Source of the DNA: a virus
Reading direction: 5' to 3' (one strand)
Virus record (IMG/VR): IMGVR_UViG_3300028550_003611
Coordinates: 1 to 52,878 of that record
DNA length: 52,878 bases
Positions 1 through 52,878 of the stretch are shown in pieces. A program made the position numbers and the translations under genes. Each line of letters begins with the position of its first letter. Position 1 is the stretch's first letter. Under the pieces are notes generated by a model. It was not told where the DNA came from, did not search any database, and was given only the letters and a program-made list of their open reading frames with translations.

Positions 1-2
1 AA

Positions 3-3000
3 ACAATTGCATTTATGAAAAATCCAGTTGTTTTAGAAGCCGTTGCTGTAGCAAAAGAATCAATAAATCCTTCTTTACAAAAAGCTATAGTTGGGCCTTC
101 AAAAGGTCAAACTGTAACTGAGATGAAGTCTGAAGACTTAATAGCTTGGGCTAAAGGAGAGAAAGAAATGACTCCCGAAGAAAGAAAGTTGATGCAGGAT
201 AACTTAAGGTTTTTCCACATGAATTCTATTTCTTTAAAGAATTTGTATGACATGGTTACTCCTTTTAAAGTAGATAAGAAGAGTACAATGCATGCTAACA
301 TTGCAATTCTTGATAAATTAAATTTTTATTCTAGTTCTTATGGAACAGGTAGCCAAGAACGACTATGGGGAGGACCTTCTCTTTTAAATAAGTTTATTAC
401 TGGAGATGCGTATCCATCTACAAGAGAGTACTACAAGCATATTAGAAAGAATATTCAGGTAGCAGAGCAATTTGGTCTTATAGGTACACAGCCTGCAGTT
501 ACAGCTGCTAAACGACACATCTTAACTACTGTAGGTAAAGGATTCTTTAATGAGCAAGAGCATAGAGATATGAATTACTCAATTGCTCATTACATTGCTA
601 CAATGCCTGGGTCTCCTATCTTTAATGATGGAGTTGTTTTTGACAAAAATGGGAATGTAACAGAAAGTAATCCAGGTATTATGTCTGAGAGTACTGTGCG
701 TAGAGTTCACCTAGTCCCTGAAGGAAACATTGCTCAAAATCTTGCAACAATTAAAGAGTTGTCAGATTCAGGAAATGTAGCCATTTTAGATCTTATTGAT
801 CCGAAAGAAACTAATATTAATGGGAGAGTTGTGCATTCTGTAACGTTTAATGCTAAGCAATCTAAAGAAGCGTCGGAAAAAAATAGACTTTCTAGAGAGT
901 GGGAGCTTATGATATATGAGCCCGCACTTCTTTTCCCTTCAGCTTCTCCTGAACAATTAGCTATTGTAAAACGATTTGGTAGAGATCTTTTAACAAACGA
1001 GATTATTACTAACGAATTTCGTCCAGGTCCATCTTCTATGTTTGAGTTGATACCTAATAAAATGTTAGACGATTTAGGTATTTCAGAGCATCAATCTAAG
1101 ATTTTAAATAGCTTAGGGGATGCAACATCTCTTTCTGATTTTACAGATAATTTTAATAGTAGTTATGCACTTAGGACGTACGGAGGTAATACATTGTATC
1201 CTAAAGTAAATGGAGATCCTTCCCCAAGTATAATAAAGCAGACATTTCAAAAACATACAGCTATAATTATAGAAGACGCTGCTACTGGTGAAGCTGCAGT
1301 ATACCGTATATCTACAAAAAGAATGCCTGAAAAAGGTAAGACTTATGAGTGGGTAAAAGTTGTCCCTAAAGGATTTAAAGGATACAGTGAGTTAAATGTT
1401 AGAGATGACCGTGGAGCAGATCCATTAGGTAGATCTAAAGGGTTTCTTGCTTTGTCAGCTGTGCCTATAACTAATCCTGCAGAAAGTGATTGGACTCAAA
1501 AAGTAGACTATTCTGGACAACCTGATGGTGTAGTTGGTGTTGAAACTTCTGAAATTAAGAGTGAATGGAATGCTCCTGGACCTACGTTATCTGCTATAGC
1601 TAATAAGACAGATTCTACTCAACAACCTAGTGAGGTTAAAACATTTGATTCACTTGGTAGTGAGCTTGAGTTATTTGGAAATGAAATACAATATAAAGTT
1701 AATGGTTCATTATATGAAGACTATGATACAGCAGAAGAAGCAGCAGAAGCTTTCAAAGCTTTATCTAAACCAACACAACAAAGTAGTAAGAAGACCTTAA
1801 ATAAAGAAGAATTTGAAGAGGCGTCAAGAGCTGCAATGGAAGAGGAAACATTTTCTTCTTTACCTATTGCTGAACAAGTGGAAGCACAGCAAAAAATTGT
1901 TGACGCTATTCGAAGAGAGTTAGATAATGCTGAACAGGGTTTTGATGACTTTAGCAGCATGCTTGCTGAGCAGCTTACAGAATCTTATAATCAAGCTGTT
2001 GAGAAGCTTGCAAAGCTTTCTGCTGAACAAGCAAATAACGAAGGCAGATTATTTTCTAGAGATCTAGGAACAAGTGCTGCAATATCAGAAAGTGCATCTA
2101 ATTCTACACGTAAGGTAAATAAGTTACGTAGAGTGTTTGCAAACGCAGGCATTATGCTTAACATACAATTTAAGTCTTTACCTAAAGGCACAAAAGGTAT
2201 GGTGCAGGGTAAAGAAATACTTTTAGATCCATCTCAACTTACTGAGGATACTGTGTATCACGAGTTTGGGCATATTTTGGTTGACATGCTGCCTGCGGAT
2301 CAGAGGAAGGCGTATGTAGCTATGATAGTGAAAGCCGACCCTGTGTTAGCTGAGATGGTTAGAAAGATGTATCCGGAATTAACTGAAGAGCAGTTAGGAA
2401 CTGAGATACTTGTTACAGCTATTGGAATGGAGGGAGCAAAGTTAGAGAGACAAAATCCTTCACCTATCCAAAAGATAATCAATAAGATTCTTAGGGCACT
2501 TGGTAAGATATTTGGGGTTAGACCTAATGTAGCTGCTGAATTAGCTGAGAAGATGTTTGCTGGGGAGATCAGGGAGCTGTCACTGTCCGGAGTGTTTAAT
2601 ACTAAAGCTCAACAGTCTAGAGACTTGAATGAAGAAATATCAAACTTATCTAGAGATGCTTTAATTGTTCTTGAGTCAGATATAATGAGACTTGAGAGTA
2701 TGCCTGAATCGGATATGCGTAAAAAAGATGTACGCCGTTTGCGGGAGCTCAAGAAGTCTGCTTTAAGATTAAAAGAAAAGAAAGATACATTATCAGTAAT
2801 TTTAGAATTACATGAACATGCAATCGTTCGTATAGACAGAGCTACAAGAGTTTACAATGATGTTCGTGTCAAGATGGACAACTCAGAGAATCTTTCTAAA
2901 GATGAGAAGCTAGAGCTTTTAAATAATATAAATGAAATTAAAGAAGTATTAGATAGCTTGCATGGTAGTAACAACTCTATCCTTAAAAAGATGGAGAGTG

Positions 3001-6000
3001 TAATGAATACTATGTCTCTTAGCGAAGAAGTTGGGGGACCTATATCTGTGATGAGATCTTCTTTACGAGACAGCATCTTTGACTTAGACAGACTAGATCT
3101 TAGCTACAGAGATACTGTTATTCCTCTTATTGCGGAAACTCTTTTAACTTACACTAATGGATCAGTAAGTCCAAAGATTCAAGCTCTTATTGATCATGCT
3201 ATAGCTAATAAGGATATAACCGGTATAAACAGAAAAGATCCTAAGTTTAAAGAACTGCGAGCATCTAAAAAAAATGGTACGTTAACTCAAGAAGATTACA
3301 ATGAAGAACTTCTTAAGTTAAAAATTGAACAGCTAAAAAATAAAATGCCAGAGGTTCAGAACCTGATTGATGAGATGCGTAATGCACACATTGATAAAAG
3401 TGCATTTGCTATGTGGCTAGATCCAATGGTGTATTCTACTGAAGCAAATATTCAGTTATTTTCTCTTGCACTTAAAGATGCTATCTATCAAGGAAACGCA
3501 AAAACTATTGAAGATCTACACGAGGCTGAAGAATTCTACCAAAGATTTAAAACTTTTAAAGGAGGAGACTTTAATGTTAACGAATTTAATAAGGATCTTT
3601 TAGAAGTTTTAGATAGCAGAGATGGGTCTAAGAAAATACTGTCGTTAGTACAAGAGTACGACGTTAAGGACTTCTACTCTAAAAGATCTGCTATGGAGAA
3701 TCAGATTAAAGAAGAGACTGGATGGCCTAAAGATGACAAGGGAGGATTTGTTTACAAAGGAAGTCAAGAGTTTAAAGATTGGCAAAAAACAGTTACAGAA
3801 CTTGAAGACGGTACGAAGAGAATTCTTTACAATGACAAATGGAATCAATACCAAGCAAAGAGAGAGAAGTGGTCGTCTGAAAATACTGTACCTGTAAGAG
3901 GGGCTCAAGAAGCTATAGACAAAATTAATGCTCGTATAGATGAAGTAAACAAAGCTATTGCTCTTATAGGTGAATCTACTTTAGCATCTGATAAAGATAA
4001 ATTATATGCTTTGTATGATGAGTCATCATCATTGGCTGCAGAGAAATCATACTCTTATATATATAACCCTAATACTGGGGGGTACACATTTTCTGGCAGA
4101 CTTGTTAAACCAAATAAATCGTATAGAAATCCTAAGTGGACAGCAATACAAGATAGTCCAGAGCTTAAAGAGTACTATGAGTATGTAATTAACAAGTATC
4201 AAGAGAAGCAAAAGATTACAGGCACAAGAGGTTTAGCGGTTAATGGGTGGGATACGTATTCTTATCAGATGCCTTCAGTTCGTAAAAGCGATATTGAGCG
4301 AGCTCAAAAAAATGGATTAGGTAATACTATATCAGAGCAGGTAAAAAGCTTAGCTACTATAAGAGAAGGAGAAGATGTAGAATGGAGCATGAGACTTGAT
4401 TCTGCAGGAAAGCCTTCTAGAACAGTTCCTCTTTATTACATGAGCTCTATGGATGAGTCTGAAGTTTCTAGAGATGTGCTGTCAAGTGTTTTAACATTTG
4501 GGCATATGTCTCACATGTTTAAAGAAAAGTCTAAGATGTCAGGACTTGTATCTGGGATGCTTAATGCTCATGAAACAAGAGAGACTACTACTGTTAGTTC
4601 TTGGGGAGGATTTGCTAGAGATCAAGTTGCAGAAAAATTAGGGTTTGAAAATACAAAGTCTTCTAGAATAGATCCTAAAAGTAAAAATTTACGTCACCTA
4701 CAAGAATTTATAGATGCTAATTTTTACGGTATGCACAACAAACAAAGTTCCCAGGATATATTTGGGCAGACTGTAGATTTAAACAAAATAGCTGGATCCT
4801 TAACTACTTTAACAGCTCTGAATAGTTTAGCAGGTAATGCTTTGCAAGCAAGTAACCAGCTTATATTCGATAACATGAATACTCATGAAGAAGCTGTAGC
4901 AGGTCAATTCTTTAATAAGTCTGATCATGCATGGGCTGTAGGAACATATGCTTCTGAAGGAGCAGCTATAGGAGACCTTGGTAAATTTGTAGCTAAGTCT
5001 AAGCTTGGTCAAGCTATGTTAATGTTTGATGCTATGATTGATAATACAGAGTCTTTAGGTAAAGACGCAACTAGCAACAAATCTCGTAAACTTGCCAGCA
5101 CAAATACTTTATTTGCTTTACAACATGGTCCTGAGCATCAAACTGCAGGTGTAAGAATGCTTTCTATGATGCGTAATATGAAAGGTAAGTTGCAAGATAA
5201 AAATGGGAAGGTTCTTTTAAATGAAAAAGGTGAAGAAGCAGATCTGTGGGATATGCTCATCAAAAACAAAAAAGGGGTTTTAACTGTAGACCCTAGAGTA
5301 GCTAACTTTAGTACAAGTCAGTTCACTAATAAACTTCATGGTATATCTAAAAGAACTAACCAAATTAAAGGGGCATTTGATTCTCCTATGGCTAAGAGAT
5401 ACCCAGCATTAAAGTTAGCGTTGTTATTTAGGAATTACTTTATACCAGGTTGGAGAAAAAAATGGGGTCACGGTGACGGGTATCATGTTGATCATGAGCT
5501 AGGAGATGTTACAAGAGGTTCATATTTATCTTTCTTTGATATGGTTAAAAATTCTTGGACTACTAGAGCAAATCCTTTTGGTGTTTACAAATCTATGAGT
5601 TTAGTAGATCAACAAAATGTTAAAAGGACTATGTATGAAATGGGGATGTGGACCACAATGGGGTTCCTAGTTTCAGCTTTAACAGGGATGGCGGATGACG
5701 ATGATGATGCTACAGCATACGCAGCATCATTTGGTGCTTACCAAGCAAGAAGATTACAGCTTGAGTTAACGTCTTTTATTAATCCTGTAGAATTATTTAA
5801 GACTTTTGATTCCCCAACAGCTGCGTCTAATATTATAACAAAATACATAGGTTTATTTAAACATACTATTAGTTTTTCAGCACCAAGTGTGCTAGGCTTT
5901 GATGTAGATGATAAAGATTTAAACTACCAAAAAAGAACTGGTCCTAATGAAAAAGGAGACAGTAAGTTTTGGGCTAAGGCTGGTAGAATTGTTCCGTTAC

Positions 6001-6059
6001 TAGAAGGATGGAGATCTACTATGACTCCAGAGGAAAAAATAAAGTGGCTACTCAAGTAA
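3..6059 (+). CDS. Large polyvalent virion protein with HEFGH metallopeptidase motif (5' partial)
   Basis: At least 2014 residues counted from the ATG at 15, but the frame is open to the left edge, so the true start may lie outside the window. Around residues 715-800 a compact segment carries H749-E-F-G-H753, the zincin HExxH zinc motif, in an alpha-helical context followed by a Glu-rich helix. Long Lys/Glu-rich helical stretches follow (about 870-1330). Near the C terminus is a hydrophobic helix (about 1877-1892) followed by an Asp run at 1894-1898. This architecture resembles the giant polyvalent proteins of podoviruses, which are packaged in the head and ejected with DNA. The peptidase could process virion proteins or host targets; that is inference. 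It is the last gene of the late strand and ends 10 bases before a bidirectional terminator. No RNA polymerase motif was recognised. Confidence 0.6.
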   Translation, partial: TIAFMKNPVVLEAVAVAKESINPSLQKAIVGPSKGQTVTEMKSEDLIAWAKGEKEMTPEERKLMQDNLRFFHMNSISLKNLYDMVTPFKVDKKSTMHANIAILDKLNFYSSSYGTGSQERLWGGPSLLNKFITGDAYPSTREYYKHIRKNIQVAEQFGLIGTQPAVTAAKRHILTTVGKGFFNEQEHRDMNYSIAHYIATMPGSPIFNDGVVFDKNGNVTESNPGIMSESTVRRVHLVPEGNIAQNLATIKELSDSGNVAILDLIDPKETNINGRVVHSVTFNAKQSKEASEKNRLSREWELMIYEPALLFPSASPEQLAIVKRFGRDLLTNEIITNEFRPGPSSMFELIPNKMLDDLGISEHQSKILNSLGDATSLSDFTDNFNSSYALRTYGGNTLYPKVNGDPSPSIIKQTFQKHTAIIIEDAATGEAAVYRISTKRMPEKGKTYEWVKVVPKGFKGYSELNVRDDRGADPLGRSKGFLALSAVPITNPAESDWTQKVDYSGQPDGVVGVETSEIKSEWNAPGPTLSAIANKTDSTQQPSEVKTFDSLGSELELFGNEIQYKVNGSLYEDYDTAEEAAEAFKALSKPTQQSSKKTLNKEEFEEASRAAMEEETFSSLPIAEQVEAQQKIVDAIRRELDNAEQGFDDFSSMLAEQLTESYNQAVEKLAKLSAEQANNEGRLFSRDLGTSAAISESASNSTRKVNKLRRVFANAGIMLNIQFKSLPKGTKGMVQGKEILLDPSQLTEDTVYHEFGHILVDMLPADQRKAYVAMIVKADPVLAEMVRKMYPELTEEQLGTEILVTAIGMEGAKLERQNPSPIQKIINKILRALGKIFGVRPNVAAELAEKMFAGEIRELSLSGVFNTKAQQSRDLNEEISNLSRDALIVLESDIMRLESMPESDMRKKDVRRLRELKKSALRLKEKKDTLSVILELHEHAIVRIDRATRVYNDVRVKMDNSENLSKDEKLELLNNINEIKEVLDSLHGSNNSILKKMESVMNTMSLSEEVGGPISVMRSSLRDSIFDLDRLDLSYRDTVIPLIAETLLTYTNGSVSPKIQALIDHAIANKDITGINRKDPKFKELRASKKNGTLTQEDYNEELLKLKIEQLKNKMPEVQNLIDEMRNAHIDKSAFAMWLDPMVYSTEANIQLFSLALKDAIYQGNAKTIEDLHEAEEFYQRFKTFKGGDFNVNEFNKDLLEVLDSRDGSKKILSLVQEYDVKDFYSKRSAMENQIKEETGWPKDDKGGFVYKGSQEFKDWQKTVTELEDGTKRILYNDKWNQYQAKREKWSSENTVPVRGAQEAIDKINARIDEVNKAIALIGESTLASDKDKLYALYDESSSLAAEKSYSYIYNPNTGGYTFSGRLVKPNKSYRNPKWTAIQDSPELKEYYEYVINKYQEKQKITGTRGLAVNGWDTYSYQMPSVRKSDIERAQKNGLGNTISEQVKSLATIREGEDVEWSMRLDSAGKPSRTVPLYYMSSMDESEVSRDVLSSVLTFGHMSHMFKEKSKMSGLVSGMLNAHETRETTTVSSWGGFARDQVAEKLGFENTKSSRIDPKSKNLRHLQEFIDANFYGMHNKQSSQDIFGQTVDLNKIAGSLTTLTALNSLAGNALQASNQLIFDNMNTHEEAVAGQFFNKSDHAWAVGTYASEGAAIGDLGKFVAKSKLGQAMLMFDAMIDNTESLGKDATSNKSRKLASTNTLFALQHGPEHQTAGVRMLSMMRNMKGKLQDKNGKVLLNEKGEEADLWDMLIKNKKGVLTVDPRVANFSTSQFTNKLHGISKRTNQIKGAFDSPMAKRYPALKLALLFRNYFIPGWRKKWGHGDGYHVDHELGDVTRGSYLSFFDMVKNSWTTRANPFGVYKSMSLVDQQNVKRTMYEMGMWTTMGFLVSALTGMADDDDDATAYAASFGAYQARRLQLELTSFINPVELFKTFDSPTAASNIITKYIGLFKHTISFSAPSVLGFDVDDKDLNYQKRTGPNEKGDSKFWAKAGRIVPLLEGWRSTMTPEEKIKWLLK

Positions 6060-6068
6060 GCAGCAGTA

Positions 6069-6102
6069 TAAAAAAAGGGGACGTTAGTCCCCTTTCTTTT
6101 TA
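6069..6102. terminator. Bidirectional intrinsic terminator between convergent modules
   Basis: A perfect 6-bp G+C stem GGGGAC/GTCCCC (6077-6082 with 6087-6092) with loop GTTA is preceded by an A tract and followed by a T-rich run. It can therefore terminate the late (+) transcript and the early (-) transcript that converge here. Confidence 0.85.
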
Positions 6103-6873
6103 CAACGTTTTAAGAGCTGGTTTATAATATTCAGCATCGAAACCTTCTGTTTTTAAATCAGGTTTACTATGCAACTCAGTGCCTTCAGCTAATTCAACAC
6201 CAATCTTTTCCTCTAAAGAATGTTTTAAGTATTTGCTTTTAAACAGTATCTGACCTGTCTGGCCATCTGCTGCAAAATCATGAAAACTTAATATCTTTAA
6301 CTTCCACATATCGTCTATCTCAGAATATTTCCCATTTACAAAAGACTCGTATGAATCTTGTGCTTCTTTGGGGACATCAAAGATGAACATTACATGATTA
6401 GGATCTGGGTCAAATCTTTCTCTAAAGGTTCTAAATGAACACAATGCAGATTCAAATTTAAGAAACAACATATCTCCAGAGTATCTATAAAGAAGAGCTA
6501 TGCAATTTTTGTGTTCTTCTGTTTGTATAAATGCATTTACAAATAAAGAATCCCACATAAATAGTCTTCTATTTCCCCCAAGAAGTGGGAGAATAAAGAT
6601 ACTACTGTCTGTTAAAGCTGCTGTTATCAAATCATAGCATACAACTTTGTTATCAAATGTTCCTTCTACTATCTTATTTACTTTGTAAGGAGAACTAGGT
6701 GTAACCCTTACGGTTTCACCAATAGCAATTTCAAAAGGTCCTGCTTCTCCAGTACATTCAATAGAAACAATCTCATTGTTTTCTTGTGTAGGCTTGCATC
6801 CTAAAATGTCTCCTAACAATCGCACAGTTCTCCCATTCTGGGGTATCATTGTAGTTATAGGGACTTTTACCAT
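6100..6873 (-). CDS. Uncharacterised 257-aa protein at the end of the replication operon
   Basis: The product is a soluble 257-residue protein without recognised motifs. It is rich in beta-type segments (an SPYKVNKIVEGTF-like stretch near residue 60), with an aromatic, Phe-rich middle (about 95-155) and an acidic/basic tail. The start ATG overlaps the stop of the upstream exonuclease gene by 7 bases (ATGGTAA), indicating translational coupling. Position after rIIA, rIIB and the exonuclease suggests an early role in DNA metabolism or host takeover, which is inference only. The stop codon touches the convergent terminator. Confidence 0.75.
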   Translation of the reverse strand: MVKVPITTMIPQNGRTVRLLGDILGCKPTQENNEIVSIECTGEAGPFEIAIGETVRVTPSSPYKVNKIVEGTFDNKVVCYDLITAALTDSSIFILPLLGGNRRLFMWDSLFVNAFIQTEEHKNCIALLYRYSGDMLFLKFESALCSFRTFRERFDPDPNHVMFIFDVPKEAQDSYESFVNGKYSEIDDMWKLKILSFHDFAADGQTGQILFKSKYLKHSLEEKIGVELAEGTELHSKPDLKTEGFDAEYYKPALKTL

Positions 6874-7646
6874 AGCTCAGTTTGATTAGGGTCTATTTCT
6901 TCTAGCTCTAAGGAATGTACTTCTAGCTTCGGGAGAGTTAATCCTGTAGCTTTCTTAATATCTTCCTTTGTACGCAACATGTACACTAGATTAAATGTTT
7001 CATAGAATTTATGAATTCCTTCAATCATACCAAACTTTTCGACATACTTTTTTACAGTAAAACTTTCGAAATCTTGAGTTCGACCTTTCAACCAATTGTC
7101 TGCTGTCTTTTCTCCAACACCTGGTAACCCAGGAATACCATCTACAGCATCCCCCATAAGAGTTTGCTTCCAAAGAAACCTATTGGCATCTTCATTAGAT
7201 GTGTGGAGGAATTCGGCAGTTCTATAATTGTAATGCATACCTACACATTGATGTAACACATCTTTATCAGGAGAACAAATAACTGTTTTTCTTTTCTCTA
7301 TGTGAGAATAGTAACTAACTAAGTCATCTGCTTCTAATTCAGAAATACTAATACAATGATATACTTGACGTAAATGCTGCTCAAGAGCATAAAAGATAAT
7401 AGGCTTAGGTCTCCCTTTTCTATTATTTTTATAACTCTCAGCAACAGCATATCTAAAACATCTTCCCTTAGTTAAAAATCCTGAGAATTTGTCTGTATTA
7501 CATTGTTCAAGGATATGATCTATACGTTTGTCAAGACTGTCAATAGCCTCTTCTAACGTAGGTTTACCCATTTCATAGTATATAAGAGAATCAGCATCTA
7601 TTAAACAGATGCTTTCATTTTTTGGAAATCTAGTTACATCAGACAT
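6867..7646 (-). CDS. 5'-3' exonuclease (FEN/T5 exonuclease family)
   Basis: This 259-residue PIN/H3TH-fold nuclease would remove RNA primers or flaps during phage replication or degrade host DNA from 5' ends. Visible acidic metal-binding residues are D17-x-D19 (IDADSL), the E105-A-D-D108 cluster (ELEADDL) and SPDKD (D127, D129). A helix-three-turn motif follows, with GDAVDGIPGLPGVGEKTA at about 165-182, including D166 and D169. These are the signature blocks of Pol I N-terminal, T5 D15 and T4 RNase H proteins. I chose the ATG at 7646, which overlaps the rIIB-like stop by 8 bases, over a TTG nine bases upstream. DNA polymerase in this phage lacks its own 5' nuclease, so this gene would supply it in trans. 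Confidence 0.92.
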   Translation of the reverse strand: MSDVTRFPKNESICLIDADSLIYYEMGKPTLEEAIDSLDKRIDHILEQCNTDKFSGFLTKGRCFRYAVAESYKNNRKGRPKPIIFYALEQHLRQVYHCISISELEADDLVSYYSHIEKRKTVICSPDKDVLHQCVGMHYNYRTAEFLHTSNEDANRFLWKQTLMGDAVDGIPGLPGVGEKTADNWLKGRTQDFESFTVKKYVEKFGMIEGIHKFYETFNLVYMLRTKEDIKKATGLTLPKLEVHSLELEEIDPNQTELW

Positions 7647-8790
7647 CAATCGCAATATATTCTGCGGCTGTGTGTGCTTCTTTATTCCAATTTGTGATTA
7701 ATTCTTCTCTCATTTCTTTCCATTCTTCATCAGTTTTTGCAGCATAGGTTGAACTATGATATATACTACCGTTTACTCCAGACAAACTAGAGTGTACGAA
7801 GTACTGCTTACATCTAATAGCTCCGTCTTGATCATCAGGAACAGCTCCGATGTGCATAGGGTCGATAAAGACATTGTGTATCTCACCACTGTACCAAGCG
7901 ATATACTTAAGACCACCAACGTGTAAACCTTTTACACAAGAAGCCTCATCGTTAGTATTTACTTGAGACCAAGAGTCAAGGTAATGACTACATCCGACAC
8001 GAATAAAGTGACCTAGTTCAGTACCATTAACACCTTCACAGTGAAATGCATCACCTCTATCTCCCATCATAGCTGGTTCAAAGAGTCTTTCTTCTACAGT
8101 ATCAGGTATTCCATCAGAATCAATCTCCCCTGTGTTAGGGTTAAACGTACGCTTGTAACGGTCTACTTGTTCACCTGTTTCTGTATCGTATGCATGCATA
8201 ACTTCTGAGGATACTTTGTAACCGTTAAGTAAACCTTCTTGCGTAATCTTCATCTGGTACATAGTTGCTCTACGTTCAGCAACTTCTTCAGATAACCCAT
8301 GCTCTTCCATAAGCTCTGTTTTTAACTTAGGGTGCACATACTTCATGTTAACGAAGTTAAAGAACCGATTAGAAAAATCAGTTCCTTTCTTCTCCATAAG
8401 AACAGGGTTACGCAACCAACGTGTCCACATCTTAATAAGAGGTGAATAATCTGCTCCTGCATCAATAGATTCATAAATTCTATCTACTAACGCTAAAGGC
8501 ATCGGAACTACAGAAACTTTATCTCCTTGTTTAAGGAAAAATTCTTTAGTTACAGGGTTAATATAGATAAGACCATTGGCCCCGTCTTCAATAACTTTAG
8601 TGTAGTCTACTTGCACTAGATCGTGGCAAGCAGATAAACAGTTATTGTACTCCTCTACAGTTTCCACGCTATTAGCTGTTTCAGCTAATGTTGTTAGTTT
8701 ACCGTAAAGATCAATGTCCATAGGTACAGAGAATGGTGTATCCCCATATGAACCGACGATGTTATCGTCTATAATACTTACATGTATCAT
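7639..8790 (-). CDS. rIIB-like protein
   Basis: The 383-residue product sits directly after an rIIA-like GHKL ATPase gene, with 3 bases between them. The C-terminal third has the pattern I associate with T4 rIIB: a Cys/Gly-rich CVKGLHVGGLKYIAWY segment (about residues 284-299), then a VFIDPMHIGAVPDD segment, then RCKQYFVHS. In T4, rIIA and rIIB are membrane-associated early proteins that block exclusion by lambda RexAB; their biochemical function is still unclear. The product here is longer than T4 rIIB (about 312). Identification rests on gene pairing plus this C-terminal pattern, without a search. Confidence 0.75.
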   Translation of the reverse strand: MIHVSIIDDNIVGSYGDTPFSVPMDIDLYGKLTTLAETANSVETVEEYNNCLSACHDLVQVDYTKVIEDGANGLIYINPVTKEFFLKQGDKVSVVPMPLALVDRIYESIDAGADYSPLIKMWTRWLRNPVLMEKKGTDFSNRFFNFVNMKYVHPKLKTELMEEHGLSEEVAERRATMYQMKITQEGLLNGYKVSSEVMHAYDTETGEQVDRYKRTFNPNTGEIDSDGIPDTVEERLFEPAMMGDRGDAFHCEGVNGTELGHFIRVGCSHYLDSWSQVNTNDEASCVKGLHVGGLKYIAWYSGEIHNVFIDPMHIGAVPDDQDGAIRCKQYFVHSSLSGVNGSIYHSSTYAAKTDEEWKEMREELITNWNKEAHTAAEYIAIDV

Positions 8791-8793
8791 TGG

Positions 8794-11553
8794 TTATGAA
8801 TTTATAATTGTGGGTAGCTCAATAGCCAGCTTCCCTTTGGCTTTTAAATAAATAGTTAATTCTCTTGTAAAATCTGAATTGTTTGATTGATAGAAGTTCA
8901 TATCACTTAAGAATATATCTACTTCATCCACAATCTCATCACGTATTGCTGCGTACTCTGCAACAGTTTCATCAAAGATTTCAGCTCCTGGTATATCTGC
9001 TAAGATAAACAATTCCGCTGATTTAGAGGCAATTAGGGCTTCAGAGTTATCATCATTCTGCACTGACGTACAGTATTCTTGAAACTTTTTTAACCTATTA
9101 GTTTGCTCTCTGAATTCAGTAAATACATCCTTAAGCTCTAAACTTCGAATGTACGTGTTTTCTCCTTTCTTGTATGCTTCTTCTAAAAATTGTGCTAGAT
9201 CTTCAAATCTAGGATCAACTTCTTTTAGTTTCCACACCCAATCAGGAGTCTTTCCTGCTATTCTGGAATTCATCCAATTTATTACTTCTTTACTCATAGT
9301 ATATTTACCTTCATTTGTTAGTTGTAGAAAGAAATCTTTTATTGGGTAACAATTAGGATTCTTCTGAACATACTTGATCTTATTCTCTGCAACTCTTAAT
9401 AGCTGAGGCGTAGTTATAAAAGACAAATCTTCTTGAAAACCTTTAGTTAGATTTGTTCCAGAATAATGTCTACCTAATATTGCAGGTACTTCATCGTAGT
9501 AATACACAGCATTGTCATTAGATCCTCGTGTATCCCCATAACCATCGTAACTACAATTTTGATATACTTCTCGTATTTTAGGAGCTTGGTTCCGCATAAT
9601 TTCTGCAGCTAACTTCATCCATAACTCATCTTCACGAGTACAATAGTAAGTCACACGATCACTAGTCATTACAGTCTTTAGCTTAGGCTCAACTTTATCC
9701 CACGTAAATGTAGAAACTGTTGCATCATCACTTTGACACCAACTACCGTTATTCCTAAGAGAGAAAGCAACTATACGCTTTTCAATCATACGTATTTCAG
9801 CAGCAGATAAACCTTCAGTAGCCTGTAACTCAGATACTTCTATCTCTCTATCTTTAAACTCTTCAAGCCATTCATCGTCTGGCTCTACAATTGAGTAGTC
9901 TTTAAATAGTTTTGAATCTTTAAGTAGCGGAGTTAACAAGTCTTGATTTGTCTGCATCTTAGCTAGCTGAAGCATATCTGTATCGTTAGACGCAGCTTTT
10001 AACGTAAGAGTATCTAGACTCTTAGGAGTAATAAGCGTAAAAGATCTTTTTCCATAATCAGATGAATTACCAATAATAAAATGATCTTTTAAGTTATTTC
10101 TACTGTCACCTTCTTCTCTAAAGTATACTTTATCAAAATCAATATCTGACCAGCTTTCTGTAGAATTAGTTTCAATAGACAGCTTACCTCCTTTAACAAG
10201 AGCAGTAACTTTACTAATATTAAAAGCTTTAAACAATCCTTTAGGTCCTGCATACTGTAAAGTAGTATCCGAGAACTTAGGTTTCATGTTATTAGTATCA
10301 ATGATCTTAGAAATCTGACGCAGTGCTGAATTATCTGCATTCATAGAATCAGTCAATACATCTCTGCATGCTTTAATCCATTCTAAGAAATCAGTACTTT
10401 GTAGTTGATCTTGCACTAAGTCAACAGCTTCTTCAGCAGCTTTAAGAATAAGGTCTTGAACAAACTTCTTAGTGTGCTCATTCCATATAACTTTCTCACG
10501 AGAAGGAGTAACTTCTACACCCTCCTGAAGAACTATCTCTTTACCTGTCTCGTCTTTTAAGACTTGACGCATAGGACACTTAAGACCTACAGAACCCCAC
10601 AGTTGTTCCATCTCTAGCTCTCTAAAGTCTACATACCCATAGTTAATGCCCGTGGTTGCACCAGGAGCTTTAACGATTACGATATGGGGCCTAGAATACA
10701 TATAGCTGTCTGCTACAAGCAGAGAGTTAGAGTTGTGTATAACTTCAGATAGGAAATTCCTAGGAGATTCATATCCATCTTCATTGATAACTTTAAGCTT
10801 AACGTTGCTTAAATACATAAGCTGCTCTTCAACAGCTTCTTCAAACCTGTTACGGTTATGCTTTTTTACACCAAATGATATTTCTGTGTAGTTAAGCTCG
10901 TCTGTATTATGATAGTGAACTTTAGTACCATCAGAGAATGTAATAAACGGATTAAATGCAGGCACATTAAACTTAGTAGTATACGGATAGCAGCTTAATT
11001 GAAACTTCTTGCCGTTATGCACAGTAGTAATGTTGTAGAAATCTACACCTGTAGATAAAGCTACCTTAGCACCTAAACCAAACGCACCGAAGTTCTCAGA
11101 AGTATTACGCTTAGTTGAGTAACCTAACTCTAGGATACCTTCTAAACGCTTACCTCCAATACCTACGCCGTAATCTTTAACAGTAAACGTATCACAAAAT
11201 CCTATTCCTTCGTTTTGTTTATACGTAATTTGAACATGACAGTTTTCTTTATCTAAAGATTCTTGATTATAATAACTGGAATCAAAATTAGAATCAGCAT
11301 ATGCTTCTCCTTTTCTTTCTATATAGTACTGATCTATTCTTTTCTCTCCTTTTAATATCTCTAATGCCATCTCCTTCTCCCGTTGTGAATCGCAGGCGTT
11401 AGTCACCAGCTCACGTACAGTTGAAGGTATGGGCGTAGAATATTGTGTAGACTGTAAGATGTCAAACACCATCTTCTCAGCACCTTTATTGATTTTCTTA
11501 GCAACACCTCCTGTGTTTGTAACGATGTCGTTATCAATAGTTTTTATACTCAT
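8794..11553 (-). CDS. rIIA-like protein, GHKL (HSP90-type) ATPase
   Basis: This 919-residue protein has an N-terminal Bergerat-fold ATPase. The N box is E48-L-V-T-N52-A-C-D55, the G1 box is D127-Y-G129-V-G-I and the G2 box is G156-A-F-G-L-G-A. The remaining 700 residues show no motif I recognise. T4 rIIA has the same GHKL N-terminal domain and is also followed by rIIB, so the pair is probably an early exclusion-protection or host-takeover unit. The gene starts 20 bases downstream of an intrinsic terminator that closes the preceding transcript, so it should have its own promoter in the A+T-rich 11554-11572 stretch or depend on read-through. I could not see a convincing TAnnTTTG box there. Confidence 0.8.
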   Translation of the reverse strand: MSIKTIDNDIVTNTGGVAKKINKGAEKMVFDILQSTQYSTPIPSTVRELVTNACDSQREKEMALEILKGEKRIDQYYIERKGEAYADSNFDSSYYNQESLDKENCHVQITYKQNEGIGFCDTFTVKDYGVGIGGKRLEGILELGYSTKRNTSENFGAFGLGAKVALSTGVDFYNITTVHNGKKFQLSCYPYTTKFNVPAFNPFITFSDGTKVHYHNTDELNYTEISFGVKKHNRNRFEEAVEEQLMYLSNVKLKVINEDGYESPRNFLSEVIHNSNSLLVADSYMYSRPHIVIVKAPGATTGINYGYVDFRELEMEQLWGSVGLKCPMRQVLKDETGKEIVLQEGVEVTPSREKVIWNEHTKKFVQDLILKAAEEAVDLVQDQLQSTDFLEWIKACRDVLTDSMNADNSALRQISKIIDTNNMKPKFSDTTLQYAGPKGLFKAFNISKVTALVKGGKLSIETNSTESWSDIDFDKVYFREEGDSRNNLKDHFIIGNSSDYGKRSFTLITPKSLDTLTLKAASNDTDMLQLAKMQTNQDLLTPLLKDSKLFKDYSIVEPDDEWLEEFKDREIEVSELQATEGLSAAEIRMIEKRIVAFSLRNNGSWCQSDDATVSTFTWDKVEPKLKTVMTSDRVTYYCTREDELWMKLAAEIMRNQAPKIREVYQNCSYDGYGDTRGSNDNAVYYYDEVPAILGRHYSGTNLTKGFQEDLSFITTPQLLRVAENKIKYVQKNPNCYPIKDFFLQLTNEGKYTMSKEVINWMNSRIAGKTPDWVWKLKEVDPRFEDLAQFLEEAYKKGENTYIRSLELKDVFTEFREQTNRLKKFQEYCTSVQNDDNSEALIASKSAELFILADIPGAEIFDETVAEYAAIRDEIVDEVDIFLSDMNFYQSNNSDFTRELTIYLKAKGKLAIELPTIINS

Positions 11554-11572
11554 GATTTAATTATTTAAAATG

Positions 11573-11602
11573 AAAAAACCCCAGCTATTAACTGGGGCTT
11601 TA
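11573..11602 (-). terminator. Intrinsic terminator after the nuclease gene
   Basis: Read on the minus strand, a 6-bp stem CCCCAG/CTGGGG (11579-11584 with 11592-11597) with a 7-base loop is followed by six T residues (A tract 11573-11578 on the plus strand). It separates the primase/nuclease transcript from rIIA. Confidence 0.85.
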
Positions 11603-11622
11603 CGATTAGTATTTAATATTAT

Positions 11623-12099
11623 TTATAAAACAGTAGCTGTTGGAGACATAAGCTCCAATATTTCTGCAACTGTAGTTATATTTTGTCCTTGATTTCTAGG
11701 AACAAATAACACAGGTGGGTCTTCTTGTTTCATCATTAGGTCTAAGAACATCTTCCACTTTAATGGAAAACGCTCGTTCGCATACCCTTTGCATTCTATA
11801 ATCCACTTACCGTGTGGATCTACAAAATCAGGAGTATACGTAATATCTCGAACTTTATGTTTAATCTTATCTTGATAACCTGTCTTACCGTTATCTTCAT
11901 ATCTACTTGCGGGATAATGAAACCCTTCTAATAGTACATACTTATGCTTTTCATAATCACAGGCAATGCCTGCATCTGTAAGCATACGATAACAATGAGC
12001 CTCTAGTTTAGAACGGAACTTGATCCCGTCCACTTCTGTCGGCTTCGACTTTATCTTTGAGCCCCTCTTGGCTCGTCCTTTCCACGTTCTTGATGACAT
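11623..12099 (-). CDS. PD-(D/E)XK endonuclease, DUF1064-like
   Basis: The 158-residue protein has a basic N terminus. Catalytic residues can be read as E33 (in SKLEAHCY), D91 (in YTPDFVD) and E102-x-K104 (in IIECKGY), the order and spacing of phage DUF1064/VRR-NUC-like restriction-fold nucleases, which are proposed to resolve branched DNA during replication or packaging. Its first 31 codons overlap the 3' end of the primase gene in another frame (12008-12099), an unusually long overlap. It is the last gene before an intrinsic terminator. A Holliday-junction or T7 endonuclease I-like role is inference. Confidence 0.82.
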   Translation of the reverse strand: MSSRTWKGRAKRGSKIKSKPTEVDGIKFRSKLEAHCYRMLTDAGIACDYEKHKYVLLEGFHYPASRYEDNGKTGYQDKIKHKVRDITYTPDFVDPHGKWIIECKGYANERFPLKWKMFLDLMMKQEDPPVLFVPRNQGQNITTVAEILELMSPTATVL

Positions 12100-13069
12100 T
12101 CTGTGCTTCTTTTAAACTGTGATGTTTTACTAAGTCTGATATATCCTTTGACTTATACTTGTCAGGAATACATAGATTTAATAACCCAAACTTACGACAA
12201 ATTTTCTTAGCCATCGTTTGTCCAGGATTACTGGACTTGTGATAGTCATTGTCGTAAAGTACAGTTACTTTTTCGAAGCGCGTTTGAATTTCCTCAATGG
12301 TTTGGTTGCTTGGCATAAGCATTTCTGATTGTAAAGCAATGGATGCATAACCAAGCACTTCCAAGCACATGATATCCTTGAGGGAACTTGTGAGAAATAT
12401 TTCCCCACCAGTTGTAGGAAGTTGATTATAACCCTGTATGCAGCTACTACCCACGTTAGAACTCCATTTAAAATCCGCTTCAAGCGGACGGTAAATCTTA
12501 TAACCGCAGTCAAAACGATAACGATAGCTGACACTATTACACGAAAAACGTTCTTCATTTATCCAATAGTAATTAATAGGTAAAACGTCAAATTTACGAA
12601 GAATTTTTTTAGTAACACCAAATTGTTCCCAATATTGTTTATCTCTGTAATCCCAAGGTCTGGTTTTTACTGAGATATTAGCTGATTGTTTAGCTACAAA
12701 TACTGGTTCCGGCATTAGTTTTAACAAAGGTTCTTCACGTAATTTTCCTTCAGACATACCTACACCAAAGGCTAAGTCTATCTGCATAAGAGCCCCATAA
12801 AAATCTACATTGTATTTGTGTTGCACATACCCAATACAATCGAATACATGCTCATCATTTCCAAAGTCTTTATATATTAAAGTATCTTTAATAAAAGCAA
12901 TAGATACTGTAGGAGTTGAGTCTTTTCTCAAGTCACTCTTAAATTTCTTTCCTGCTTTTTCAAACGGGGAACAGAAATGTTTGAATACTTGATAAGGACT
13001 TATCTTACTAAATAAAACATCTTTATCTATAAAAATTCTTATTGAACTATCTTGTCTTGACTGTATCAT
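12008..13069 (-). CDS. DNA primase with TOPRIM domain
   Basis: This 353-residue DnaG-type primase makes RNA primers for the phage fork. Residues 31-58 contain a CHC2-like SPF...STPTVSI pattern (the zinc-finger family motif CPFHxDxxPSF) but without the metal-binding Cys/His set, so the zinc domain looks degenerate. The TOPRIM core follows: GGEIFLTSSLKD at 221-232 and the acidic LYDNDYH motif with D273 and D275. I start it at the ATG at 13069; a frame extension to a TTG at 13132 encodes an unlikely Leu-rich leader and runs through a hairpin. It is a partner for the DnaB-like helicase encoded about 3 kb upstream in the same transcription direction. Confidence 0.85.
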   Translation of the reverse strand: MIQSRQDSSIRIFIDKDVLFSKISPYQVFKHFCSPFEKAGKKFKSDLRKDSTPTVSIAFIKDTLIYKDFGNDEHVFDCIGYVQHKYNVDFYGALMQIDLAFGVGMSEGKLREEPLLKLMPEPVFVAKQSANISVKTRPWDYRDKQYWEQFGVTKKILRKFDVLPINYYWINEERFSCNSVSYRYRFDCGYKIYRPLEADFKWSSNVGSSCIQGYNQLPTTGGEIFLTSSLKDIMCLEVLGYASIALQSEMLMPSNQTIEEIQTRFEKVTVLYDNDYHKSSNPGQTMAKKICRKFGLLNLCIPDKYKSKDISDLVKHHSLKEAQNVIKNVERTSQEGLKDKVEADRSGRDQVPF

Positions 13070-13079
13070 GGTAAATAAA

Positions 13080-13146
13080 AGGAGGTGCGCTAGATGTCTT
13101 AGTAGGGGATTACAAAGTACTGTTATTCCCAAAACCCATACCTCCT
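13080..13146 (-). promoter_or_regulatory. Leader hairpin upstream of primase with buried Shine-Dalgarno-like sequence
   Basis: On the mRNA strand AGGAGGT (13146-13140) can pair perfectly with ACCTCCT (13086-13080), whose last base is 10 nt before the primase ATG. A full SD core is rare in this genome, and a 9-codon reading frame starts immediately after it. This could be a translational switch or a coincidence. Confidence 0.35.
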
Positions 13147-13157
13147 ATATTATTTAA

Positions 13158-13922
13158 TTACCAGTTGTCTTCTAGACTAAGAGGCTTAGGTGCACTCTCG
13201 TTAGAAACAACTACACTAGGAGAATACCTTTGAAGTTCTAAATCTTCATTGTATTCTGCTTTGAATTGACGATAGTCATCGTTTAATGCACGAGCAAACA
13301 TATCATTACGTTTAGGCTTAAGACGGCCAAAACATTTTGTATACACCTGCTGATACTTACCATCTTTAACACCTAGTAAACAACGTACTTTGTTGTCTTT
13401 AAGAGTTGCTACAAGCTGAGTAAGTTCTTCAACATCCCCTTTGAATATAGCATCTATAGTATCTAAACTACATTCGCCACCGTTAGGTATGTTAGCCCAT
13501 GCTTTGATGAATTCAATAAGAGTATCCTCGCCCTGATAAGTGCGTCTTACTCCTTTGTCTTTAAACCACTCATAGGTATCAGCTGGGTTTTCTGCACCCC
13601 AAGCTGTTTGACCTACAGAGTTGGACCATTGATACTTCCCAGTCTTAGATAGTTGTCTAGGCCCAGGTGTAACTAGGATCTCCATACGACAAGTAAAGTT
13701 ATGCTCTTCATTGCTTAGCCAGAAGGTTAACTTGTTGTACGTAGGACCGTCATCACTAAAACTTATGTCTTGGTAATTAGGTTCTGTTTTCATCTTTACT
13801 CCTATAGCGTTGAGTTCTCCCAATGTTGGGTTAACTGCTACTACACTCATCGCTCCTATACCTGTATAGAGCGGAATTCCTCCTGTAACTTCTACGTCGG
13901 AACTGTTACTTTGAATAGCCAT
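13158..13922 (-). CDS. Probable single-stranded DNA-binding protein
   Basis: The 254-residue protein has a beta-rich N-terminal two thirds and ends in a hydrophilic linker followed by a short acidic-aromatic tip (LSLEDNW). That layout recalls SSB-type C-terminal tips that recruit replication partners. It starts on the last base of the preceding gene's stop (TAATG) and lies between the Sak4-like ATPase pair and primase, exactly where phage SSBs are common. No OB-fold motif can be proven by eye, so the call rests on context and tail architecture. It could alternatively be a recombination accessory protein. Confidence 0.5.
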   Translation of the reverse strand: MAIQSNSSDVEVTGGIPLYTGIGAMSVVAVNPTLGELNAIGVKMKTEPNYQDISFSDDGPTYNKLTFWLSNEEHNFTCRMEILVTPGPRQLSKTGKYQWSNSVGQTAWGAENPADTYEWFKDKGVRRTYQGEDTLIEFIKAWANIPNGGECSLDTIDAIFKGDVEELTQLVATLKDNKVRCLLGVKDGKYQQVYTKCFGRLKPKRNDMFARALNDDYRQFKAEYNEDLELQRYSPSVVVSNESAPKPLSLEDNW

Positions 13923-14353
13923 TAGTCTTGAATTTCTGTGTTATATGAATTATTATCTCCTTTGTAATCTAACCCTTCTTCTACTCTTGTTTGGTTGTCC
14001 CATTCTCCTGAGCTTGGAAAGCTTTGAACATCTACAATTGCAGCAGTTTCAGTAGAAACTTGTTCGATAACATCTCCAATAGTTACTTGATTAGATTTTG
14101 TTACAGTATCGTCTACTAATGTAAATCTCATAACTTTAGATTTCTTAACTCGCATACCCTTTAATTTTGGGTGTTCGAATATCATTTTAATTTCGTCAGC
14201 TGTTAATCCGTATTTAGTTTTGATAGCTTTACGGTCTCTACCGTTATCTAAATCTTCTACAATTTGTGAAACTGTAATTTGTGTAGGAGGAGTCATTCTC
14301 TCTTCTGAGACAACATGGTTGTCTTCTTGGTTTACTCGTGTGTCTATTGACAT
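13922..14353 (-). CDS. Small protein with helix-turn-helix-like segment, coupled to SSB-like gene
   Basis: This is a 143-residue acidic protein. Residues about 27-70 (ITVSQIVEDLDNG, then KAIKTKYGLTADEIKMIF) look like two short helices around a turn, as in a resolvase-type helix-turn-helix. The C-terminal 60 residues are hydrophilic and probably disordered. It sits between the AAA_24/Sak4-like ATPase gene (11-base gap) and the SSB-like gene (TAATG overlap), so it may be a recombination or replication accessory DNA-binding factor. Function is not recognised. Confidence 0.65.
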   Translation of the reverse strand: MSIDTRVNQEDNHVVSEERMTPPTQITVSQIVEDLDNGRDRKAIKTKYGLTADEIKMIFEHPKLKGMRVKKSKVMRFTLVDDTVTKSNQVTIGDVIEQVSTETAAIVDVQSFPSSGEWDNQTRVEEGLDYKGDNNSYNTEIQD

Positions 14354-14364
14354 GTTATTTTTAA

Positions 14365-15063
14365 TTAATCTATAAATATTTTACCCCAATCTAAATCCAT
14401 ATCCTGCCCTCTTAGATGCGCACATCTAGAACCTGCAGTTATATCTCCCTCAGAGTTAAAAGAGATACGCGTAGTGTCCCCGTCTCTATATATGTAACCA
14501 ATAGCGTCAGCATTAGCACATGTAATAGAACGAAGTTTACCAGTAAGATCTAAGTCCATACTTCTAACTTCCTTACCTTTCTTATCAATCATCTTGTCTT
14601 TAAGATGCCCGACTAGAATGACATGGTCAGCTAGTTTGTTTAACCGATCAAACCACTTTTTGTAAGCCAAACGAAGATATAAATAGCCGGCACCGTTCGG
14701 TAGAGAAAGAATAGATAAGCCTGTGTTCTTAGGGTCAAAGTTCTTGCCCATAGGTGTTTGTTTATACATTTCTTTGCCTTCTGCCTCACACCAGACTTCT
14801 AATTGAGTCACGGTGTCTACAGCTATATACTTGTAAGGTTTACCATCTGCGATTATTGCTTTCCCAATCTCAGCCAATTCCGCAAGTGAATTAGCTTTGA
14901 CTTTAAGAGCGTCAATCATATCTGATCCATCTTCTAGATCTATGATTAGACAATTCTCAAGCTGTGAGAGAACAGTGGTCTTCCCAATTTTAGGAGGACC
15001 ATATATTACTAAATTTTTAGGGCTCTTGCGAGCTGCTTTAATTTTCTTTTTAGGAAGTTCCAT
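14365..15063 (-). CDS. RecA-fold AAA_24 ATPase, Sak4-like recombination protein
   Basis: The 232-residue single-domain P-loop ATPase has Walker A G22-P-P-K-I-G-K28-T-T near the N terminus, after a basic patch KKKIKAARKSPK, and Walker B IAVDT (D83). Length and motif spacing match the phage AAA_24 family that includes Sak4-type single-strand annealing/RecA-core proteins. Its position next to an SSB-like gene supports a role in phage recombination-dependent replication. The partner protein after it in the operon may be a DNA-binding cofactor. Confidence 0.8.
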   Translation of the reverse strand: MELPKKKIKAARKSPKNLVIYGPPKIGKTTVLSQLENCLIIDLEDGSDMIDALKVKANSLAELAEIGKAIIADGKPYKYIAVDTVTQLEVWCEAEGKEMYKQTPMGKNFDPKNTGLSILSLPNGAGYLYLRLAYKKWFDRLNKLADHVILVGHLKDKMIDKKGKEVRSMDLDLTGKLRSITCANADAIGYIYRDGDTTRISFNSEGDITAGSRCAHLRGQDMDLDWGKIFID

Positions 15064-15065
15064 TA

Positions 15066-15197
15066 TTATCTATTAGTTTTCATAATGTCAAAAGCATTAT
15101 AGTTTATACGTAAATATTCAAACCAATCTTTATATTTAGGTTTTGCAACAGCCTTTGCTTTTTTTACAGGCTTTTTAGGACTTTTTTTTCCTTTCAT
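15066..15197 (-). CDS. Small lysine-rich protein (43 aa)
   Basis: A 43-codon reading frame encodes a very basic N-terminal half (KGKKSPKKPVKKAKAVAKPK) and an aromatic, potentially helical C-terminal half (YKDWFEYLRINYNAF). It overlaps the end of the helicase gene by 23 bases and stops 2 bases before the next start, filling an otherwise empty gap. This fits the tight operon packing and supports a real gene. It could bind nucleic acid or contact the helicase. Confidence 0.6.
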   Translation of the reverse strand: MKGKKSPKKPVKKAKAVAKPKYKDWFEYLRINYNAFDIMKTNR

Positions 15198-16146
15198 TAA
15201 TAGTAAATGTTGAGAGATCAGTTTCGAATGGTATCATCCCAAGTAAACCGTCTCGGTTTTTTTCTACATGTATTGCCATCAACCCTATTGGGTCTTCTCC
15301 GCAATACATATCTGTAATTCCGTATAAATCATACGGTCTTTGCAGCATCATCACAACGTGTGCGTCTTGACCTATACTGTCTCCCCCAAAGAGATCAGTT
15401 AGTAAAGGTTGATACTGTTGTTTAGCTCTGTACTCTTGCTCAATATTTCTATTAAGTTGAGATAAAAGTATAGTAATGCACGACATGCGTGCTTGCATCC
15501 ACATACAGGATTTAGATAATACATTGAGTCTTTGTAACTCTGTATCAGCTTTCCCAAGAACAAGTCTAGAGTGGTCAATAAGATTAATTACTGTGTGACT
15601 AGGGTATTTAGTAAACACACTTTCGTTAATCTTTTTAACTTCTTCCATGTCTTGAGGTATAGAGCAGAAATAGATAGGATATTCTTTATACTTCTTTACA
15701 CTTTCTACATAAGAATCAAACTTATCGTCAGATAATCTTTGTTCTACTGATAGAAGCTCGTGTGTTTGAAGCTTAGTATCCTTGCTACCTGCTCTTAGTA
15801 TCTGTTGCTCTCCAGGCATCTCGAAGCTCCAATAAATAACTATAATAGCTTTATTTTTATTAGAGTCTAAGACGTCGAAGATTAACTGATTACTAAACGC
15901 TGATTTACCTACACCAGGACGACCTGCAATAACATACATTTTACCAGGTTGTAAACCCCCCATCAAATTTTTGTTGAGAGATTTCCAAGCTGTAGGATAC
16001 ACCTTACGTTTCCCATTCATACCTGCTTTTACATCAGATATACTTTGGTCTACAGATGTAGATATATGTCTTAGCAGTTTAATCTTTGAAATCTCAAAGT
16101 CTGCGTGTGATCCTCCTTGTAACTTCTCCGGTGGTTTCTGTTCCAT
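15175..16146 (-). CDS. DnaB-like replicative helicase (RecA-core only)
   Basis: The 323-residue protein corresponds to the C-terminal ATPase half of DnaB. Walker A is G75-R-P-G-V-G-K81-S82, Walker B ends in VINLID191, the H3 sensor is LLSQ230LNR and the H4-type motif is EKNRDG with K296/R298 as arginine-finger candidates. There is no full N-terminal DnaB collar domain; only about 50 residues precede the core. It is expected to unwind the phage fork as a hexamer together with the TOPRIM primase. It overlaps the upstream 185-aa gene by 53 bases. Confidence 0.9.
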   Translation of the reverse strand: MEQKPPEKLQGGSHADFEISKIKLLRHISTSVDQSISDVKAGMNGKRKVYPTAWKSLNKNLMGGLQPGKMYVIAGRPGVGKSAFSNQLIFDVLDSNKNKAIIVIYWSFEMPGEQQILRAGSKDTKLQTHELLSVEQRLSDDKFDSYVESVKKYKEYPIYFCSIPQDMEEVKKINESVFTKYPSHTVINLIDHSRLVLGKADTELQRLNVLSKSCMWMQARMSCITILLSQLNRNIEQEYRAKQQYQPLLTDLFGGDSIGQDAHVVMMLQRPYDLYGITDMYCGEDPIGLMAIHVEKNRDGLLGMIPFETDLSTFTINERKKKS

Positions 16147-16651
16147 CTATGTTTTCATAATTATCCCATTCATAACTGTTAACCCACGTTGGCAGCATTT
16201 TCATAAAGCCAAGAGAATCACCCTTCTTGCGAAAGGTTAACTCATTTTTAAGACATGTAACAATGCGATCATGCTTTGTTTTGTCTTTACCAATGATACT
16301 CTTATACTTTATTCTTGCTTTTTGATTAGCCTTAGCAGTAGAGTCTCTAGCCCTTAGAATCCTATCAGTTCCTTTACATGAAACTTTTATAGGGTAATAA
16401 GAGAGGAGCTCACTCCACATTTGATCGAAAGATGCTTGAAATAAATCCAAGAAATCTTGTCTAATAATGTGAAATTTGAGCCCCTCTCCTAACTTAACTA
16501 AGCCTTTGGTTTGCAAAGCTTTAGTATCTGGCTTTAACTTTAACTTTTCTAATACTGCATAATCACGGGAATACAATAAATACAAATATAAGAAATCATC
16601 CGCAGTTATCCCAATTTCTGTGAGAGTTTCTGTATTAATTTCTATTACCAT
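16094..16651 (-). CDS. Uncharacterised 185-aa protein upstream of replicative helicase
   Basis: A mostly helical 185-residue protein with a hydrophobic aromatic N-terminal segment (LYLYLLYSRDYAVL near residues 22-36) and a strongly basic middle (RILRARDSTAKANQKARIKYK, about 96-115). The location directly before the DnaB-like gene, with a 53-base overlap, suggests a helicase loader or a winged-helix replication initiator, but no motif proves it. Confidence 0.7.
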   Translation of the reverse strand: MVIEINTETLTEIGITADDFLYLYLLYSRDYAVLEKLKLKPDTKALQTKGLVKLGEGLKFHIIRQDFLDLFQASFDQMWSELLSYYPIKVSCKGTDRILRARDSTAKANQKARIKYKSIIGKDKTKHDRIVTCLKNELTFRKKGDSLGFMKMLPTWVNSYEWDNYENIDGTETTGEVTRRITRRL

Positions 16652-16656
16652 ATCAA

Positions 16657-17001
16657 TTATTTAAACACTACGGTTATTTCTGTACCTTTTATTGTTATAG
16701 TCATGTTTTCTGATCTTCTCATAACATCAAACATAGAGTCCTTAAAACTTGTTTTTGGGGATTCTGGGGGCCAATCATATGAAGGAGTTTTAGCAAGAAT
16801 AGGTTTATCTCTTCTAAGCTTTTGCATAGTTTGAAACTTACTCCTAATTCTAGCAGGAGTTATATTTTCTAGTGATTCATCAGAAAACATTTGCTTAAAA
16901 TCTTTAAAGATATCTTTAGCGGTATCAATTTGTAATAAAGTACTACGTCGGTACCTTTTGAGGATTATATCCTCCATTTTTTGTGTGTATTTAGCATGCA
17001 T
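16657..17001 (-). CDS. Uncharacterised 114-aa protein
   Basis: The small basic protein begins with YTQKMEDIILKRYRR and includes a helical DIFKDFKQMF/ARIRSKFQTM pattern that resembles a Myb/SANT-like or HTH DNA-binding bundle by eye. The C-terminal 20 residues are beta-type. It overlaps the stop of the SF2 helicase by 11 bases and ends 5 bases before the next gene. A DNA-binding accessory role is a guess. Confidence 0.65.
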   Translation of the reverse strand: MHAKYTQKMEDIILKRYRRSTLLQIDTAKDIFKDFKQMFSDESLENITPARIRSKFQTMQKLRRDKPILAKTPSYDWPPESPKTSFKDSMFDVMRRSENMTITIKGTEITVVFK

Positions 17002-18172
17002 TGTTAAAATGTGTTGTGAGATCTGTGTCTCGGTTTATATTATTTAATCCTTTAATAGCATTGTTAAGCCATTTTTCTTCTTGAGAGTCTTTTACATATA
17101 GGATATAGATCTTACCGATCTTATCCCCATCTTTTCTAATAAGTCTACCGATACGCTGTATCATAGATAAAGCCTTACTATCTAGCCCAGCTATAATCCC
17201 AACCTCTGCATTCTTTACATCAAATCCTTGGTTGAGAGCTTTAGTTGAACATAGTACATTGATATCCCCGTTTCTAAAAGCTTCTAACGTTTTTTCACGT
17301 TGTTTCTTAGTTTTTCTACTGTGATACACAGCCGAGTTATCAATACAATCACACATTAAGTCTGTAAAATCATTAGAGCCTGCAAAGGTTAGTATCTTGG
17401 AATTATGATAGTGATTAACTATTTCTACAGCTTTATCTATTTTATGCTCAGCATGTTGTACCACATGCTTTCTTTTACGAATAGCGTTATAAAACTGAGC
17501 AGCTGCACCTTTGTTTCCTGACATTTTACCTGATAGTATCATTTGAGCATTTTGAAATGCATTGAACCCACCAAGAATGTATTTCATTCTTACAAATAAA
17601 GTATTAGCAGCTTTATAATCTCCTTGTTCTTCTTCTGTAAGTGACACAGGTACACAGTATACTTCGTAAGGAGCTACTAATCCTTTATCTACACACACAT
17701 CTAAGGATATAGTATATACAGGTTTAGCTAAGTTTACAAGTACAGCTTTGTACTCATCTTCTTCTGGGAGAGTAGCTGTTAAGCATAGTATCCTTTCAAA
17801 AGAATTCTGAGTAAAGAACTTCCTATATATAGGGCTAAGACCTAAGTGAACCTCATCACATACTACAATACAATACTCCTCATCAAATAGTTTGTGAGCT
17901 GATTGATAGCATATGATTTGAATTCTATCTAGATATTCTGCGTATCCCCATTTAATAAATTCTTCTTCAAACTGATCTTGCAATTGATTTGTAGGTACAA
18001 GTACAAGAGCATCCAAAGTAGTATCTTTCTTAAGAGAATTAACAGCAGCCATAACACCCACCCTAGACTTCCCAAAACCAGTACCAGCAATAACGCTACC
18101 TTTATATCCGGCACTAGCCCAAGAGTTGAGGGCTTTACGCTGTTCCTCATCTTTTACTTTAATTATATCCAT
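16991..18172 (-). CDS. Superfamily 2 DEAD/DEAH-type DNA helicase
   Basis: A 393-residue two-domain SF2 helicase. Motif I is A-G-T-G-F-G-K35-S, motif II D106-E-V-H109, motif III T132-A-T134, motif V LNQGFDV and motif VI QRIGRLIR in the C-terminal domain. Size and motif choice fit the T4 UvsW/type III restriction helicase-like group, used by phages for fork regression, branch migration and recombination. Within domain 2, the codons for NHYHN contain one copy of a 17-base sequence repeated elsewhere on this strand (17401-17417). Confidence 0.92.
   Translation of the reverse strand: MDIIKVKDEEQRKALNSWASAGYKGSVIAGTGFGKSRVGVMAAVNSLKKDTTLDALVLVPTNQLQDQFEEEFIKWGYAEYLDRIQIICYQSAHKLFDEEYCIVVCDEVHLGLSPIYRKFFTQNSFERILCLTATLPEEDEYKAVLVNLAKPVYTISLDVCVDKGLVAPYEVYCVPVSLTEEEQGDYKAANTLFVRMKYILGGFNAFQNAQMILSGKMSGNKGAAAQFYNAIRKRKHVVQHAEHKIDKAVEIVNHYHNSKILTFAGSNDFTDLMCDCIDNSAVYHSRKTKKQREKTLEAFRNGDINVLCSTKALNQGFDVKNAEVGIIAGLDSKALSMIQRIGRLIRKDGDKIGKIYILYVKDSQEEKWLNNAIKGLNNINRDTDLTTHFNNAC
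17401..17417 (+). repeat. Copy of 17-base repeat AATTATGATAGTGATTA
   Basis: This copy lies inside the SF2 helicase gene. It is identical over 17 bases to 21454-21470 and over 14 bases to 23618-23631, with further close copies at 22488-22503 and 24094-24110. Confidence 0.6.
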
Positions 18173-18186
18173 TGTTTCTTAAATTA

Positions 18187-18435
18187 TTATCTGTCATCAT
18201 CAGGATTATACCTGCCACCTCCTTCTTTTTCATATCTTATTAAAAGATTTTCTAATCGATATTGATCTTCAAGACGTGGTACAGTGCATTTAATATTAAT
18301 AATATTAATATTGTCAATTTCAGGAGGCTCATCGTGAGAACCTGAAAACCCAGGAGCATATTCATATTCTATTTCTAAAACAAAGCCTGCAAGGTTTTCT
18401 CCTTCTGTTTCTAATTCATACGTGTTTAAACTCAT
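18187..18435 (-). CDS. Uncharacterised 82-aa acidic protein
   Basis: The protein has a beta-rich N-terminal half with a Glu/Tyr-rich strand (GFVLEIEYEYAPGF) and ends in GGGRYNPDDDR. No metal-binding or catalytic motif was seen. It lies 14 bases before the helicase start and 2 bases after the DnaA-domain gene in the same operon. Confidence 0.65.
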   Translation of the reverse strand: MSLNTYELETEGENLAGFVLEIEYEYAPGFSGSHDEPPEIDNINIINIKCTVPRLEDQYRLENLLIRYEKEGGGRYNPDDDR

Positions 18436-18437
18436 AG

Positions 18438-18902
18438 TTAATAGGTTTTAGGTAATAATGCTGCCTGTATTTTAATATCGTTTGCTAACTCAGACATTTT
18501 AGATTGCAAAACATTAAACTCCGCTTCTAATTTTTGAAGCTCAACACATTGAGTGTCTATGGAATCATGTACAGTTGCTGCAGTGCTGTTAGCATACATA
18601 CCTGCTACAGCAGAATACATACGCCTATACTCTGCTTCATGCATATGAGTTGAATGTAATTTCTCGTAATGCATCATAGTCCCATGATCTTTGTTTAGTT
18701 CTTTTGCTACGGCATATAATGTAATTTTTGTGTGGTTTCGTAATAAATTGACAAGGATTTTCCTTGCATCTACTGTAGTTCGTCTACTACATTTCATTAT
18801 TAATCTGGCTTTTGAGACACCAGTTATTTCCTCTATCATGCGATACACAGATTCTACTGTTTCTTGCATATGAGGATTTAAGTCTTCTGTTGCTCTTCCC
18901 AT
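18438..18902 (-). CDS. Free-standing DnaA domain IV (origin-binding) protein
   Basis: The N-terminal half of this 154-residue protein matches the C-terminal DNA-binding domain of DnaA. GVSKARLIMKCSRRTTVDAR (about 28-47) corresponds to the first helix pair, and ELNKDHGTMMHYEKLH (68-83) to the DnaA signature, retaining D72, H73, T75 and H78. The AAA+ domain of DnaA is absent. The C-terminal 60 residues form a probable coiled coil. Such a protein could mark the phage origin through DnaA-box-like sites, or compete with host DnaA. It lies in the replication operon two genes from the small zinc proteins. Confidence 0.82.
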   Translation of the reverse strand: MGRATEDLNPHMQETVESVYRMIEEITGVSKARLIMKCSRRTTVDARKILVNLLRNHTKITLYAVAKELNKDHGTMMHYEKLHSTHMHEAEYRRMYSAVAGMYANSTAATVHDSIDTQCVELQKLEAEFNVLQSKMSELANDIKIQAALLPKTY

Positions 18903-18913
18903 GGTGGTTAATT

Positions 18914-19156
18914 TTAAATTATATCTTTTAATTCTTCCTCAATAGTATCGTCTATGACTTGTATAACTTTGTTTACTAGTATACTTACGTCATTAGCTAC
19001 CTCTACTGTTAATACTTTATCTAATTCCTTAGATATACCATTAATACTATGTCTCATTTTATGTTTAAACCGTGTTTCTCCTACGGTTTCATCTAATAAT
19101 TCTTGTAGTAATAATGCTGCGGCAAATATTTTTAATTCTAGATTATCTTGCTTCAT
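18914..19156 (-). CDS. Uncharacterised 80-aa helical protein
   Basis: The predicted product is almost wholly helical and acidic at the C terminus (VIDDTIEEELKDII), with a hydrophobic IFAAALLLQELL stretch at residues 10-21 that is too short and too amphipathic for a confident membrane segment. It is coupled by an ATGA overlap to the upstream zinc-ribbon gene. Confidence 0.65.
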   Translation of the reverse strand: MKQDNLELKIFAAALLLQELLDETVGETRFKHKMRHSINGISKELDKVLTVEVANDVSILVNKVIQVIDDTIEEELKDII

Positions 19157-19332
19157 AACTGTCCCATTGAATTAGATCTAAAACTTGCACATCCTGTTTT
19201 AGGAGTTTTTAAATCCATATACTCACCACATTCACATTGAACGTCGTGCCTTACTTTGTCTTCAATTACTTTGATAGTTACACCATTTTGAGGTTTTTCT
19301 GCCTTACACTTAGGGCATATAAAATCAATCAT
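19153..19332 (-). CDS. Small zinc-ribbon protein (59 aa)
   Basis: A 59-codon frame with two CxxC/CxC knuckles, C6-P-K-C9 and C33-E-C35, and a later Cys at about 49. It overlaps the genes on both sides (8 bases upstream, ATGA downstream), so coding is well supported despite its size. The pattern is typical of short rubredoxin-like or FmdB-like zinc ribbons, which in phages often bind nucleic acid or RNA polymerase. The exact function is unknown. Confidence 0.75.
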   Translation of the reverse strand: MIDFICPKCKAEKPQNGVTIKVIEDKVRHDVQCECGEYMDLKTPKTGCASFRSNSMGQL

Positions 19333-19441
19333 CTTGTTCCCCAGTTATAAATTCACAGTGCTCCAGACAATCTGGGCATATACCCATTTCGGTATCGATG
19401 GTGGATGCTCCACAGCAGTCACTAAATATTTCTTCTTCCAT
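19325..19441 (-). CDS. Cys-rich mini-protein (38 aa), probable zinc binder
   Basis: The product begins MEEEIFSDCCGAST and has four closely spaced Cys in two knuckles (CC and CPDC) plus a further Cys, in an acidic background. It starts 2 bases after the stop of the preceding 62-aa gene, and its end overlaps the next zinc-ribbon gene by 8 bases. I prefer this ATG to a longer extension upstream that would overlap the neighbouring gene for 80 bases. Confidence 0.65.
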   Translation of the reverse strand: MEEEIFSDCCGASTIDTEMGICPDCLEHCEFITGEQDD

Positions 19442-19442
19442 G

Positions 19443-19631
19443 TTAGTATATAGTTGTTGGGAACCATTTCTCATCAATTTGAGTTGATAGCCCGGTGTGA
19501 AAAGATTCAACAATCCATAGACCACGGCCTACTTTTTCTATTAACTCAACTTGCTCTGCAGCAAGTTCATTTGGGACATCCATATCGTCTGTTAACTCGA
19601 TGACATCACCTACTTCATATATTATCTTCAT
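19443..19631 (-). CDS. Small 62-aa protein after DNA polymerase
   Basis: An acidic 62-residue protein with a beta-barrel-like pattern (YEVGDVIELTDD, later GRGLWIVESF), as in small KOW/SH3-like folds. The ATG overlaps the DNA polymerase stop (ATGA), showing co-translation. Function not recognised. Confidence 0.65.
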   Translation of the reverse strand: MKIIYEVGDVIELTDDMDVPNELAAEQVELIEKVGRGLWIVESFHTGLSTQIDEKWFPTTIY

Positions 19632-21517
19632 TTTTCCCAGGTTTTAGAAATGTTTGTGTCTGCTTTAAGCAAACCGTTAGGGATAACAACTTTAGCAGCT
19701 GTTTCCATTAATTCAGTCATTATTTTTTTCCATTTATCAGCGTATTCTTCCTCACAAATAGTATCTATCTGATCGTGTACAGTCATTATAATCTTAACAG
19801 GAAGATTATCTTTTTTAATCTTGTTATGAATATATATAAGTGCTAATTTTGTCATGTCAGCACTTGATCCTTGAATTGGGGTGTTTTTAGATGCTCTTTC
19901 AATTGACCCAAACTCTGCACCTTTATCAGAATACATTTTTGGATACCAATTGTCAAACCATCGTCGTCTTTTAAATGGTTTAAACGTACGTATATAACCG
20001 TTCTTAACCCCAAACTCCCCAAGTTTATCTAAAAATCCTTTGATAGATGGGAAAGCTTTAAAGTATTGTGTGATAAGAGCTTTAGCTTCTGTCATAGATA
20101 CCCCAATAGTTTCAGACAATTTCTTAGGGCCCATACCATAAGCAAGGCCAAAGTTAACTGTCTTTACATTTGTTCGTAATAACTTATGCTTAGGGCAATT
20201 ACATTTTTCTTTTGAAGACATGTATTTACAATCTTCTTCAGCAGAATTTGCCCATTTATCTCCATATACAAGGTCAGCACATACTGAATGAAGGTCTTGT
20301 CCTTGCTCTAATGCTTTTAACCACACTGGATCTTGACTACCGTAAGCAATAACATTAAGCTCTTGAGATGAATAATCTGATGATACAAATACCCATCCTT
20401 CAGGTGCTAAGAAACAGTTCCTGTATATATTATTCCCAGGTATCTGTTGCATATTAGGTTTACTAGAAGACACTCTCCCGGTGTCAAGTATTTGAGAGAA
20501 GTTAGTATGAATTTTATTGTCAGCCTTATTTAGATATTTAAAGAATTGTTCGCCATAAGCTGCTGATAATTTAGCTTGCTCTTTGTATTGAATATATCTT
20601 TTAATTATCTCATTCTTTTTGTGCTTAAGCAAGTTCTTACCGTTAACATCTTCAAGTTCTGGTATCATGTTCTGAAATAGTCGTAGTACTTGACTTGGGG
20701 AATTCCAGTTTATATATGTATTCTTAACATTGTTTGAAAACAAATCTCCTTGAATAGGGAGATTATATTTCTGCAATTGAGGGTGACTTACAACAGCATT
20801 ATCTAATACCTGAATACTTTCAAAAGTTTTCTTAGTATTTATATCAGATAATCCTAACCATCTTTTTTGGTCTAACAGAATACCTTCGTATTCTATTTCA
20901 GAGAATACTATTACTGCTTTGTTTTCCAAATCTGTAACAGCTTCAAGATTTAAGTTTTTAATCTCAACTAATTGCTTTTCTCGTATGCTGATTAAATACA
21001 AGACATCCATTGCCCCGTATTCAATTTGCGAATAAGTAAAAGGTCTCCCTTGTAAATTAAGAAATGAGTTGCGTTCTTCCTTGCTAAGTGTTATATCAAG
21101 ACGTCGAGATAATGTGTTAGCTAGAGATACACTCATTGATGCTTTCCCGCATGTAATTAGCTTTTCTTGTAGCATAGTATCACACACGTTAACTAAATCA
21201 GCCCCAACCCATCTCTTGATGAACTTGTAATCGAACTTAGCGTTATGCAATACCTTAACGATGTTAGGGTTCTCAATAACACCGCGTAGATCACTGATGC
21301 TAACCTCTCTTGTGTCAATAACAAACTGTGTGTCTTGATCCCCAATCTGGAACATAGTCATTCTATCGTTTAGGAAATCAAATCCCTCGGTCTCTGTATC
21401 AATAGCCAATACTGTCTTACTGTTGCAATAGTTTATGCAGGTCTGCAGCGAACAATTATGATAGTGATTAGACGTTTGAATAGATTTGTTACCGATGAAT
21501 TTGATATTTGGTTTCAT
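19628..21517 (-). CDS. polA: DNA polymerase, family A (with 3'-5' proofreading)
   Basis: This 629-residue replicative polymerase has a DEDDy exonuclease: Exo I D40-T-E42, Exo II H91-N-A-K-F-D96, Exo III Y167-G-A-M-D171. The polymerase domain shows motif A with D381 (SSDYSSQEL), an O-helix R448-xxx-K452-xxx-F456-xxx-Y460-G and motif C V580-H-D582. The residue equivalent to E. coli Phe762 is Phe. Between motif A and the O-helix a short insertion carries C430, C439, C441 and H444, a possible zinc site. There is no 5' nuclease domain; that activity is encoded separately near 7.2 kb. It is coupled by ATGA overlaps to small genes on both sides. Confidence 0.96.
   Translation of the reverse strand: MKPNIKFIGNKSIQTSNHYHNCSLQTCINYCNSKTVLAIDTETEGFDFLNDRMTMFQIGDQDTQFVIDTREVSISDLRGVIENPNIVKVLHNAKFDYKFIKRWVGADLVNVCDTMLQEKLITCGKASMSVSLANTLSRRLDITLSKEERNSFLNLQGRPFTYSQIEYGAMDVLYLISIREKQLVEIKNLNLEAVTDLENKAVIVFSEIEYEGILLDQKRWLGLSDINTKKTFESIQVLDNAVVSHPQLQKYNLPIQGDLFSNNVKNTYINWNSPSQVLRLFQNMIPELEDVNGKNLLKHKKNEIIKRYIQYKEQAKLSAAYGEQFFKYLNKADNKIHTNFSQILDTGRVSSSKPNMQQIPGNNIYRNCFLAPEGWVFVSSDYSSQELNVIAYGSQDPVWLKALEQGQDLHSVCADLVYGDKWANSAEEDCKYMSSKEKCNCPKHKLLRTNVKTVNFGLAYGMGPKKLSETIGVSMTEAKALITQYFKAFPSIKGFLDKLGEFGVKNGYIRTFKPFKRRRWFDNWYPKMYSDKGAEFGSIERASKNTPIQGSSADMTKLALIYIHNKIKKDNLPVKIIMTVHDQIDTICEEEYADKWKKIMTELMETAAKVVIPNGLLKADTNISKTWEK
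21454..21470 (+). repeat. Copy of 17-base repeat AATTATGATAGTGATTA
   Basis: This copy lies in the first 22 codons of the DNA polymerase gene and also encodes NHYHN on the minus strand, as does the copy at 17401-17417 in the helicase gene. Confidence 0.6.
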
Positions 21518-21699
21518 GTGCTTGAATTTAAATGTTTCATCATAATAATTAATGATGCCTCTGCTTGTTGCAGTGTTAAGGTTCTACCTCTAAAGTTTAT
21601 TTCTGTTTCTCCTTTGTGCTTAGCCTTGTTAATTGCAGCCTTAAAGCTATAGTATTCTTGGTCTTCTATGAGACCAAATAAGTATTTCATTTTCCCCAT
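21514..21699 (-). CDS. Small 61-aa protein upstream of DNA polymerase
   Basis: A basic, mostly helical 61-residue protein (KAAINKAKHKGETEINFRGRTLTL). The stop overlaps the polymerase ATG (ATGA). It is the first gene after the 21.75 kb terminator, so a promoter for the polymerase transcript should lie in 21700-21745. That stretch is A+T-rich but has no perfect TAnnTTTG on this strand. Confidence 0.65.
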   Translation of the reverse strand: MGKMKYLFGLIEDQEYYSFKAAINKAKHKGETEINFRGRTLTLQQAEASLIIMMKHLNSST

Positions 21700-21743
21700 T
21701 AGTTCTACGTTTGAATAAAGTGTGTTTGAATGTATGCCATAAT

Positions 21744-21797
21744 AAAAAAGGGGGAACAGAAAGAGAGAATGCGTTACTCTCTGACTGTTCCTTTCCC
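21744..21797 (-). terminator. Strong intrinsic terminator after the 199-aa gene
   Basis: The long stem pairs GGAACAG (21753-21759) with CTGTTCC (21785-21791) and AGAGAG (21762-21767) with CTCTCT (21777-21782), with a small internal loop. On the minus strand it is followed by a T6 tract (A tract 21744-21749). Confidence 0.88.
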
Positions 21798-21824
21798 TTC
21801 CTTATTTTGCATCGTTAACCAATT

Positions 21825-22424
21825 TTACGATGCAAGGCCTGTATTAGCTACGTTAACCTTTGGGTTAGCTGGCGATGATTGTGTCCCAACTGATTTGTTT
21901 GGGTCTACAAAGCTATGCTCAACTAAACCTGCCGATGTCAACTTAGTGTGACGATAGACAGGCATTAGTGCCCCATTGATTGGGTTAACAGCTGTTACGA
22001 TTTCCCCTGTTTTAGGGTTAACCTTTGGAGTCTGACTTGTAGAATAAGGATTCTTTGTGAAGTTTTCTGTGACTTCGACTCCTGTGTCTACTATAGTTCC
22101 GTCTTCCATAGTATAGAGAATGTCAGCAAAATGCTGTGGAGCACCTGGTGCAGTGCAATCCCCTATTGTACTCCCAAGTAACTCTGCAATTCTGTCTGCA
22201 TTGTAAGAGCGAATAGCCGTTACATTGGTTGTATTACCATAGCCTTGTGAGCCTTGCTCAATGCTAATGAGTACGTCTTCAACAGAATTGTTTGAAGTAG
22301 GTTTCTCTACTTGCTGCTGAAATTGTACGCTACACTGATTCTTATCGCTGTTTTGGTTGAACCACCACTTGCGAATAACTACTTTGCCTGTTTCGAGGCT
22401 TGTTTGATAGGAAGTATTTCCCAT
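21825..22424 (-). CDS. Uncharacterised 199-aa protein in its own transcript
   Basis: The product has an aromatic, basic N-terminal segment (VVIRKWWFNQNSDKNQ) and a low-complexity Asn/Pro/Thr-rich C-terminal third. It is bounded by a structured 5' leader (22488-22566) and a strong terminator directly downstream, so it may be expressed alone and at high level. The fold is not recognised; a small DNA- or RNA-binding protein is possible. The polar C-terminal tail resembles disordered tails of phage SSBs, but this is weak. Confidence 0.7.
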   Translation of the reverse strand: MGNTSYQTSLETGKVVIRKWWFNQNSDKNQCSVQFQQQVEKPTSNNSVEDVLISIEQGSQGYGNTTNVTAIRSYNADRIAELLGSTIGDCTAPGAPQHFADILYTMEDGTIVDTGVEVTENFTKNPYSTSQTPKVNPKTGEIVTAVNPINGALMPVYRHTKLTSAGLVEHSFVDPNKSVGTQSSPANPKVNVANTGLAS

Positions 22425-22487
22425 GATTGAAAATAAATTAAATGTTGGATATGTTGAAGAGGCCCATATCCTTAGCCTTGTATTGCG

Positions 22488-22566
22488 ATTATGATAGTGA
22501 TGACATCGGGAGAGAGATGCTCATCTTGCATCTTTTAAGATAACTCTCCGTTTGTCCATCACTATA
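22488..22566 (-). promoter_or_regulatory. Structured leader region with repeat copy
   Basis: The non-coding stretch contains a near copy of the repeat (22488-22503), whose ATAGTGATG (22493-22501) is matched in inverted orientation by CATCACTAT (22558-22566). Between them lies a nested hairpin: outer arms GGAGAG/CTCTCC within 22508-22549, inner GATGC/GCATC. No T tract follows, so a leader or operator structure is more likely than a terminator. Confidence 0.4.
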
Positions 22567-22571
22567 TAGAT

Positions 22572-22733
22572 TTAGTGGTAAGCTGCACAATTAGCTGTGT
22601 CAGGGTTACCGTATACGTTAGTTGCCTTAGTTGATGAACAACCAAATAGACAAAATATTGCAAGGCTAATGCCTAATATAAACATCGTGATTGATGCAAA
22701 CTTAAACCGAGGTGAGTCTGTATTTTGTATCAC
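22572..22733 (-). CDS. Small lipoprotein (53 aa, GTG start)
   Basis: The frame starts at a GTG that shares bases with the TGA stop of the preceding gene (GTGA overlap). It encodes a 15-residue n-region with Arg/Lys, a hydrophobic core (MFILGISLAIFCL) and a lipobox L-F-G-C. The mature peptide would be only about 22 residues, beginning CSSTKATNVYG and ending CAAYH. It should be processed by the host lipoprotein pathway and anchored in a membrane. Possible roles are an outer-membrane spanin-like lysis factor or superinfection exclusion; no partner is proven. An internal ATG would give a signal lacking positive charge, so the GTG is preferred. Confidence 0.65.
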   Translation of the reverse strand: MIQNTDSPRFKFASITMFILGISLAIFCLFGCSSTKATNVYGNPDTANCAAYH

Positions 22734-22927
22734 GATAGTTTAGATTGAGTGTCAAGTGTTTCTACAATTAGCTCAAGTTTAGATTCTTCTTGATGTAGCG
22801 CATTTACTTCTTTGCGTATTTGAGTAATTCTGTTTAGTGCAGCATCTCGTAAATCTTTTTGATTATCTATATGCTGCTTGTAATCCTGTTGGATTGCTGT
22901 TAATTGAATGTTTGCTTCTTGATACAT
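22730..22927 (-). CDS. Small coiled-coil protein (65 aa)
   Basis: Nearly the whole chain has heptad-like spacing (LTAIQQDYKQHIDNQ, then LNRITQIRKEVNALHQEE). It has no signal peptide or membrane segment. It is coupled to the lipoprotein gene by a GTGA overlap, so the two may act together. Confidence 0.62.
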   Translation of the reverse strand: MYQEANIQLTAIQQDYKQHIDNQKDLRDAALNRITQIRKEVNALHQEESKLELIVETLDTQSKLS

Positions 22928-22946
22928 TTTGTTTGGCTTTAAAGAA

Positions 22947-23030
22947 TTAGTTATTGTAACAGCTAAGGATTCTATCCTTTTCTTCGCTGTAGTATAGTTC
23001 GTAAGTATAATCGTCAGTTTCGTCTTCCAT
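22947..23030 (-). CDS. Possible acidic micro-peptide (27 aa)
   Basis: A 27-codon frame starting MEDETDDYTYELYYSEEK lies 5 bases after the preceding gene and 19 bases before the next, exactly filling the gap. It is highly acidic and Tyr-rich. Coding is suggested by the operon spacing only. Confidence 0.4.
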   Translation of the reverse strand: MEDETDDYTYELYYSEEKDRILSCYNN

Positions 23031-23035
23031 AATGA

Positions 23036-23419
23036 TTAGAATTGTCCGTAGTCCATATTGTCAAGAGCATTTGCTTGAAATGCTTTAGTGATATTGCAAT
23101 TAGTTTTAGTTAGAATAGGGTCAGAGTGAATTGTTTCTTCAGCCTCTTCAAATCTTAGTCTCTTTTGTTCTTCCACTAAATCTTCGTGGTCTTGTTGTGA
23201 CCAGCCTTTCTCAGGTTGTTTCTCGCTCATGCTTGTTAAGAATTGGTCTAACTCGTTAGCTATGTCAGATGCTGTAAGAGATTTTCTTGGGAATTCTTGT
23301 TTAATTGTTTCCTCGAGGTCAGCTATGTAAAGCCCTAGTCTTGCAACTGTTTCGGTTAGCTCTGCATTTTGTAGTTTTAGTTCTGTTATTAGAACGTTGT
23401 CGGATTTAGAATGGTCCAT
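23036..23419 (-). CDS. Uncharacterised 127-aa coiled-coil protein
   Basis: The N-terminal 45 residues are a likely coiled coil (ITELKLQNAELTETVARL), followed by a Lys/Glu/Gln-rich middle and an Asn/Asp-rich C terminus ending DNMDYGQF. It resembles short phage scaffolding or tape-like helices only in composition. It opens the small-gene run downstream of the terminator at 23.69 kb, so it probably has its own promoter in the repeat-bearing region upstream. Confidence 0.65.
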   Translation of the reverse strand: MDHSKSDNVLITELKLQNAELTETVARLGLYIADLEETIKQEFPRKSLTASDIANELDQFLTSMSEKQPEKGWSQQDHEDLVEEQKRLRFEEAEETIHSDPILTKTNCNITKAFQANALDNMDYGQF

Positions 23420-23678
23420 AATGTTATAGAGTTTAATATAGTGAGAATGCCATAGCCTGAATTAGGGAGGAATGTATGCTTGAATAGATTGGTACGCATG
23501 CATACACGTTTGCCTTATCCTAAGCCTATTGCCATGACGATGTATCGCTATGGTCTTTGATTGAGGCCTGAATAGATTGATTGATTGCCTGAATAGAATG
23601 CCTAACTGCCATTCGAATATGATAGTGATTAGCCTGAGTGTTTGTTTGCCTGTCTGTGATTGACTTGTTAACGATTGC
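23420..23678 (-). repeat. Non-coding region with four GCCTGAATAGATTG-like direct repeats
   Basis: Between two gene sets lies about 260 bases without a convincing gene. It holds related copies GCCTGAATTAG (near 23455), GCTTGAATAGATTG (23478-23491), GCCTGAATAGATTG (23566-23579) and GCCTGAATAGAATG (23587-23600), a GATT tetranucleotide run and a 14-base copy of the TATGATAGTGATTA repeat (23618-23631). A promoter/operator array or origin-like iterons are possible. Confidence 0.45.
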
Positions 23679-23705
23679 AAAAAAGGGCCAGCGTAATGCT
23701 GACCC
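23679..23705 (-). terminator. Intrinsic terminator after the 127-aa gene
   Basis: On the minus strand GGGTCAGC pairs with GCTGGCCC (one G-T wobble), plus-strand positions 23698-23705 and 23685-23692, with loop ATTAC and a following T6 tract. It lies 7 bases after the stop codon at 23712. Confidence 0.88.
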
Positions 23706-23711
23706 AGTTTC

Positions 23712-24095
23712 TTATTTCGGTCCGTGATAATATTCTTCATCACTCATCTGTCCCTCATCCCATTGACACCAACGATCATGCTCTTCAGCTTTTAGCTTAG
23801 CATAATAGTTGGCTTCTCCAAAATAAGCGTTGAACATTTCAACAACATCTGGAGACAGAAGACAACAGTTCTCGACATCAAAGTTATCATCGAGTCTATG
23901 CACTACCGATGCAAAGGTCTCGATAGTTGCCTCAAGGTCTGCCTTCACCTCTCCCTCGTACTCCTCACGTGCAGACTGCTCTTCATTGTAAGAGATTTTT
24001 TCTTTAAGAAGAGCGATATACTTATCACTAACCTCCTTAAGCATTGCCTTCACTTCCGAGAGTTCTTTCTCGAGTGAGTATGTGCGATAGCTCAT
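23712..24095 (-). CDS. Uncharacterised 127-aa helical acidic protein
   Basis: The first 65 residues form a probable coiled coil (LEKELSEVKAMLKEVSDKY). The C terminus is acidic and aromatic (HDRWCQWDEGQMSDEEYYHG). It is coupled by a 4-base overlap to the preceding 66-aa gene and terminates right at the hairpin terminator. The G+C content is higher than in most of the window. Confidence 0.65.
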   Translation of the reverse strand: MSYRTYSLEKELSEVKAMLKEVSDKYIALLKEKISYNEEQSAREEYEGEVKADLEATIETFASVVHRLDDNFDVENCCLLSPDVVEMFNAYFGEANYYAKLKAEEHDRWCQWDEGQMSDEEYYHGPK

Positions 24096-24292
24096 AATGA
24101 TAGTGAGTTAAACTCTCTAAGTAGTCTACCAGCACGAGTGTGTGACCCTCCTGTAGAGAACTTATGATTAGGAGCAAGCTTAGTGAGAAAGTCAAGAAAC
24201 TTACCTATCGTAATGAACCTGTAGTTACGAGCGACAGTTAAGAAGTCGTCACTAAACAGTTCAGCGTGTGTGAGGATGTGCTTGCGTCTCAT
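24092..24292 (-). CDS. Small basic 66-aa protein
   Basis: This helical basic protein (MRRKHILTHAELF, then GKFLDFLTKLAPNHKF) lies in the G+C-rich island, with 4-base overlaps to both neighbours. The segment GGSHTRAGRLLREF could be a short nucleic-acid-binding helix. Function unknown. The start region of the downstream gene includes a degenerate copy of the repeat (24094-24110). Confidence 0.6.
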   Translation of the reverse strand: MRRKHILTHAELFSDDFLTVARNYRFITIGKFLDFLTKLAPNHKFSTGGSHTRAGRLLREFNSLSL

Positions 24293-24510
24293 ACGTCGTG
24301 CTTTAGCATATGTTCCTCAGCCCCTTGCTCTAAATCTTCCCAGATTCGACGTTCAAGCTGATGCACTTTATCACGAAGCATATCGTTCTCAGTTCTAAGC
24401 TGTATGTATCCCTTGATGTAATCAACAAGGAAGATAGACATCACAAGCAGACCCACAACAACCGAAGTTGCTATGAGTACTGCGAGAGATGTGTGCAGTA
24501 AAGCACTCAT
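24289..24510 (-). CDS. Single-pass membrane protein with coiled coil (73 aa)
   Basis: Residues about 5-32 form one strongly hydrophobic segment (LAVLIATSVVVGLLVMSIFL), followed by a charged coiled-coil-like stretch (RTENDMLRDKVHQLERRIW) and an acidic tail. An N-terminal anchor plus a periplasmic coiled coil is the layout of inner-membrane spanins (Rz-like). With the lipoprotein at 22.6 kb this could be a separated spanin pair, but the distance and gene order are unusual, so this is only a hypothesis. Confidence 0.65.
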   Translation of the reverse strand: MSALLHTSLAVLIATSVVVGLLVMSIFLVDYIKGYIQLRTENDMLRDKVHQLERRIWEDLEQGAEEHMLKHDV

Positions 24511-24902
24511 TAGAACGTCTGATTTACAGCGATACCTACACGCTGTCTACACGCTATAAGCGAGAAGTCAGGGTACTCAGCTGTTACACGACCTACGATG
24601 AGGTCATACGGAGGCATCACAGCGTCAGCTTGACCTGCCTCGACCCACTTATGTGCGAGAGGCACAGAGATGGTGAGCTCCTTGCCGTTGTGTATCACAG
24701 CCTGATTAGTCTGAGCCCACAAGACACGGATGTAGTCACCCTTGCCTACTGACCTAGTAGGTACATACTGAATAGTCCAAGCATTAGGACACACTCCAGA
24801 ATTAGGCTCGAAGGGTAAGCCTTGAGATAAACACGCTTGCTTTCGCATCTCAGCGAGTTTGACGGCCATAGGCTGACCGATGCCATTAGAAGAATTTTCC
24901 AT
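24510..24902 (-). CDS. Uncharacterised 130-aa protein in the G+C-rich island
   Basis: From MENSSNGIGQPMAVKLAEMR the protein continues with a compact beta-rich domain (WTIQYVPTRSVGKGDYIRVLW, then KELTISVPLAHKW). The frame extends upstream to 25025, but that part is compositionally odd, Pro/Ser-rich and probably non-coding, so I start at 24902. Local G+C is about 50-57 percent against roughly a third in the rest of the window, suggesting separate origin. Confidence 0.6.
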   Translation of the reverse strand: MENSSNGIGQPMAVKLAEMRKQACLSQGLPFEPNSGVCPNAWTIQYVPTRSVGKGDYIRVLWAQTNQAVIHNGKELTISVPLAHKWVEAGQADAVMPPYDLIVGRVTAEYPDFSLIACRQRVGIAVNQTF

Positions 24903-25052
24903 AGTGATGGGAAATTTTGCTGTACGTACTAGATTAGCTTCAGTACAGCTGGTTTTTGGCCGTGGGGGTATCCCAAAGCTCGAGTGCTCGGTGGGGTCAT
25001 TGATTGAATTGGGTAACACTCTCACAAACCAAGAAAATTTTTCTAATTTTTT

Positions 25053-27338
25053 TTATGACGGCTTAATAGACATTACCGTCTGCCCTTTAGGAATTTTATT
25101 TTTTTCCTTTTCTAAAGCTTTTTCCTCTGATAATTTTTTATTGTGTGCTATTATATCATTACGATTATCCTTATATCTTTGTATTTGCTTTTTAGTCATC
25201 CCCTTTAAACCTAAAGACGATCTTAACTTTCTTACTGCAGGTCTCCCATACGGAAATTTCTTGACACCTTTCTGAGCTTTACGCCTAACACCTCCTCTTC
25301 GTAAATTATACTTACTAGAATTTTTTCTCCCCCCTAGTTTAAATTCTGGACCCCCAGAAGTAGGATCATTGTTTTCTTCACCTAAAACTGTGATTGCTGT
25401 TCCTGCAGCAGCACCTGTTATAACAGGAGAATACTTTAGAAGATTCATAAGAGAAATAGCTTTTTCTGTTTCTGAGCCCCCTTTAAGAATTTTAAATAAG
25501 TCTTCCCCTCCTTTAGCTTTCATAGCTTCTTTTAAAACTTCAATTCCATCGACTCCAGCTTCTGAGAGTTCTGAAAAATCCCCAATAGCAATTTTTGATT
25601 CATCCAAATGCGACATCCCTGAAAATCGTTTATATCCATTTATCTCGGTTGAAAGAAACTTTCTTACTTCTTGAGTTCGTGCTGTAATTTCTTCTGCAGT
25701 AGCATAATATTTATTCAGACTCTCATCAGGTTGATAATATCTATTACCTTTAGTAACAGGAGAATATGCATCATCTACAAAAAGAGAGAGTTTATCTTTA
25801 ACAACTTTACCTGCATCAGTCTTTAAAAAGTGAAAAGTATTTTTATGATTTAATTCATGAATTCCTGTTGATGTAATACCCTCTTTGTTATACGTTTCCA
25901 ACCAATGAGTCTTGTCTCCTTTATTTTTTCCCCAAAGATTTTGCACAAAGGTTTTAGTTTTACCTTTAGACAGAGGATAAGCAAGTTCATTTACAAAAGC
26001 TTTATCTTTAATAGCTCCCCAAGATGAATGATCTGGCAGATATACTCCCCCAGACTCTGATATATGTGAAGATTTGTGTGCATTATGCCCTTTCTCAAGC
26101 GTACTTTTAGCTCCTTTATCAAAAACTTTACCTATATCATTTCCTTCTGCCATTGATTTTTCTGCAGCAAAGGCATCTCTTACAGCATCATCCCCATACT
26201 TTGCTATTAAATCTTTCATAGGATCCATACTGTTTTTAGGATTCCATAAAGGATCACTCATTATTTCAATTTGCTTCTTATTTATTGTAGGATATAACTC
26301 CTCAAAATGTTTTCGTATTTTAGGATCTTTATAAAATCCTTGACTAAATTCATCTGCTTCTTTTAGTGCAGAATTAAATTCTTTTTTAAACGGTGATTCT
26401 AAAATCTGTCTGCCCTTTATTCTTGCTGAAGACATATTCTTTAAATGATTTTTAACTGGGGCAGATACACTTTTAAGTCCTCCTTTAATTGTTTCTTTAA
26501 CTGCTGATTGTCCTGGAATTACTATTCCTGGTAGTGCTCCTAGAGTATTAAATCCAGCTTCTAAATATTCTCCTCTACCTAAATTTCCTGCAACCCTACT
26601 CCCATAATCTACCCATGCAGCTGGGTTAACAACATCAAGAGCCATATCTTGAGGAGTTTTCCCAATACCTCCCCTTGCGTCATACTCCGCTGGAGTTAAA
26701 CTTAATCCTTCTGTTGCAGGATGACTAAGTGCTTTCCAAGATTTAATTGGGGAACCAGCCATTTCTAAAAATCCTACTTCTTTTGTTTCATCTTTATCCG
26801 GGGCTTGAGAAATTGTACCTTGATCATGAATTTTATCGTACAATTCTGTTTTTTTATCAATTTCTTTTTTAGTTTTTACAACTTGTGCAAAATTCGCTCC
26901 TCCATCCGTTGCATCTAATAAACTAGAAACACTAGGAACATTTACTTTAGTATTGTCTGATTTAGTAGTAGTGCCTGTTACTAAATTTTGACCTATTGGG
27001 GAACCATATTTGTCTAACCCATTCTGAGCTCTTATTCTAGAGTTCTTTTTCTTTGCGTATTCAGGACTTAACAGTATCCCTTGCTCAGCTTTCTTTCTAC
27101 TCCAAAACCTAAATGGTTTTCTCTTGCTCCCTTTTTTACGACTTTTTTCTTTTCTACTTTTATTAGTACTAGAGTTCTCACTTGTTGTACTCCCATCTGG
27201 TTGATGACTTACATCTTTATTGTCATTATTACCATACGTTCCGTTTGTATGATTAATCTTATTTAACTCCGTACGGTTACTTATTGCCTTTTTAGAAGAT
27301 TGAAAATCTAAATATTCTTGTCTGTAGTCTCTCCCCAT
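25053..27338 (-). CDS. Large 761-aa protein with HELNH zinc-peptidase motif
   Basis: The N-terminal 150 residues are polar, Asn/Ser/Lys-rich and probably disordered. A central part holds a Gly/Ala-rich stretch around 240-290 and then H494-E-L-N-H498, a zincin HExxH motif (GIHELNHKNTF). Near 655-672 is a hydrophobic segment (SPVITGAAAGTAITVLG). The last 90 residues are very basic, with a GGRKNSSKYNLRRGGVRRK element. It looks like a virion-associated or ejected protein rather than a replication protein, yet it is on the early strand, one base after the type 9 secretion substrate gene. Role uncertain; a virion peptidase or internal protein is the best guess. Confidence 0.65.
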   Translation of the reverse strand: MGRDYRQEYLDFQSSKKAISNRTELNKINHTNGTYGNNDNKDVSHQPDGSTTSENSSTNKSRKEKSRKKGSKRKPFRFWSRKKAEQGILLSPEYAKKKNSRIRAQNGLDKYGSPIGQNLVTGTTTKSDNTKVNVPSVSSLLDATDGGANFAQVVKTKKEIDKKTELYDKIHDQGTISQAPDKDETKEVGFLEMAGSPIKSWKALSHPATEGLSLTPAEYDARGGIGKTPQDMALDVVNPAAWVDYGSRVAGNLGRGEYLEAGFNTLGALPGIVIPGQSAVKETIKGGLKSVSAPVKNHLKNMSSARIKGRQILESPFKKEFNSALKEADEFSQGFYKDPKIRKHFEELYPTINKKQIEIMSDPLWNPKNSMDPMKDLIAKYGDDAVRDAFAAEKSMAEGNDIGKVFDKGAKSTLEKGHNAHKSSHISESGGVYLPDHSSWGAIKDKAFVNELAYPLSKGKTKTFVQNLWGKNKGDKTHWLETYNKEGITSTGIHELNHKNTFHFLKTDAGKVVKDKLSLFVDDAYSPVTKGNRYYQPDESLNKYYATAEEITARTQEVRKFLSTEINGYKRFSGMSHLDESKIAIGDFSELSEAGVDGIEVLKEAMKAKGGEDLFKILKGGSETEKAISLMNLLKYSPVITGAAAGTAITVLGEENNDPTSGGPEFKLGGRKNSSKYNLRRGGVRRKAQKGVKKFPYGRPAVRKLRSSLGLKGMTKKQIQRYKDNRNDIIAHNKKLSEEKALEKEKNKIPKGQTVMSIKPS

Positions 27339-27339
27339 A

Positions 27340-28563
27340 TTAATATAGTACAGTTATTGTTCCGTTAAATTGAAACACACTTGCGTTCATAGAACTGTGT
27401 GCTGTTATAGTATAGACGTAAGTTCCTGTAGCAACGTCAGCATCCCACTCATCTATTGACGATGTACTTATCCATACAAGCCCACCCCATCTATTGTAGA
27501 TGCGAGTCTCCCATTGATCCCAACAAGCTCCGTCTGAAACAACCATCCAAGTATCATTCCATCCATCCCCATTAGGGGTTACAACATTTGGGGCAAAGAT
27601 TGAAGTCTCGTCACAAGGAAATGCTTCTGCACATTGTTCCCCCGTTTCACAATCTATATAAATAGATTCATATACAAAATCAGTTATAGTGTATGTATTA
27701 TAAACGTAGAGATACTCATATACAACCGTCTCTACATACATCGTGTCAGTTAAATAAATATATTCAAGCTCAACAAGAGTGTCTGTTTCTATCAACACAA
27801 TAGTATCGTATAGATACTCAATTATGTCTACATACTCAATTACTTGTACAGTGTCTGGGGGTAATTGAACATACTCTATCAATGTGTCCACTTCTGTAAT
27901 GTATAGAGTGTCTGTTGTTATCCACTCAACATCTATATAAATCGTATCAATAACATCTACATACACAGTATCACACGAAGGTGGGGCACAATATATAGCA
28001 GTGTTATTAGACAGGTCTACGTCAGGATAGTTCTGAGTTTGGTTAAACCCTGGATTCAACGCCCAACCTCCTTCAGCTATAAAAGCTGTGCGAGATAAAT
28101 TAATTTGCCACACAACTAACTCAGTACATAAAGTATCATTAGCTAATAGTTCTGCCCAACAATCGTTTGTACTTGCCCCTGTATCATAAACATTAGCACC
28201 CCAAGTATCACCATCGCTAAGAATCTGATTACCGTAAAGAGTAAAAACTTTAAACGTCCAACCTGGATGATTAACACCTGTTAGACAATCCATCCAATTA
28301 TAATCTAACCCTTCTACATGCAGCCCTAAAACAATATGAGATACTGTTGTGTTGTTAGTTACGTGTGGGCTAGAACTATTATCGCAAGTAGTTCCTACAC
28401 TAGTAAACTCGTTGCACCCACAGTTCTCACTGTTGATAGCCTCAACCACAATGTCACCCGTGGTAGCATCCCAACTATTAATAGCTACATCACATTGTGC
28501 GTTTACAGTTGTAGTAATAAAAATACTACATAAAATAAACAATACAAATTTTAATTGTTTCAT
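27340..28563 (-). CDS. Secreted protein with type 9 secretion system CHU_C-like sorting domain
   Basis: This 407-residue protein has a Sec signal peptide (about 1-22, ending VNA). A globular N-terminal part has paired Cys. Residues about 195-305 are a beta-type linker of repeated DTVYVDVIDTIYI-like units. The C-terminal domain from about residue 323 reads APNVVTPNGDGWNDTW, RIYNRWGGLVW and GTYVYTIT, the hallmarks of the gliding-motility-associated (CHU_C, type B) sorting domain of Bacteroidetes type 9 secretion. The phage protein should be exported to the host surface or released. It is coupled by ATGA to the upstream DUF5675 gene. Possible jobs are receptor masking, superinfection exclusion, or interference with surface adhesins; all are inference. 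Confidence 0.85.
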   Translation of the reverse strand: MKQLKFVLFILCSIFITTTVNAQCDVAINSWDATTGDIVVEAINSENCGCNEFTSVGTTCDNSSSPHVTNNTTVSHIVLGLHVEGLDYNWMDCLTGVNHPGWTFKVFTLYGNQILSDGDTWGANVYDTGASTNDCWAELLANDTLCTELVVWQINLSRTAFIAEGGWALNPGFNQTQNYPDVDLSNNTAIYCAPPSCDTVYVDVIDTIYIDVEWITTDTLYITEVDTLIEYVQLPPDTVQVIEYVDIIEYLYDTIVLIETDTLVELEYIYLTDTMYVETVVYEYLYVYNTYTITDFVYESIYIDCETGEQCAEAFPCDETSIFAPNVVTPNGDGWNDTWMVVSDGACWDQWETRIYNRWGGLVWISTSSIDEWDADVATGTYVYTITAHSSMNASVFQFNGTITVLY

Positions 28564-29039
28564 GATTCTATAGTTGAAAAATCAATATATTTAATAGTAA
28601 CATCTTGCCCTTTTTCTAAAACAGCAGCAATTCGTGGGTATACATTAAAGTAAGCTTCAGTGCTGTTACCTATAAACCCATTAGTTTTAATACTGTTATT
28701 TACTTGCGAGTTGCCCAATAATAAACATCCCGCAGTGTCTTCATCAGTATTGCCACAATGTATAAGGATATACTTAAAATTAGGGACATCAAGTACATGA
28801 AGCATACCAAGATGTATATCAGCAAACCTCTTGGAATACTTAGTATGATGTCCTCCAACAATCCTAAGACCAAGACAGTACTCTCCTTCAGGTATACAAG
28901 TTTCTCCCCACACTTTTTCAGTGCGGCTTTCATCTTCGAGAGTATAGCATAAAAATTCACGTTTTCCATTGTTTATTTCAAATAACATTCCGTTAGTTGA
29001 GTCCGTTCCGTAGTTAAATCTTAATACTTCTAATTGCAT
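28560..29039 (-). CDS. DUF5675-family protein
   Basis: A 159-residue protein with the family pattern CYTLEDESR, GETCIPEGEYCLGLR, then YILIHCGNTDEDTAGCLLLG and a C-terminal FxxxYPRIA block. The HxGN...DTxGC segment resembles the His/Cys active-site layout of L,D-transpeptidase-like folds, so peptidoglycan or cell-wall activity is possible but unproven. There is no signal peptide. It is co-translated between two exported proteins (10-base overlap upstream, 4-base overlap downstream). Confidence 0.75.
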   Translation of the reverse strand: MQLEVLRFNYGTDSTNGMLFEINNGKREFLCYTLEDESRTEKVWGETCIPEGEYCLGLRIVGGHHTKYSKRFADIHLGMLHVLDVPNFKYILIHCGNTDEDTAGCLLLGNSQVNNSIKTNGFIGNSTEAYFNVYPRIAAVLEKGQDVTIKYIDFSTIES

Positions 29040-29389
29040 GATCCGTAATTTGATAAAAAAGTTAATAAGTCGTTTACATCTACATCCCCATCTTCATTAA
29101 AGTCTCCAGCGCAAACTGGTTGAACACAGGAAGGATAGTTAGGGTGCTCTGTAAGCAAAGGATATACAAACCCATCCCCGTTTAAAACAAAAGCAGTTCC
29201 TATGTCTGCACAGTAAATTATAGTATATCCTCCCGCAGGTAATCCAAAGTAATGAGCTTCCCCATCGCAGTCTTGATACTGGAAATTTGTCCATTTTTCT
29301 GCCCCTACAGAAGTAAAGACATGCTGATTGCATTGGGCAATAGCAGTTAAGCTAAATATTAAAAATATTAAAGTAATTATATATTTCAT
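29030..29389 (-). CDS. Secreted protein with dockerin-like EF-hand repeat at the C terminus
   Basis: The 119-residue product has a clear signal peptide (MKYIITLIFLIFSLTAIAQ), a small Cys-containing beta domain and a C-terminal calcium-loop motif (C-x-G-DFNEDGDVDVNDLLTFL) like one dockerin/EF-hand repeat, ending in a Cys. Such tails are widespread in secreted proteins of flavobacteria. It is the first gene of the leftward cassette starting at the divergent control region. A surface or extracellular role in the infected host is likely. Confidence 0.75.
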   Translation of the reverse strand: MKYIITLIFLIFSLTAIAQCNQHVFTSVGAEKWTNFQYQDCDGEAHYFGLPAGGYTIIYCADIGTAFVLNGDGFVYPLLTEHPNYPSCVQPVCAGDFNEDGDVDVNDLLTFLSNYGSCN

Positions 29390-29433
29390 TGTTTTTTGTT
29401 AAGTCTATGCAGTAAATATACAACTTTTTAAGT

Positions 29434-29441
29434 TATCTTTG
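29434..29441 (+). promoter_or_regulatory. TAnnTTTG promoter -7 element ahead of the candidate RNA
   Basis: TATCTTTG matches the Bacteroidetes -7 consensus and lies about 5-7 bases before the first paired helix of the candidate RNA. A small dyad AACTT-TTT-AAGTT (29422-29434) precedes it. No clear -33 TTG was found at the right distance. Confidence 0.4.
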
Positions 29442-29445
29442 CGCC

Positions 29446-29700
29446 GAAACCGCTTCCTAGTGACCGGCCTCAGGTAATCAAAAAGAGGCCTAGACATCGG
29501 GTTACAGTAACTGTCAACATAGTCAGCGAACGTCGTCCCCGGTAGTTTCAAAATAAATGTTAATATAAAACTCAGGTGGGAACCAGGCTATAAGGTGTCG
29601 CCCCCACACAGGCTAAAAACGGTGAGTGGAAATTTAACACTAGACAAAAAAATTCGAAAAATCGAAGGGGCCTAATTGTATTTGGGCGACAAATTTAAAA
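29446..29700 (+). ncRNA. Candidate structured RNA in the divergent control region
   Basis: The segment is much richer in G+C than its surroundings and has no gene. Helices that can be read directly: GAAAC/GTTTC (29446-29450 with 29545-29549) and ACCGG/CCGGT (29463-29467 with 29539-29543) enclose a perfect GGCCTC/GAGGCC hairpin (29466-29490; its first two bases compete with the ACCGG helix) and a GTTACAGTAAC element. A second part has GTGT/ACAC (29595-29598 with 29606-29609), whose C-rich loop can pair with GGGCG at 29684-29688, a pseudoknot-like contact, or as a longer helix GTCGCCC/GGGCGAC (29597-29603 with 29684-29690). A TTCGA/TCGAA hairpin lies at 29653-29666. It matches no RNA family I know. 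It could be a free RNA, a leader of either strand, or an origin. Confidence 0.45.
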
Positions 29701-29707
29701 ATATTTT

Positions 29708-29748
29708 GTAACATAGCTTGTTACATAAGAGAAAGTTTTATATATTTG
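29708..29748 (+). promoter_or_regulatory. Promoter of the groES/late operon with palindromic operator
   Basis: A -33 TTG (29718-29720) and a -7 TATATTTG (29741-29748), 20 bases apart, fit the Bacteroidetes sigma factor consensus and predict a start about 10 bases before the GroES ATG. The -33 element lies inside a 17-base dyad GTAACA-TAGCT-TGTTAC (29708-29724), a plausible repressor or activator site. Confidence 0.65.
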
Positions 29749-29764
29749 TTGCAAACCAAACATT

Positions 29765-30052
29765 ATGCCAACAACAATAAACTTTCAGCCCACTAGAGAT
29801 TGGGTTGTGCTCCCAGTAAAGAATACTGAAAAAACAGAATCTGGAATTATTCTCCCAGAAAGTGTTCAAAAAACAATTAAAACTAACATTCTAACTGTAG
29901 TTGCTACAGGCCCTACTTGCGTAGACATCAAAGTTGGTCAAACAGTTATGGTCCATCCTACAACAGAAGGATTGATTATTGAGGTTGATGGAACCAGCTA
30001 TGTTATGGTCAATGAATTCATGATTTGTGGTATAATGCCAGAAAAAAAGTGA
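29765..30052 (+). CDS. groES: GroES-like co-chaperonin (Cpn10)
   Basis: This 95-residue protein aligns over its full length with Cpn10: the N-terminal strand PTRDWVVLPVK, the mobile-loop region EKTESGIILPES with the IIL hydrophobic tripeptide that docks on GroEL, then VVATGP, VKVGQTVMV and EVDGTSYVMVNE. No GroEL is encoded in the window, so it should act with the host chaperonin, as T4 gp31 does for capsid protein folding. It is the first gene of the rightward operon, shortly before the terminase and capsid genes, consistent with folding of the major capsid protein. Confidence 0.9.
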   Translation: MPTTINFQPTRDWVVLPVKNTEKTESGIILPESVQKTIKTNILTVVATGPTCVDIKVGQTVMVHPTTEGLIIEVDGTSYVMVNEFMICGIMPEKK

Positions 30053-30294
30053 AAGGAACTGTAACTATATCAATAAAAGATTACGACTCCCTTAGAGGGG
30101 CAGAAAGCTCTTCACTAAAAAAAGATGAGAGACTGATTAGAGCTGCAAAAGAGCTCGAAGTCTTTCTCTCATTTCTTGTTACAAGAGAAAATATTGCTGA
30201 ATATCTAGATGAATTTAACAGGCAATCTAAAGGAACAAAAATTAATCTTATTGAAGGCAGAGCTAAAATAATATTCGAAAATGAGGAAAATTAA
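30049..30294 (+). CDS. Uncharacterised 81-aa protein coupled to GroES
   Basis: I start it at the GTG that overlaps the GroES stop (GTGA); a TTG at 30025 would extend it 8 codons. The chain is helical and basic (KDERLIRAAKELEVFLSFLV), with a short beta hairpin at the end. It overlaps the next gene by 14 bases. Function unknown. Confidence 0.65.
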   Translation: MKGTVTISIKDYDSLRGAESSSLKKDERLIRAAKELEVFLSFLVTRENIAEYLDEFNRQSKGTKINLIEGRAKIIFENEEN

Positions 30295-30595
30295 TATTAA
30301 AACAGACAGTACTCTTAAATACTTTCAAGTGTTTAATGGGATTTTAGAACTTACAGATAAAGAACTTAAAATTCTTTCTGAATTTGTAGATTTAAGCATT
30401 ACAATTAACTTATGTTCTGCTGAAAACAAAAAATTAGTGTCTAAAAAGTTAAATATAAAAGATCCTAATACTCTTAACAATTACGTTAAAAGACTTAAAG
30501 ATAAAGGCGCAATTAAAAAAACTAAAGATGGGTATGCTTTAGCTGGACTGTTAAAAAAAGAAGAATATGTTGTATTAGCAATACACAATGTCTAA
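30281..30595 (+). CDS. Winged-helix/HTH DNA-binding protein
   Basis: A 104-residue protein with LTDKELKILSEFV (helix 1), NKKLVSKKLNIKDPNTLNNY (recognition turn and helix) and a wing-like GAIKKTKDGYALAG. This is the LuxR/MarR-like order helix-turn-helix-wing, and phage regulators or small terminases may show it. Sitting beside the palindromic operator at 29.71 kb, it is a candidate regulator of the late operon. Alternatively it could be a DNA-recognition subunit for packaging. Confidence 0.7.
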   Translation: MRKINIKTDSTLKYFQVFNGILELTDKELKILSEFVDLSITINLCSAENKKLVSKKLNIKDPNTLNNYVKRLKDKGAIKKTKDGYALAGLLKKEEYVVLAIHNV

Positions 30596-30728
30596 AATTA
30601 CATTAATAGAGGACCATTTTATAATGGATCCCTGGTCTTTGTTAGTATTATACTCACATAAAGGAGAAGCAATACAAATAGTAATTTATCATACAAAAAC
30701 TGAAGATGGAGAAGTTATCAATTTATAA
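30588..30728 (+). CDS. Small 46-aa protein
   Basis: A 46-codon frame overlaps the end of the HTH gene by 8 bases and encodes a beta-rich peptide (MDPWSLLVLYSHKGEAIQIV). It fills the gap between two genes. Its stop is one base before an in-frame ATG of the next gene, which supports it. Confidence 0.5.
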   Translation: MSKITLIEDHFIMDPWSLLVLYSHKGEAIQIVIYHTKTEDGEVINL

Positions 30729-30966
30729 AATGGTTAAATCTTTTGCAAAAGAGGTAAAAGAATTTGCTAAAGAAGGAGCCCCGCATGTAAGTGCAACAGA
30801 ATATAAAGAACGTTTAGATGCTTGCAAAGGATGTCCTAATTTTAAAATAGATATTGAACGATGCGGGCTGTGCGGTTGTTTAGTAGAACACAAAGCTAAA
30901 TGGGGCACTACTGATTGCCCAGATGATCCATCAAGATGGAAACCAATTATTAAAAAAGAGATTTAA
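30706..30966 (+). CDS. Zinc-binding protein with CxxC knuckles (DUF6171-like)
   Basis: After a Lys-rich helix (KMVKSFAKEVKEFAKEG) come C-K-G-C-P, C-G-L-C-G-C and a later TDCPDDPSRW motif, a compact zinc ribbon common in tail-to-packaging gene regions of Bacteroidetes phages. The ATG at 30706 overlaps the small gene before it by 23 bases; an in-frame ATG at 30730 would avoid overlap and is equally likely. Role unknown. Confidence 0.7.
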   Translation: MEKLSIYKMVKSFAKEVKEFAKEGAPHVSATEYKERLDACKGCPNFKIDIERCGLCGCLVEHKAKWGTTDCPDDPSRWKPIIKKEI

Positions 30967-30967
30967 G

Positions 30968-31186
30968 ATGGATAAACGAATAATTATTCAAAAATTAGCA
31001 ACTAAATACTCTTTATCGTTTAAAAAAGTAGAAGATATTGTGTATTACCAGTTTAAATACGTTTCTAAAGTATTTAAAGACAAAAAATTTGAATCTGTTA
31101 GACTGCCTTACTTAGGTAAATTTCATGTTGTACCTGGTAGATTAGAATATTTACAAAAAAATGAAAGATCTAATAACAGTAAGTAA
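30968..31186 (+). CDS. IHF/HU-like DNA-bending protein
   Basis: The 72-residue chain has two N-terminal helices (IIIQKLATKYSLSFKKVEDI) and a beta arm start FESVRLPYLGKFHVVPGRL, the HU/IHF pattern in which the Pro-tipped arm intercalates DNA. Free IHF-like subunits are a known feature of crAss-like phages. It precedes the terminase genes, suggesting a role in packaging or in structuring the control region. It starts at the ATG at 30968, just after the preceding stop. Confidence 0.7.
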   Translation: MDKRIIIQKLATKYSLSFKKVEDIVYYQFKYVSKVFKDKKFESVRLPYLGKFHVVPGRLEYLQKNERSNNSK

Positions 31187-31655
31187 AAACGTAGTTATAC
31201 CTTCTGCGTATGCTTTAGCTATTCCAGAGTTTGAGTCTCTCTCTACCCCAGAGTTAGGAGCCGTATATTTTTATGCAGATCATGACTCTCCTTATGCAGT
31301 ATATGACAAAGGAGAAAGATTAAAAAAAATAGAAAAAGACTTAAAAATTAAATACACCCCAAAATTACGTAAAGCAATAGATAAATACAATAATTTGTGT
31401 GAAACGTCTGCTATTAAGCTGTTAAAAGCTGCAAGAACGTCTATTCAGAAATTAGAAAAATATTTTGAAACTATTAATTTAGATATATTAGATGATAACG
31501 GTAAACCTATCTATTCCGCAAAAGATCTTATTGCTAATCTATCTAATATGGGTAAAGTTGTTAATGGGCTAGAAGAACTAGAAGAATTAGTAAAAAGACA
31601 ACAACAAAAACAAACAAATAGGGGAGGAGTAGTAACTAATAAGTACTCTCAATGA
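31161..31655 (+). CDS. Probable small terminase subunit or packaging accessory protein
   Basis: This 164-residue protein is encoded directly before the large terminase (ATGA overlap), the usual place of the small subunit. The middle is helical (KLRKAIDKYNNLCETSAIKLLKAAR) and the C-terminal helix ends in a Gln-rich basic tail, as in oligomerising small terminases. No HTH is evident, so the call is by position. Confidence 0.5.
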   Translation: MKDLITVSKNVVIPSAYALAIPEFESLSTPELGAVYFYADHDSPYAVYDKGERLKKIEKDLKIKYTPKLRKAIDKYNNLCETSAIKLLKAARTSIQKLEKYFETINLDILDDNGKPIYSAKDLIANLSNMGKVVNGLEELEELVKRQQQKQTNRGGVVTNKYSQ

Positions 31656-33607
31656 AATTTGTTGATTCTACACAGTACTCTCCGGCTGCAAACCATTACA
31701 TAAAGACAGGGTATTACACAGATATACATCCAGGCACTAAAGAATACTTTGATCATTGGGATCAGGAAGCTAACAGATGTTTATATGGCTATTTAGGAAT
31801 GTCTGGCTATCATTATTTTTATTTAAACTATTGCCCTATTGACAGGGCTGTAGACGAGATACTACCAGACGGAACAGTGCAGGCTAGAAGAGATAGAACA
31901 TTTCCTGCATTTTATGACGGAGATTTTAAATATTACAACTGTATAGATCGAGCGCGTAAGGAAAACAAACACATGGTTGTATTAAAAGCTCGTAGAAAAG
32001 GTTTTTCGTACAAAGCAGCAGCAATGTTAGCACGAAATTACTTCCATGTTAGGAATAGTAAGAACTATGTTTTTGCCGCAAGTAAAGAGTATTTGATTGG
32101 GGACGGGTTATTATCGAAAGCTTGGGAGTTCTTAAGCTTTATTGATGACAATACTGCGTGGACACAGCCCAGGCTACGAGATAGAGAGATGTCTAAGATG
32201 TCTGGATATAAGAAAAATGTTAACGGGGCAGACGTTGAACTTGGTATGAAGTCCCAAATAATGGGTGTATCTCTTAAAGATAGTCCAGATAAAGTTCGTG
32301 GTAAAGCTGGAGAGCTTATATTCTTTGAGGAAGCAGGATCTTTTGGGGGACTTTTAAAAGCGTGGGAAGTAGCTATGCCTACCATGAGGCAAGGTAGCAA
32401 AACTCTTGGGACTATGGTTGCTTTTGGGACAGGGGGTACTGAGGGATCAGACTTTGATGGAATGGAAGAACTTTTTTATCACCCAGACTCATATGATTGT
32501 TTGTCTTTTGAAAACGTATGGGATTCAGGGTCAATGGGAACAACCTGTGGGTACTTTGTCCCTATTCAAGAAAACTTAGATGGGTTTATAGATGATAATG
32601 GTAACTCTATTGAAGGAGAAGCTAAGATATTTATAGATAAACAACGAGAGAAGAAAAAAGGAGCTAACGATCCAAAAGCTTTAGATCAATATGTAGCAGA
32701 GCATCCGTTTTCTCCGCAAGAAGCAACACTTCAGGTTACAGCTAATCTATTTGACATTAACTCCCTTAAAGAACAATACAATAAGATTCGAGCGCATGGC
32801 TTAGAGTCTGAAGGAACTTCTGGGGAAGTGTACTATGACAAAGATAGCAAGATTGTATTTCGTCCGGGCGGAAAATCTGTGCCAGTATATAAATTCCCTC
32901 ACAGAAAAGGAGACAAAACAGAAGGTGCTATAGTTGTATACGAGCATCCTTATAAAACTGAAGGAGGAGAAGTGCCGCATAATTTGTATATTGTCTGCCA
33001 TGATCCGTATGCTCAGGAAAAGTCTACAACAAATGAATCTCTTGGAGCGGCTTATGTGATTAAACGAGTAAATAATCTTTCTAAACCTGATGACATAATT
33101 GTAGCTAGTTATGTAGGAAGACCAAATACACAAGATGAGTACAACAAAAATTTATTTATGCTGGCTGAACTCTACAATGCCAAAATTGGATTCGAGAACG
33201 ACCGTGGAGAGCTTATTGCTTACGCAAAAAGATTTAGGAAGTTATATAAGTTACAAGAAGAGTTTGAAATGTTGGATAAGAGAGAACTCAGATCCAAAAA
33301 TGTAAGACGTCAATATGGTATGCATATGACTGAGCAAAGAAAACGACAAGGAGAGCTTTATATTAGAGATTGGTTGCTTACCCCAAGAAGTGCATCAGAA
33401 GATGGAACCGTTAAATTAAATTTGCATACAATTTATGACCCAGCATTGTTATTAGAGTTAATTAAATTTAATCAAAAGGGTAACTTTGACCGAGTTATGG
33501 CGTTTATGGTAGGTATGTATCATACGCGAGAGTTATATAATAGAGAAGTAGTTGAAATTTTAGATGATCGCTCTGGGGATACCTGGTTCGACAGTATTTA
33601 TAAGTAA
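31652..33607 (+). CDS. terL: Terminase large subunit (packaging ATPase-nuclease)
   Basis: This is a 651-residue packaging motor. The N-terminal ATPase has a Walker A-like A-R-R-K-G-F-S-Y segment at 113-120 and Walker B ELIFFEEA at 221-228 with catalytic Glu. The RNase H-fold nuclease follows, with D451 (VCHDPYAQ), E515/D517 (FENDRGEL) and D613 (NFDRVMAF) as metal ligands. It drives DNA into the prohead at the portal encoded next and cuts the concatemer. The substituted Walker A is normal for this group of phages. Confidence 0.93.
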   Translation: MKFVDSTQYSPAANHYIKTGYYTDIHPGTKEYFDHWDQEANRCLYGYLGMSGYHYFYLNYCPIDRAVDEILPDGTVQARRDRTFPAFYDGDFKYYNCIDRARKENKHMVVLKARRKGFSYKAAAMLARNYFHVRNSKNYVFAASKEYLIGDGLLSKAWEFLSFIDDNTAWTQPRLRDREMSKMSGYKKNVNGADVELGMKSQIMGVSLKDSPDKVRGKAGELIFFEEAGSFGGLLKAWEVAMPTMRQGSKTLGTMVAFGTGGTEGSDFDGMEELFYHPDSYDCLSFENVWDSGSMGTTCGYFVPIQENLDGFIDDNGNSIEGEAKIFIDKQREKKKGANDPKALDQYVAEHPFSPQEATLQVTANLFDINSLKEQYNKIRAHGLESEGTSGEVYYDKDSKIVFRPGGKSVPVYKFPHRKGDKTEGAIVVYEHPYKTEGGEVPHNLYIVCHDPYAQEKSTTNESLGAAYVIKRVNNLSKPDDIIVASYVGRPNTQDEYNKNLFMLAELYNAKIGFENDRGELIAYAKRFRKLYKLQEEFEMLDKRELRSKNVRRQYGMHMTEQRKRQGELYIRDWLLTPRSASEDGTVKLNLHTIYDPALLLELIKFNQKGNFDRVMAFMVGMYHTRELYNREVVEILDDRSGDTWFDSIYK

Positions 33608-33617
33608 TTTTACAAAA

Positions 33618-35846
33618 ATGTATGGACAGGCGAATATTCCAAGACAACGGTTACCGAAGTCAAAGAAAACTAAAAAGTGGCAGGAAGAGTGTGTAGAAGC
33701 ATTTATAGACTTATCTAAGTTTGGGATATCTGATCGCAGATCTTATCTTAAGTCTTTATATGATTATTATAACGGTGTAATTGATGAGCAGGACTATAAA
33801 TATGTGCTTAAACCTTATGGTAAAACAAGACAAAACTTTCCTTCTAAATTACGCAACTACCCAATTATTAAACCTGTTATAGATTTATTACTTGGGGAAA
33901 AATCTAAACGTCCTCTTAACTATACTGTCACAGTTAAAAATGCTGATTCTGTATCTATTAAAGAGGAGGAAAAAAACAAAAAACTAGTAGAAATGGCTAG
34001 TAGAATGTTTATGGAGCAGCAACAACAACAACAAGCTCCTCAACAGCCTGGAGCGGCTCCGCCTCCACAAGAGAATCCAATTCCTGCTCAAATTATGTCT
34101 CAATTTGAGGCTTCATATGTAGATCGAAGAGCTACAAGTGGGCAAGCTGCTTTAAACTACATGTTGCAGAATGAAGAAATTTATGATAAATTCCAAAAAG
34201 GATTTTTTCATTATTTAGTTTCTGGTGAAGTGTACTCACACAAAGGAGTTAGACGCAATGAAGTTTTTTACAGCATAGTTAATCCTCTAGATGTAGACTA
34301 CGATAAAGATCCAGATTTAGAATTTGTAGAAGATGGCGACTGGGCAATGGTAAGAAGATATGCGCATGCTTCTACTCTTATTGATACGTTTGGGAATGTT
34401 TTAACTGATGAGCAAGTTTTAGAGTTAGAAAACCCTAGGCATTTATCTGCAGACTCATATTTATTATACAGATCTGAAGCAACTGGGACAGACCCTAACA
34501 TGTTTAGAAATAGACTTATAGAATCTGTAACTGTCTATTGGAAAAGCAGAAAAAGAATTGGATTCCTATCTTATCCTGATCCCGCTACTGGAATGATGGA
34601 GGAAATGGAAGTTGACGAAACATATAAACTTCCAGGAGAATTAAAAGCTGCGGGAGCAAAAATAAAATATGAATGGGTAAATGAAGTATGGGAAGGAACA
34701 AGATTAGATGGGAGGTTTTATGTAAATATGAACCCTATATTAAATCAAAGATCTTCTTTAGATAATCCATCTTTATGCAAGCTCCCAATAAACGGAAGAA
34801 AGTATTCTGATATTAATGCTGAAAACATTTCACTAGTATCTTTAGGTATTCCTCTTCAACTTAATTACAACATTTTTAAGTACCGCATGGAGTTAGCTAT
34901 TGCTAGATCTAAAGATATTATTGCACAGTTTGATATTAACATGATTCCTAAAAAGTGGGACATGGATAAGTTCATGTATTTTGTAGAAGGAACTGGAATT
35001 GCTTGGGTAGATTACAACAAAGAAGGTATACAACTTTCGCCTCAACATCAATCAGTTCTTGATATGTCTATTAAAACTATAGACCAATACTTAGGGTTAC
35101 TAGAATCTATTGTACAAGAGTGGGAAAAAATCTCAGGGGTCAACAGACAACGTCAAGGAGGTATAGGCCCATATGAAGGTAAAGCGTCTTCTCAACAAGC
35201 TATTGTGCAGTCTTCTCACATTACTGAAGACATGTTTAGAAAATTTGCTAGATTTGAGCAAAGAGAGCTGCAAGGTCTTTTGGATTACTCTAAAGAAGCA
35301 TGGGTAGATGGTAAAAAAGGCATGTATGTTATGCCAGATAATACTATGGCTATGCTAGATTTAGAATCACTTACTCATATGGAAAGTGAGTATGGTATTT
35401 TTGTTTCAGACTCTGGAAGAGACCAAGATAAACTTGAACAAGCTAAAGCACTAGCTCAATCTATGGTTCAAAACGGAGTACCTGCTTCTGCGGTACTTGA
35501 TTTGTTTGATACTGAAAACTTTGCAGGAATTAAAAAGAAGATTGAGGCAGCAGAAAAAACACAAAAAGAACTTGAGGCTAAGCAGGCAGAAGCGCAACAA
35601 CAGGCTCAACAAGCAGAATTACAGCAAAAACAAATGGCTGCACAACAGGAGGGTCTAGAAAAAGATAAAGATCGTCAAGTTATAATAGAAAAAGCTCTTA
35701 TTGAGGCTGAGTCTAGAGACCAAACTAATAAGTTAAATCTAGACATGGAAAAAATGATGAAAGATTTTGAGCTTAAAGAACAAGAATTAAGATTAAAAGA
35801 AGAAGCATTATATAGAGAAGGAGATATGGAACCTAACGGAAAATGA
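33618..35846 (+). CDS. Portal protein
   Basis: The 742-residue protein forms the dodecameric DNA gateway. It follows the terminase, has the wing/stem-like pattern of long helices (LAIARSKDIIAQFDINMIPKK) and a conserved VNEVWEGTRLDG segment (about residue 355-366) that I associate with crAss-like portals. A poly-Gln/Pro insertion lies near residues 133-155, and the C-terminal 120 residues are a Gln/Glu/Lys-rich coiled coil that may contact internal virion proteins. I begin at the ATG at 33618 rather than at a longer extension that overlaps the terminase gene. Confidence 0.85.
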   Translation: MYGQANIPRQRLPKSKKTKKWQEECVEAFIDLSKFGISDRRSYLKSLYDYYNGVIDEQDYKYVLKPYGKTRQNFPSKLRNYPIIKPVIDLLLGEKSKRPLNYTVTVKNADSVSIKEEEKNKKLVEMASRMFMEQQQQQQAPQQPGAAPPPQENPIPAQIMSQFEASYVDRRATSGQAALNYMLQNEEIYDKFQKGFFHYLVSGEVYSHKGVRRNEVFYSIVNPLDVDYDKDPDLEFVEDGDWAMVRRYAHASTLIDTFGNVLTDEQVLELENPRHLSADSYLLYRSEATGTDPNMFRNRLIESVTVYWKSRKRIGFLSYPDPATGMMEEMEVDETYKLPGELKAAGAKIKYEWVNEVWEGTRLDGRFYVNMNPILNQRSSLDNPSLCKLPINGRKYSDINAENISLVSLGIPLQLNYNIFKYRMELAIARSKDIIAQFDINMIPKKWDMDKFMYFVEGTGIAWVDYNKEGIQLSPQHQSVLDMSIKTIDQYLGLLESIVQEWEKISGVNRQRQGGIGPYEGKASSQQAIVQSSHITEDMFRKFARFEQRELQGLLDYSKEAWVDGKKGMYVMPDNTMAMLDLESLTHMESEYGIFVSDSGRDQDKLEQAKALAQSMVQNGVPASAVLDLFDTENFAGIKKKIEAAEKTQKELEAKQAEAQQQAQQAELQQKQMAAQQEGLEKDKDRQVIIEKALIEAESRDQTNKLNLDMEKMMKDFELKEQELRLKEEALYREGDMEPNGK

Positions 35847-36274
35847 CAAATAAAGAACGCAGAGATATAGTTAATAAAGCTCAAGAAGAAGGGTACCAAG
35901 GAAGTTATGTTGACTTATTTAAAAATCCTCCTATGGGAAGTATTAATCCAGAACTTTCTCAAGACATTAAAATAGCTAGAACTCCAGGAGAACAGGAACA
36001 AGGATTACGTCCTGCACATGCTCAAGGAAGAACTGAGACATCTATGGCTTTTCCAAATGTTGCTCCTGGCTCTAATTTTAACACTGTTGGCATGAAAAGC
36101 AACATAGATTTTAAAGAATTTGACAAATCTGGCGATTTAATTAAATCTTACGAAAATGTTCCTCCAGGCCTTTCAACTAGTTTTACTACTGGTACTGAGC
36201 CTTCTACAGTTCTTGAAACTCCTTCAAAATTACGATATGGCGGGCTTAAATATGGATCCGTAAAACGTAAGTGA
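35843..36274 (+). CDS. Uncharacterised 143-aa virion-region protein
   Basis: The polar, Pro/Gly-rich protein has little predicted secondary structure and ends KLRYGGLKYGSVKRK. A similar Gly-Arg/Lys motif occurs near the C terminus of the 761-aa HELNH protein, suggesting a shared virion-targeting tail (inference). The start overlaps the portal stop (ATGA). Confidence 0.6.
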   Translation: MTNKERRDIVNKAQEEGYQGSYVDLFKNPPMGSINPELSQDIKIARTPGEQEQGLRPAHAQGRTETSMAFPNVAPGSNFNTVGMKSNIDFKEFDKSGDLIKSYENVPPGLSTSFTTGTEPSTVLETPSKLRYGGLKYGSVKRK

Positions 36275-36344
36275 TATATAGTAATGAAAACTATAGAAAA
36301 AAATTTTACATTTAAACAAACCTAAACACTAAATATTTTTGTAC

Positions 36345-37409
36345 ATGGCAAACCCAGACGATAAGTTAGATTTAGACTCAATTACTTTTGACGATGTCAT
36401 TGGTGAAGGAGTAAGTCTACAAGAAGAACCAAATCCTCAAGATGCGCTTCCTGAAGAAAATGAACTAGATGATGACTCTCTTTTACAAGAAGAAGAAAAT
36501 AATCATCAAGAGCAAGAACAAGAAGAAGAAGAGTATGATGATGAAGAAGAAGCTTCTTTAGAAAACATAGCTTCAGAAATTTCTAATAATTTAGGAATAG
36601 ATAGAGAGCATGAATATGACGACACTGTTGATGGATTAACAGAGTATGTTAAAGATGTTTCGCAAGAGATTGCAGAATCTCAAGTTGAAGGACTTTTTGA
36701 ACAATACCCAGAAGTTCAAAAACATCTTGATTTTTTATTAGCAGGGGGAGACTCAGGCAAGTTCTTTGAATCAAATAATCCAGCAATGGATTATAATAAT
36801 TTTGAGTTATCTGAAAGAGATGCTCCAACTCAAAAAGCATTGTTAGCTCAATATTTTCAAGCTAAAGGACATGAAAATGACTTTATTCAAGAAATGATTG
36901 AAGATTATGAAGATTCTGGAAAACTTTTTGGTAAAGCTCAGGTTGCTAAAACTGCTCTTGCACAAAACCAAGCTTACGAAAGAGATCAACTTTTAGAAAA
37001 TCAACAACAAGCTTATCAGCAACAACAAGAAAACGACGATCAGTTTTGGGACGGAGTTGCAGATGTTATAGAAGGAGGAAACGAATTTCATGGAGTTAAA
37101 ATACCAGATTCTGAAAAGAACGGATTTTTTGACTACATATCATCCCCGCAAGGAGATGAAGGTATCACGCAACGTGATCAAGACTACAATAATGCTCCTA
37201 TGGAGACAAAACTAGCTATAGATTATTTACTATATAGTGGTTTTGATCTTGAAGGAATAATTGATACAAAGGCTCGTACTACAAGTGCTAAAAATTTACG
37301 TGGACGAATTGCTCGAAATGAAGAGCAAGTTAGAAACGCAAAAGGAGCACAAAGAGGACAGTCAAAAACATTTGATCCAAACGAATTGGACATAAACTCG
37401 CTTTTTTAA
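36345..37409 (+). CDS. Probable capsid scaffolding protein
   Basis: A 354-residue very acidic protein, Glu/Asp/Gln-rich in its first 70 residues (a QEEEEYDDEEE run), then helical and Gln-rich throughout. It has no enzymatic motif and lies directly before the major capsid gene. This combination is the usual signature of a phage scaffolding protein. It starts at ATG (MANPDD); a TTG two codons upstream is ignored. Confidence 0.7.
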   Translation: MANPDDKLDLDSITFDDVIGEGVSLQEEPNPQDALPEENELDDDSLLQEEENNHQEQEQEEEEYDDEEEASLENIASEISNNLGIDREHEYDDTVDGLTEYVKDVSQEIAESQVEGLFEQYPEVQKHLDFLLAGGDSGKFFESNNPAMDYNNFELSERDAPTQKALLAQYFQAKGHENDFIQEMIEDYEDSGKLFGKAQVAKTALAQNQAYERDQLLENQQQAYQQQQENDDQFWDGVADVIEGGNEFHGVKIPDSEKNGFFDYISSPQGDEGITQRDQDYNNAPMETKLAIDYLLYSGFDLEGIIDTKARTTSAKNLRGRIARNEEQVRNAKGAQRGQSKTFDPNELDINSLF

Positions 37410-37444
37410 AACAAGCATTTAACTTTTAATATAAATAAACAATC

Positions 37445-38896
37445 ATGGCATTGACGCAAGTACTAAAAACGTACTACAACGATTCGCAGATGACCGACAC
37501 TAATTCGTTGGTTAATGCGCTAATGGAGAAGCCAGAAGAGCTTTCTCCCATTATCACGCACCTAGCCGGGCGTGAAGAAAAAAAATTCCCTCTCTCATTT
37601 TTGACAGAAGGAGTCGGTAATACTAAATCTATTGATAGATTTGAATATGAATATCGTGTAAAAACACACGAGATTAACGTTCGCCCAGTAATAGCTAACA
37701 CTGGTGGAACTACAGCAGTAGGTACAGGAGGAGCTCCTTTTACTATTACTTTCCCAGACCGTTGGTTTGTATTCCCATACACTCTTGTTTCTGAGAGCGG
37801 AGTACTTGCTCGTATTATGGAAGAGCCTAAGCAAGTTTCTGGTGGATACCAATACACAATGAAGCTTGTATCTCCGGATGCTACAGCTCTTTCTAATGCT
37901 GGAGATTTAGCTCCAGGTGCAATGTGGGGTCAACTATACGCTAACGTAGGAATTGACTTCTCTCGTGGAAATGCTTCTAACTGGAGTGCTCCAGGTAAGG
38001 TTCGTTCTAAAATTGGTACAATTCGTAAGTCTTATCAGTTCTCTGGTAATGCTCGTGATTATGTTGCTGAGTTTAGCTTGCCGCTAAAAGCAGGTTCTAC
38101 TACTAAGTTGTGGATGGATTACGAAGAGTACCGTCACATGCTTAAGTTTAAGGAAGAGTGTGAAACTTATTACTGGTATGGACAGAAGACTCATGATGAT
38201 AAGGGTAACACCTTAATGGTTGATGAGAATGGACAGCCAGTTGTTTCTGGTCCTGGTCTTCTTGAGCAGATCATTAATAAAGATACATACTCTACTTTGA
38301 CACAGTCGAAAATTGAGAATGTTATCGGTGATTTATTCTACGGTATGACGGATGCTACAGACAAGCAGGTTACTCTCTACACTGGTGTAGGTGGAGCTCG
38401 TGAGTTTGATAAAGCTATGCGTAATTACTATGCTGGAGGAACAACTAAGTCTCCAGGTAATACATACTTGCAGACTTCAGAGCCTAAGTTTATTACAGGT
38501 TCTGGACGTAACTTAGGAATTTCTGGTTACTTTACTTCGTACGATCACATTGATGGTCATACAGTAAATGTAGTTAAAGTTCCTATGTTTGATCACGGCG
38601 CTGTAGCTCAAGCTTCTAAGAGACATCCTGAATCAGGACTTCCAATGGAGTCTTACCGCATGGTGTTTGTAGATCAGTCTTCTTATGATGGAGAGAATAA
38701 TCTTCAAATGATTAATAAGAAAGGTCGTGAAATGTTGCGTTGGGCAGTAGCCGGTTCAGTAGTTCCTAAAGGGTTCTCTTCAACTGACTCTCGCGCATCT
38801 GATATAGACGGTGCTTCTGTGCACATGTTGAAAACAGCTGGTATCCTGCTTCGCAGATTCGATACTTCGCTTGATTTAACTTGCACTGCATCGTAA
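37445..38896 (+). CDS. Major capsid protein
   Basis: The 483-residue protein between scaffold and terminator fits the size and HK97-fold composition of a crAss-like major capsid protein. N-terminal residues 40-62 (LAGREEKKFPLSFLTEG) are typical of this family in my judgement. The long beta-rich middle and the C-terminal domain (VHMLKTAGILLRRFDTS) lack catalytic motifs. Codons are more C/G-ending than in neighbouring genes, as in highly expressed genes. It is followed immediately by a strong terminator. Confidence 0.85.
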   Translation: MALTQVLKTYYNDSQMTDTNSLVNALMEKPEELSPIITHLAGREEKKFPLSFLTEGVGNTKSIDRFEYEYRVKTHEINVRPVIANTGGTTAVGTGGAPFTITFPDRWFVFPYTLVSESGVLARIMEEPKQVSGGYQYTMKLVSPDATALSNAGDLAPGAMWGQLYANVGIDFSRGNASNWSAPGKVRSKIGTIRKSYQFSGNARDYVAEFSLPLKAGSTTKLWMDYEEYRHMLKFKEECETYYWYGQKTHDDKGNTLMVDENGQPVVSGPGLLEQIINKDTYSTLTQSKIENVIGDLFYGMTDATDKQVTLYTGVGGAREFDKAMRNYYAGGTTKSPGNTYLQTSEPKFITGSGRNLGISGYFTSYDHIDGHTVNVVKVPMFDHGAVAQASKRHPESGLPMESYRMVFVDQSSYDGENNLQMINKKGREMLRWAVAGSVVPKGFSSTDSRASDIDGASVHMLKTAGILLRRFDTSLDLTCTAS

Positions 38897-38916
38897 TTTG
38901 TGTTTGGTTTGCAAAG

Positions 38917-38959
38917 GAGGGGAAGACAATAGTGTATTCCCCTCTATTGCAATTTTTTT
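38917..38959 (+). terminator. Strong intrinsic terminator after the major capsid gene
   Basis: A perfect 8-bp stem GAGGGGAA/TTCCCCTC (38917-38924 with 38937-38944) is followed by TATTGCAA and a T7 run. An alternative pairing CAATAG/CTATTG overlaps it. Confidence 0.9.
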
Positions 38960-39022
38960 ATAAGTTATTCTTCTTTATAAAAGAACAACTTAGTTATTCT
39001 TTCAAAACTTAAAAGAACATTA
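38960..39022 (+). promoter_or_regulatory. Two tandem imperfect hairpins before the connector gene
   Basis: Two consecutive units share the arms GTTATTCTT and AAAAGAAC (from about 38963 and 38992). Each can form an A+T-rich hairpin. Likely a promoter or leader for the downstream virion operon; no TAnnTTTG match was found. Confidence 0.35.
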
Positions 39023-39024
39023 TA

Positions 39025-39828
39025 ATGAGAAAAATTTTTATTCGTCGTAAGGAGGCGCAAGGTTACCTCCCAAAAGAGATCCGTATAGGAGCTCGAATTT
39101 ATTTAGGATCTATTTACGTAGGTCGCCAACCATTAAAAGGGGTTGAAGGTGAAGAAGCTAAACAGCTGCTTCCAGATATTATTGGTCTACCACATACTCA
39201 TGCAGATTTTCCTGCTAAAGAAAAAGAGTTTTGGGCAGGCCTAAGAATTAAAGTTCCATTCGAAGGAAAAGAACTTGATATTACTACAGATGAGGATGGA
39301 GTTCCATCAAATCCGCAAGATTATGTTACTTATAAATGGTGTCAAAAACATTCTCAAGTTGCAGAATCAGTAGAATTAATGAATTCTCAAGCTGGTAAAA
39401 AGTTTTATATTTTTGATCCACAAAAAGATGTTTTAAAAAGACATAATAAAATACAAGTTTCTAAAGAAGCAGATCTAGAATTTTTAAAAGCTAGTAAAGA
39501 ACCATCTAGATTAAAACGACTTTTACGAGTTCTTACTTCTGGAAATCCAGATACATTAACTAGTGTTCAGATTGAAAATGATTTATATGAGTTTAAAGGA
39601 AAAAGTCCTGCAAAATTTCTTAAAGCTGCTAAAGATAAAGACTTAGATCTTAAAGATGAAATTGCAGAAATGATTCAAAACGAGGTTCTTCGTAAAATTG
39701 GAAATCAGCATATTCATGAAGATGAAACATTAGGAGAAAATTTAACTGATACCTTAATATATTTTAAAAATAAAAAGAACTCAGGAGCAGTAAATGTTAT
39801 GAGGGCTAAATTAAAAGAAGTGAAGTGA
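39025..39828 (+). CDS. Uncharacterised 267-aa virion-region protein
   Basis: A basic N-terminal start (MRKIFIRRKEAQGYLP) leads into a beta-rich first half and a helical, Lys/Glu-rich second half (KFLKAAKDKDLDLKDEIAEM). It is the first gene after the capsid terminator and is coupled to the adaptor gene by a GTGA overlap, so a head-completion or connector role is likely. No family motif recognised. Confidence 0.65.
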   Translation: MRKIFIRRKEAQGYLPKEIRIGARIYLGSIYVGRQPLKGVEGEEAKQLLPDIIGLPHTHADFPAKEKEFWAGLRIKVPFEGKELDITTDEDGVPSNPQDYVTYKWCQKHSQVAESVELMNSQAGKKFYIFDPQKDVLKRHNKIQVSKEADLEFLKASKEPSRLKRLLRVLTSGNPDTLTSVQIENDLYEFKGKSPAKFLKAAKDKDLDLKDEIAEMIQNEVLRKIGNQHIHEDETLGENLTDTLIYFKNKKNSGAVNVMRAKLKEVK

Positions 39829-41051
39829 CCGTACAAGAGATGCATATAGCTGTAAACTTGGGAGTGCAAAAAATTGCATCTTTCCAGGCTGATAATTTAT
39901 TACCTCAGGAAATTGATTATGAGCTTAATACAGCTGTGCGTCGTTTTATTTCTCAGCGTTACAACGCTCAAGGAAACAAGTATCAGCGAGGGTTCGAACA
40001 ATCTCAAAAAAGATTGGACGACCTTCGCCATCTTGTTGAAGATGCGGTTATTAACACTGGGAGTTATATGGGGATAGGATATACTTCTTCAATGAATGGG
40101 AATATAGATATTTATCGTTTTAAATTTCCTACAGATTACATGTTTCTTATCAATGTACTTACAGATTGTGTAACTACTTGTAGAAAGAAACCAATATATT
40201 ATGAAGAAAGATTTATTTACAAAGATTATCTACAAATTAATATTAGTCCTCCTGTAGAAGGATATTTAATTAAAGATATTTCTATTGCAAATGAAGAAGG
40301 TAGTTCAGAGTCTATTATTTCAGGACTTGACGGTCTTTCTTATGATTATTTAATAGGTGATTATTACAGCGGAGGAATTAATCCTAGTCTTTCTAGCAAC
40401 GACAGTTTAACTGATAGATACTTTGAAACAGTTTCAGCTGATTCTCCTCCTGCAGATGGGAATGAAATATATTTAGAAAAACAATATGTTGAAAGTAGAG
40501 AAAACGGGTTTTATACATTTGGTAACCTTGATGGTCAAGAAGGAGTAAATGGAGCATATGCAATAGTAACTTGGGTAAGTGATTCAGATAATTCTGAAAT
40601 TTTTGCACAAGTTATAAATACTCCACCACTTACTTCGTATATTACCAACAGAGTATTTCCTGCTATTGATGTAAATAATTTACCAGACGAAATTCTTTTA
40701 GAAGATTTAAAAGATTTTTCTAATCTTAGAACTAATTGTAAATTTGTTCAACAAGATGATATTTATAAAATATTAGACGATCCTTTTAATACAACCAAAC
40801 CTTCACGAATTTTATATACAATTCAAGAAACTTTTTTAGATCTATATGCTACGGGACAATTTATTCCTAATGTAGCTCAAATTAAGTATATTCGTAGACC
40901 TGCTGCAATCTCTAAGGGAGAAGGCGTAGGATGCGAGCTGCCAGAGCACACTCATCATGAGATTGTGGAAATGACAGTCAAAAGCATTTTGGAAGGCGTT
41001 GAGTCTCCAAGATATCAAACGCAATCTGGGGAGGTCCTGGAAAGCGAATAA
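39825..41051 (+). CDS. Head-tail adaptor (ring protein) candidate
   Basis: The 408-residue protein starts at a GTG overlapping the previous stop. Its N-terminal helical part (MHIAVNLGVQKIASFQADNL, then LPQEIDYELNTAVRRFISQRY) is a pattern I associate with the crAss-like portal-proximal adaptor/ring protein. A beta-rich central domain follows, and a Pro/His segment (CELPEHTHHEI) near the C terminus matches similar adaptors. It would sit under the portal. Confidence 0.65.
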   Translation: MTVQEMHIAVNLGVQKIASFQADNLLPQEIDYELNTAVRRFISQRYNAQGNKYQRGFEQSQKRLDDLRHLVEDAVINTGSYMGIGYTSSMNGNIDIYRFKFPTDYMFLINVLTDCVTTCRKKPIYYEERFIYKDYLQINISPPVEGYLIKDISIANEEGSSESIISGLDGLSYDYLIGDYYSGGINPSLSSNDSLTDRYFETVSADSPPADGNEIYLEKQYVESRENGFYTFGNLDGQEGVNGAYAIVTWVSDSDNSEIFAQVINTPPLTSYITNRVFPAIDVNNLPDEILLEDLKDFSNLRTNCKFVQQDDIYKILDDPFNTTKPSRILYTIQETFLDLYATGQFIPNVAQIKYIRRPAAISKGEGVGCELPEHTHHEIVEMTVKSILEGVESPRYQTQSGEVLESE

Positions 41052-41081
41052 TTTTTTTTAACGTTTCTAATATAAAATAAC

Positions 41082-42152
41082 ATGAAACAAGTTTTTATAA
41101 GTAATGCAACTGCTCTTTTAGCAACAGGTGCAGATTACAATGCAGGTGTTCGTACAGTAGGAGGTGTTTCTCATGCTACTGATACCGGCGATGTAGGTAT
41201 ATATAATCCAAGTGCGGGTAAATTTTTAGATGGTGCTAGTGGTCATACATTAGTTAATCTTAGCTCTTCTCCTGCTGCATGGTCTGCAAATACAGATTTT
41301 CAAATTGTGTCTGCTCAGACTTCGGGAAATCCTTTTTCTTCCCCAATTATTAACAAGAATGATGTAACTCGAATTCGAGTTGAAAAAGCTGTTGCTCCTG
41401 TAAAGCATGCAATTGTTTTTCAAGATGCTCAGTCACTAACTATACTACAAGGTGATTCAGTAGTTCTTAAGTTAAATGTACGTCTTCCAGGAGATGTAGC
41501 TTTTTACGAAGCTCAAATTAATCCTTCTGCAGGTGTTACAGGAACAGCAATTAACGCTGCATTCGATAGCCCTCAACGAGTATATTCTACTGAAGTTATT
41601 TCTAGTGCTGCCTATGTTGCAGATTCTGGTGACACTTCGGTTTTGCTTACTCAACTTTTTAACGCTGTTGTAGCTAATGGAACTTTAAGTAAGTTAGTTA
41701 CTGCTACTAATTCTTCAGATGCTTTAACTCTTACAGCTAACATGTATGGTATGATCATAGATGCTACTATTGTTGTTGAAGGAGTAAGTTCAAAAACTAC
41801 TGTAACAGAAACTGCTATGGTAATGGGTTGTGGTAGTTTCTTTGAAGTTGTTTCTGAAGAGAAAAAAGCTCAATATTCTCAAGGTTTCTTTAATCGTATG
41901 TATTTTCCAACAGGTGGGGAAACATTTGCATCTAAAGCTACTGGTGGAGGATCTGCAAGTGAAACAACTACTTACGATAGAATTACTATTGAGTACAATT
42001 CAAGTACCAATGATATGCCTGGATTTAACGGTCAAGGCGTAGGTAACCAAGCTGTTATTTACATACCAGCTGTAGCTACTACTACTGATGCGGCTACGTA
42101 TGAAGCTGCATTTGGGTTTACTATTGAAACTGATATAGACGTTTCATTCTAG
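41082..42152 (+). CDS. Uncharacterised 356-aa beta-rich structural protein
   Basis: The composition is Ala/Val/Thr/Ser-rich and beta-type with little charge, no catalytic motif, and a terminator directly after. It resembles abundant virion proteins such as tail-tube, connector or head-decoration proteins. Placement between adaptor and tail genes favours a tail component. Confidence 0.6.
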   Translation: MKQVFISNATALLATGADYNAGVRTVGGVSHATDTGDVGIYNPSAGKFLDGASGHTLVNLSSSPAAWSANTDFQIVSAQTSGNPFSSPIINKNDVTRIRVEKAVAPVKHAIVFQDAQSLTILQGDSVVLKLNVRLPGDVAFYEAQINPSAGVTGTAINAAFDSPQRVYSTEVISSAAYVADSGDTSVLLTQLFNAVVANGTLSKLVTATNSSDALTLTANMYGMIIDATIVVEGVSSKTTVTETAMVMGCGSFFEVVSEEKKAQYSQGFFNRMYFPTGGETFASKATGGGSASETTTYDRITIEYNSSTNDMPGFNGQGVGNQAVIYIPAVATTTDAATYEAAFGFTIETDIDVSF

Positions 42153-42168
42153 AAATTTTCTTAATATG

Positions 42169-42212
42169 ATAATGGGGGAGTACATTCCGTACTCCCTACA
42201 TTATTTTTTTTA
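42169..42212 (+). terminator. Intrinsic terminator after the 356-aa structural gene
   Basis: An 8-bp stem GGGAGTAC/GTACTCCC with loop ATTCC is extended by ATAATG/CATTAT and followed by a T8 run. Confidence 0.9.
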
Positions 42213-42226
42213 AATTATAATTACTC

Positions 42227-42688
42227 ATGGGATTAAAAAATTTACAGGGAGATACTAGATTAAAAGTAACAGCTTCAAACCTAGCACCAAACTCACGTTA
42301 CACTATAGAGGTAACAAATTTAACTAAAGGAAATACAGCTATAATTAAGAAGCCTAGTCGTGGCGGAAAGTTAACAACTGTTTTGTCTGCAGATACTCGT
42401 GGGGTAAGTAAAGTAATTATTAAAAACAGCAAAGGGGCTGTAATAAAATCCTATGTAACTGTAGGTACAGCAGAAATAGAATGTTGTATAGCTAAACTAG
42501 TAACGGACTCAATTAATTGCACATGCAAGTGTGATAAGTGCATAGAAGATTTACAACGTGCACAAACAATACGTTTATTACTACAAGCTGCTCAATACGA
42601 AGCATCGTTAGGATTAGAGATTACTACTCAAGAAAAATATACTAAAGCTAAACAGCTGTGCACAGAAGTGTGCGCATGTGGATGTTAA
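42227..42688 (+). CDS. Small virion-region protein with Cys-rich C terminus (153 aa)
   Basis: The N-terminal ~80 residues have an immunoglobulin-like beta pattern (YTIEVTNLTKGN and SKVIIKNSKGAVIKSY). The C-terminal half is helical and Cys-rich (CCIAKLV, CTCKCDKC, CTEVCACGC), suggesting disulfide or zinc cross-linking. It stops just before the giant tail protein starts and may be its partner; function not recognised. Confidence 0.65.
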   Translation: MGLKNLQGDTRLKVTASNLAPNSRYTIEVTNLTKGNTAIIKKPSRGGKLTTVLSADTRGVSKVIIKNSKGAVIKSYVTVGTAEIECCIAKLVTDSINCTCKCDKCIEDLQRAQTIRLLLQAAQYEASLGLEITTQEKYTKAKQLCTEVCACGC

Positions 42689-42689
42689 C

Positions 42690-45600
42690 ATGGGACAAAG
42701 TTTAGACACTACACGCACAAGAGTTGCGTATGTAATACAAGAATTGGTAAGTGAGTCTACTGTAGCAGGTATACAAGAAACTTTATCAGATAATACCCAC
42801 ACAGTTGTAGCTGTATACGCTCCTTCTCAATCTTTTCCTGCATCTTTAGGCACAAGATATGATCCACTTTTGTCAGCGCACGTAAGCAACGTTACAACAA
42901 AAAATACTACTGACAATACTACACAGTATAATGGCAATGTTGAGGATATGCAAATCTCTACTGAATACCGTGATGTAGCGTCTGGAAACACTATAGAAAA
43001 TAGAAAAATTTCTATTTTTATTCCTCTCTCTTTTTTTAACGCAAACAACTCTTCAAGTCCTTTGCTACAGGGAGTGCAAGTGGCGCTTAAATTTGCTACT
43101 AGAACTTATAATGTTCATTTAATTATTAAACCTTTATTAAATGCAAGTGGATCTACAATTGAAGGTAGAATTAAACTTGATCAAACTATTTTATTTAAAA
43201 ATTATAATACTTTAAATGTACCTGTTATATGTTTAAAGGGAGATGAAACTGCTATAGCTGCTTATAACTCAGTTAAACAAGGAGAATTTTCAGCAAGTAC
43301 TTCTTCAGTTAAACTTTTACAAAAAACGGTTAATACTCAAGGAGAAGAAGAACATTTAGTAACTAAAAATATTCCATACGCGTTTCCTCATTGGTTCTCT
43401 ACTTTTGATTCTTCTGATATTATAGCAAGTGTAGGTGGACAAAATTATTTATCTGCTGGAACATTTGGAGGCACTAATTTATATGTGTCCCCAATATCTT
43501 GGATTTTTCCATGGGAAAACCCTAGCTATCATCCTAATAGCGGTATTTTTGGAACTACTAATATTAACAATTCTTCTATTGAAGCTGGTGCAGAAAATTT
43601 AATTCAATTAGATGAATTTTTTAAGATGCATGAAACTGGGTCTGAAAATTGTTGGGGGGAAAAATATGGAACTTTTAGTTCTTATACTCCAAACTCTACA
43701 AATGCAGATCTTTTACACTACCCTGCAATCTGGGGGCCAAGTCTAATCGGACTTATAGGATTTGATAATTATAATACACTTCCTTCAAACCCTATCTCAG
43801 TTTTTAATCTGTTTACAGATGGTGATTCTCAGTTTGTTATTCCGATTTTACAAACTTTGTATGTAGACGAAATAAACAGTATTTTAATAGATAGACCCAA
43901 TAATATGTTTGGGGAAATTTTAAATAATCTTGAAACTTCTCAAATTATTCAATTTGCAAGTAAAATAACAAACTCTGGATTTATTGGTGCATACACAAAT
44001 GGGAATGAAAGTGCATTAAAAGGAAATGTTCCTTTACTTAATAGAGCACATTCTTTCTTTATGCCAAGAGCGGGATATAACTCTTACCAGTCCGGGGGAT
44101 ACATAACTACATGTAGATTTTTTATAGGCACTGACATTAGCGTTGCTAATCTTAAAAGTCTTTCAAAAAGCAGTAAATTTTTAGAGTTTGCAATTAACTC
44201 TGCTAATTTTCCAGAATTGCACCCTGGAAACTATATTCAACAAGAACCTGTTGCTAGCAACGATAACTTTGGTAGAAGCATGGAGTGTAGCAGACTTGCT
44301 ACAAAATTGTTTTATAATATTCAAACTCCTTTAGAATTAGAATCTAGTAATTCATCAAATATTAGTAATATATATGGAGCGTACAACACAAGATACACAG
44401 GAGAAACTGCTAATACTGCCTTAAACACAGATGTATTAGATGCTTTCCAAGCAAAAGCATTTTCAAATTTATCTACAACTTTTAATGACGCTTTAGGAAG
44501 CAACATGCCAGCAGGTTATGGGGCTTTACCTACTAAGTCTATATCTTTTCAAGATGTAGTTGTTTTACACAATGTTGTAGGTTTTGGAAATGACTCTACA
44601 GTTACCCCGAATAGCACTTATGCTAACAATAGTAGCTATACTTTTCCTACAAATTCTTTTAACTTATTTCCTATACATAGTACTAATGAAGGAACATTTG
44701 TAGATGATGATCCTTCTAGCACTTTTAGAGGAGAAATATTCTCAGAACGTAATAGTCATTTAGTAAATATTTCCCCGTTTGGGACTCAATTATTTACAGG
44801 AAACAGCATATTTCTTCCTTTTTACTACGGCGCTAATGACGATTACGCAGATTTAATTACGCAGACAGGTAGAACAAATGTATTTACTAACAATGGTTAT
44901 TTTGATCAAGGAGGATATAAAAGAGCTCTTTTAGCGAATCCTAATCTCGAAGGTGAGGATCCTTGGAGCGGAACTAGTAACGGAGCTTTCTCAGGCACTG
45001 TTAGTGGATCAACATTTAAAATTAAACATGTTAGTGTAACAGTTTCTGATGTTGAAAATGGATTTTATAATACTCTAAATGCTGCAGGGCTAAAAGTTAA
45101 TTTTACGTTAGATTACACAAACACTAGCAGCTCAGGTAGTACTCAACTTTTAAATTGTAAAAATGATGCTGGAGGATATACAGCTTCTAATTTAACAGAA
45201 GTTTTACAAATATTTGATTCTATAAAATATAAGCCTGGAAGGCTCTCTGATGGGTCAGCTGACTGGGCTTATGAAATTGATATTCTAGATTCTTCAGATG
45301 TAGAAAGTGCTACTATAACAGAGCTAACTTCAGCAAACAGTTCATATACTAGTCTTCATTATAGACTTAATATAGTTTTCTTAAATGATATACTTGATCT
45401 AAATGAAAGCGGGGGTTCGGCTCCCCATACAAATATTATTCCTGATTTAGAATTAAAGTTGCCTCCACAAAATGCTAATCAAGGAGACGAATGGGGAACT
45501 AGACGATATGAAGGGTTTTATGGCTCGCAAGGATACAATAATGTTCCTACAGATATAAACCAATTCTCACGATTTGTTACTTCAGAAATTACATTTAAAC

Positions 45601-48600
45601 CTACAAGTAATGCAACCGGTCTTTTTGTATTTCCTCTTTTAACATACGGATCTATAAAAACTACAATTCCTGCCATTATTGAAGGGTGCACAAATTCAGC
45701 AGCTCTTAATTATAATCCAGCAGCTACTTATGATAACGGTACTTGTCAATTTTGCGATTCATATATTAATGACTCTTTACCTTCAACTATAGCTCAAGGG
45801 GGTCAAGTTTATACAAGTACAGGAATCGATGAATTTAATATTAAATTGCTTTATCCTCAACCATATAATGCAGGTTGGGGAACAGATATTAATGAAGATT
45901 GGTTTCAAGCTTTAAAAAATACTGGAACTATATATTCATCTAGACCTGCTCTTGTAGGAAATGCAGCATCAGCTTATGGGTCTCAAGATGGGTTTGATAT
46001 TGATAGCTGGAAACTTAAATTAAAATTTTTATCTTTTACAGATTCTCAAATAGCAGCTCTTATAGCTGCAAATGCGTTTACAATAAAAATTTACCCGGCA
46101 TCAGAAGAAGCTTTAGCAGCAATTCCTTTTGGGGATCTTTCAAACTCAAGTCAGAGTATAATATCTACAGATGCATTACTTAGTTCTGGGCAGCTGTACA
46201 CAAGCTCAACTTCTCACATAGATACAACTAATCTTACAACTGAGCCTTCTTCTGAAATAACTTGCAATGTTCCCCATACTACAAGTGGTCTTGTATCAGG
46301 GGCTGCATATATAATAGAAGCAAAAATAGATTACACTACTGCTTGTAATTACTCAGGGTTTAATACTACTGTATTTGTATATGGGTTTACTTGGGTAACA
46401 TATTGTGCATGTAGTGATTTTGATAATTTATATCATCTTACTCCGCACGAATGGAGTAACTCTAATCTTTTTCCAGGAATTTGGGAGAATTCAGGTAATG
46501 CTACCCCTACTCAAGTAACAAGTAACATAGGATGTTCTACATCTAATCCTACATTAGTGGGATCTGGAGACACTGGATTTATTTGTTATACAAACGATTC
46601 TCAAACTGATTCTTGTGATGATTACTGGGAGTGGTGTATGACAAACGCTTCTACAAATTGTGTACCTACAACAAACATTAATGAGCTGATAAATATTGAT
46701 GGTAATTTATTTTACCCTAGTGAAAGCGTTATTTCTCTTCATGTTTCTGGTGTATGGAACCCTGCATTTAATGCATACTATTATCCAGATGATATTCAAT
46801 ACGTTGTTAATCTTTTAGATAGCACTGGGTCTGTATTGCAATCATTAACTCAAGATGATGCAATATTAGCTACTAATGTAACCGGGGCCTTTCTTACGTT
46901 TACTACTGATTATGTTGGGGCATTCTCTCTTCAAATTATAGGGCAAAATGAGATAAATCCAGCAACTGAGGAGTACTATGAAAATATTGGTCTTAGTTGC
47001 ACACTTGAATCCGCAACGTATAACATTGTAAATGATGCATGTGAAGTTATTATTGGGTGTACAGACCCTGAAGCAAGTGTAGAAACTTATGATCCTAATG
47101 CAACTTTTACTAATAACGACTTATGTGAGTATGAACCAGAGTGCGAAGCAATTGTTATTCCTGACATTAATTTAACAATATCTCAAGTACCTGCAACTGT
47201 TACTTGCGTATCGGTAACAGAAATAATAAACGGGGTAGAGACTACTTGGGAATATCCTCAAGTGCAAAGCGATGGTTCAATAACTGTAACAGCTGTTCCA
47301 GTAAATGCAGATCTTTTTGGATCTGAAGTAATTTCTATAGGAATAGTTTCTGCAAATTTATTAGAAAATGCAGGATACTCTACGTCAGAACTTCTATCAT
47401 TCTTAATTGCAGGATTTGATACAGATGGGGGAATAGTAGACGAAACTTTAGGTTTATTTTGGTCTCCTGGTACTTTATTACCAGCAGCTGCTTCTGGAAT
47501 AACTATTGAAAATTTACCCCCAGGAGTTTATTATATAGTAGCTACAGGAAATATAGAACAACAACTTGAGTTTCTTGAAACTTCAGAATGTTTATTTCAA
47601 AGTCCTGTTATAATAGATAGTCTTCAGCAAATAACTGTACAAAGTGGGGTAATGCCTGATTGCGAAGAACCTTGTATTATACTTCCTTGTGAGGACTGGG
47701 TTTTAGGATGTACAGATGTAAATGCAGAAAATTATAACCCGCTTGCTACTCTTGAAGATGGAACTTGTGAATACGACCTTGATGAGTGTCAACAAAATCC
47801 AGATGATGAAGCTTGTATAGATTGTTTTACAGGAGAAGATTTAGGGCAACCACTTCTTAGAGGGGCATCAGAACAAAAGAATTTAGATGATATATGTGAC
47901 CCCCCAAATACTGGAGAAGGTTGCACTGATCCTTTGTCTTGCAATTATCAGCCAGATCTACCTTTAAGTCTAAGCAATAATCAATTATGTGATTATTGTT
48001 CATGTAATGAAGATCCGTTTGATCAAGATTGTTTTCCTGATTCAGGAGATTGCGATCCATCTTCTGACCCAGAATGTCAACCTATAGACGAATGCCCAGA
48101 TCCATCTAATCCGCTTTGTACTCCTGACCCGCCAACTTCTGCATGTGTTAATCCAGGAGATTGCCCACCACCACCACCACCGTGCGTATTTTTAGGAAAT
48201 TGCATAGAAGACCCAACAGTTGATGATGAAGAAGATGATGTAATTATAGATGTAGTAGATCCGGTCACAGTAACTTGTCAACTTGATTTAGGTACTGATG
48301 ATACAGGTCCAGACAGTTTTGCAGAGGTGCAGATGAATGCTTTTGCATGTATGTCTGATCAAGGGAAAAGATTGTTATGGAAACTTCGCAGTGGGATAGA
48401 GTATGATAAAACAGACTTGCTTAAGATGTCTCTTATTTCATATTTATTTATGGGAGGTACAGAAAAAACTGATCTTCCATGTTTATGGAACTGCAATGAC
48501 TTTGGGGAAACAGAAAAAAGAAGAGAAAGAGATTGTGTTGCTATATGGAAAAGTGGGGGAGGACGTTTTTGGATTAGAACAGAATTTTATATTAAAGGCA

Positions 48601-48986
48601 CAACAGTTGCTTATTTATACACTATTCGAGGAAAGGTTAAAAGAGGGTATTTTAAAGCAACTAAAGATATTGTATCTAATGGAACATCCCCAAGAACTCC
48701 AGGATCTGGATGGGGAAGATGCACAGATATTAGAGTGCGGACAAAAACTTCAAATGGTATTTCAGACGGTACTGAGGACTATTTAAAAATTATGTGGGAG
48801 TACATGACTAGATTCTGTACAAACTGCAGTATTGCAGATTCAAATGAAATTGGGTATCCAATTACTATTCCTGAAGAGGAAGAAGAAGGAGCTGATGACA
48901 CTTCACAATCTGGACTCCCAATTAAAACTATAACTAATAATCCTACTGGCATTTTAGGTGCTGATGGAGAAGAAATAACATTCTAA
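42690..48986 (+). CDS. Giant tail/virion protein with Cys-rich GCTDP-type repeats
   Basis: The 2099-residue product is the largest complete late gene. Its first 950 residues are beta-rich and without recognised domain. Between about 999 and 1760 four modules begin with G-C-T (G999, G1456, G1673, G1744) and follow the pattern GCTDxxAxNYNPxATxxDGTCxY, with more Cys pairs between them. Such repeats are common in secreted proteins of marine Bacteroidetes. A Pro-rich stretch with seven Pro, interrupted by Cys, near residue 1825 and an acidic run precede a basic, aromatic C-terminal domain (about 1875-2050). It is likely a tail or baseplate fibre that meets the host surface. I take the ATG at 42690; a GTG at 42678 would overlap the preceding gene. 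Confidence 0.75.
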   Translation: MGQSLDTTRTRVAYVIQELVSESTVAGIQETLSDNTHTVVAVYAPSQSFPASLGTRYDPLLSAHVSNVTTKNTTDNTTQYNGNVEDMQISTEYRDVASGNTIENRKISIFIPLSFFNANNSSSPLLQGVQVALKFATRTYNVHLIIKPLLNASGSTIEGRIKLDQTILFKNYNTLNVPVICLKGDETAIAAYNSVKQGEFSASTSSVKLLQKTVNTQGEEEHLVTKNIPYAFPHWFSTFDSSDIIASVGGQNYLSAGTFGGTNLYVSPISWIFPWENPSYHPNSGIFGTTNINNSSIEAGAENLIQLDEFFKMHETGSENCWGEKYGTFSSYTPNSTNADLLHYPAIWGPSLIGLIGFDNYNTLPSNPISVFNLFTDGDSQFVIPILQTLYVDEINSILIDRPNNMFGEILNNLETSQIIQFASKITNSGFIGAYTNGNESALKGNVPLLNRAHSFFMPRAGYNSYQSGGYITTCRFFIGTDISVANLKSLSKSSKFLEFAINSANFPELHPGNYIQQEPVASNDNFGRSMECSRLATKLFYNIQTPLELESSNSSNISNIYGAYNTRYTGETANTALNTDVLDAFQAKAFSNLSTTFNDALGSNMPAGYGALPTKSISFQDVVVLHNVVGFGNDSTVTPNSTYANNSSYTFPTNSFNLFPIHSTNEGTFVDDDPSSTFRGEIFSERNSHLVNISPFGTQLFTGNSIFLPFYYGANDDYADLITQTGRTNVFTNNGYFDQGGYKRALLANPNLEGEDPWSGTSNGAFSGTVSGSTFKIKHVSVTVSDVENGFYNTLNAAGLKVNFTLDYTNTSSSGSTQLLNCKNDAGGYTASNLTEVLQIFDSIKYKPGRLSDGSADWAYEIDILDSSDVESATITELTSANSSYTSLHYRLNIVFLNDILDLNESGGSAPHTNIIPDLELKLPPQNANQGDEWGTRRYEGFYGSQGYNNVPTDINQFSRFVTSEITFKPTSNATGLFVFPLLTYGSIKTTIPAIIEGCTNSAALNYNPAATYDNGTCQFCDSYINDSLPSTIAQGGQVYTSTGIDEFNIKLLYPQPYNAGWGTDINEDWFQALKNTGTIYSSRPALVGNAASAYGSQDGFDIDSWKLKLKFLSFTDSQIAALIAANAFTIKIYPASEEALAAIPFGDLSNSSQSIISTDALLSSGQLYTSSTSHIDTTNLTTEPSSEITCNVPHTTSGLVSGAAYIIEAKIDYTTACNYSGFNTTVFVYGFTWVTYCACSDFDNLYHLTPHEWSNSNLFPGIWENSGNATPTQVTSNIGCSTSNPTLVGSGDTGFICYTNDSQTDSCDDYWEWCMTNASTNCVPTTNINELINIDGNLFYPSESVISLHVSGVWNPAFNAYYYPDDIQYVVNLLDSTGSVLQSLTQDDAILATNVTGAFLTFTTDYVGAFSLQIIGQNEINPATEEYYENIGLSCTLESATYNIVNDACEVIIGCTDPEASVETYDPNATFTNNDLCEYEPECEAIVIPDINLTISQVPATVTCVSVTEIINGVETTWEYPQVQSDGSITVTAVPVNADLFGSEVISIGIVSANLLENAGYSTSELLSFLIAGFDTDGGIVDETLGLFWSPGTLLPAAASGITIENLPPGVYYIVATGNIEQQLEFLETSECLFQSPVIIDSLQQITVQSGVMPDCEEPCIILPCEDWVLGCTDVNAENYNPLATLEDGTCEYDLDECQQNPDDEACIDCFTGEDLGQPLLRGASEQKNLDDICDPPNTGEGCTDPLSCNYQPDLPLSLSNNQLCDYCSCNEDPFDQDCFPDSGDCDPSSDPECQPIDECPDPSNPLCTPDPPTSACVNPGDCPPPPPPCVFLGNCIEDPTVDDEEDDVIIDVVDPVTVTCQLDLGTDDTGPDSFAEVQMNAFACMSDQGKRLLWKLRSGIEYDKTDLLKMSLISYLFMGGTEKTDLPCLWNCNDFGETEKRRERDCVAIWKSGGGRFWIRTEFYIKGTTVAYLYTIRGKVKRGYFKATKDIVSNGTSPRTPGSGWGRCTDIRVRTKTSNGISDGTEDYLKIMWEYMTRFCTNCSIADSNEIGYPITIPEEEEEGADDTSQSGLPIKTITNNPTGILGADGEEITF

Positions 48987-50569
48987 TGGCAAAAACAGTT
49001 TCCAATTTAAGAACTAGTACTGCTTCTGGCAATACTTCAAATAAGTATCTGTTTGTTACAGATATAACTAGCAAAGACTCTACTAAGATTGCTTTAGATA
49101 ATGTATTTCCATCATTACAAAGTGGTATAGCTTCAGGAACAGTAACTGCAGGAACAGCAGCTGGTACTCCTTTAGACCTTTTTGTGGGTGGGGGTTCAGG
49201 GTCTGCTCAATCTAATACAAGTAAATCTGTGCTTATTTTTAAAGGTTTAGGTGTGCAAGATTCTGAAAGTAACACAGCTATTACTATTCGTAATGAAACA
49301 TTAAATGCAGATGCAAATAAGCAAAACTTAATAGTTAAGCTTGATCAAACAAAAATTAAATTAGATAAAGCACTTAATACTACTGCTAAGTTTTTAAGTG
49401 AAGCTGGGGCTACAAATCCTATTACTTTATCAAATGCGGCTCACGTAGGAGAAACAGTCTTAAGAGTGCGTAATGGAAGTACAGGATTAGGAACAGTACC
49501 TGTAGGATCTTTACTTGTAGGTAATACTACTAGTGCTATGACTACTGTAGCAATGGCTACAAAAGGTCATCTTCTTGTAGGGGCAGCAAGTGCGGCTCCA
49601 ACATCATTAGCCGCAGGAACTAACGGATACTTTTTAAAAGCAGATTCTTCAGCAACATCAGGATTAGCTTGGGGACAAGTAACTATTAATAGCGCTACTC
49701 TTGGCAGCACTCTTGATTTAGCTAACAATAACATTGATATAGGTACTGGAATTATCTCAGGAGATGGATCTGGAACTAAAGGTCTTAGACTTAGCAACAC
49801 TTCACATGAAGTATTTGTAGGTACTATGGCTAACGCTAGATTTGACTCAGCTTTAAATGTAGATGCTGGAATTACTTTAGGATCTGTAAATGGGACAACT
49901 GCTCAGTCTATAGTTATGGCAAACCATACTACTGGTCATTCTACGCCTCTTTTAAGTATTTTAGGAGCTACTACAACTTCTTCAGGGCAAACTGGGGGAG
50001 CAGTAAATATTAAGGCAGGAAATGGTGATGGTAGTGGTAATGGGGGAGACTTAAAATTATACGGAGGATTAGATGGTGGTTCAGGTACAGATGGAACAAT
50101 TGGTCTTTATACTGCAGGAGCTTTAATGTTGTCAGTAGGCGCAACAGGTAATACAACTTTAACTGGGGGTCTTATACAAAGAGGAAACGCAGGTATAATT
50201 CGTCATCAAAATACTCCTGCTGTAACTGCAGATGATACTGCTGCTGTAACTGCTGCTAATATACTTACAGGAATTGTAACGTGTACCCCAACTACAGATA
50301 GATCAAAAGCAACAGATACTGCTACTAATCTTATTAGTGGGTTAGGTCTTACTACAGATGATGATTCTTTTGATTTTGCAGTTATTATTTTATCAGCAAA
50401 TTCAAGTGCATTAGATGTAACTTTAACTGCAGGAACTGGTGTAACCTTAGTTGGAAACATGCACATATCAGCACCAGACGTTGCTGATGCCTCTATTGCA
50501 AGTGGTTCCGCACAATTCAGAATTAGAAGAGTTAGTTCATCAGCTGTTAGTTTATACAGAATGTCGTAA
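48986..50569 (+). CDS. Fibre-like virion protein (527 aa)
   Basis: The sequence is Gly/Ser/Thr/Ala-rich with repeated short beta strands (LLVGNTTSAMTTVAMATKGH, GGAVNIKAGNGDGSGNGG) and a C-terminal domain (DFAVIILSANSSALDVTLTA, then SAQFRIRRVSSSAVSLYRMS) that I have seen on marine phage fibres and head fibres. There is no enzyme motif. The start overlaps the giant tail gene stop (TAATG). Receptor binding or capsid decoration is likely. Confidence 0.72.
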   Translation: MAKTVSNLRTSTASGNTSNKYLFVTDITSKDSTKIALDNVFPSLQSGIASGTVTAGTAAGTPLDLFVGGGSGSAQSNTSKSVLIFKGLGVQDSESNTAITIRNETLNADANKQNLIVKLDQTKIKLDKALNTTAKFLSEAGATNPITLSNAAHVGETVLRVRNGSTGLGTVPVGSLLVGNTTSAMTTVAMATKGHLLVGAASAAPTSLAAGTNGYFLKADSSATSGLAWGQVTINSATLGSTLDLANNNIDIGTGIISGDGSGTKGLRLSNTSHEVFVGTMANARFDSALNVDAGITLGSVNGTTAQSIVMANHTTGHSTPLLSILGATTTSSGQTGGAVNIKAGNGDGSGNGGDLKLYGGLDGGSGTDGTIGLYTAGALMLSVGATGNTTLTGGLIQRGNAGIIRHQNTPAVTADDTAAVTAANILTGIVTCTPTTDRSKATDTATNLISGLGLTTDDDSFDFAVIILSANSSALDVTLTAGTGVTLVGNMHISAPDVADASIASGSAQFRIRRVSSSAVSLYRMS

Positions 50570-50621
50570 CTTTAAAATTAATATATATAAATACAAACCT
50601 TAATACATAAAATTTTTTAAA

Positions 50622-51029
50622 ATGTCTACAAAAGTTAATCTTACAAACCGCGAGTATCTCCAACTTTATAAAGGATTGGATTCTGTAAAAGAAATTAAAG
50701 GTGCTCGTTTTGCTGTTTTAGTTGGTCGTAATATAAAAGAGTTAAAAACTGTTTTAGAACCTATTGAATTAGCTGCAGCCCCAACTGTTGAGTTTCAACA
50801 ATTGTCTGTACAAATGCAAGAATTAATTACTAACGAAGATCAAAAAGCTATAGAAACTCTTGAAGAAGAGAGTAAAGAGTTAATTGATGATCGTAAAAAA
50901 CAACTTGAGGGAATAGAAGAAATTCTTAATGAAACAAACGAAGTGCATGTACATATGCTTCGTGAAGATCAGTTACCTGAAGGTATTACAGGAGAACAGG
51001 TTTCTAACATACTTCAAATTCTAACTTAA
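50622..51029 (+). CDS. Uncharacterised 135-aa helical protein
   Basis: The helical, acidic protein (TNREYLQLYKGLDSVKEIKG, then EETLNETN-like repeats of Glu/Leu) resembles short chaperone-like phage proteins encoded between fibre and lysis genes. It starts after a 52-base A+T-rich leader and ends on the TAATG junction with the next gene. Function not recognised. Confidence 0.62.
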   Translation: MSTKVNLTNREYLQLYKGLDSVKEIKGARFAVLVGRNIKELKTVLEPIELAAAPTVEFQQLSVQMQELITNEDQKAIETLEEESKELIDDRKKQLEGIEEILNETNEVHVHMLREDQLPEGITGEQVSNILQILT

Positions 51030-51454
51030 TGGGTACAATAAATACACGGCTATCAATCCGTTCTAGCAATATTTTTAGGGGCAGTGTCTCGCAACGTCAT
51101 GATAGGACGTTTAGTGTAGAAACTCGAGTAGATCAAGGAACTCGAGTAATTAAACAAAATTCTTCTGGGTCTCCTCACGAATTAGCTTCTGGTGCAGAAT
51201 ATTACGATAGTGCGGAATCAGGGGCTACAGCTAACCAAGTTTACATTTTTATACGAAATGTATCTACAGCTGCTGCAAAAACTATTACTATTCAGTTTAA
51301 CAAAAACGGAACTCGAGATGATGTTATTTTATTAAACAATGGAGAGTACACAATGTTTCCTTGGAAATGTGATGCTGCTACTGATAAATTAGAAATTTTT
51401 TCTAACGACTCTGCGGGAGTAAAAGTAGAATATCTTATTTCTCCTATGCTGTAA
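51029..51454 (+). CDS. Uncharacterised 141-aa beta-rich protein
   Basis: A basic, Ser/Arg-rich N terminus precedes a compact beta domain (NQVYIFIRNVSTAAAKTITI, then NNGEYTMFPW) of the size of small head- or tail-associated decoration proteins. Junctions on both sides are tight (TAATG before, 2-base gap after). Confidence 0.6.
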   Translation: MGTINTRLSIRSSNIFRGSVSQRHDRTFSVETRVDQGTRVIKQNSSGSPHELASGAEYYDSAESGATANQVYIFIRNVSTAAAKTITIQFNKNGTRDDVILLNNGEYTMFPWKCDAATDKLEIFSNDSAGVKVEYLISPML

Positions 51455-51456
51455 AT

Positions 51457-51894
51457 ATGGCTGATAAGAAAAAAATAAAAAATACAAAACTAGGGTCTTG
51501 GCTTGCTAATAAAGCGCCGGGCATCTTGAATATTGTAGGTGATCTTCTCCCAGAAAAAGGAGCTTTAGGTGTAGTTAAAAACCTTTTAGACAATGAACCC
51601 GACATAGATCCTGCAGAAGCACAACGTGTTATAGATGCTGAAGTTCGTTTTCAAGAAAACGTAACAGAACGATGGAAGGCTGACATGGGCAGCGACGTTA
51701 AGCTAGCAAAGCTAATACGACCACTAACTCTTATTGCCTTAATGGTAATGTTTATGCTGACAATGACAGCCGATTCTATAGATTCGTGGCCTTTTAACGT
51801 AAAAGACTCTTATGTGTCTTTATTAGAGATACTTATGTTAACAGCTTTTGGTGCATATTTTGCAGGTAGAACTATTGAAAAAGCAAAAAAATGA
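51457..51894 (+). CDS. Holin-like membrane protein (3TM/GTA-holin type)
   Basis: The 145-residue protein has a long helical, charged N-terminal domain and two C-terminal hydrophobic segments (about 86-103, PLTLIALMVMFMLTM, and 118-136, SLLEILMLTAFGAYFAG) ending in a Lys-rich tail. The layout and the LAKLIRPLTL entry are like the holin family described as three-TM holins of gene transfer agents. It would permit lysis. It overlaps the next gene by 4 bases (ATGA). No endolysin is obvious next to it. Confidence 0.7.
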   Translation: MADKKKIKNTKLGSWLANKAPGILNIVGDLLPEKGALGVVKNLLDNEPDIDPAEAQRVIDAEVRFQENVTERWKADMGSDVKLAKLIRPLTLIALMVMFMLTMTADSIDSWPFNVKDSYVSLLEILMLTAFGAYFAGRTIEKAKK

Positions 51895-52878
51895 TACGTA
51901 AAACTTTATTAGCTTTATTGTTAATTTTTGGCTCTCTAACTTATGGGCTAAGTCAAGGAGTAATTAAAGACTTCTTTAAGTATAGCACTTTATACACTTC
52001 TTTTAGCCAGTCCAATTCTATGGTCCAGGAAGACACCTATGCCGTAATGGATGGGTTGCTTACCGTGGTGCCTATGGAGTACGAGCCTAACTACACCTTT
52101 TCCTTTGGTTTAAGAAAGTTAGCGAGATTTAAGTACGAAATTAAAGCAACGAATTTTTACGATGGATCAGAGGTGTCTATGTCAGAGGAGGCAAACATAG
52201 GTAACGTAAGCGGTTTTGAGTACGTATTTGAGCACTCGAAGGTAAGGCTTACGGGTCAGGAGTCAAGAGATCAGCGTTACTTCCTTAGACACCTATCTAA
52301 ATGGGTAGTAGCAGAGTTAGATTTTTTAGAAAACGGACGAGCAGATATAAAGTATTTAGAGACTGCTATTAAACTACGTGTTCAAGTAGGTAATAAATTT
52401 AACTTTACTGCAGGTATAGCAGGACGAAGGCACCCCGCCTACACTGTAGCTCCTATTGAGGATTGGATAGAAGAAAATGATGGGGCGTGGTGGCAACTAG
52501 CTTATGACTATGATTATGTAGACAACTGGGTATACGTAGACTCTAACAATGATGGGGAATACACTACAGGAGAATGGAGTGACTGGGAATGGTACGGACC
52601 AGAAGGCAACTTAGTTGCAGAAACTGACTCAGAATTTAGACGATATCAATATGGATCTATAGTAAACACTTACAATAGAGATATACGTAGTCAACTTCCT
52701 AATCAATATCAACTTTCTGCAGCAATAGGGGCAGACTTTTACCACTATTCAGAAGATTTTTGGGTACACTCGTGGGTAAATGTAATGCCATATCATAAAG
52801 AATTAGGAGATGAAGAGTACTCTTATGCAAGAGTAGCAGGAAATACATGGATAGATTATAACGCAGGAATTGTTTTTG
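51891..52878 (+). CDS. Outer-membrane-like protein with signal peptide (3' partial)
   Basis: The frame starts at an ATG overlapping the holin stop and runs open to the window edge (329 codons seen). Residues about 1-22 (MIRKTLLALLLIFGSLTYGLSQ) are a Sec signal peptide. The rest has alternating polar/aromatic strands (FKYEIKATNFYDG, KLRVQVGNKFNFTAGIAG, WVHSWVNVMPYH), like a bacterial outer-membrane beta-barrel, with a TTGEWSDWEW loop. Phages of Bacteroidetes occasionally carry such genes in the lysis/tail region. Receptor mimicry or an exclusion role is possible, or it may be a virion component. Confidence 0.6.
   Translation, partial: MIRKTLLALLLIFGSLTYGLSQGVIKDFFKYSTLYTSFSQSNSMVQEDTYAVMDGLLTVVPMEYEPNYTFSFGLRKLARFKYEIKATNFYDGSEVSMSEEANIGNVSGFEYVFEHSKVRLTGQESRDQRYFLRHLSKWVVAELDFLENGRADIKYLETAIKLRVQVGNKFNFTAGIAGRRHPAYTVAPIEDWIEENDGAWWQLAYDYDYVDNWVYVDSNNDGEYTTGEWSDWEWYGPEGNLVAETDSEFRRYQYGSIVNTYNRDIRSQLPNQYQLSAAIGADFYHYSEDFWVHSWVNVMPYHKELGDEEYSYARVAGNTWIDYNAGIVF

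What the first reader, a model, noticed from the sequence alone, without database searches (positions are those of the whole stretch)
27340..28563. Phage-encoded type 9 secretion substrate with a type B (CHU_C-like) sorting domain
A signal peptide, a DTVYVD-type beta linker and a C-terminal domain with TPNGDGWNDTW and IYNRWGGLVW in one phage gene indicate export by the host type 9 secretion system. That system moves gliding adhesins and enzymes to the surface of Bacteroidetes. A phage using it could coat the infected cell to block reinfection, mask the receptor or disturb gliding. The gene is in a tight operon with another exported protein, so the trait looks functional.
Basis: partly seen in the sequence, partly recalled or inferred. 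Interest (0 to 1): 0.82.

Follow-up and report, generated by a model that had tools for sequence, protein, structure and literature searches.

The report
Phage surface protein exported by host
A virus of Bacteroidota bacteria carries a gene whose protein has the address tags for display on the outside of the infected cell through the host's own secretion machine, and the same two-gene unit has been traded among many otherwise unrelated viruses while being nearly absent from bacteria.

Summary
The gene is on the minus strand at 27340-28563 (407 aa): signal peptide cut before Gln (A22|Q23), a ~170-aa N-domain, an acidic "DTVYVD" linker and a C-terminal CHU_C domain (Pfam 56.5 bits, cutoff 27; the stricter type B model TIGR04131 scores 32.5 against 35, but 5 of 9 relatives tested exceed it and one equals it). 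The contig is a crAss-like phage, so host contamination is excluded.

The N-domain occurs in about 90 viral contigs. In 84,980 bacterial and archaeal genomes it was found once, on a mis-binned phage contig. It usually sits next to a second exported ~120-aa protein with a dockerin-like EF-hand. The window shares this pair (plus DUF5675) with phages whose terminases are only about 24% identical, while the N-domain is up to 90% identical: the module is exchanged between phages. In some phages the partner slot holds, or the N-domain is fused to, a secreted M43 metalloprotease. The N-domain is under strong purifying selection (dN/dS about 0.10).

T9SS export is very likely. The function after export (surface shielding is my choice) is inference. 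Phage T9SS cargo has precedent, so this is a new variant of a known kind.

The parts
27340..28563 (-). CHUC gene: 407-aa predicted T9SS type B substrate
   Evidence: 77 viral loci with relatives
28498..28563 (-). signal peptide, residues 1-22, predicted cut A22|Q23 (Bacteroidetes Q-rule)
   Evidence: sequence; 45 of 48 distinct family leaders show [AGS]|Q-(T)C, two exceptions still cut before Q (AQTT, AQSD), one has a mis-called start; Q-rule PMC5837995
27979..28497 (-). virus-restricted N-domain, residues 23-195, seven invariant Cys, predicted beta-rich fold
27613..27978 (-). acidic Thr/Tyr/Val/Ile-rich DT[VIL]Y repeat linker and pre-CTD segment, residues 196-317; length varies in the family
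27343..27612 (-). C-terminal CHU_C / T9SS type B sorting domain, residues 318-407 (Pfam match 323-391)
29030..29389 (-). DOCK gene: 119-aa exported partner, signal peptide cut A18|Q19, conserved QCNQHVFTSVGA domain, single dockerin-like EF-hand (DFNEDGDVDVNDLLTFL), no T9SS CTD detected
   Evidence: 33 of 33 distinct leaders obey the Q-rule
28560..29039 (-). DUF5675 gene between DOCK and CHUC; no visible signal peptide; part of the shared gene set (in L002-type phages it lies several genes upstream of DOCK)
   Evidence: PF18925 E 1.9e-26, phrog_1501, DNA match to L002 81.7%
25053..27338 (-). neighbouring gene of the same operon, 761 aa, function unknown, one base after CHUC; not part of the exchanged module
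   Evidence: no full-length relative in most module-bearing loci
29390..29764 (.). 375-bp intergenic stretch between the leftward operon and the rightward GroES/packaging genes; presumed to hold the operon's promoter
   Evidence: no Rfam match or tRNA

Best explanation
The gene encodes a phage-specific surface protein that rides the host's Sec and type 9 secretion pathways. Steps: (1) the leader takes it through Sec, and signal peptidase I cuts before Q23 (indicated by sequence and family-wide conservation); (2) the N-domain folds in the periplasm, with its invariant cysteines probably forming disulfides (inferred); (3) the CHU_C domain is taken as a type B signal by the host T9SS with a host PorP/SprF partner, and the protein reaches the cell surface (strongly inferred); (4) the long acidic linker holds the N-domain away from the membrane (inferred); (5) the small co-exported DOCK protein, or in some phages a secreted M43 protease, acts with it (association shown by gene position, joint action inferred); (6) the most likely purpose is to coat or alter the infected cell's surface so that phages (incoming, or newly released progeny meeting host surfaces) do not bind there, a broad form of superinfection exclusion or receptor shielding (inferred). 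Confidence by step: export by T9SS about 0.9, exchanged phage module about 0.95, shielding function about 0.4.
For: CHU_C domain over cutoff; TIGR04131 over cutoff in relatives; Q-rule leaders in essentially all family members. Phage with crAss-like terminase. N-domain: about 90 viral contigs against one hit in 84,980 genomes, that one on a phage-like contig in a 5.8-Mb MAG with only that single CHU_C match. Module exchange: L006 has N-domain 90%, DOCK 72%, terminase 24% identity to the window, while close kin L005 has terminase 82% but N-domain 76%; DNA similarity to L006, L002, L007, L012, L016 is confined to the module genes. Purifying selection, median dN/dS 0.098 for the N-domain. DOCK within 3 kb in 42 of 60 distinct gene copies counting the window, several of the rest truncated. 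M43 proteases in the DOCK slot (L042/43, L068, L148) or fused (L065-067) point to action on surface proteins. F. johnsoniae gldD and gldG mutants show higher phage resistance (cited in PMC5682007), so the surface that gliding genes build matters for phage entry.
Against: No experiment. TIGR04131 is slightly below cutoff for this copy. No PorP/SprF gene was found in 40 phage records, so a host partner must be assumed; that search's controls were silent too. The N-domain has no fold match in the PDB, so no binding partner can be named. Near-constancy of the N-domain across phages with unrelated packaging genes argues against masking one specific receptor. Lysis-type genes lie nearby in several phages, which may mean a role in lysis rather than exclusion.
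Confidence: 0.5

Rival explanations
1. Lysis or release aid: made late with the lysis genes, the exported pair weakens or remodels the outer surface (S-layer, capsule, adhesins) so that cells detach and progeny spread.
For: In many relatives the module lies near DUF5675 and small TM-plus-coiled-coil genes, and in L039 a peptidoglycan-peptidase-like gene (by eye) directly precedes it; M43 proteases share the slot or are fused.
Against: Most copies have no recognisable enzyme domain; DUF5675 is not a proven lysis protein; no expression timing known.
Confidence: 0.25
2. T9SS or gliding interference: the abundant phage substrate occupies the T9SS or type B partners and so blocks delivery of host adhesins that serve other phages as receptors.
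For: Would explain why the same N-domain and CTD work for unrelated phages; single CHU_C per phage record; gliding-gene mutants are more phage-resistant (PMC5682007).
Against: Would not need a strongly conserved N-domain (dN/dS 0.098) or the DOCK partner.
Confidence: 0.12
3. Virion part: a capsid- or tail-decorating adhesin that happens to carry Ig-like domains, as proposed for crAss-BACON proteins.
For: Close to head genes on the genome; decoration is suggested for other crAss-like proteins (PMC6949934).
Against: Signal peptides with Q-rule cleavage in nearly every member and in DOCK, and a C-terminal sorting domain, are hard to reconcile with cytoplasmic virion assembly.
Confidence: 0.05
4. 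Host gene carried by chance or contamination, with no use to the phage.
For: CHU_C domains are host-type domains.
Against: N-domain nearly absent from bacterial genomes and present in about 90 viral contigs; the same genes recur in contigs of different lineage; purifying selection.
Confidence: 0.02

Closest known systems
Bacteroidota T9SS type B (CHU_C / TIGR04131) substrates such as gliding-associated adhesins
   Same: Sec leader, long low-complexity or beta linker, CHU_C domain at the extreme C-terminus
   Different: Encoded by a phage; N-domain not found in bacterial genomes apart from one phage contig; no PorP/SprF gene nearby; partnered with a small exported dockerin-like protein
Cryophage T9SS type A cargo proteins (Bellas et al. 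2020, PMC7468147)
   Same: Phage-encoded proteins with T9SS sorting domains, proposed to hijack the host system for virulence factors or superinfection exclusion
   Different: Type A sorting domain, enzymes or PA14 domain, variable islands of one phage; here type B, one conserved family across many phages
crAss-BACON ORF with T9SS sorting domain (PMC6949934)
   Same: T9SS sorting domain proteins in crAss-like gut phages, upstream of the head section
   Different: BACON repeats, linked to carbohydrate binding; no DOCK partner described
A0A7S9STS8, gliding motility-associated C-terminal domain-containing protein of Virus NIOZ-UU157 (BFVD/UniProt)
   Same: Best structural match of the N-domain (E 4e-12, TM 0.73 over the query, 33% identity, 406 aa); likely a member of this family
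   Different: Only a database entry; no description found in the papers searched
Superinfection-exclusion surface proteins such as T5 Llp and lambdoid Cor (own knowledge)
   Same: Phage-encoded, sent to the host surface, stop phage binding
   Different: Small lipoproteins acting on a known receptor; no T9SS; no homology claimed

Membership tests
T9SS type B substrate | C-terminal CHU_C (PF13585) domain above its curated cutoff, at the C-terminus | tested here: met
   56.5 bits against 27, residues 323-391 of 407
T9SS type B substrate | TIGR04131 model above its curated cutoff | tested here: inconclusive
   32.5 bits against 35 for the window copy; L005, L026, L047, L054, L063 at 38-41 and L065 at 35; L002, L012, L044 below
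T9SS type B substrate | N-terminal Sec signal peptide, Bacteroidetes Q-rule | tested here: met
   by motif and hydrophobicity only, no SignalP: A22|Q23 here; 45/48 distinct leaders in the family
T9SS type B substrate | CTD-dependent secretion through SprA with PorP/SprF | not testable with these tools
   no host genome; no PorP/SprF in 40 phage records, control search silent
T9SS type A substrate | PF18962 / TIGR04183 domain | tested here: not met
   no PF18962 match in the window record
crAss-like phage (Crassvirales relative) | terminase, portal and head proteins of the crAss type | tested here: met
   TerL best matches are crAss-like phages at up to 42% identity over 96-97%; phrog_6681, 6547, 11589 for terminase, portal, head; ring protein 3/4 just under cutoff (25.1 vs 27)
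Superinfection exclusion system | expression reduces phage adsorption or entry | not testable with these tools
   needs an experiment
Lysogenic-conversion moron of a temperate phage | integrase or prophage state | not tested
   no integrase noticed in the proteins searched; the rIIA-like gene hints at a lytic phage, but not every ORF was searched

The most novel reading that the evidence does not exclude
A virus-exclusive, freely exchanged surface cassette (N-domain protein with T9SS tag + DOCK, or a secreted M43 protease in its place) by which unrelated phages of Bacteroidota remodel the infected cell's surface through the host's T9SS, giving broad protection against other phages or against loss of progeny on host surfaces.
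Probability: 0.35. Interest if true: 0.85.

Novelty: new variant of a known kind. Interest (0 to 1): 0.66.

Why it matters
Phage use of the T9SS has been noted in single phages or clades as a curiosity. A near virus-restricted, strongly conserved and widely traded module suggests that controlling the host's outer surface through T9SS is a common strategy of phages of Bacteroidota. It gives a named gene pair that can be put into a laboratory flavobacterium to test export, adsorption and gliding. The protease variants suggest one scaffold with exchangeable effectors.

Tried and rejected
Host contamination: rejected. Chance match: rejected (E 3e-15). Reading DOCK as a full dockerin: only one half-repeat, weak Pfam and PDB matches, so called dockerin-like only. 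Fold search of the N-domain in the PDB: no match below E 0.01; lamin-tail and C2 folds are not credible. Fold search of DOCK in the PDB: nothing. PDB sequence searches with the protein and the N-domain profile: nothing. Phage-encoded PorP/SprF: none, but the control search was silent; the phage proteins that look like outer-membrane barrels do not match PorP_SprF in Pfam. PHROGs has no family for CHUC or DOCK. INPHARED has no DOCK match and only sorting-domain-level matches for CHUC. Plasmids: only the CTD matches, in Hymenobacter. Grouping loci by shared genes merges many contigs through single linkage, so it was used only to show that the window's group stands apart. Malformed coordinates wasted. 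No paper found on phage type B sorting domains.

Full report
CHECK OF THE OBSERVATION. The ORF 27340-28563 lies on the minus strand and encodes 407 aa with all the motifs named. CHU_C (PF13585) matches residues 323-391 with 56.5 bits against a cutoff of 27. The type B model TIGR04131 gives 32.5 bits against 35, while relatives L005, L026, L047, L054 and L063 exceed the cutoff and L065 equals it. The leader MKQLKFVLFILCSIFITTTVNA is followed by Q23, as the Bacteroidetes Q-rule predicts (PMC5837995). The operon runs leftward: DOCK 29030-29389, DUF5675 28560-29039, CHUC 27340-28563 and a 761-aa protein at 25053-27338, overlapping or one base apart. The adjacent upstream gene is DUF5675, without an evident signal peptide; the second exported protein is DOCK.

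THE CONTIG IS A PHAGE. The window has terminase, portal and major head protein, a family A DNA polymerase, an rIIA-like protein and a GroES-like protein. The terminase's nearest relatives are crAss-like phages at up to 42% identity, with Flavobacterium, Cellulophaga and Bacteroides phages further down the list. A tail gene comes close to the crAss ring protein 3/4 model (25.1 bits, cutoff 27). The host is therefore very probably a member of the Bacteroidota.

A PHAGE-SPECIFIC FAMILY. A first scan gave 77 viral loci with relatives. An N-domain profile (A1) found 90 in viral contigs but only one in 84,980 bacterial and archaeal species genomes. That one (L079) is on a 61.6-kb contig with phage-like gene content, including DOCK next to the module, in a MAG labelled Pseudomonadales whose 5.8 Mb hold just this one CHU_C domain; a T9SS bacterium such as F. 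johnsoniae has 12 type B proteins (PMC9127263). The scan uses two exact peptide patterns, one or both present in 57 of 58 distinct viral N-domains, so distant bacterial homologues could be missed; the claim is 'no close bacterial relative'. PHROGs has no matching family, and in INPHARED only the sorting domain matches, in two giant uncultured phages and one short fecal contig.

ANATOMY. The N-domain (56 aligned members) has seven invariant cysteines and nearly invariant ENCGCNEF and WQIN motifs. AlphaFold2 gives a beta-rich fold (pLDDT 74, pTM 0.75) with no PDB match. The viral library returns A0A7S9STS8, a 'gliding motility-associated C-terminal domain-containing protein' of Virus NIOZ-UU157 (E 4e-12, TM 0.73); the same virus has a crAss-type muzzle protein entry in that table. 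The linker is built mainly of D, T, Y, V, I and E, and its length varies (92 to 153 residues measured from the N-domain to the CTD TPN motif). Sorting domains come in distinguishable forms and have been swapped: L026, L027 and L031 share 85-87% of the N-domain with the window but only 40-44% of the CTD; L039 has a different N-domain (32%) with an 85% identical CTD. Median dN/dS is 0.098 for the N-domain, 0.19 for linker and CTD.

THE PARTNER AND THE MODULE. DOCK (119 aa here) has a Q-rule leader in all 33 distinct cases, an invariant core and one dockerin-like EF-hand; 59 viral loci hold it. Of 60 distinct CHUC copies examined, 42 (counting the window, whose own fetched locus was clipped) have DOCK within 3 kb, and about five of the others are cut by the end of the locus. 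In most phages DOCK directly precedes CHUC and overlaps it by about 10-13 bases; in the large-phage group it follows. Where DOCK is missing, L042/43, L068 and L148 have a secreted M43 (pappalysin-like) metalloprotease in its place with dockerin-like repeats and a C-terminal tail resembling a type A sorting domain (not above cutoffs), and L065-067 carry the M43 domain fused to the N-domain in one CHU_C protein. Some other groups (L044/L064, L054/L055, L141/L144) have neither next to CHUC.

EXCHANGE BETWEEN PHAGES. Against the window, L006 has N-domain 90%, DOCK 72%, terminase 24%; L002 86/79/22; L007 85/77/24. The close relative L005 has terminase 82% but N-domain 76%. DNA similarity to L002, L006, L007, L012 and L016 is limited to CHUC, DOCK and (L002) DUF5675, which sits in another order there. 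Other carriers include phages with baseplate wedge genes, with DNA ligase, with ribonucleotide reductase and primase-helicase, and with an unrelated terminase family.

HOW IT PROBABLY WORKS. Shown: the tags, conservation, partnership and exchange. Strongly inferred: Sec export, signal peptidase I cleavage with pyroglutamate formation, and T9SS export by the CHU_C tag with a host PorP/SprF, which type B substrates need (PMC9127263); none of 40 phage records has a PorP/SprF match, though the control search was also silent. Inferred: display on a linker, joint action with DOCK or a protease. The final purpose is a choice among rivals. I prefer a general surface shield because the module is useful to unrelated phages, its N-domain is conserved rather than diversified, and gliding-gene mutants of F. 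johnsoniae are more phage-resistant (reported in PMC5682007). A lysis or release role is the main rival: the module lies among late or lysis-type genes in several phages and protease variants exist.

NOVELTY. Phage-encoded T9SS cargo is not new: Cryophage has three type A cargo genes (PMC7468147) and a crAss-BACON protein has a T9SS sorting domain (PMC6949934); Q-rule exported proteins are reported for P. gingivalis phages (PMC10367356). New here, as far as the library shows, are the type B tag family in phages, the near virus-restricted N-domain, the conserved DOCK partner, the exchange between lineages and the protease substitution. Hence a new variant of a known kind.

Noticed in passing
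L012 2171-3214; L031 15916-16953; L035 1993-3090; L017 15224-16318; L068 2444-3475: Phage-encoded ~345-aa proteins with Q-rule leaders that look like outer-membrane beta-barrels by eye; no Pfam or NCBIfam match. In L031 one lies directly after a protein ending in a type A sorting domain.
   Followed up: partly
L012 4440-6578 and seven other phage records (those of L021, L031, L032, L035, L053, L068, L074): T9SS type A sorting domains (PF18962) over cutoff in 8 of 40 phage records that carry or border the module: some phages use both T9SS tags.
   Followed up: partly
L013 7461-9950; L079 6658-7947: A large DUF285/BspA-type leucine-rich repeat protein inserted between DOCK and CHUC.
   Followed up: no
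window 8794-11553: rIIA-like protein (phrog_612, E 4e-24) in a crAss-like phage.
   Followed up: no
window 29765-30052: GroES-like co-chaperonin divergent from the module; L079 carries GroEL-like and GroES-like genes beside DOCK.
   Followed up: no
window 29390-29764: 375-bp divergent intergenic stretch with a lower folding energy than shuffles (z -2.6); no Rfam match.
   Followed up: partly
window 25053-27338 and 35843-36274: Both proteins end in a similar Gly/Arg/Lys-rich tail (RRGGVRRKAQKG..., LRYGGLKYGSVKRK).
   Followed up: no
L065, L066, L067 (CHUC gene): M43 metalloprotease fused to the phage N-domain and CHU_C in one 951-969 aa protein.
   Followed up: partly
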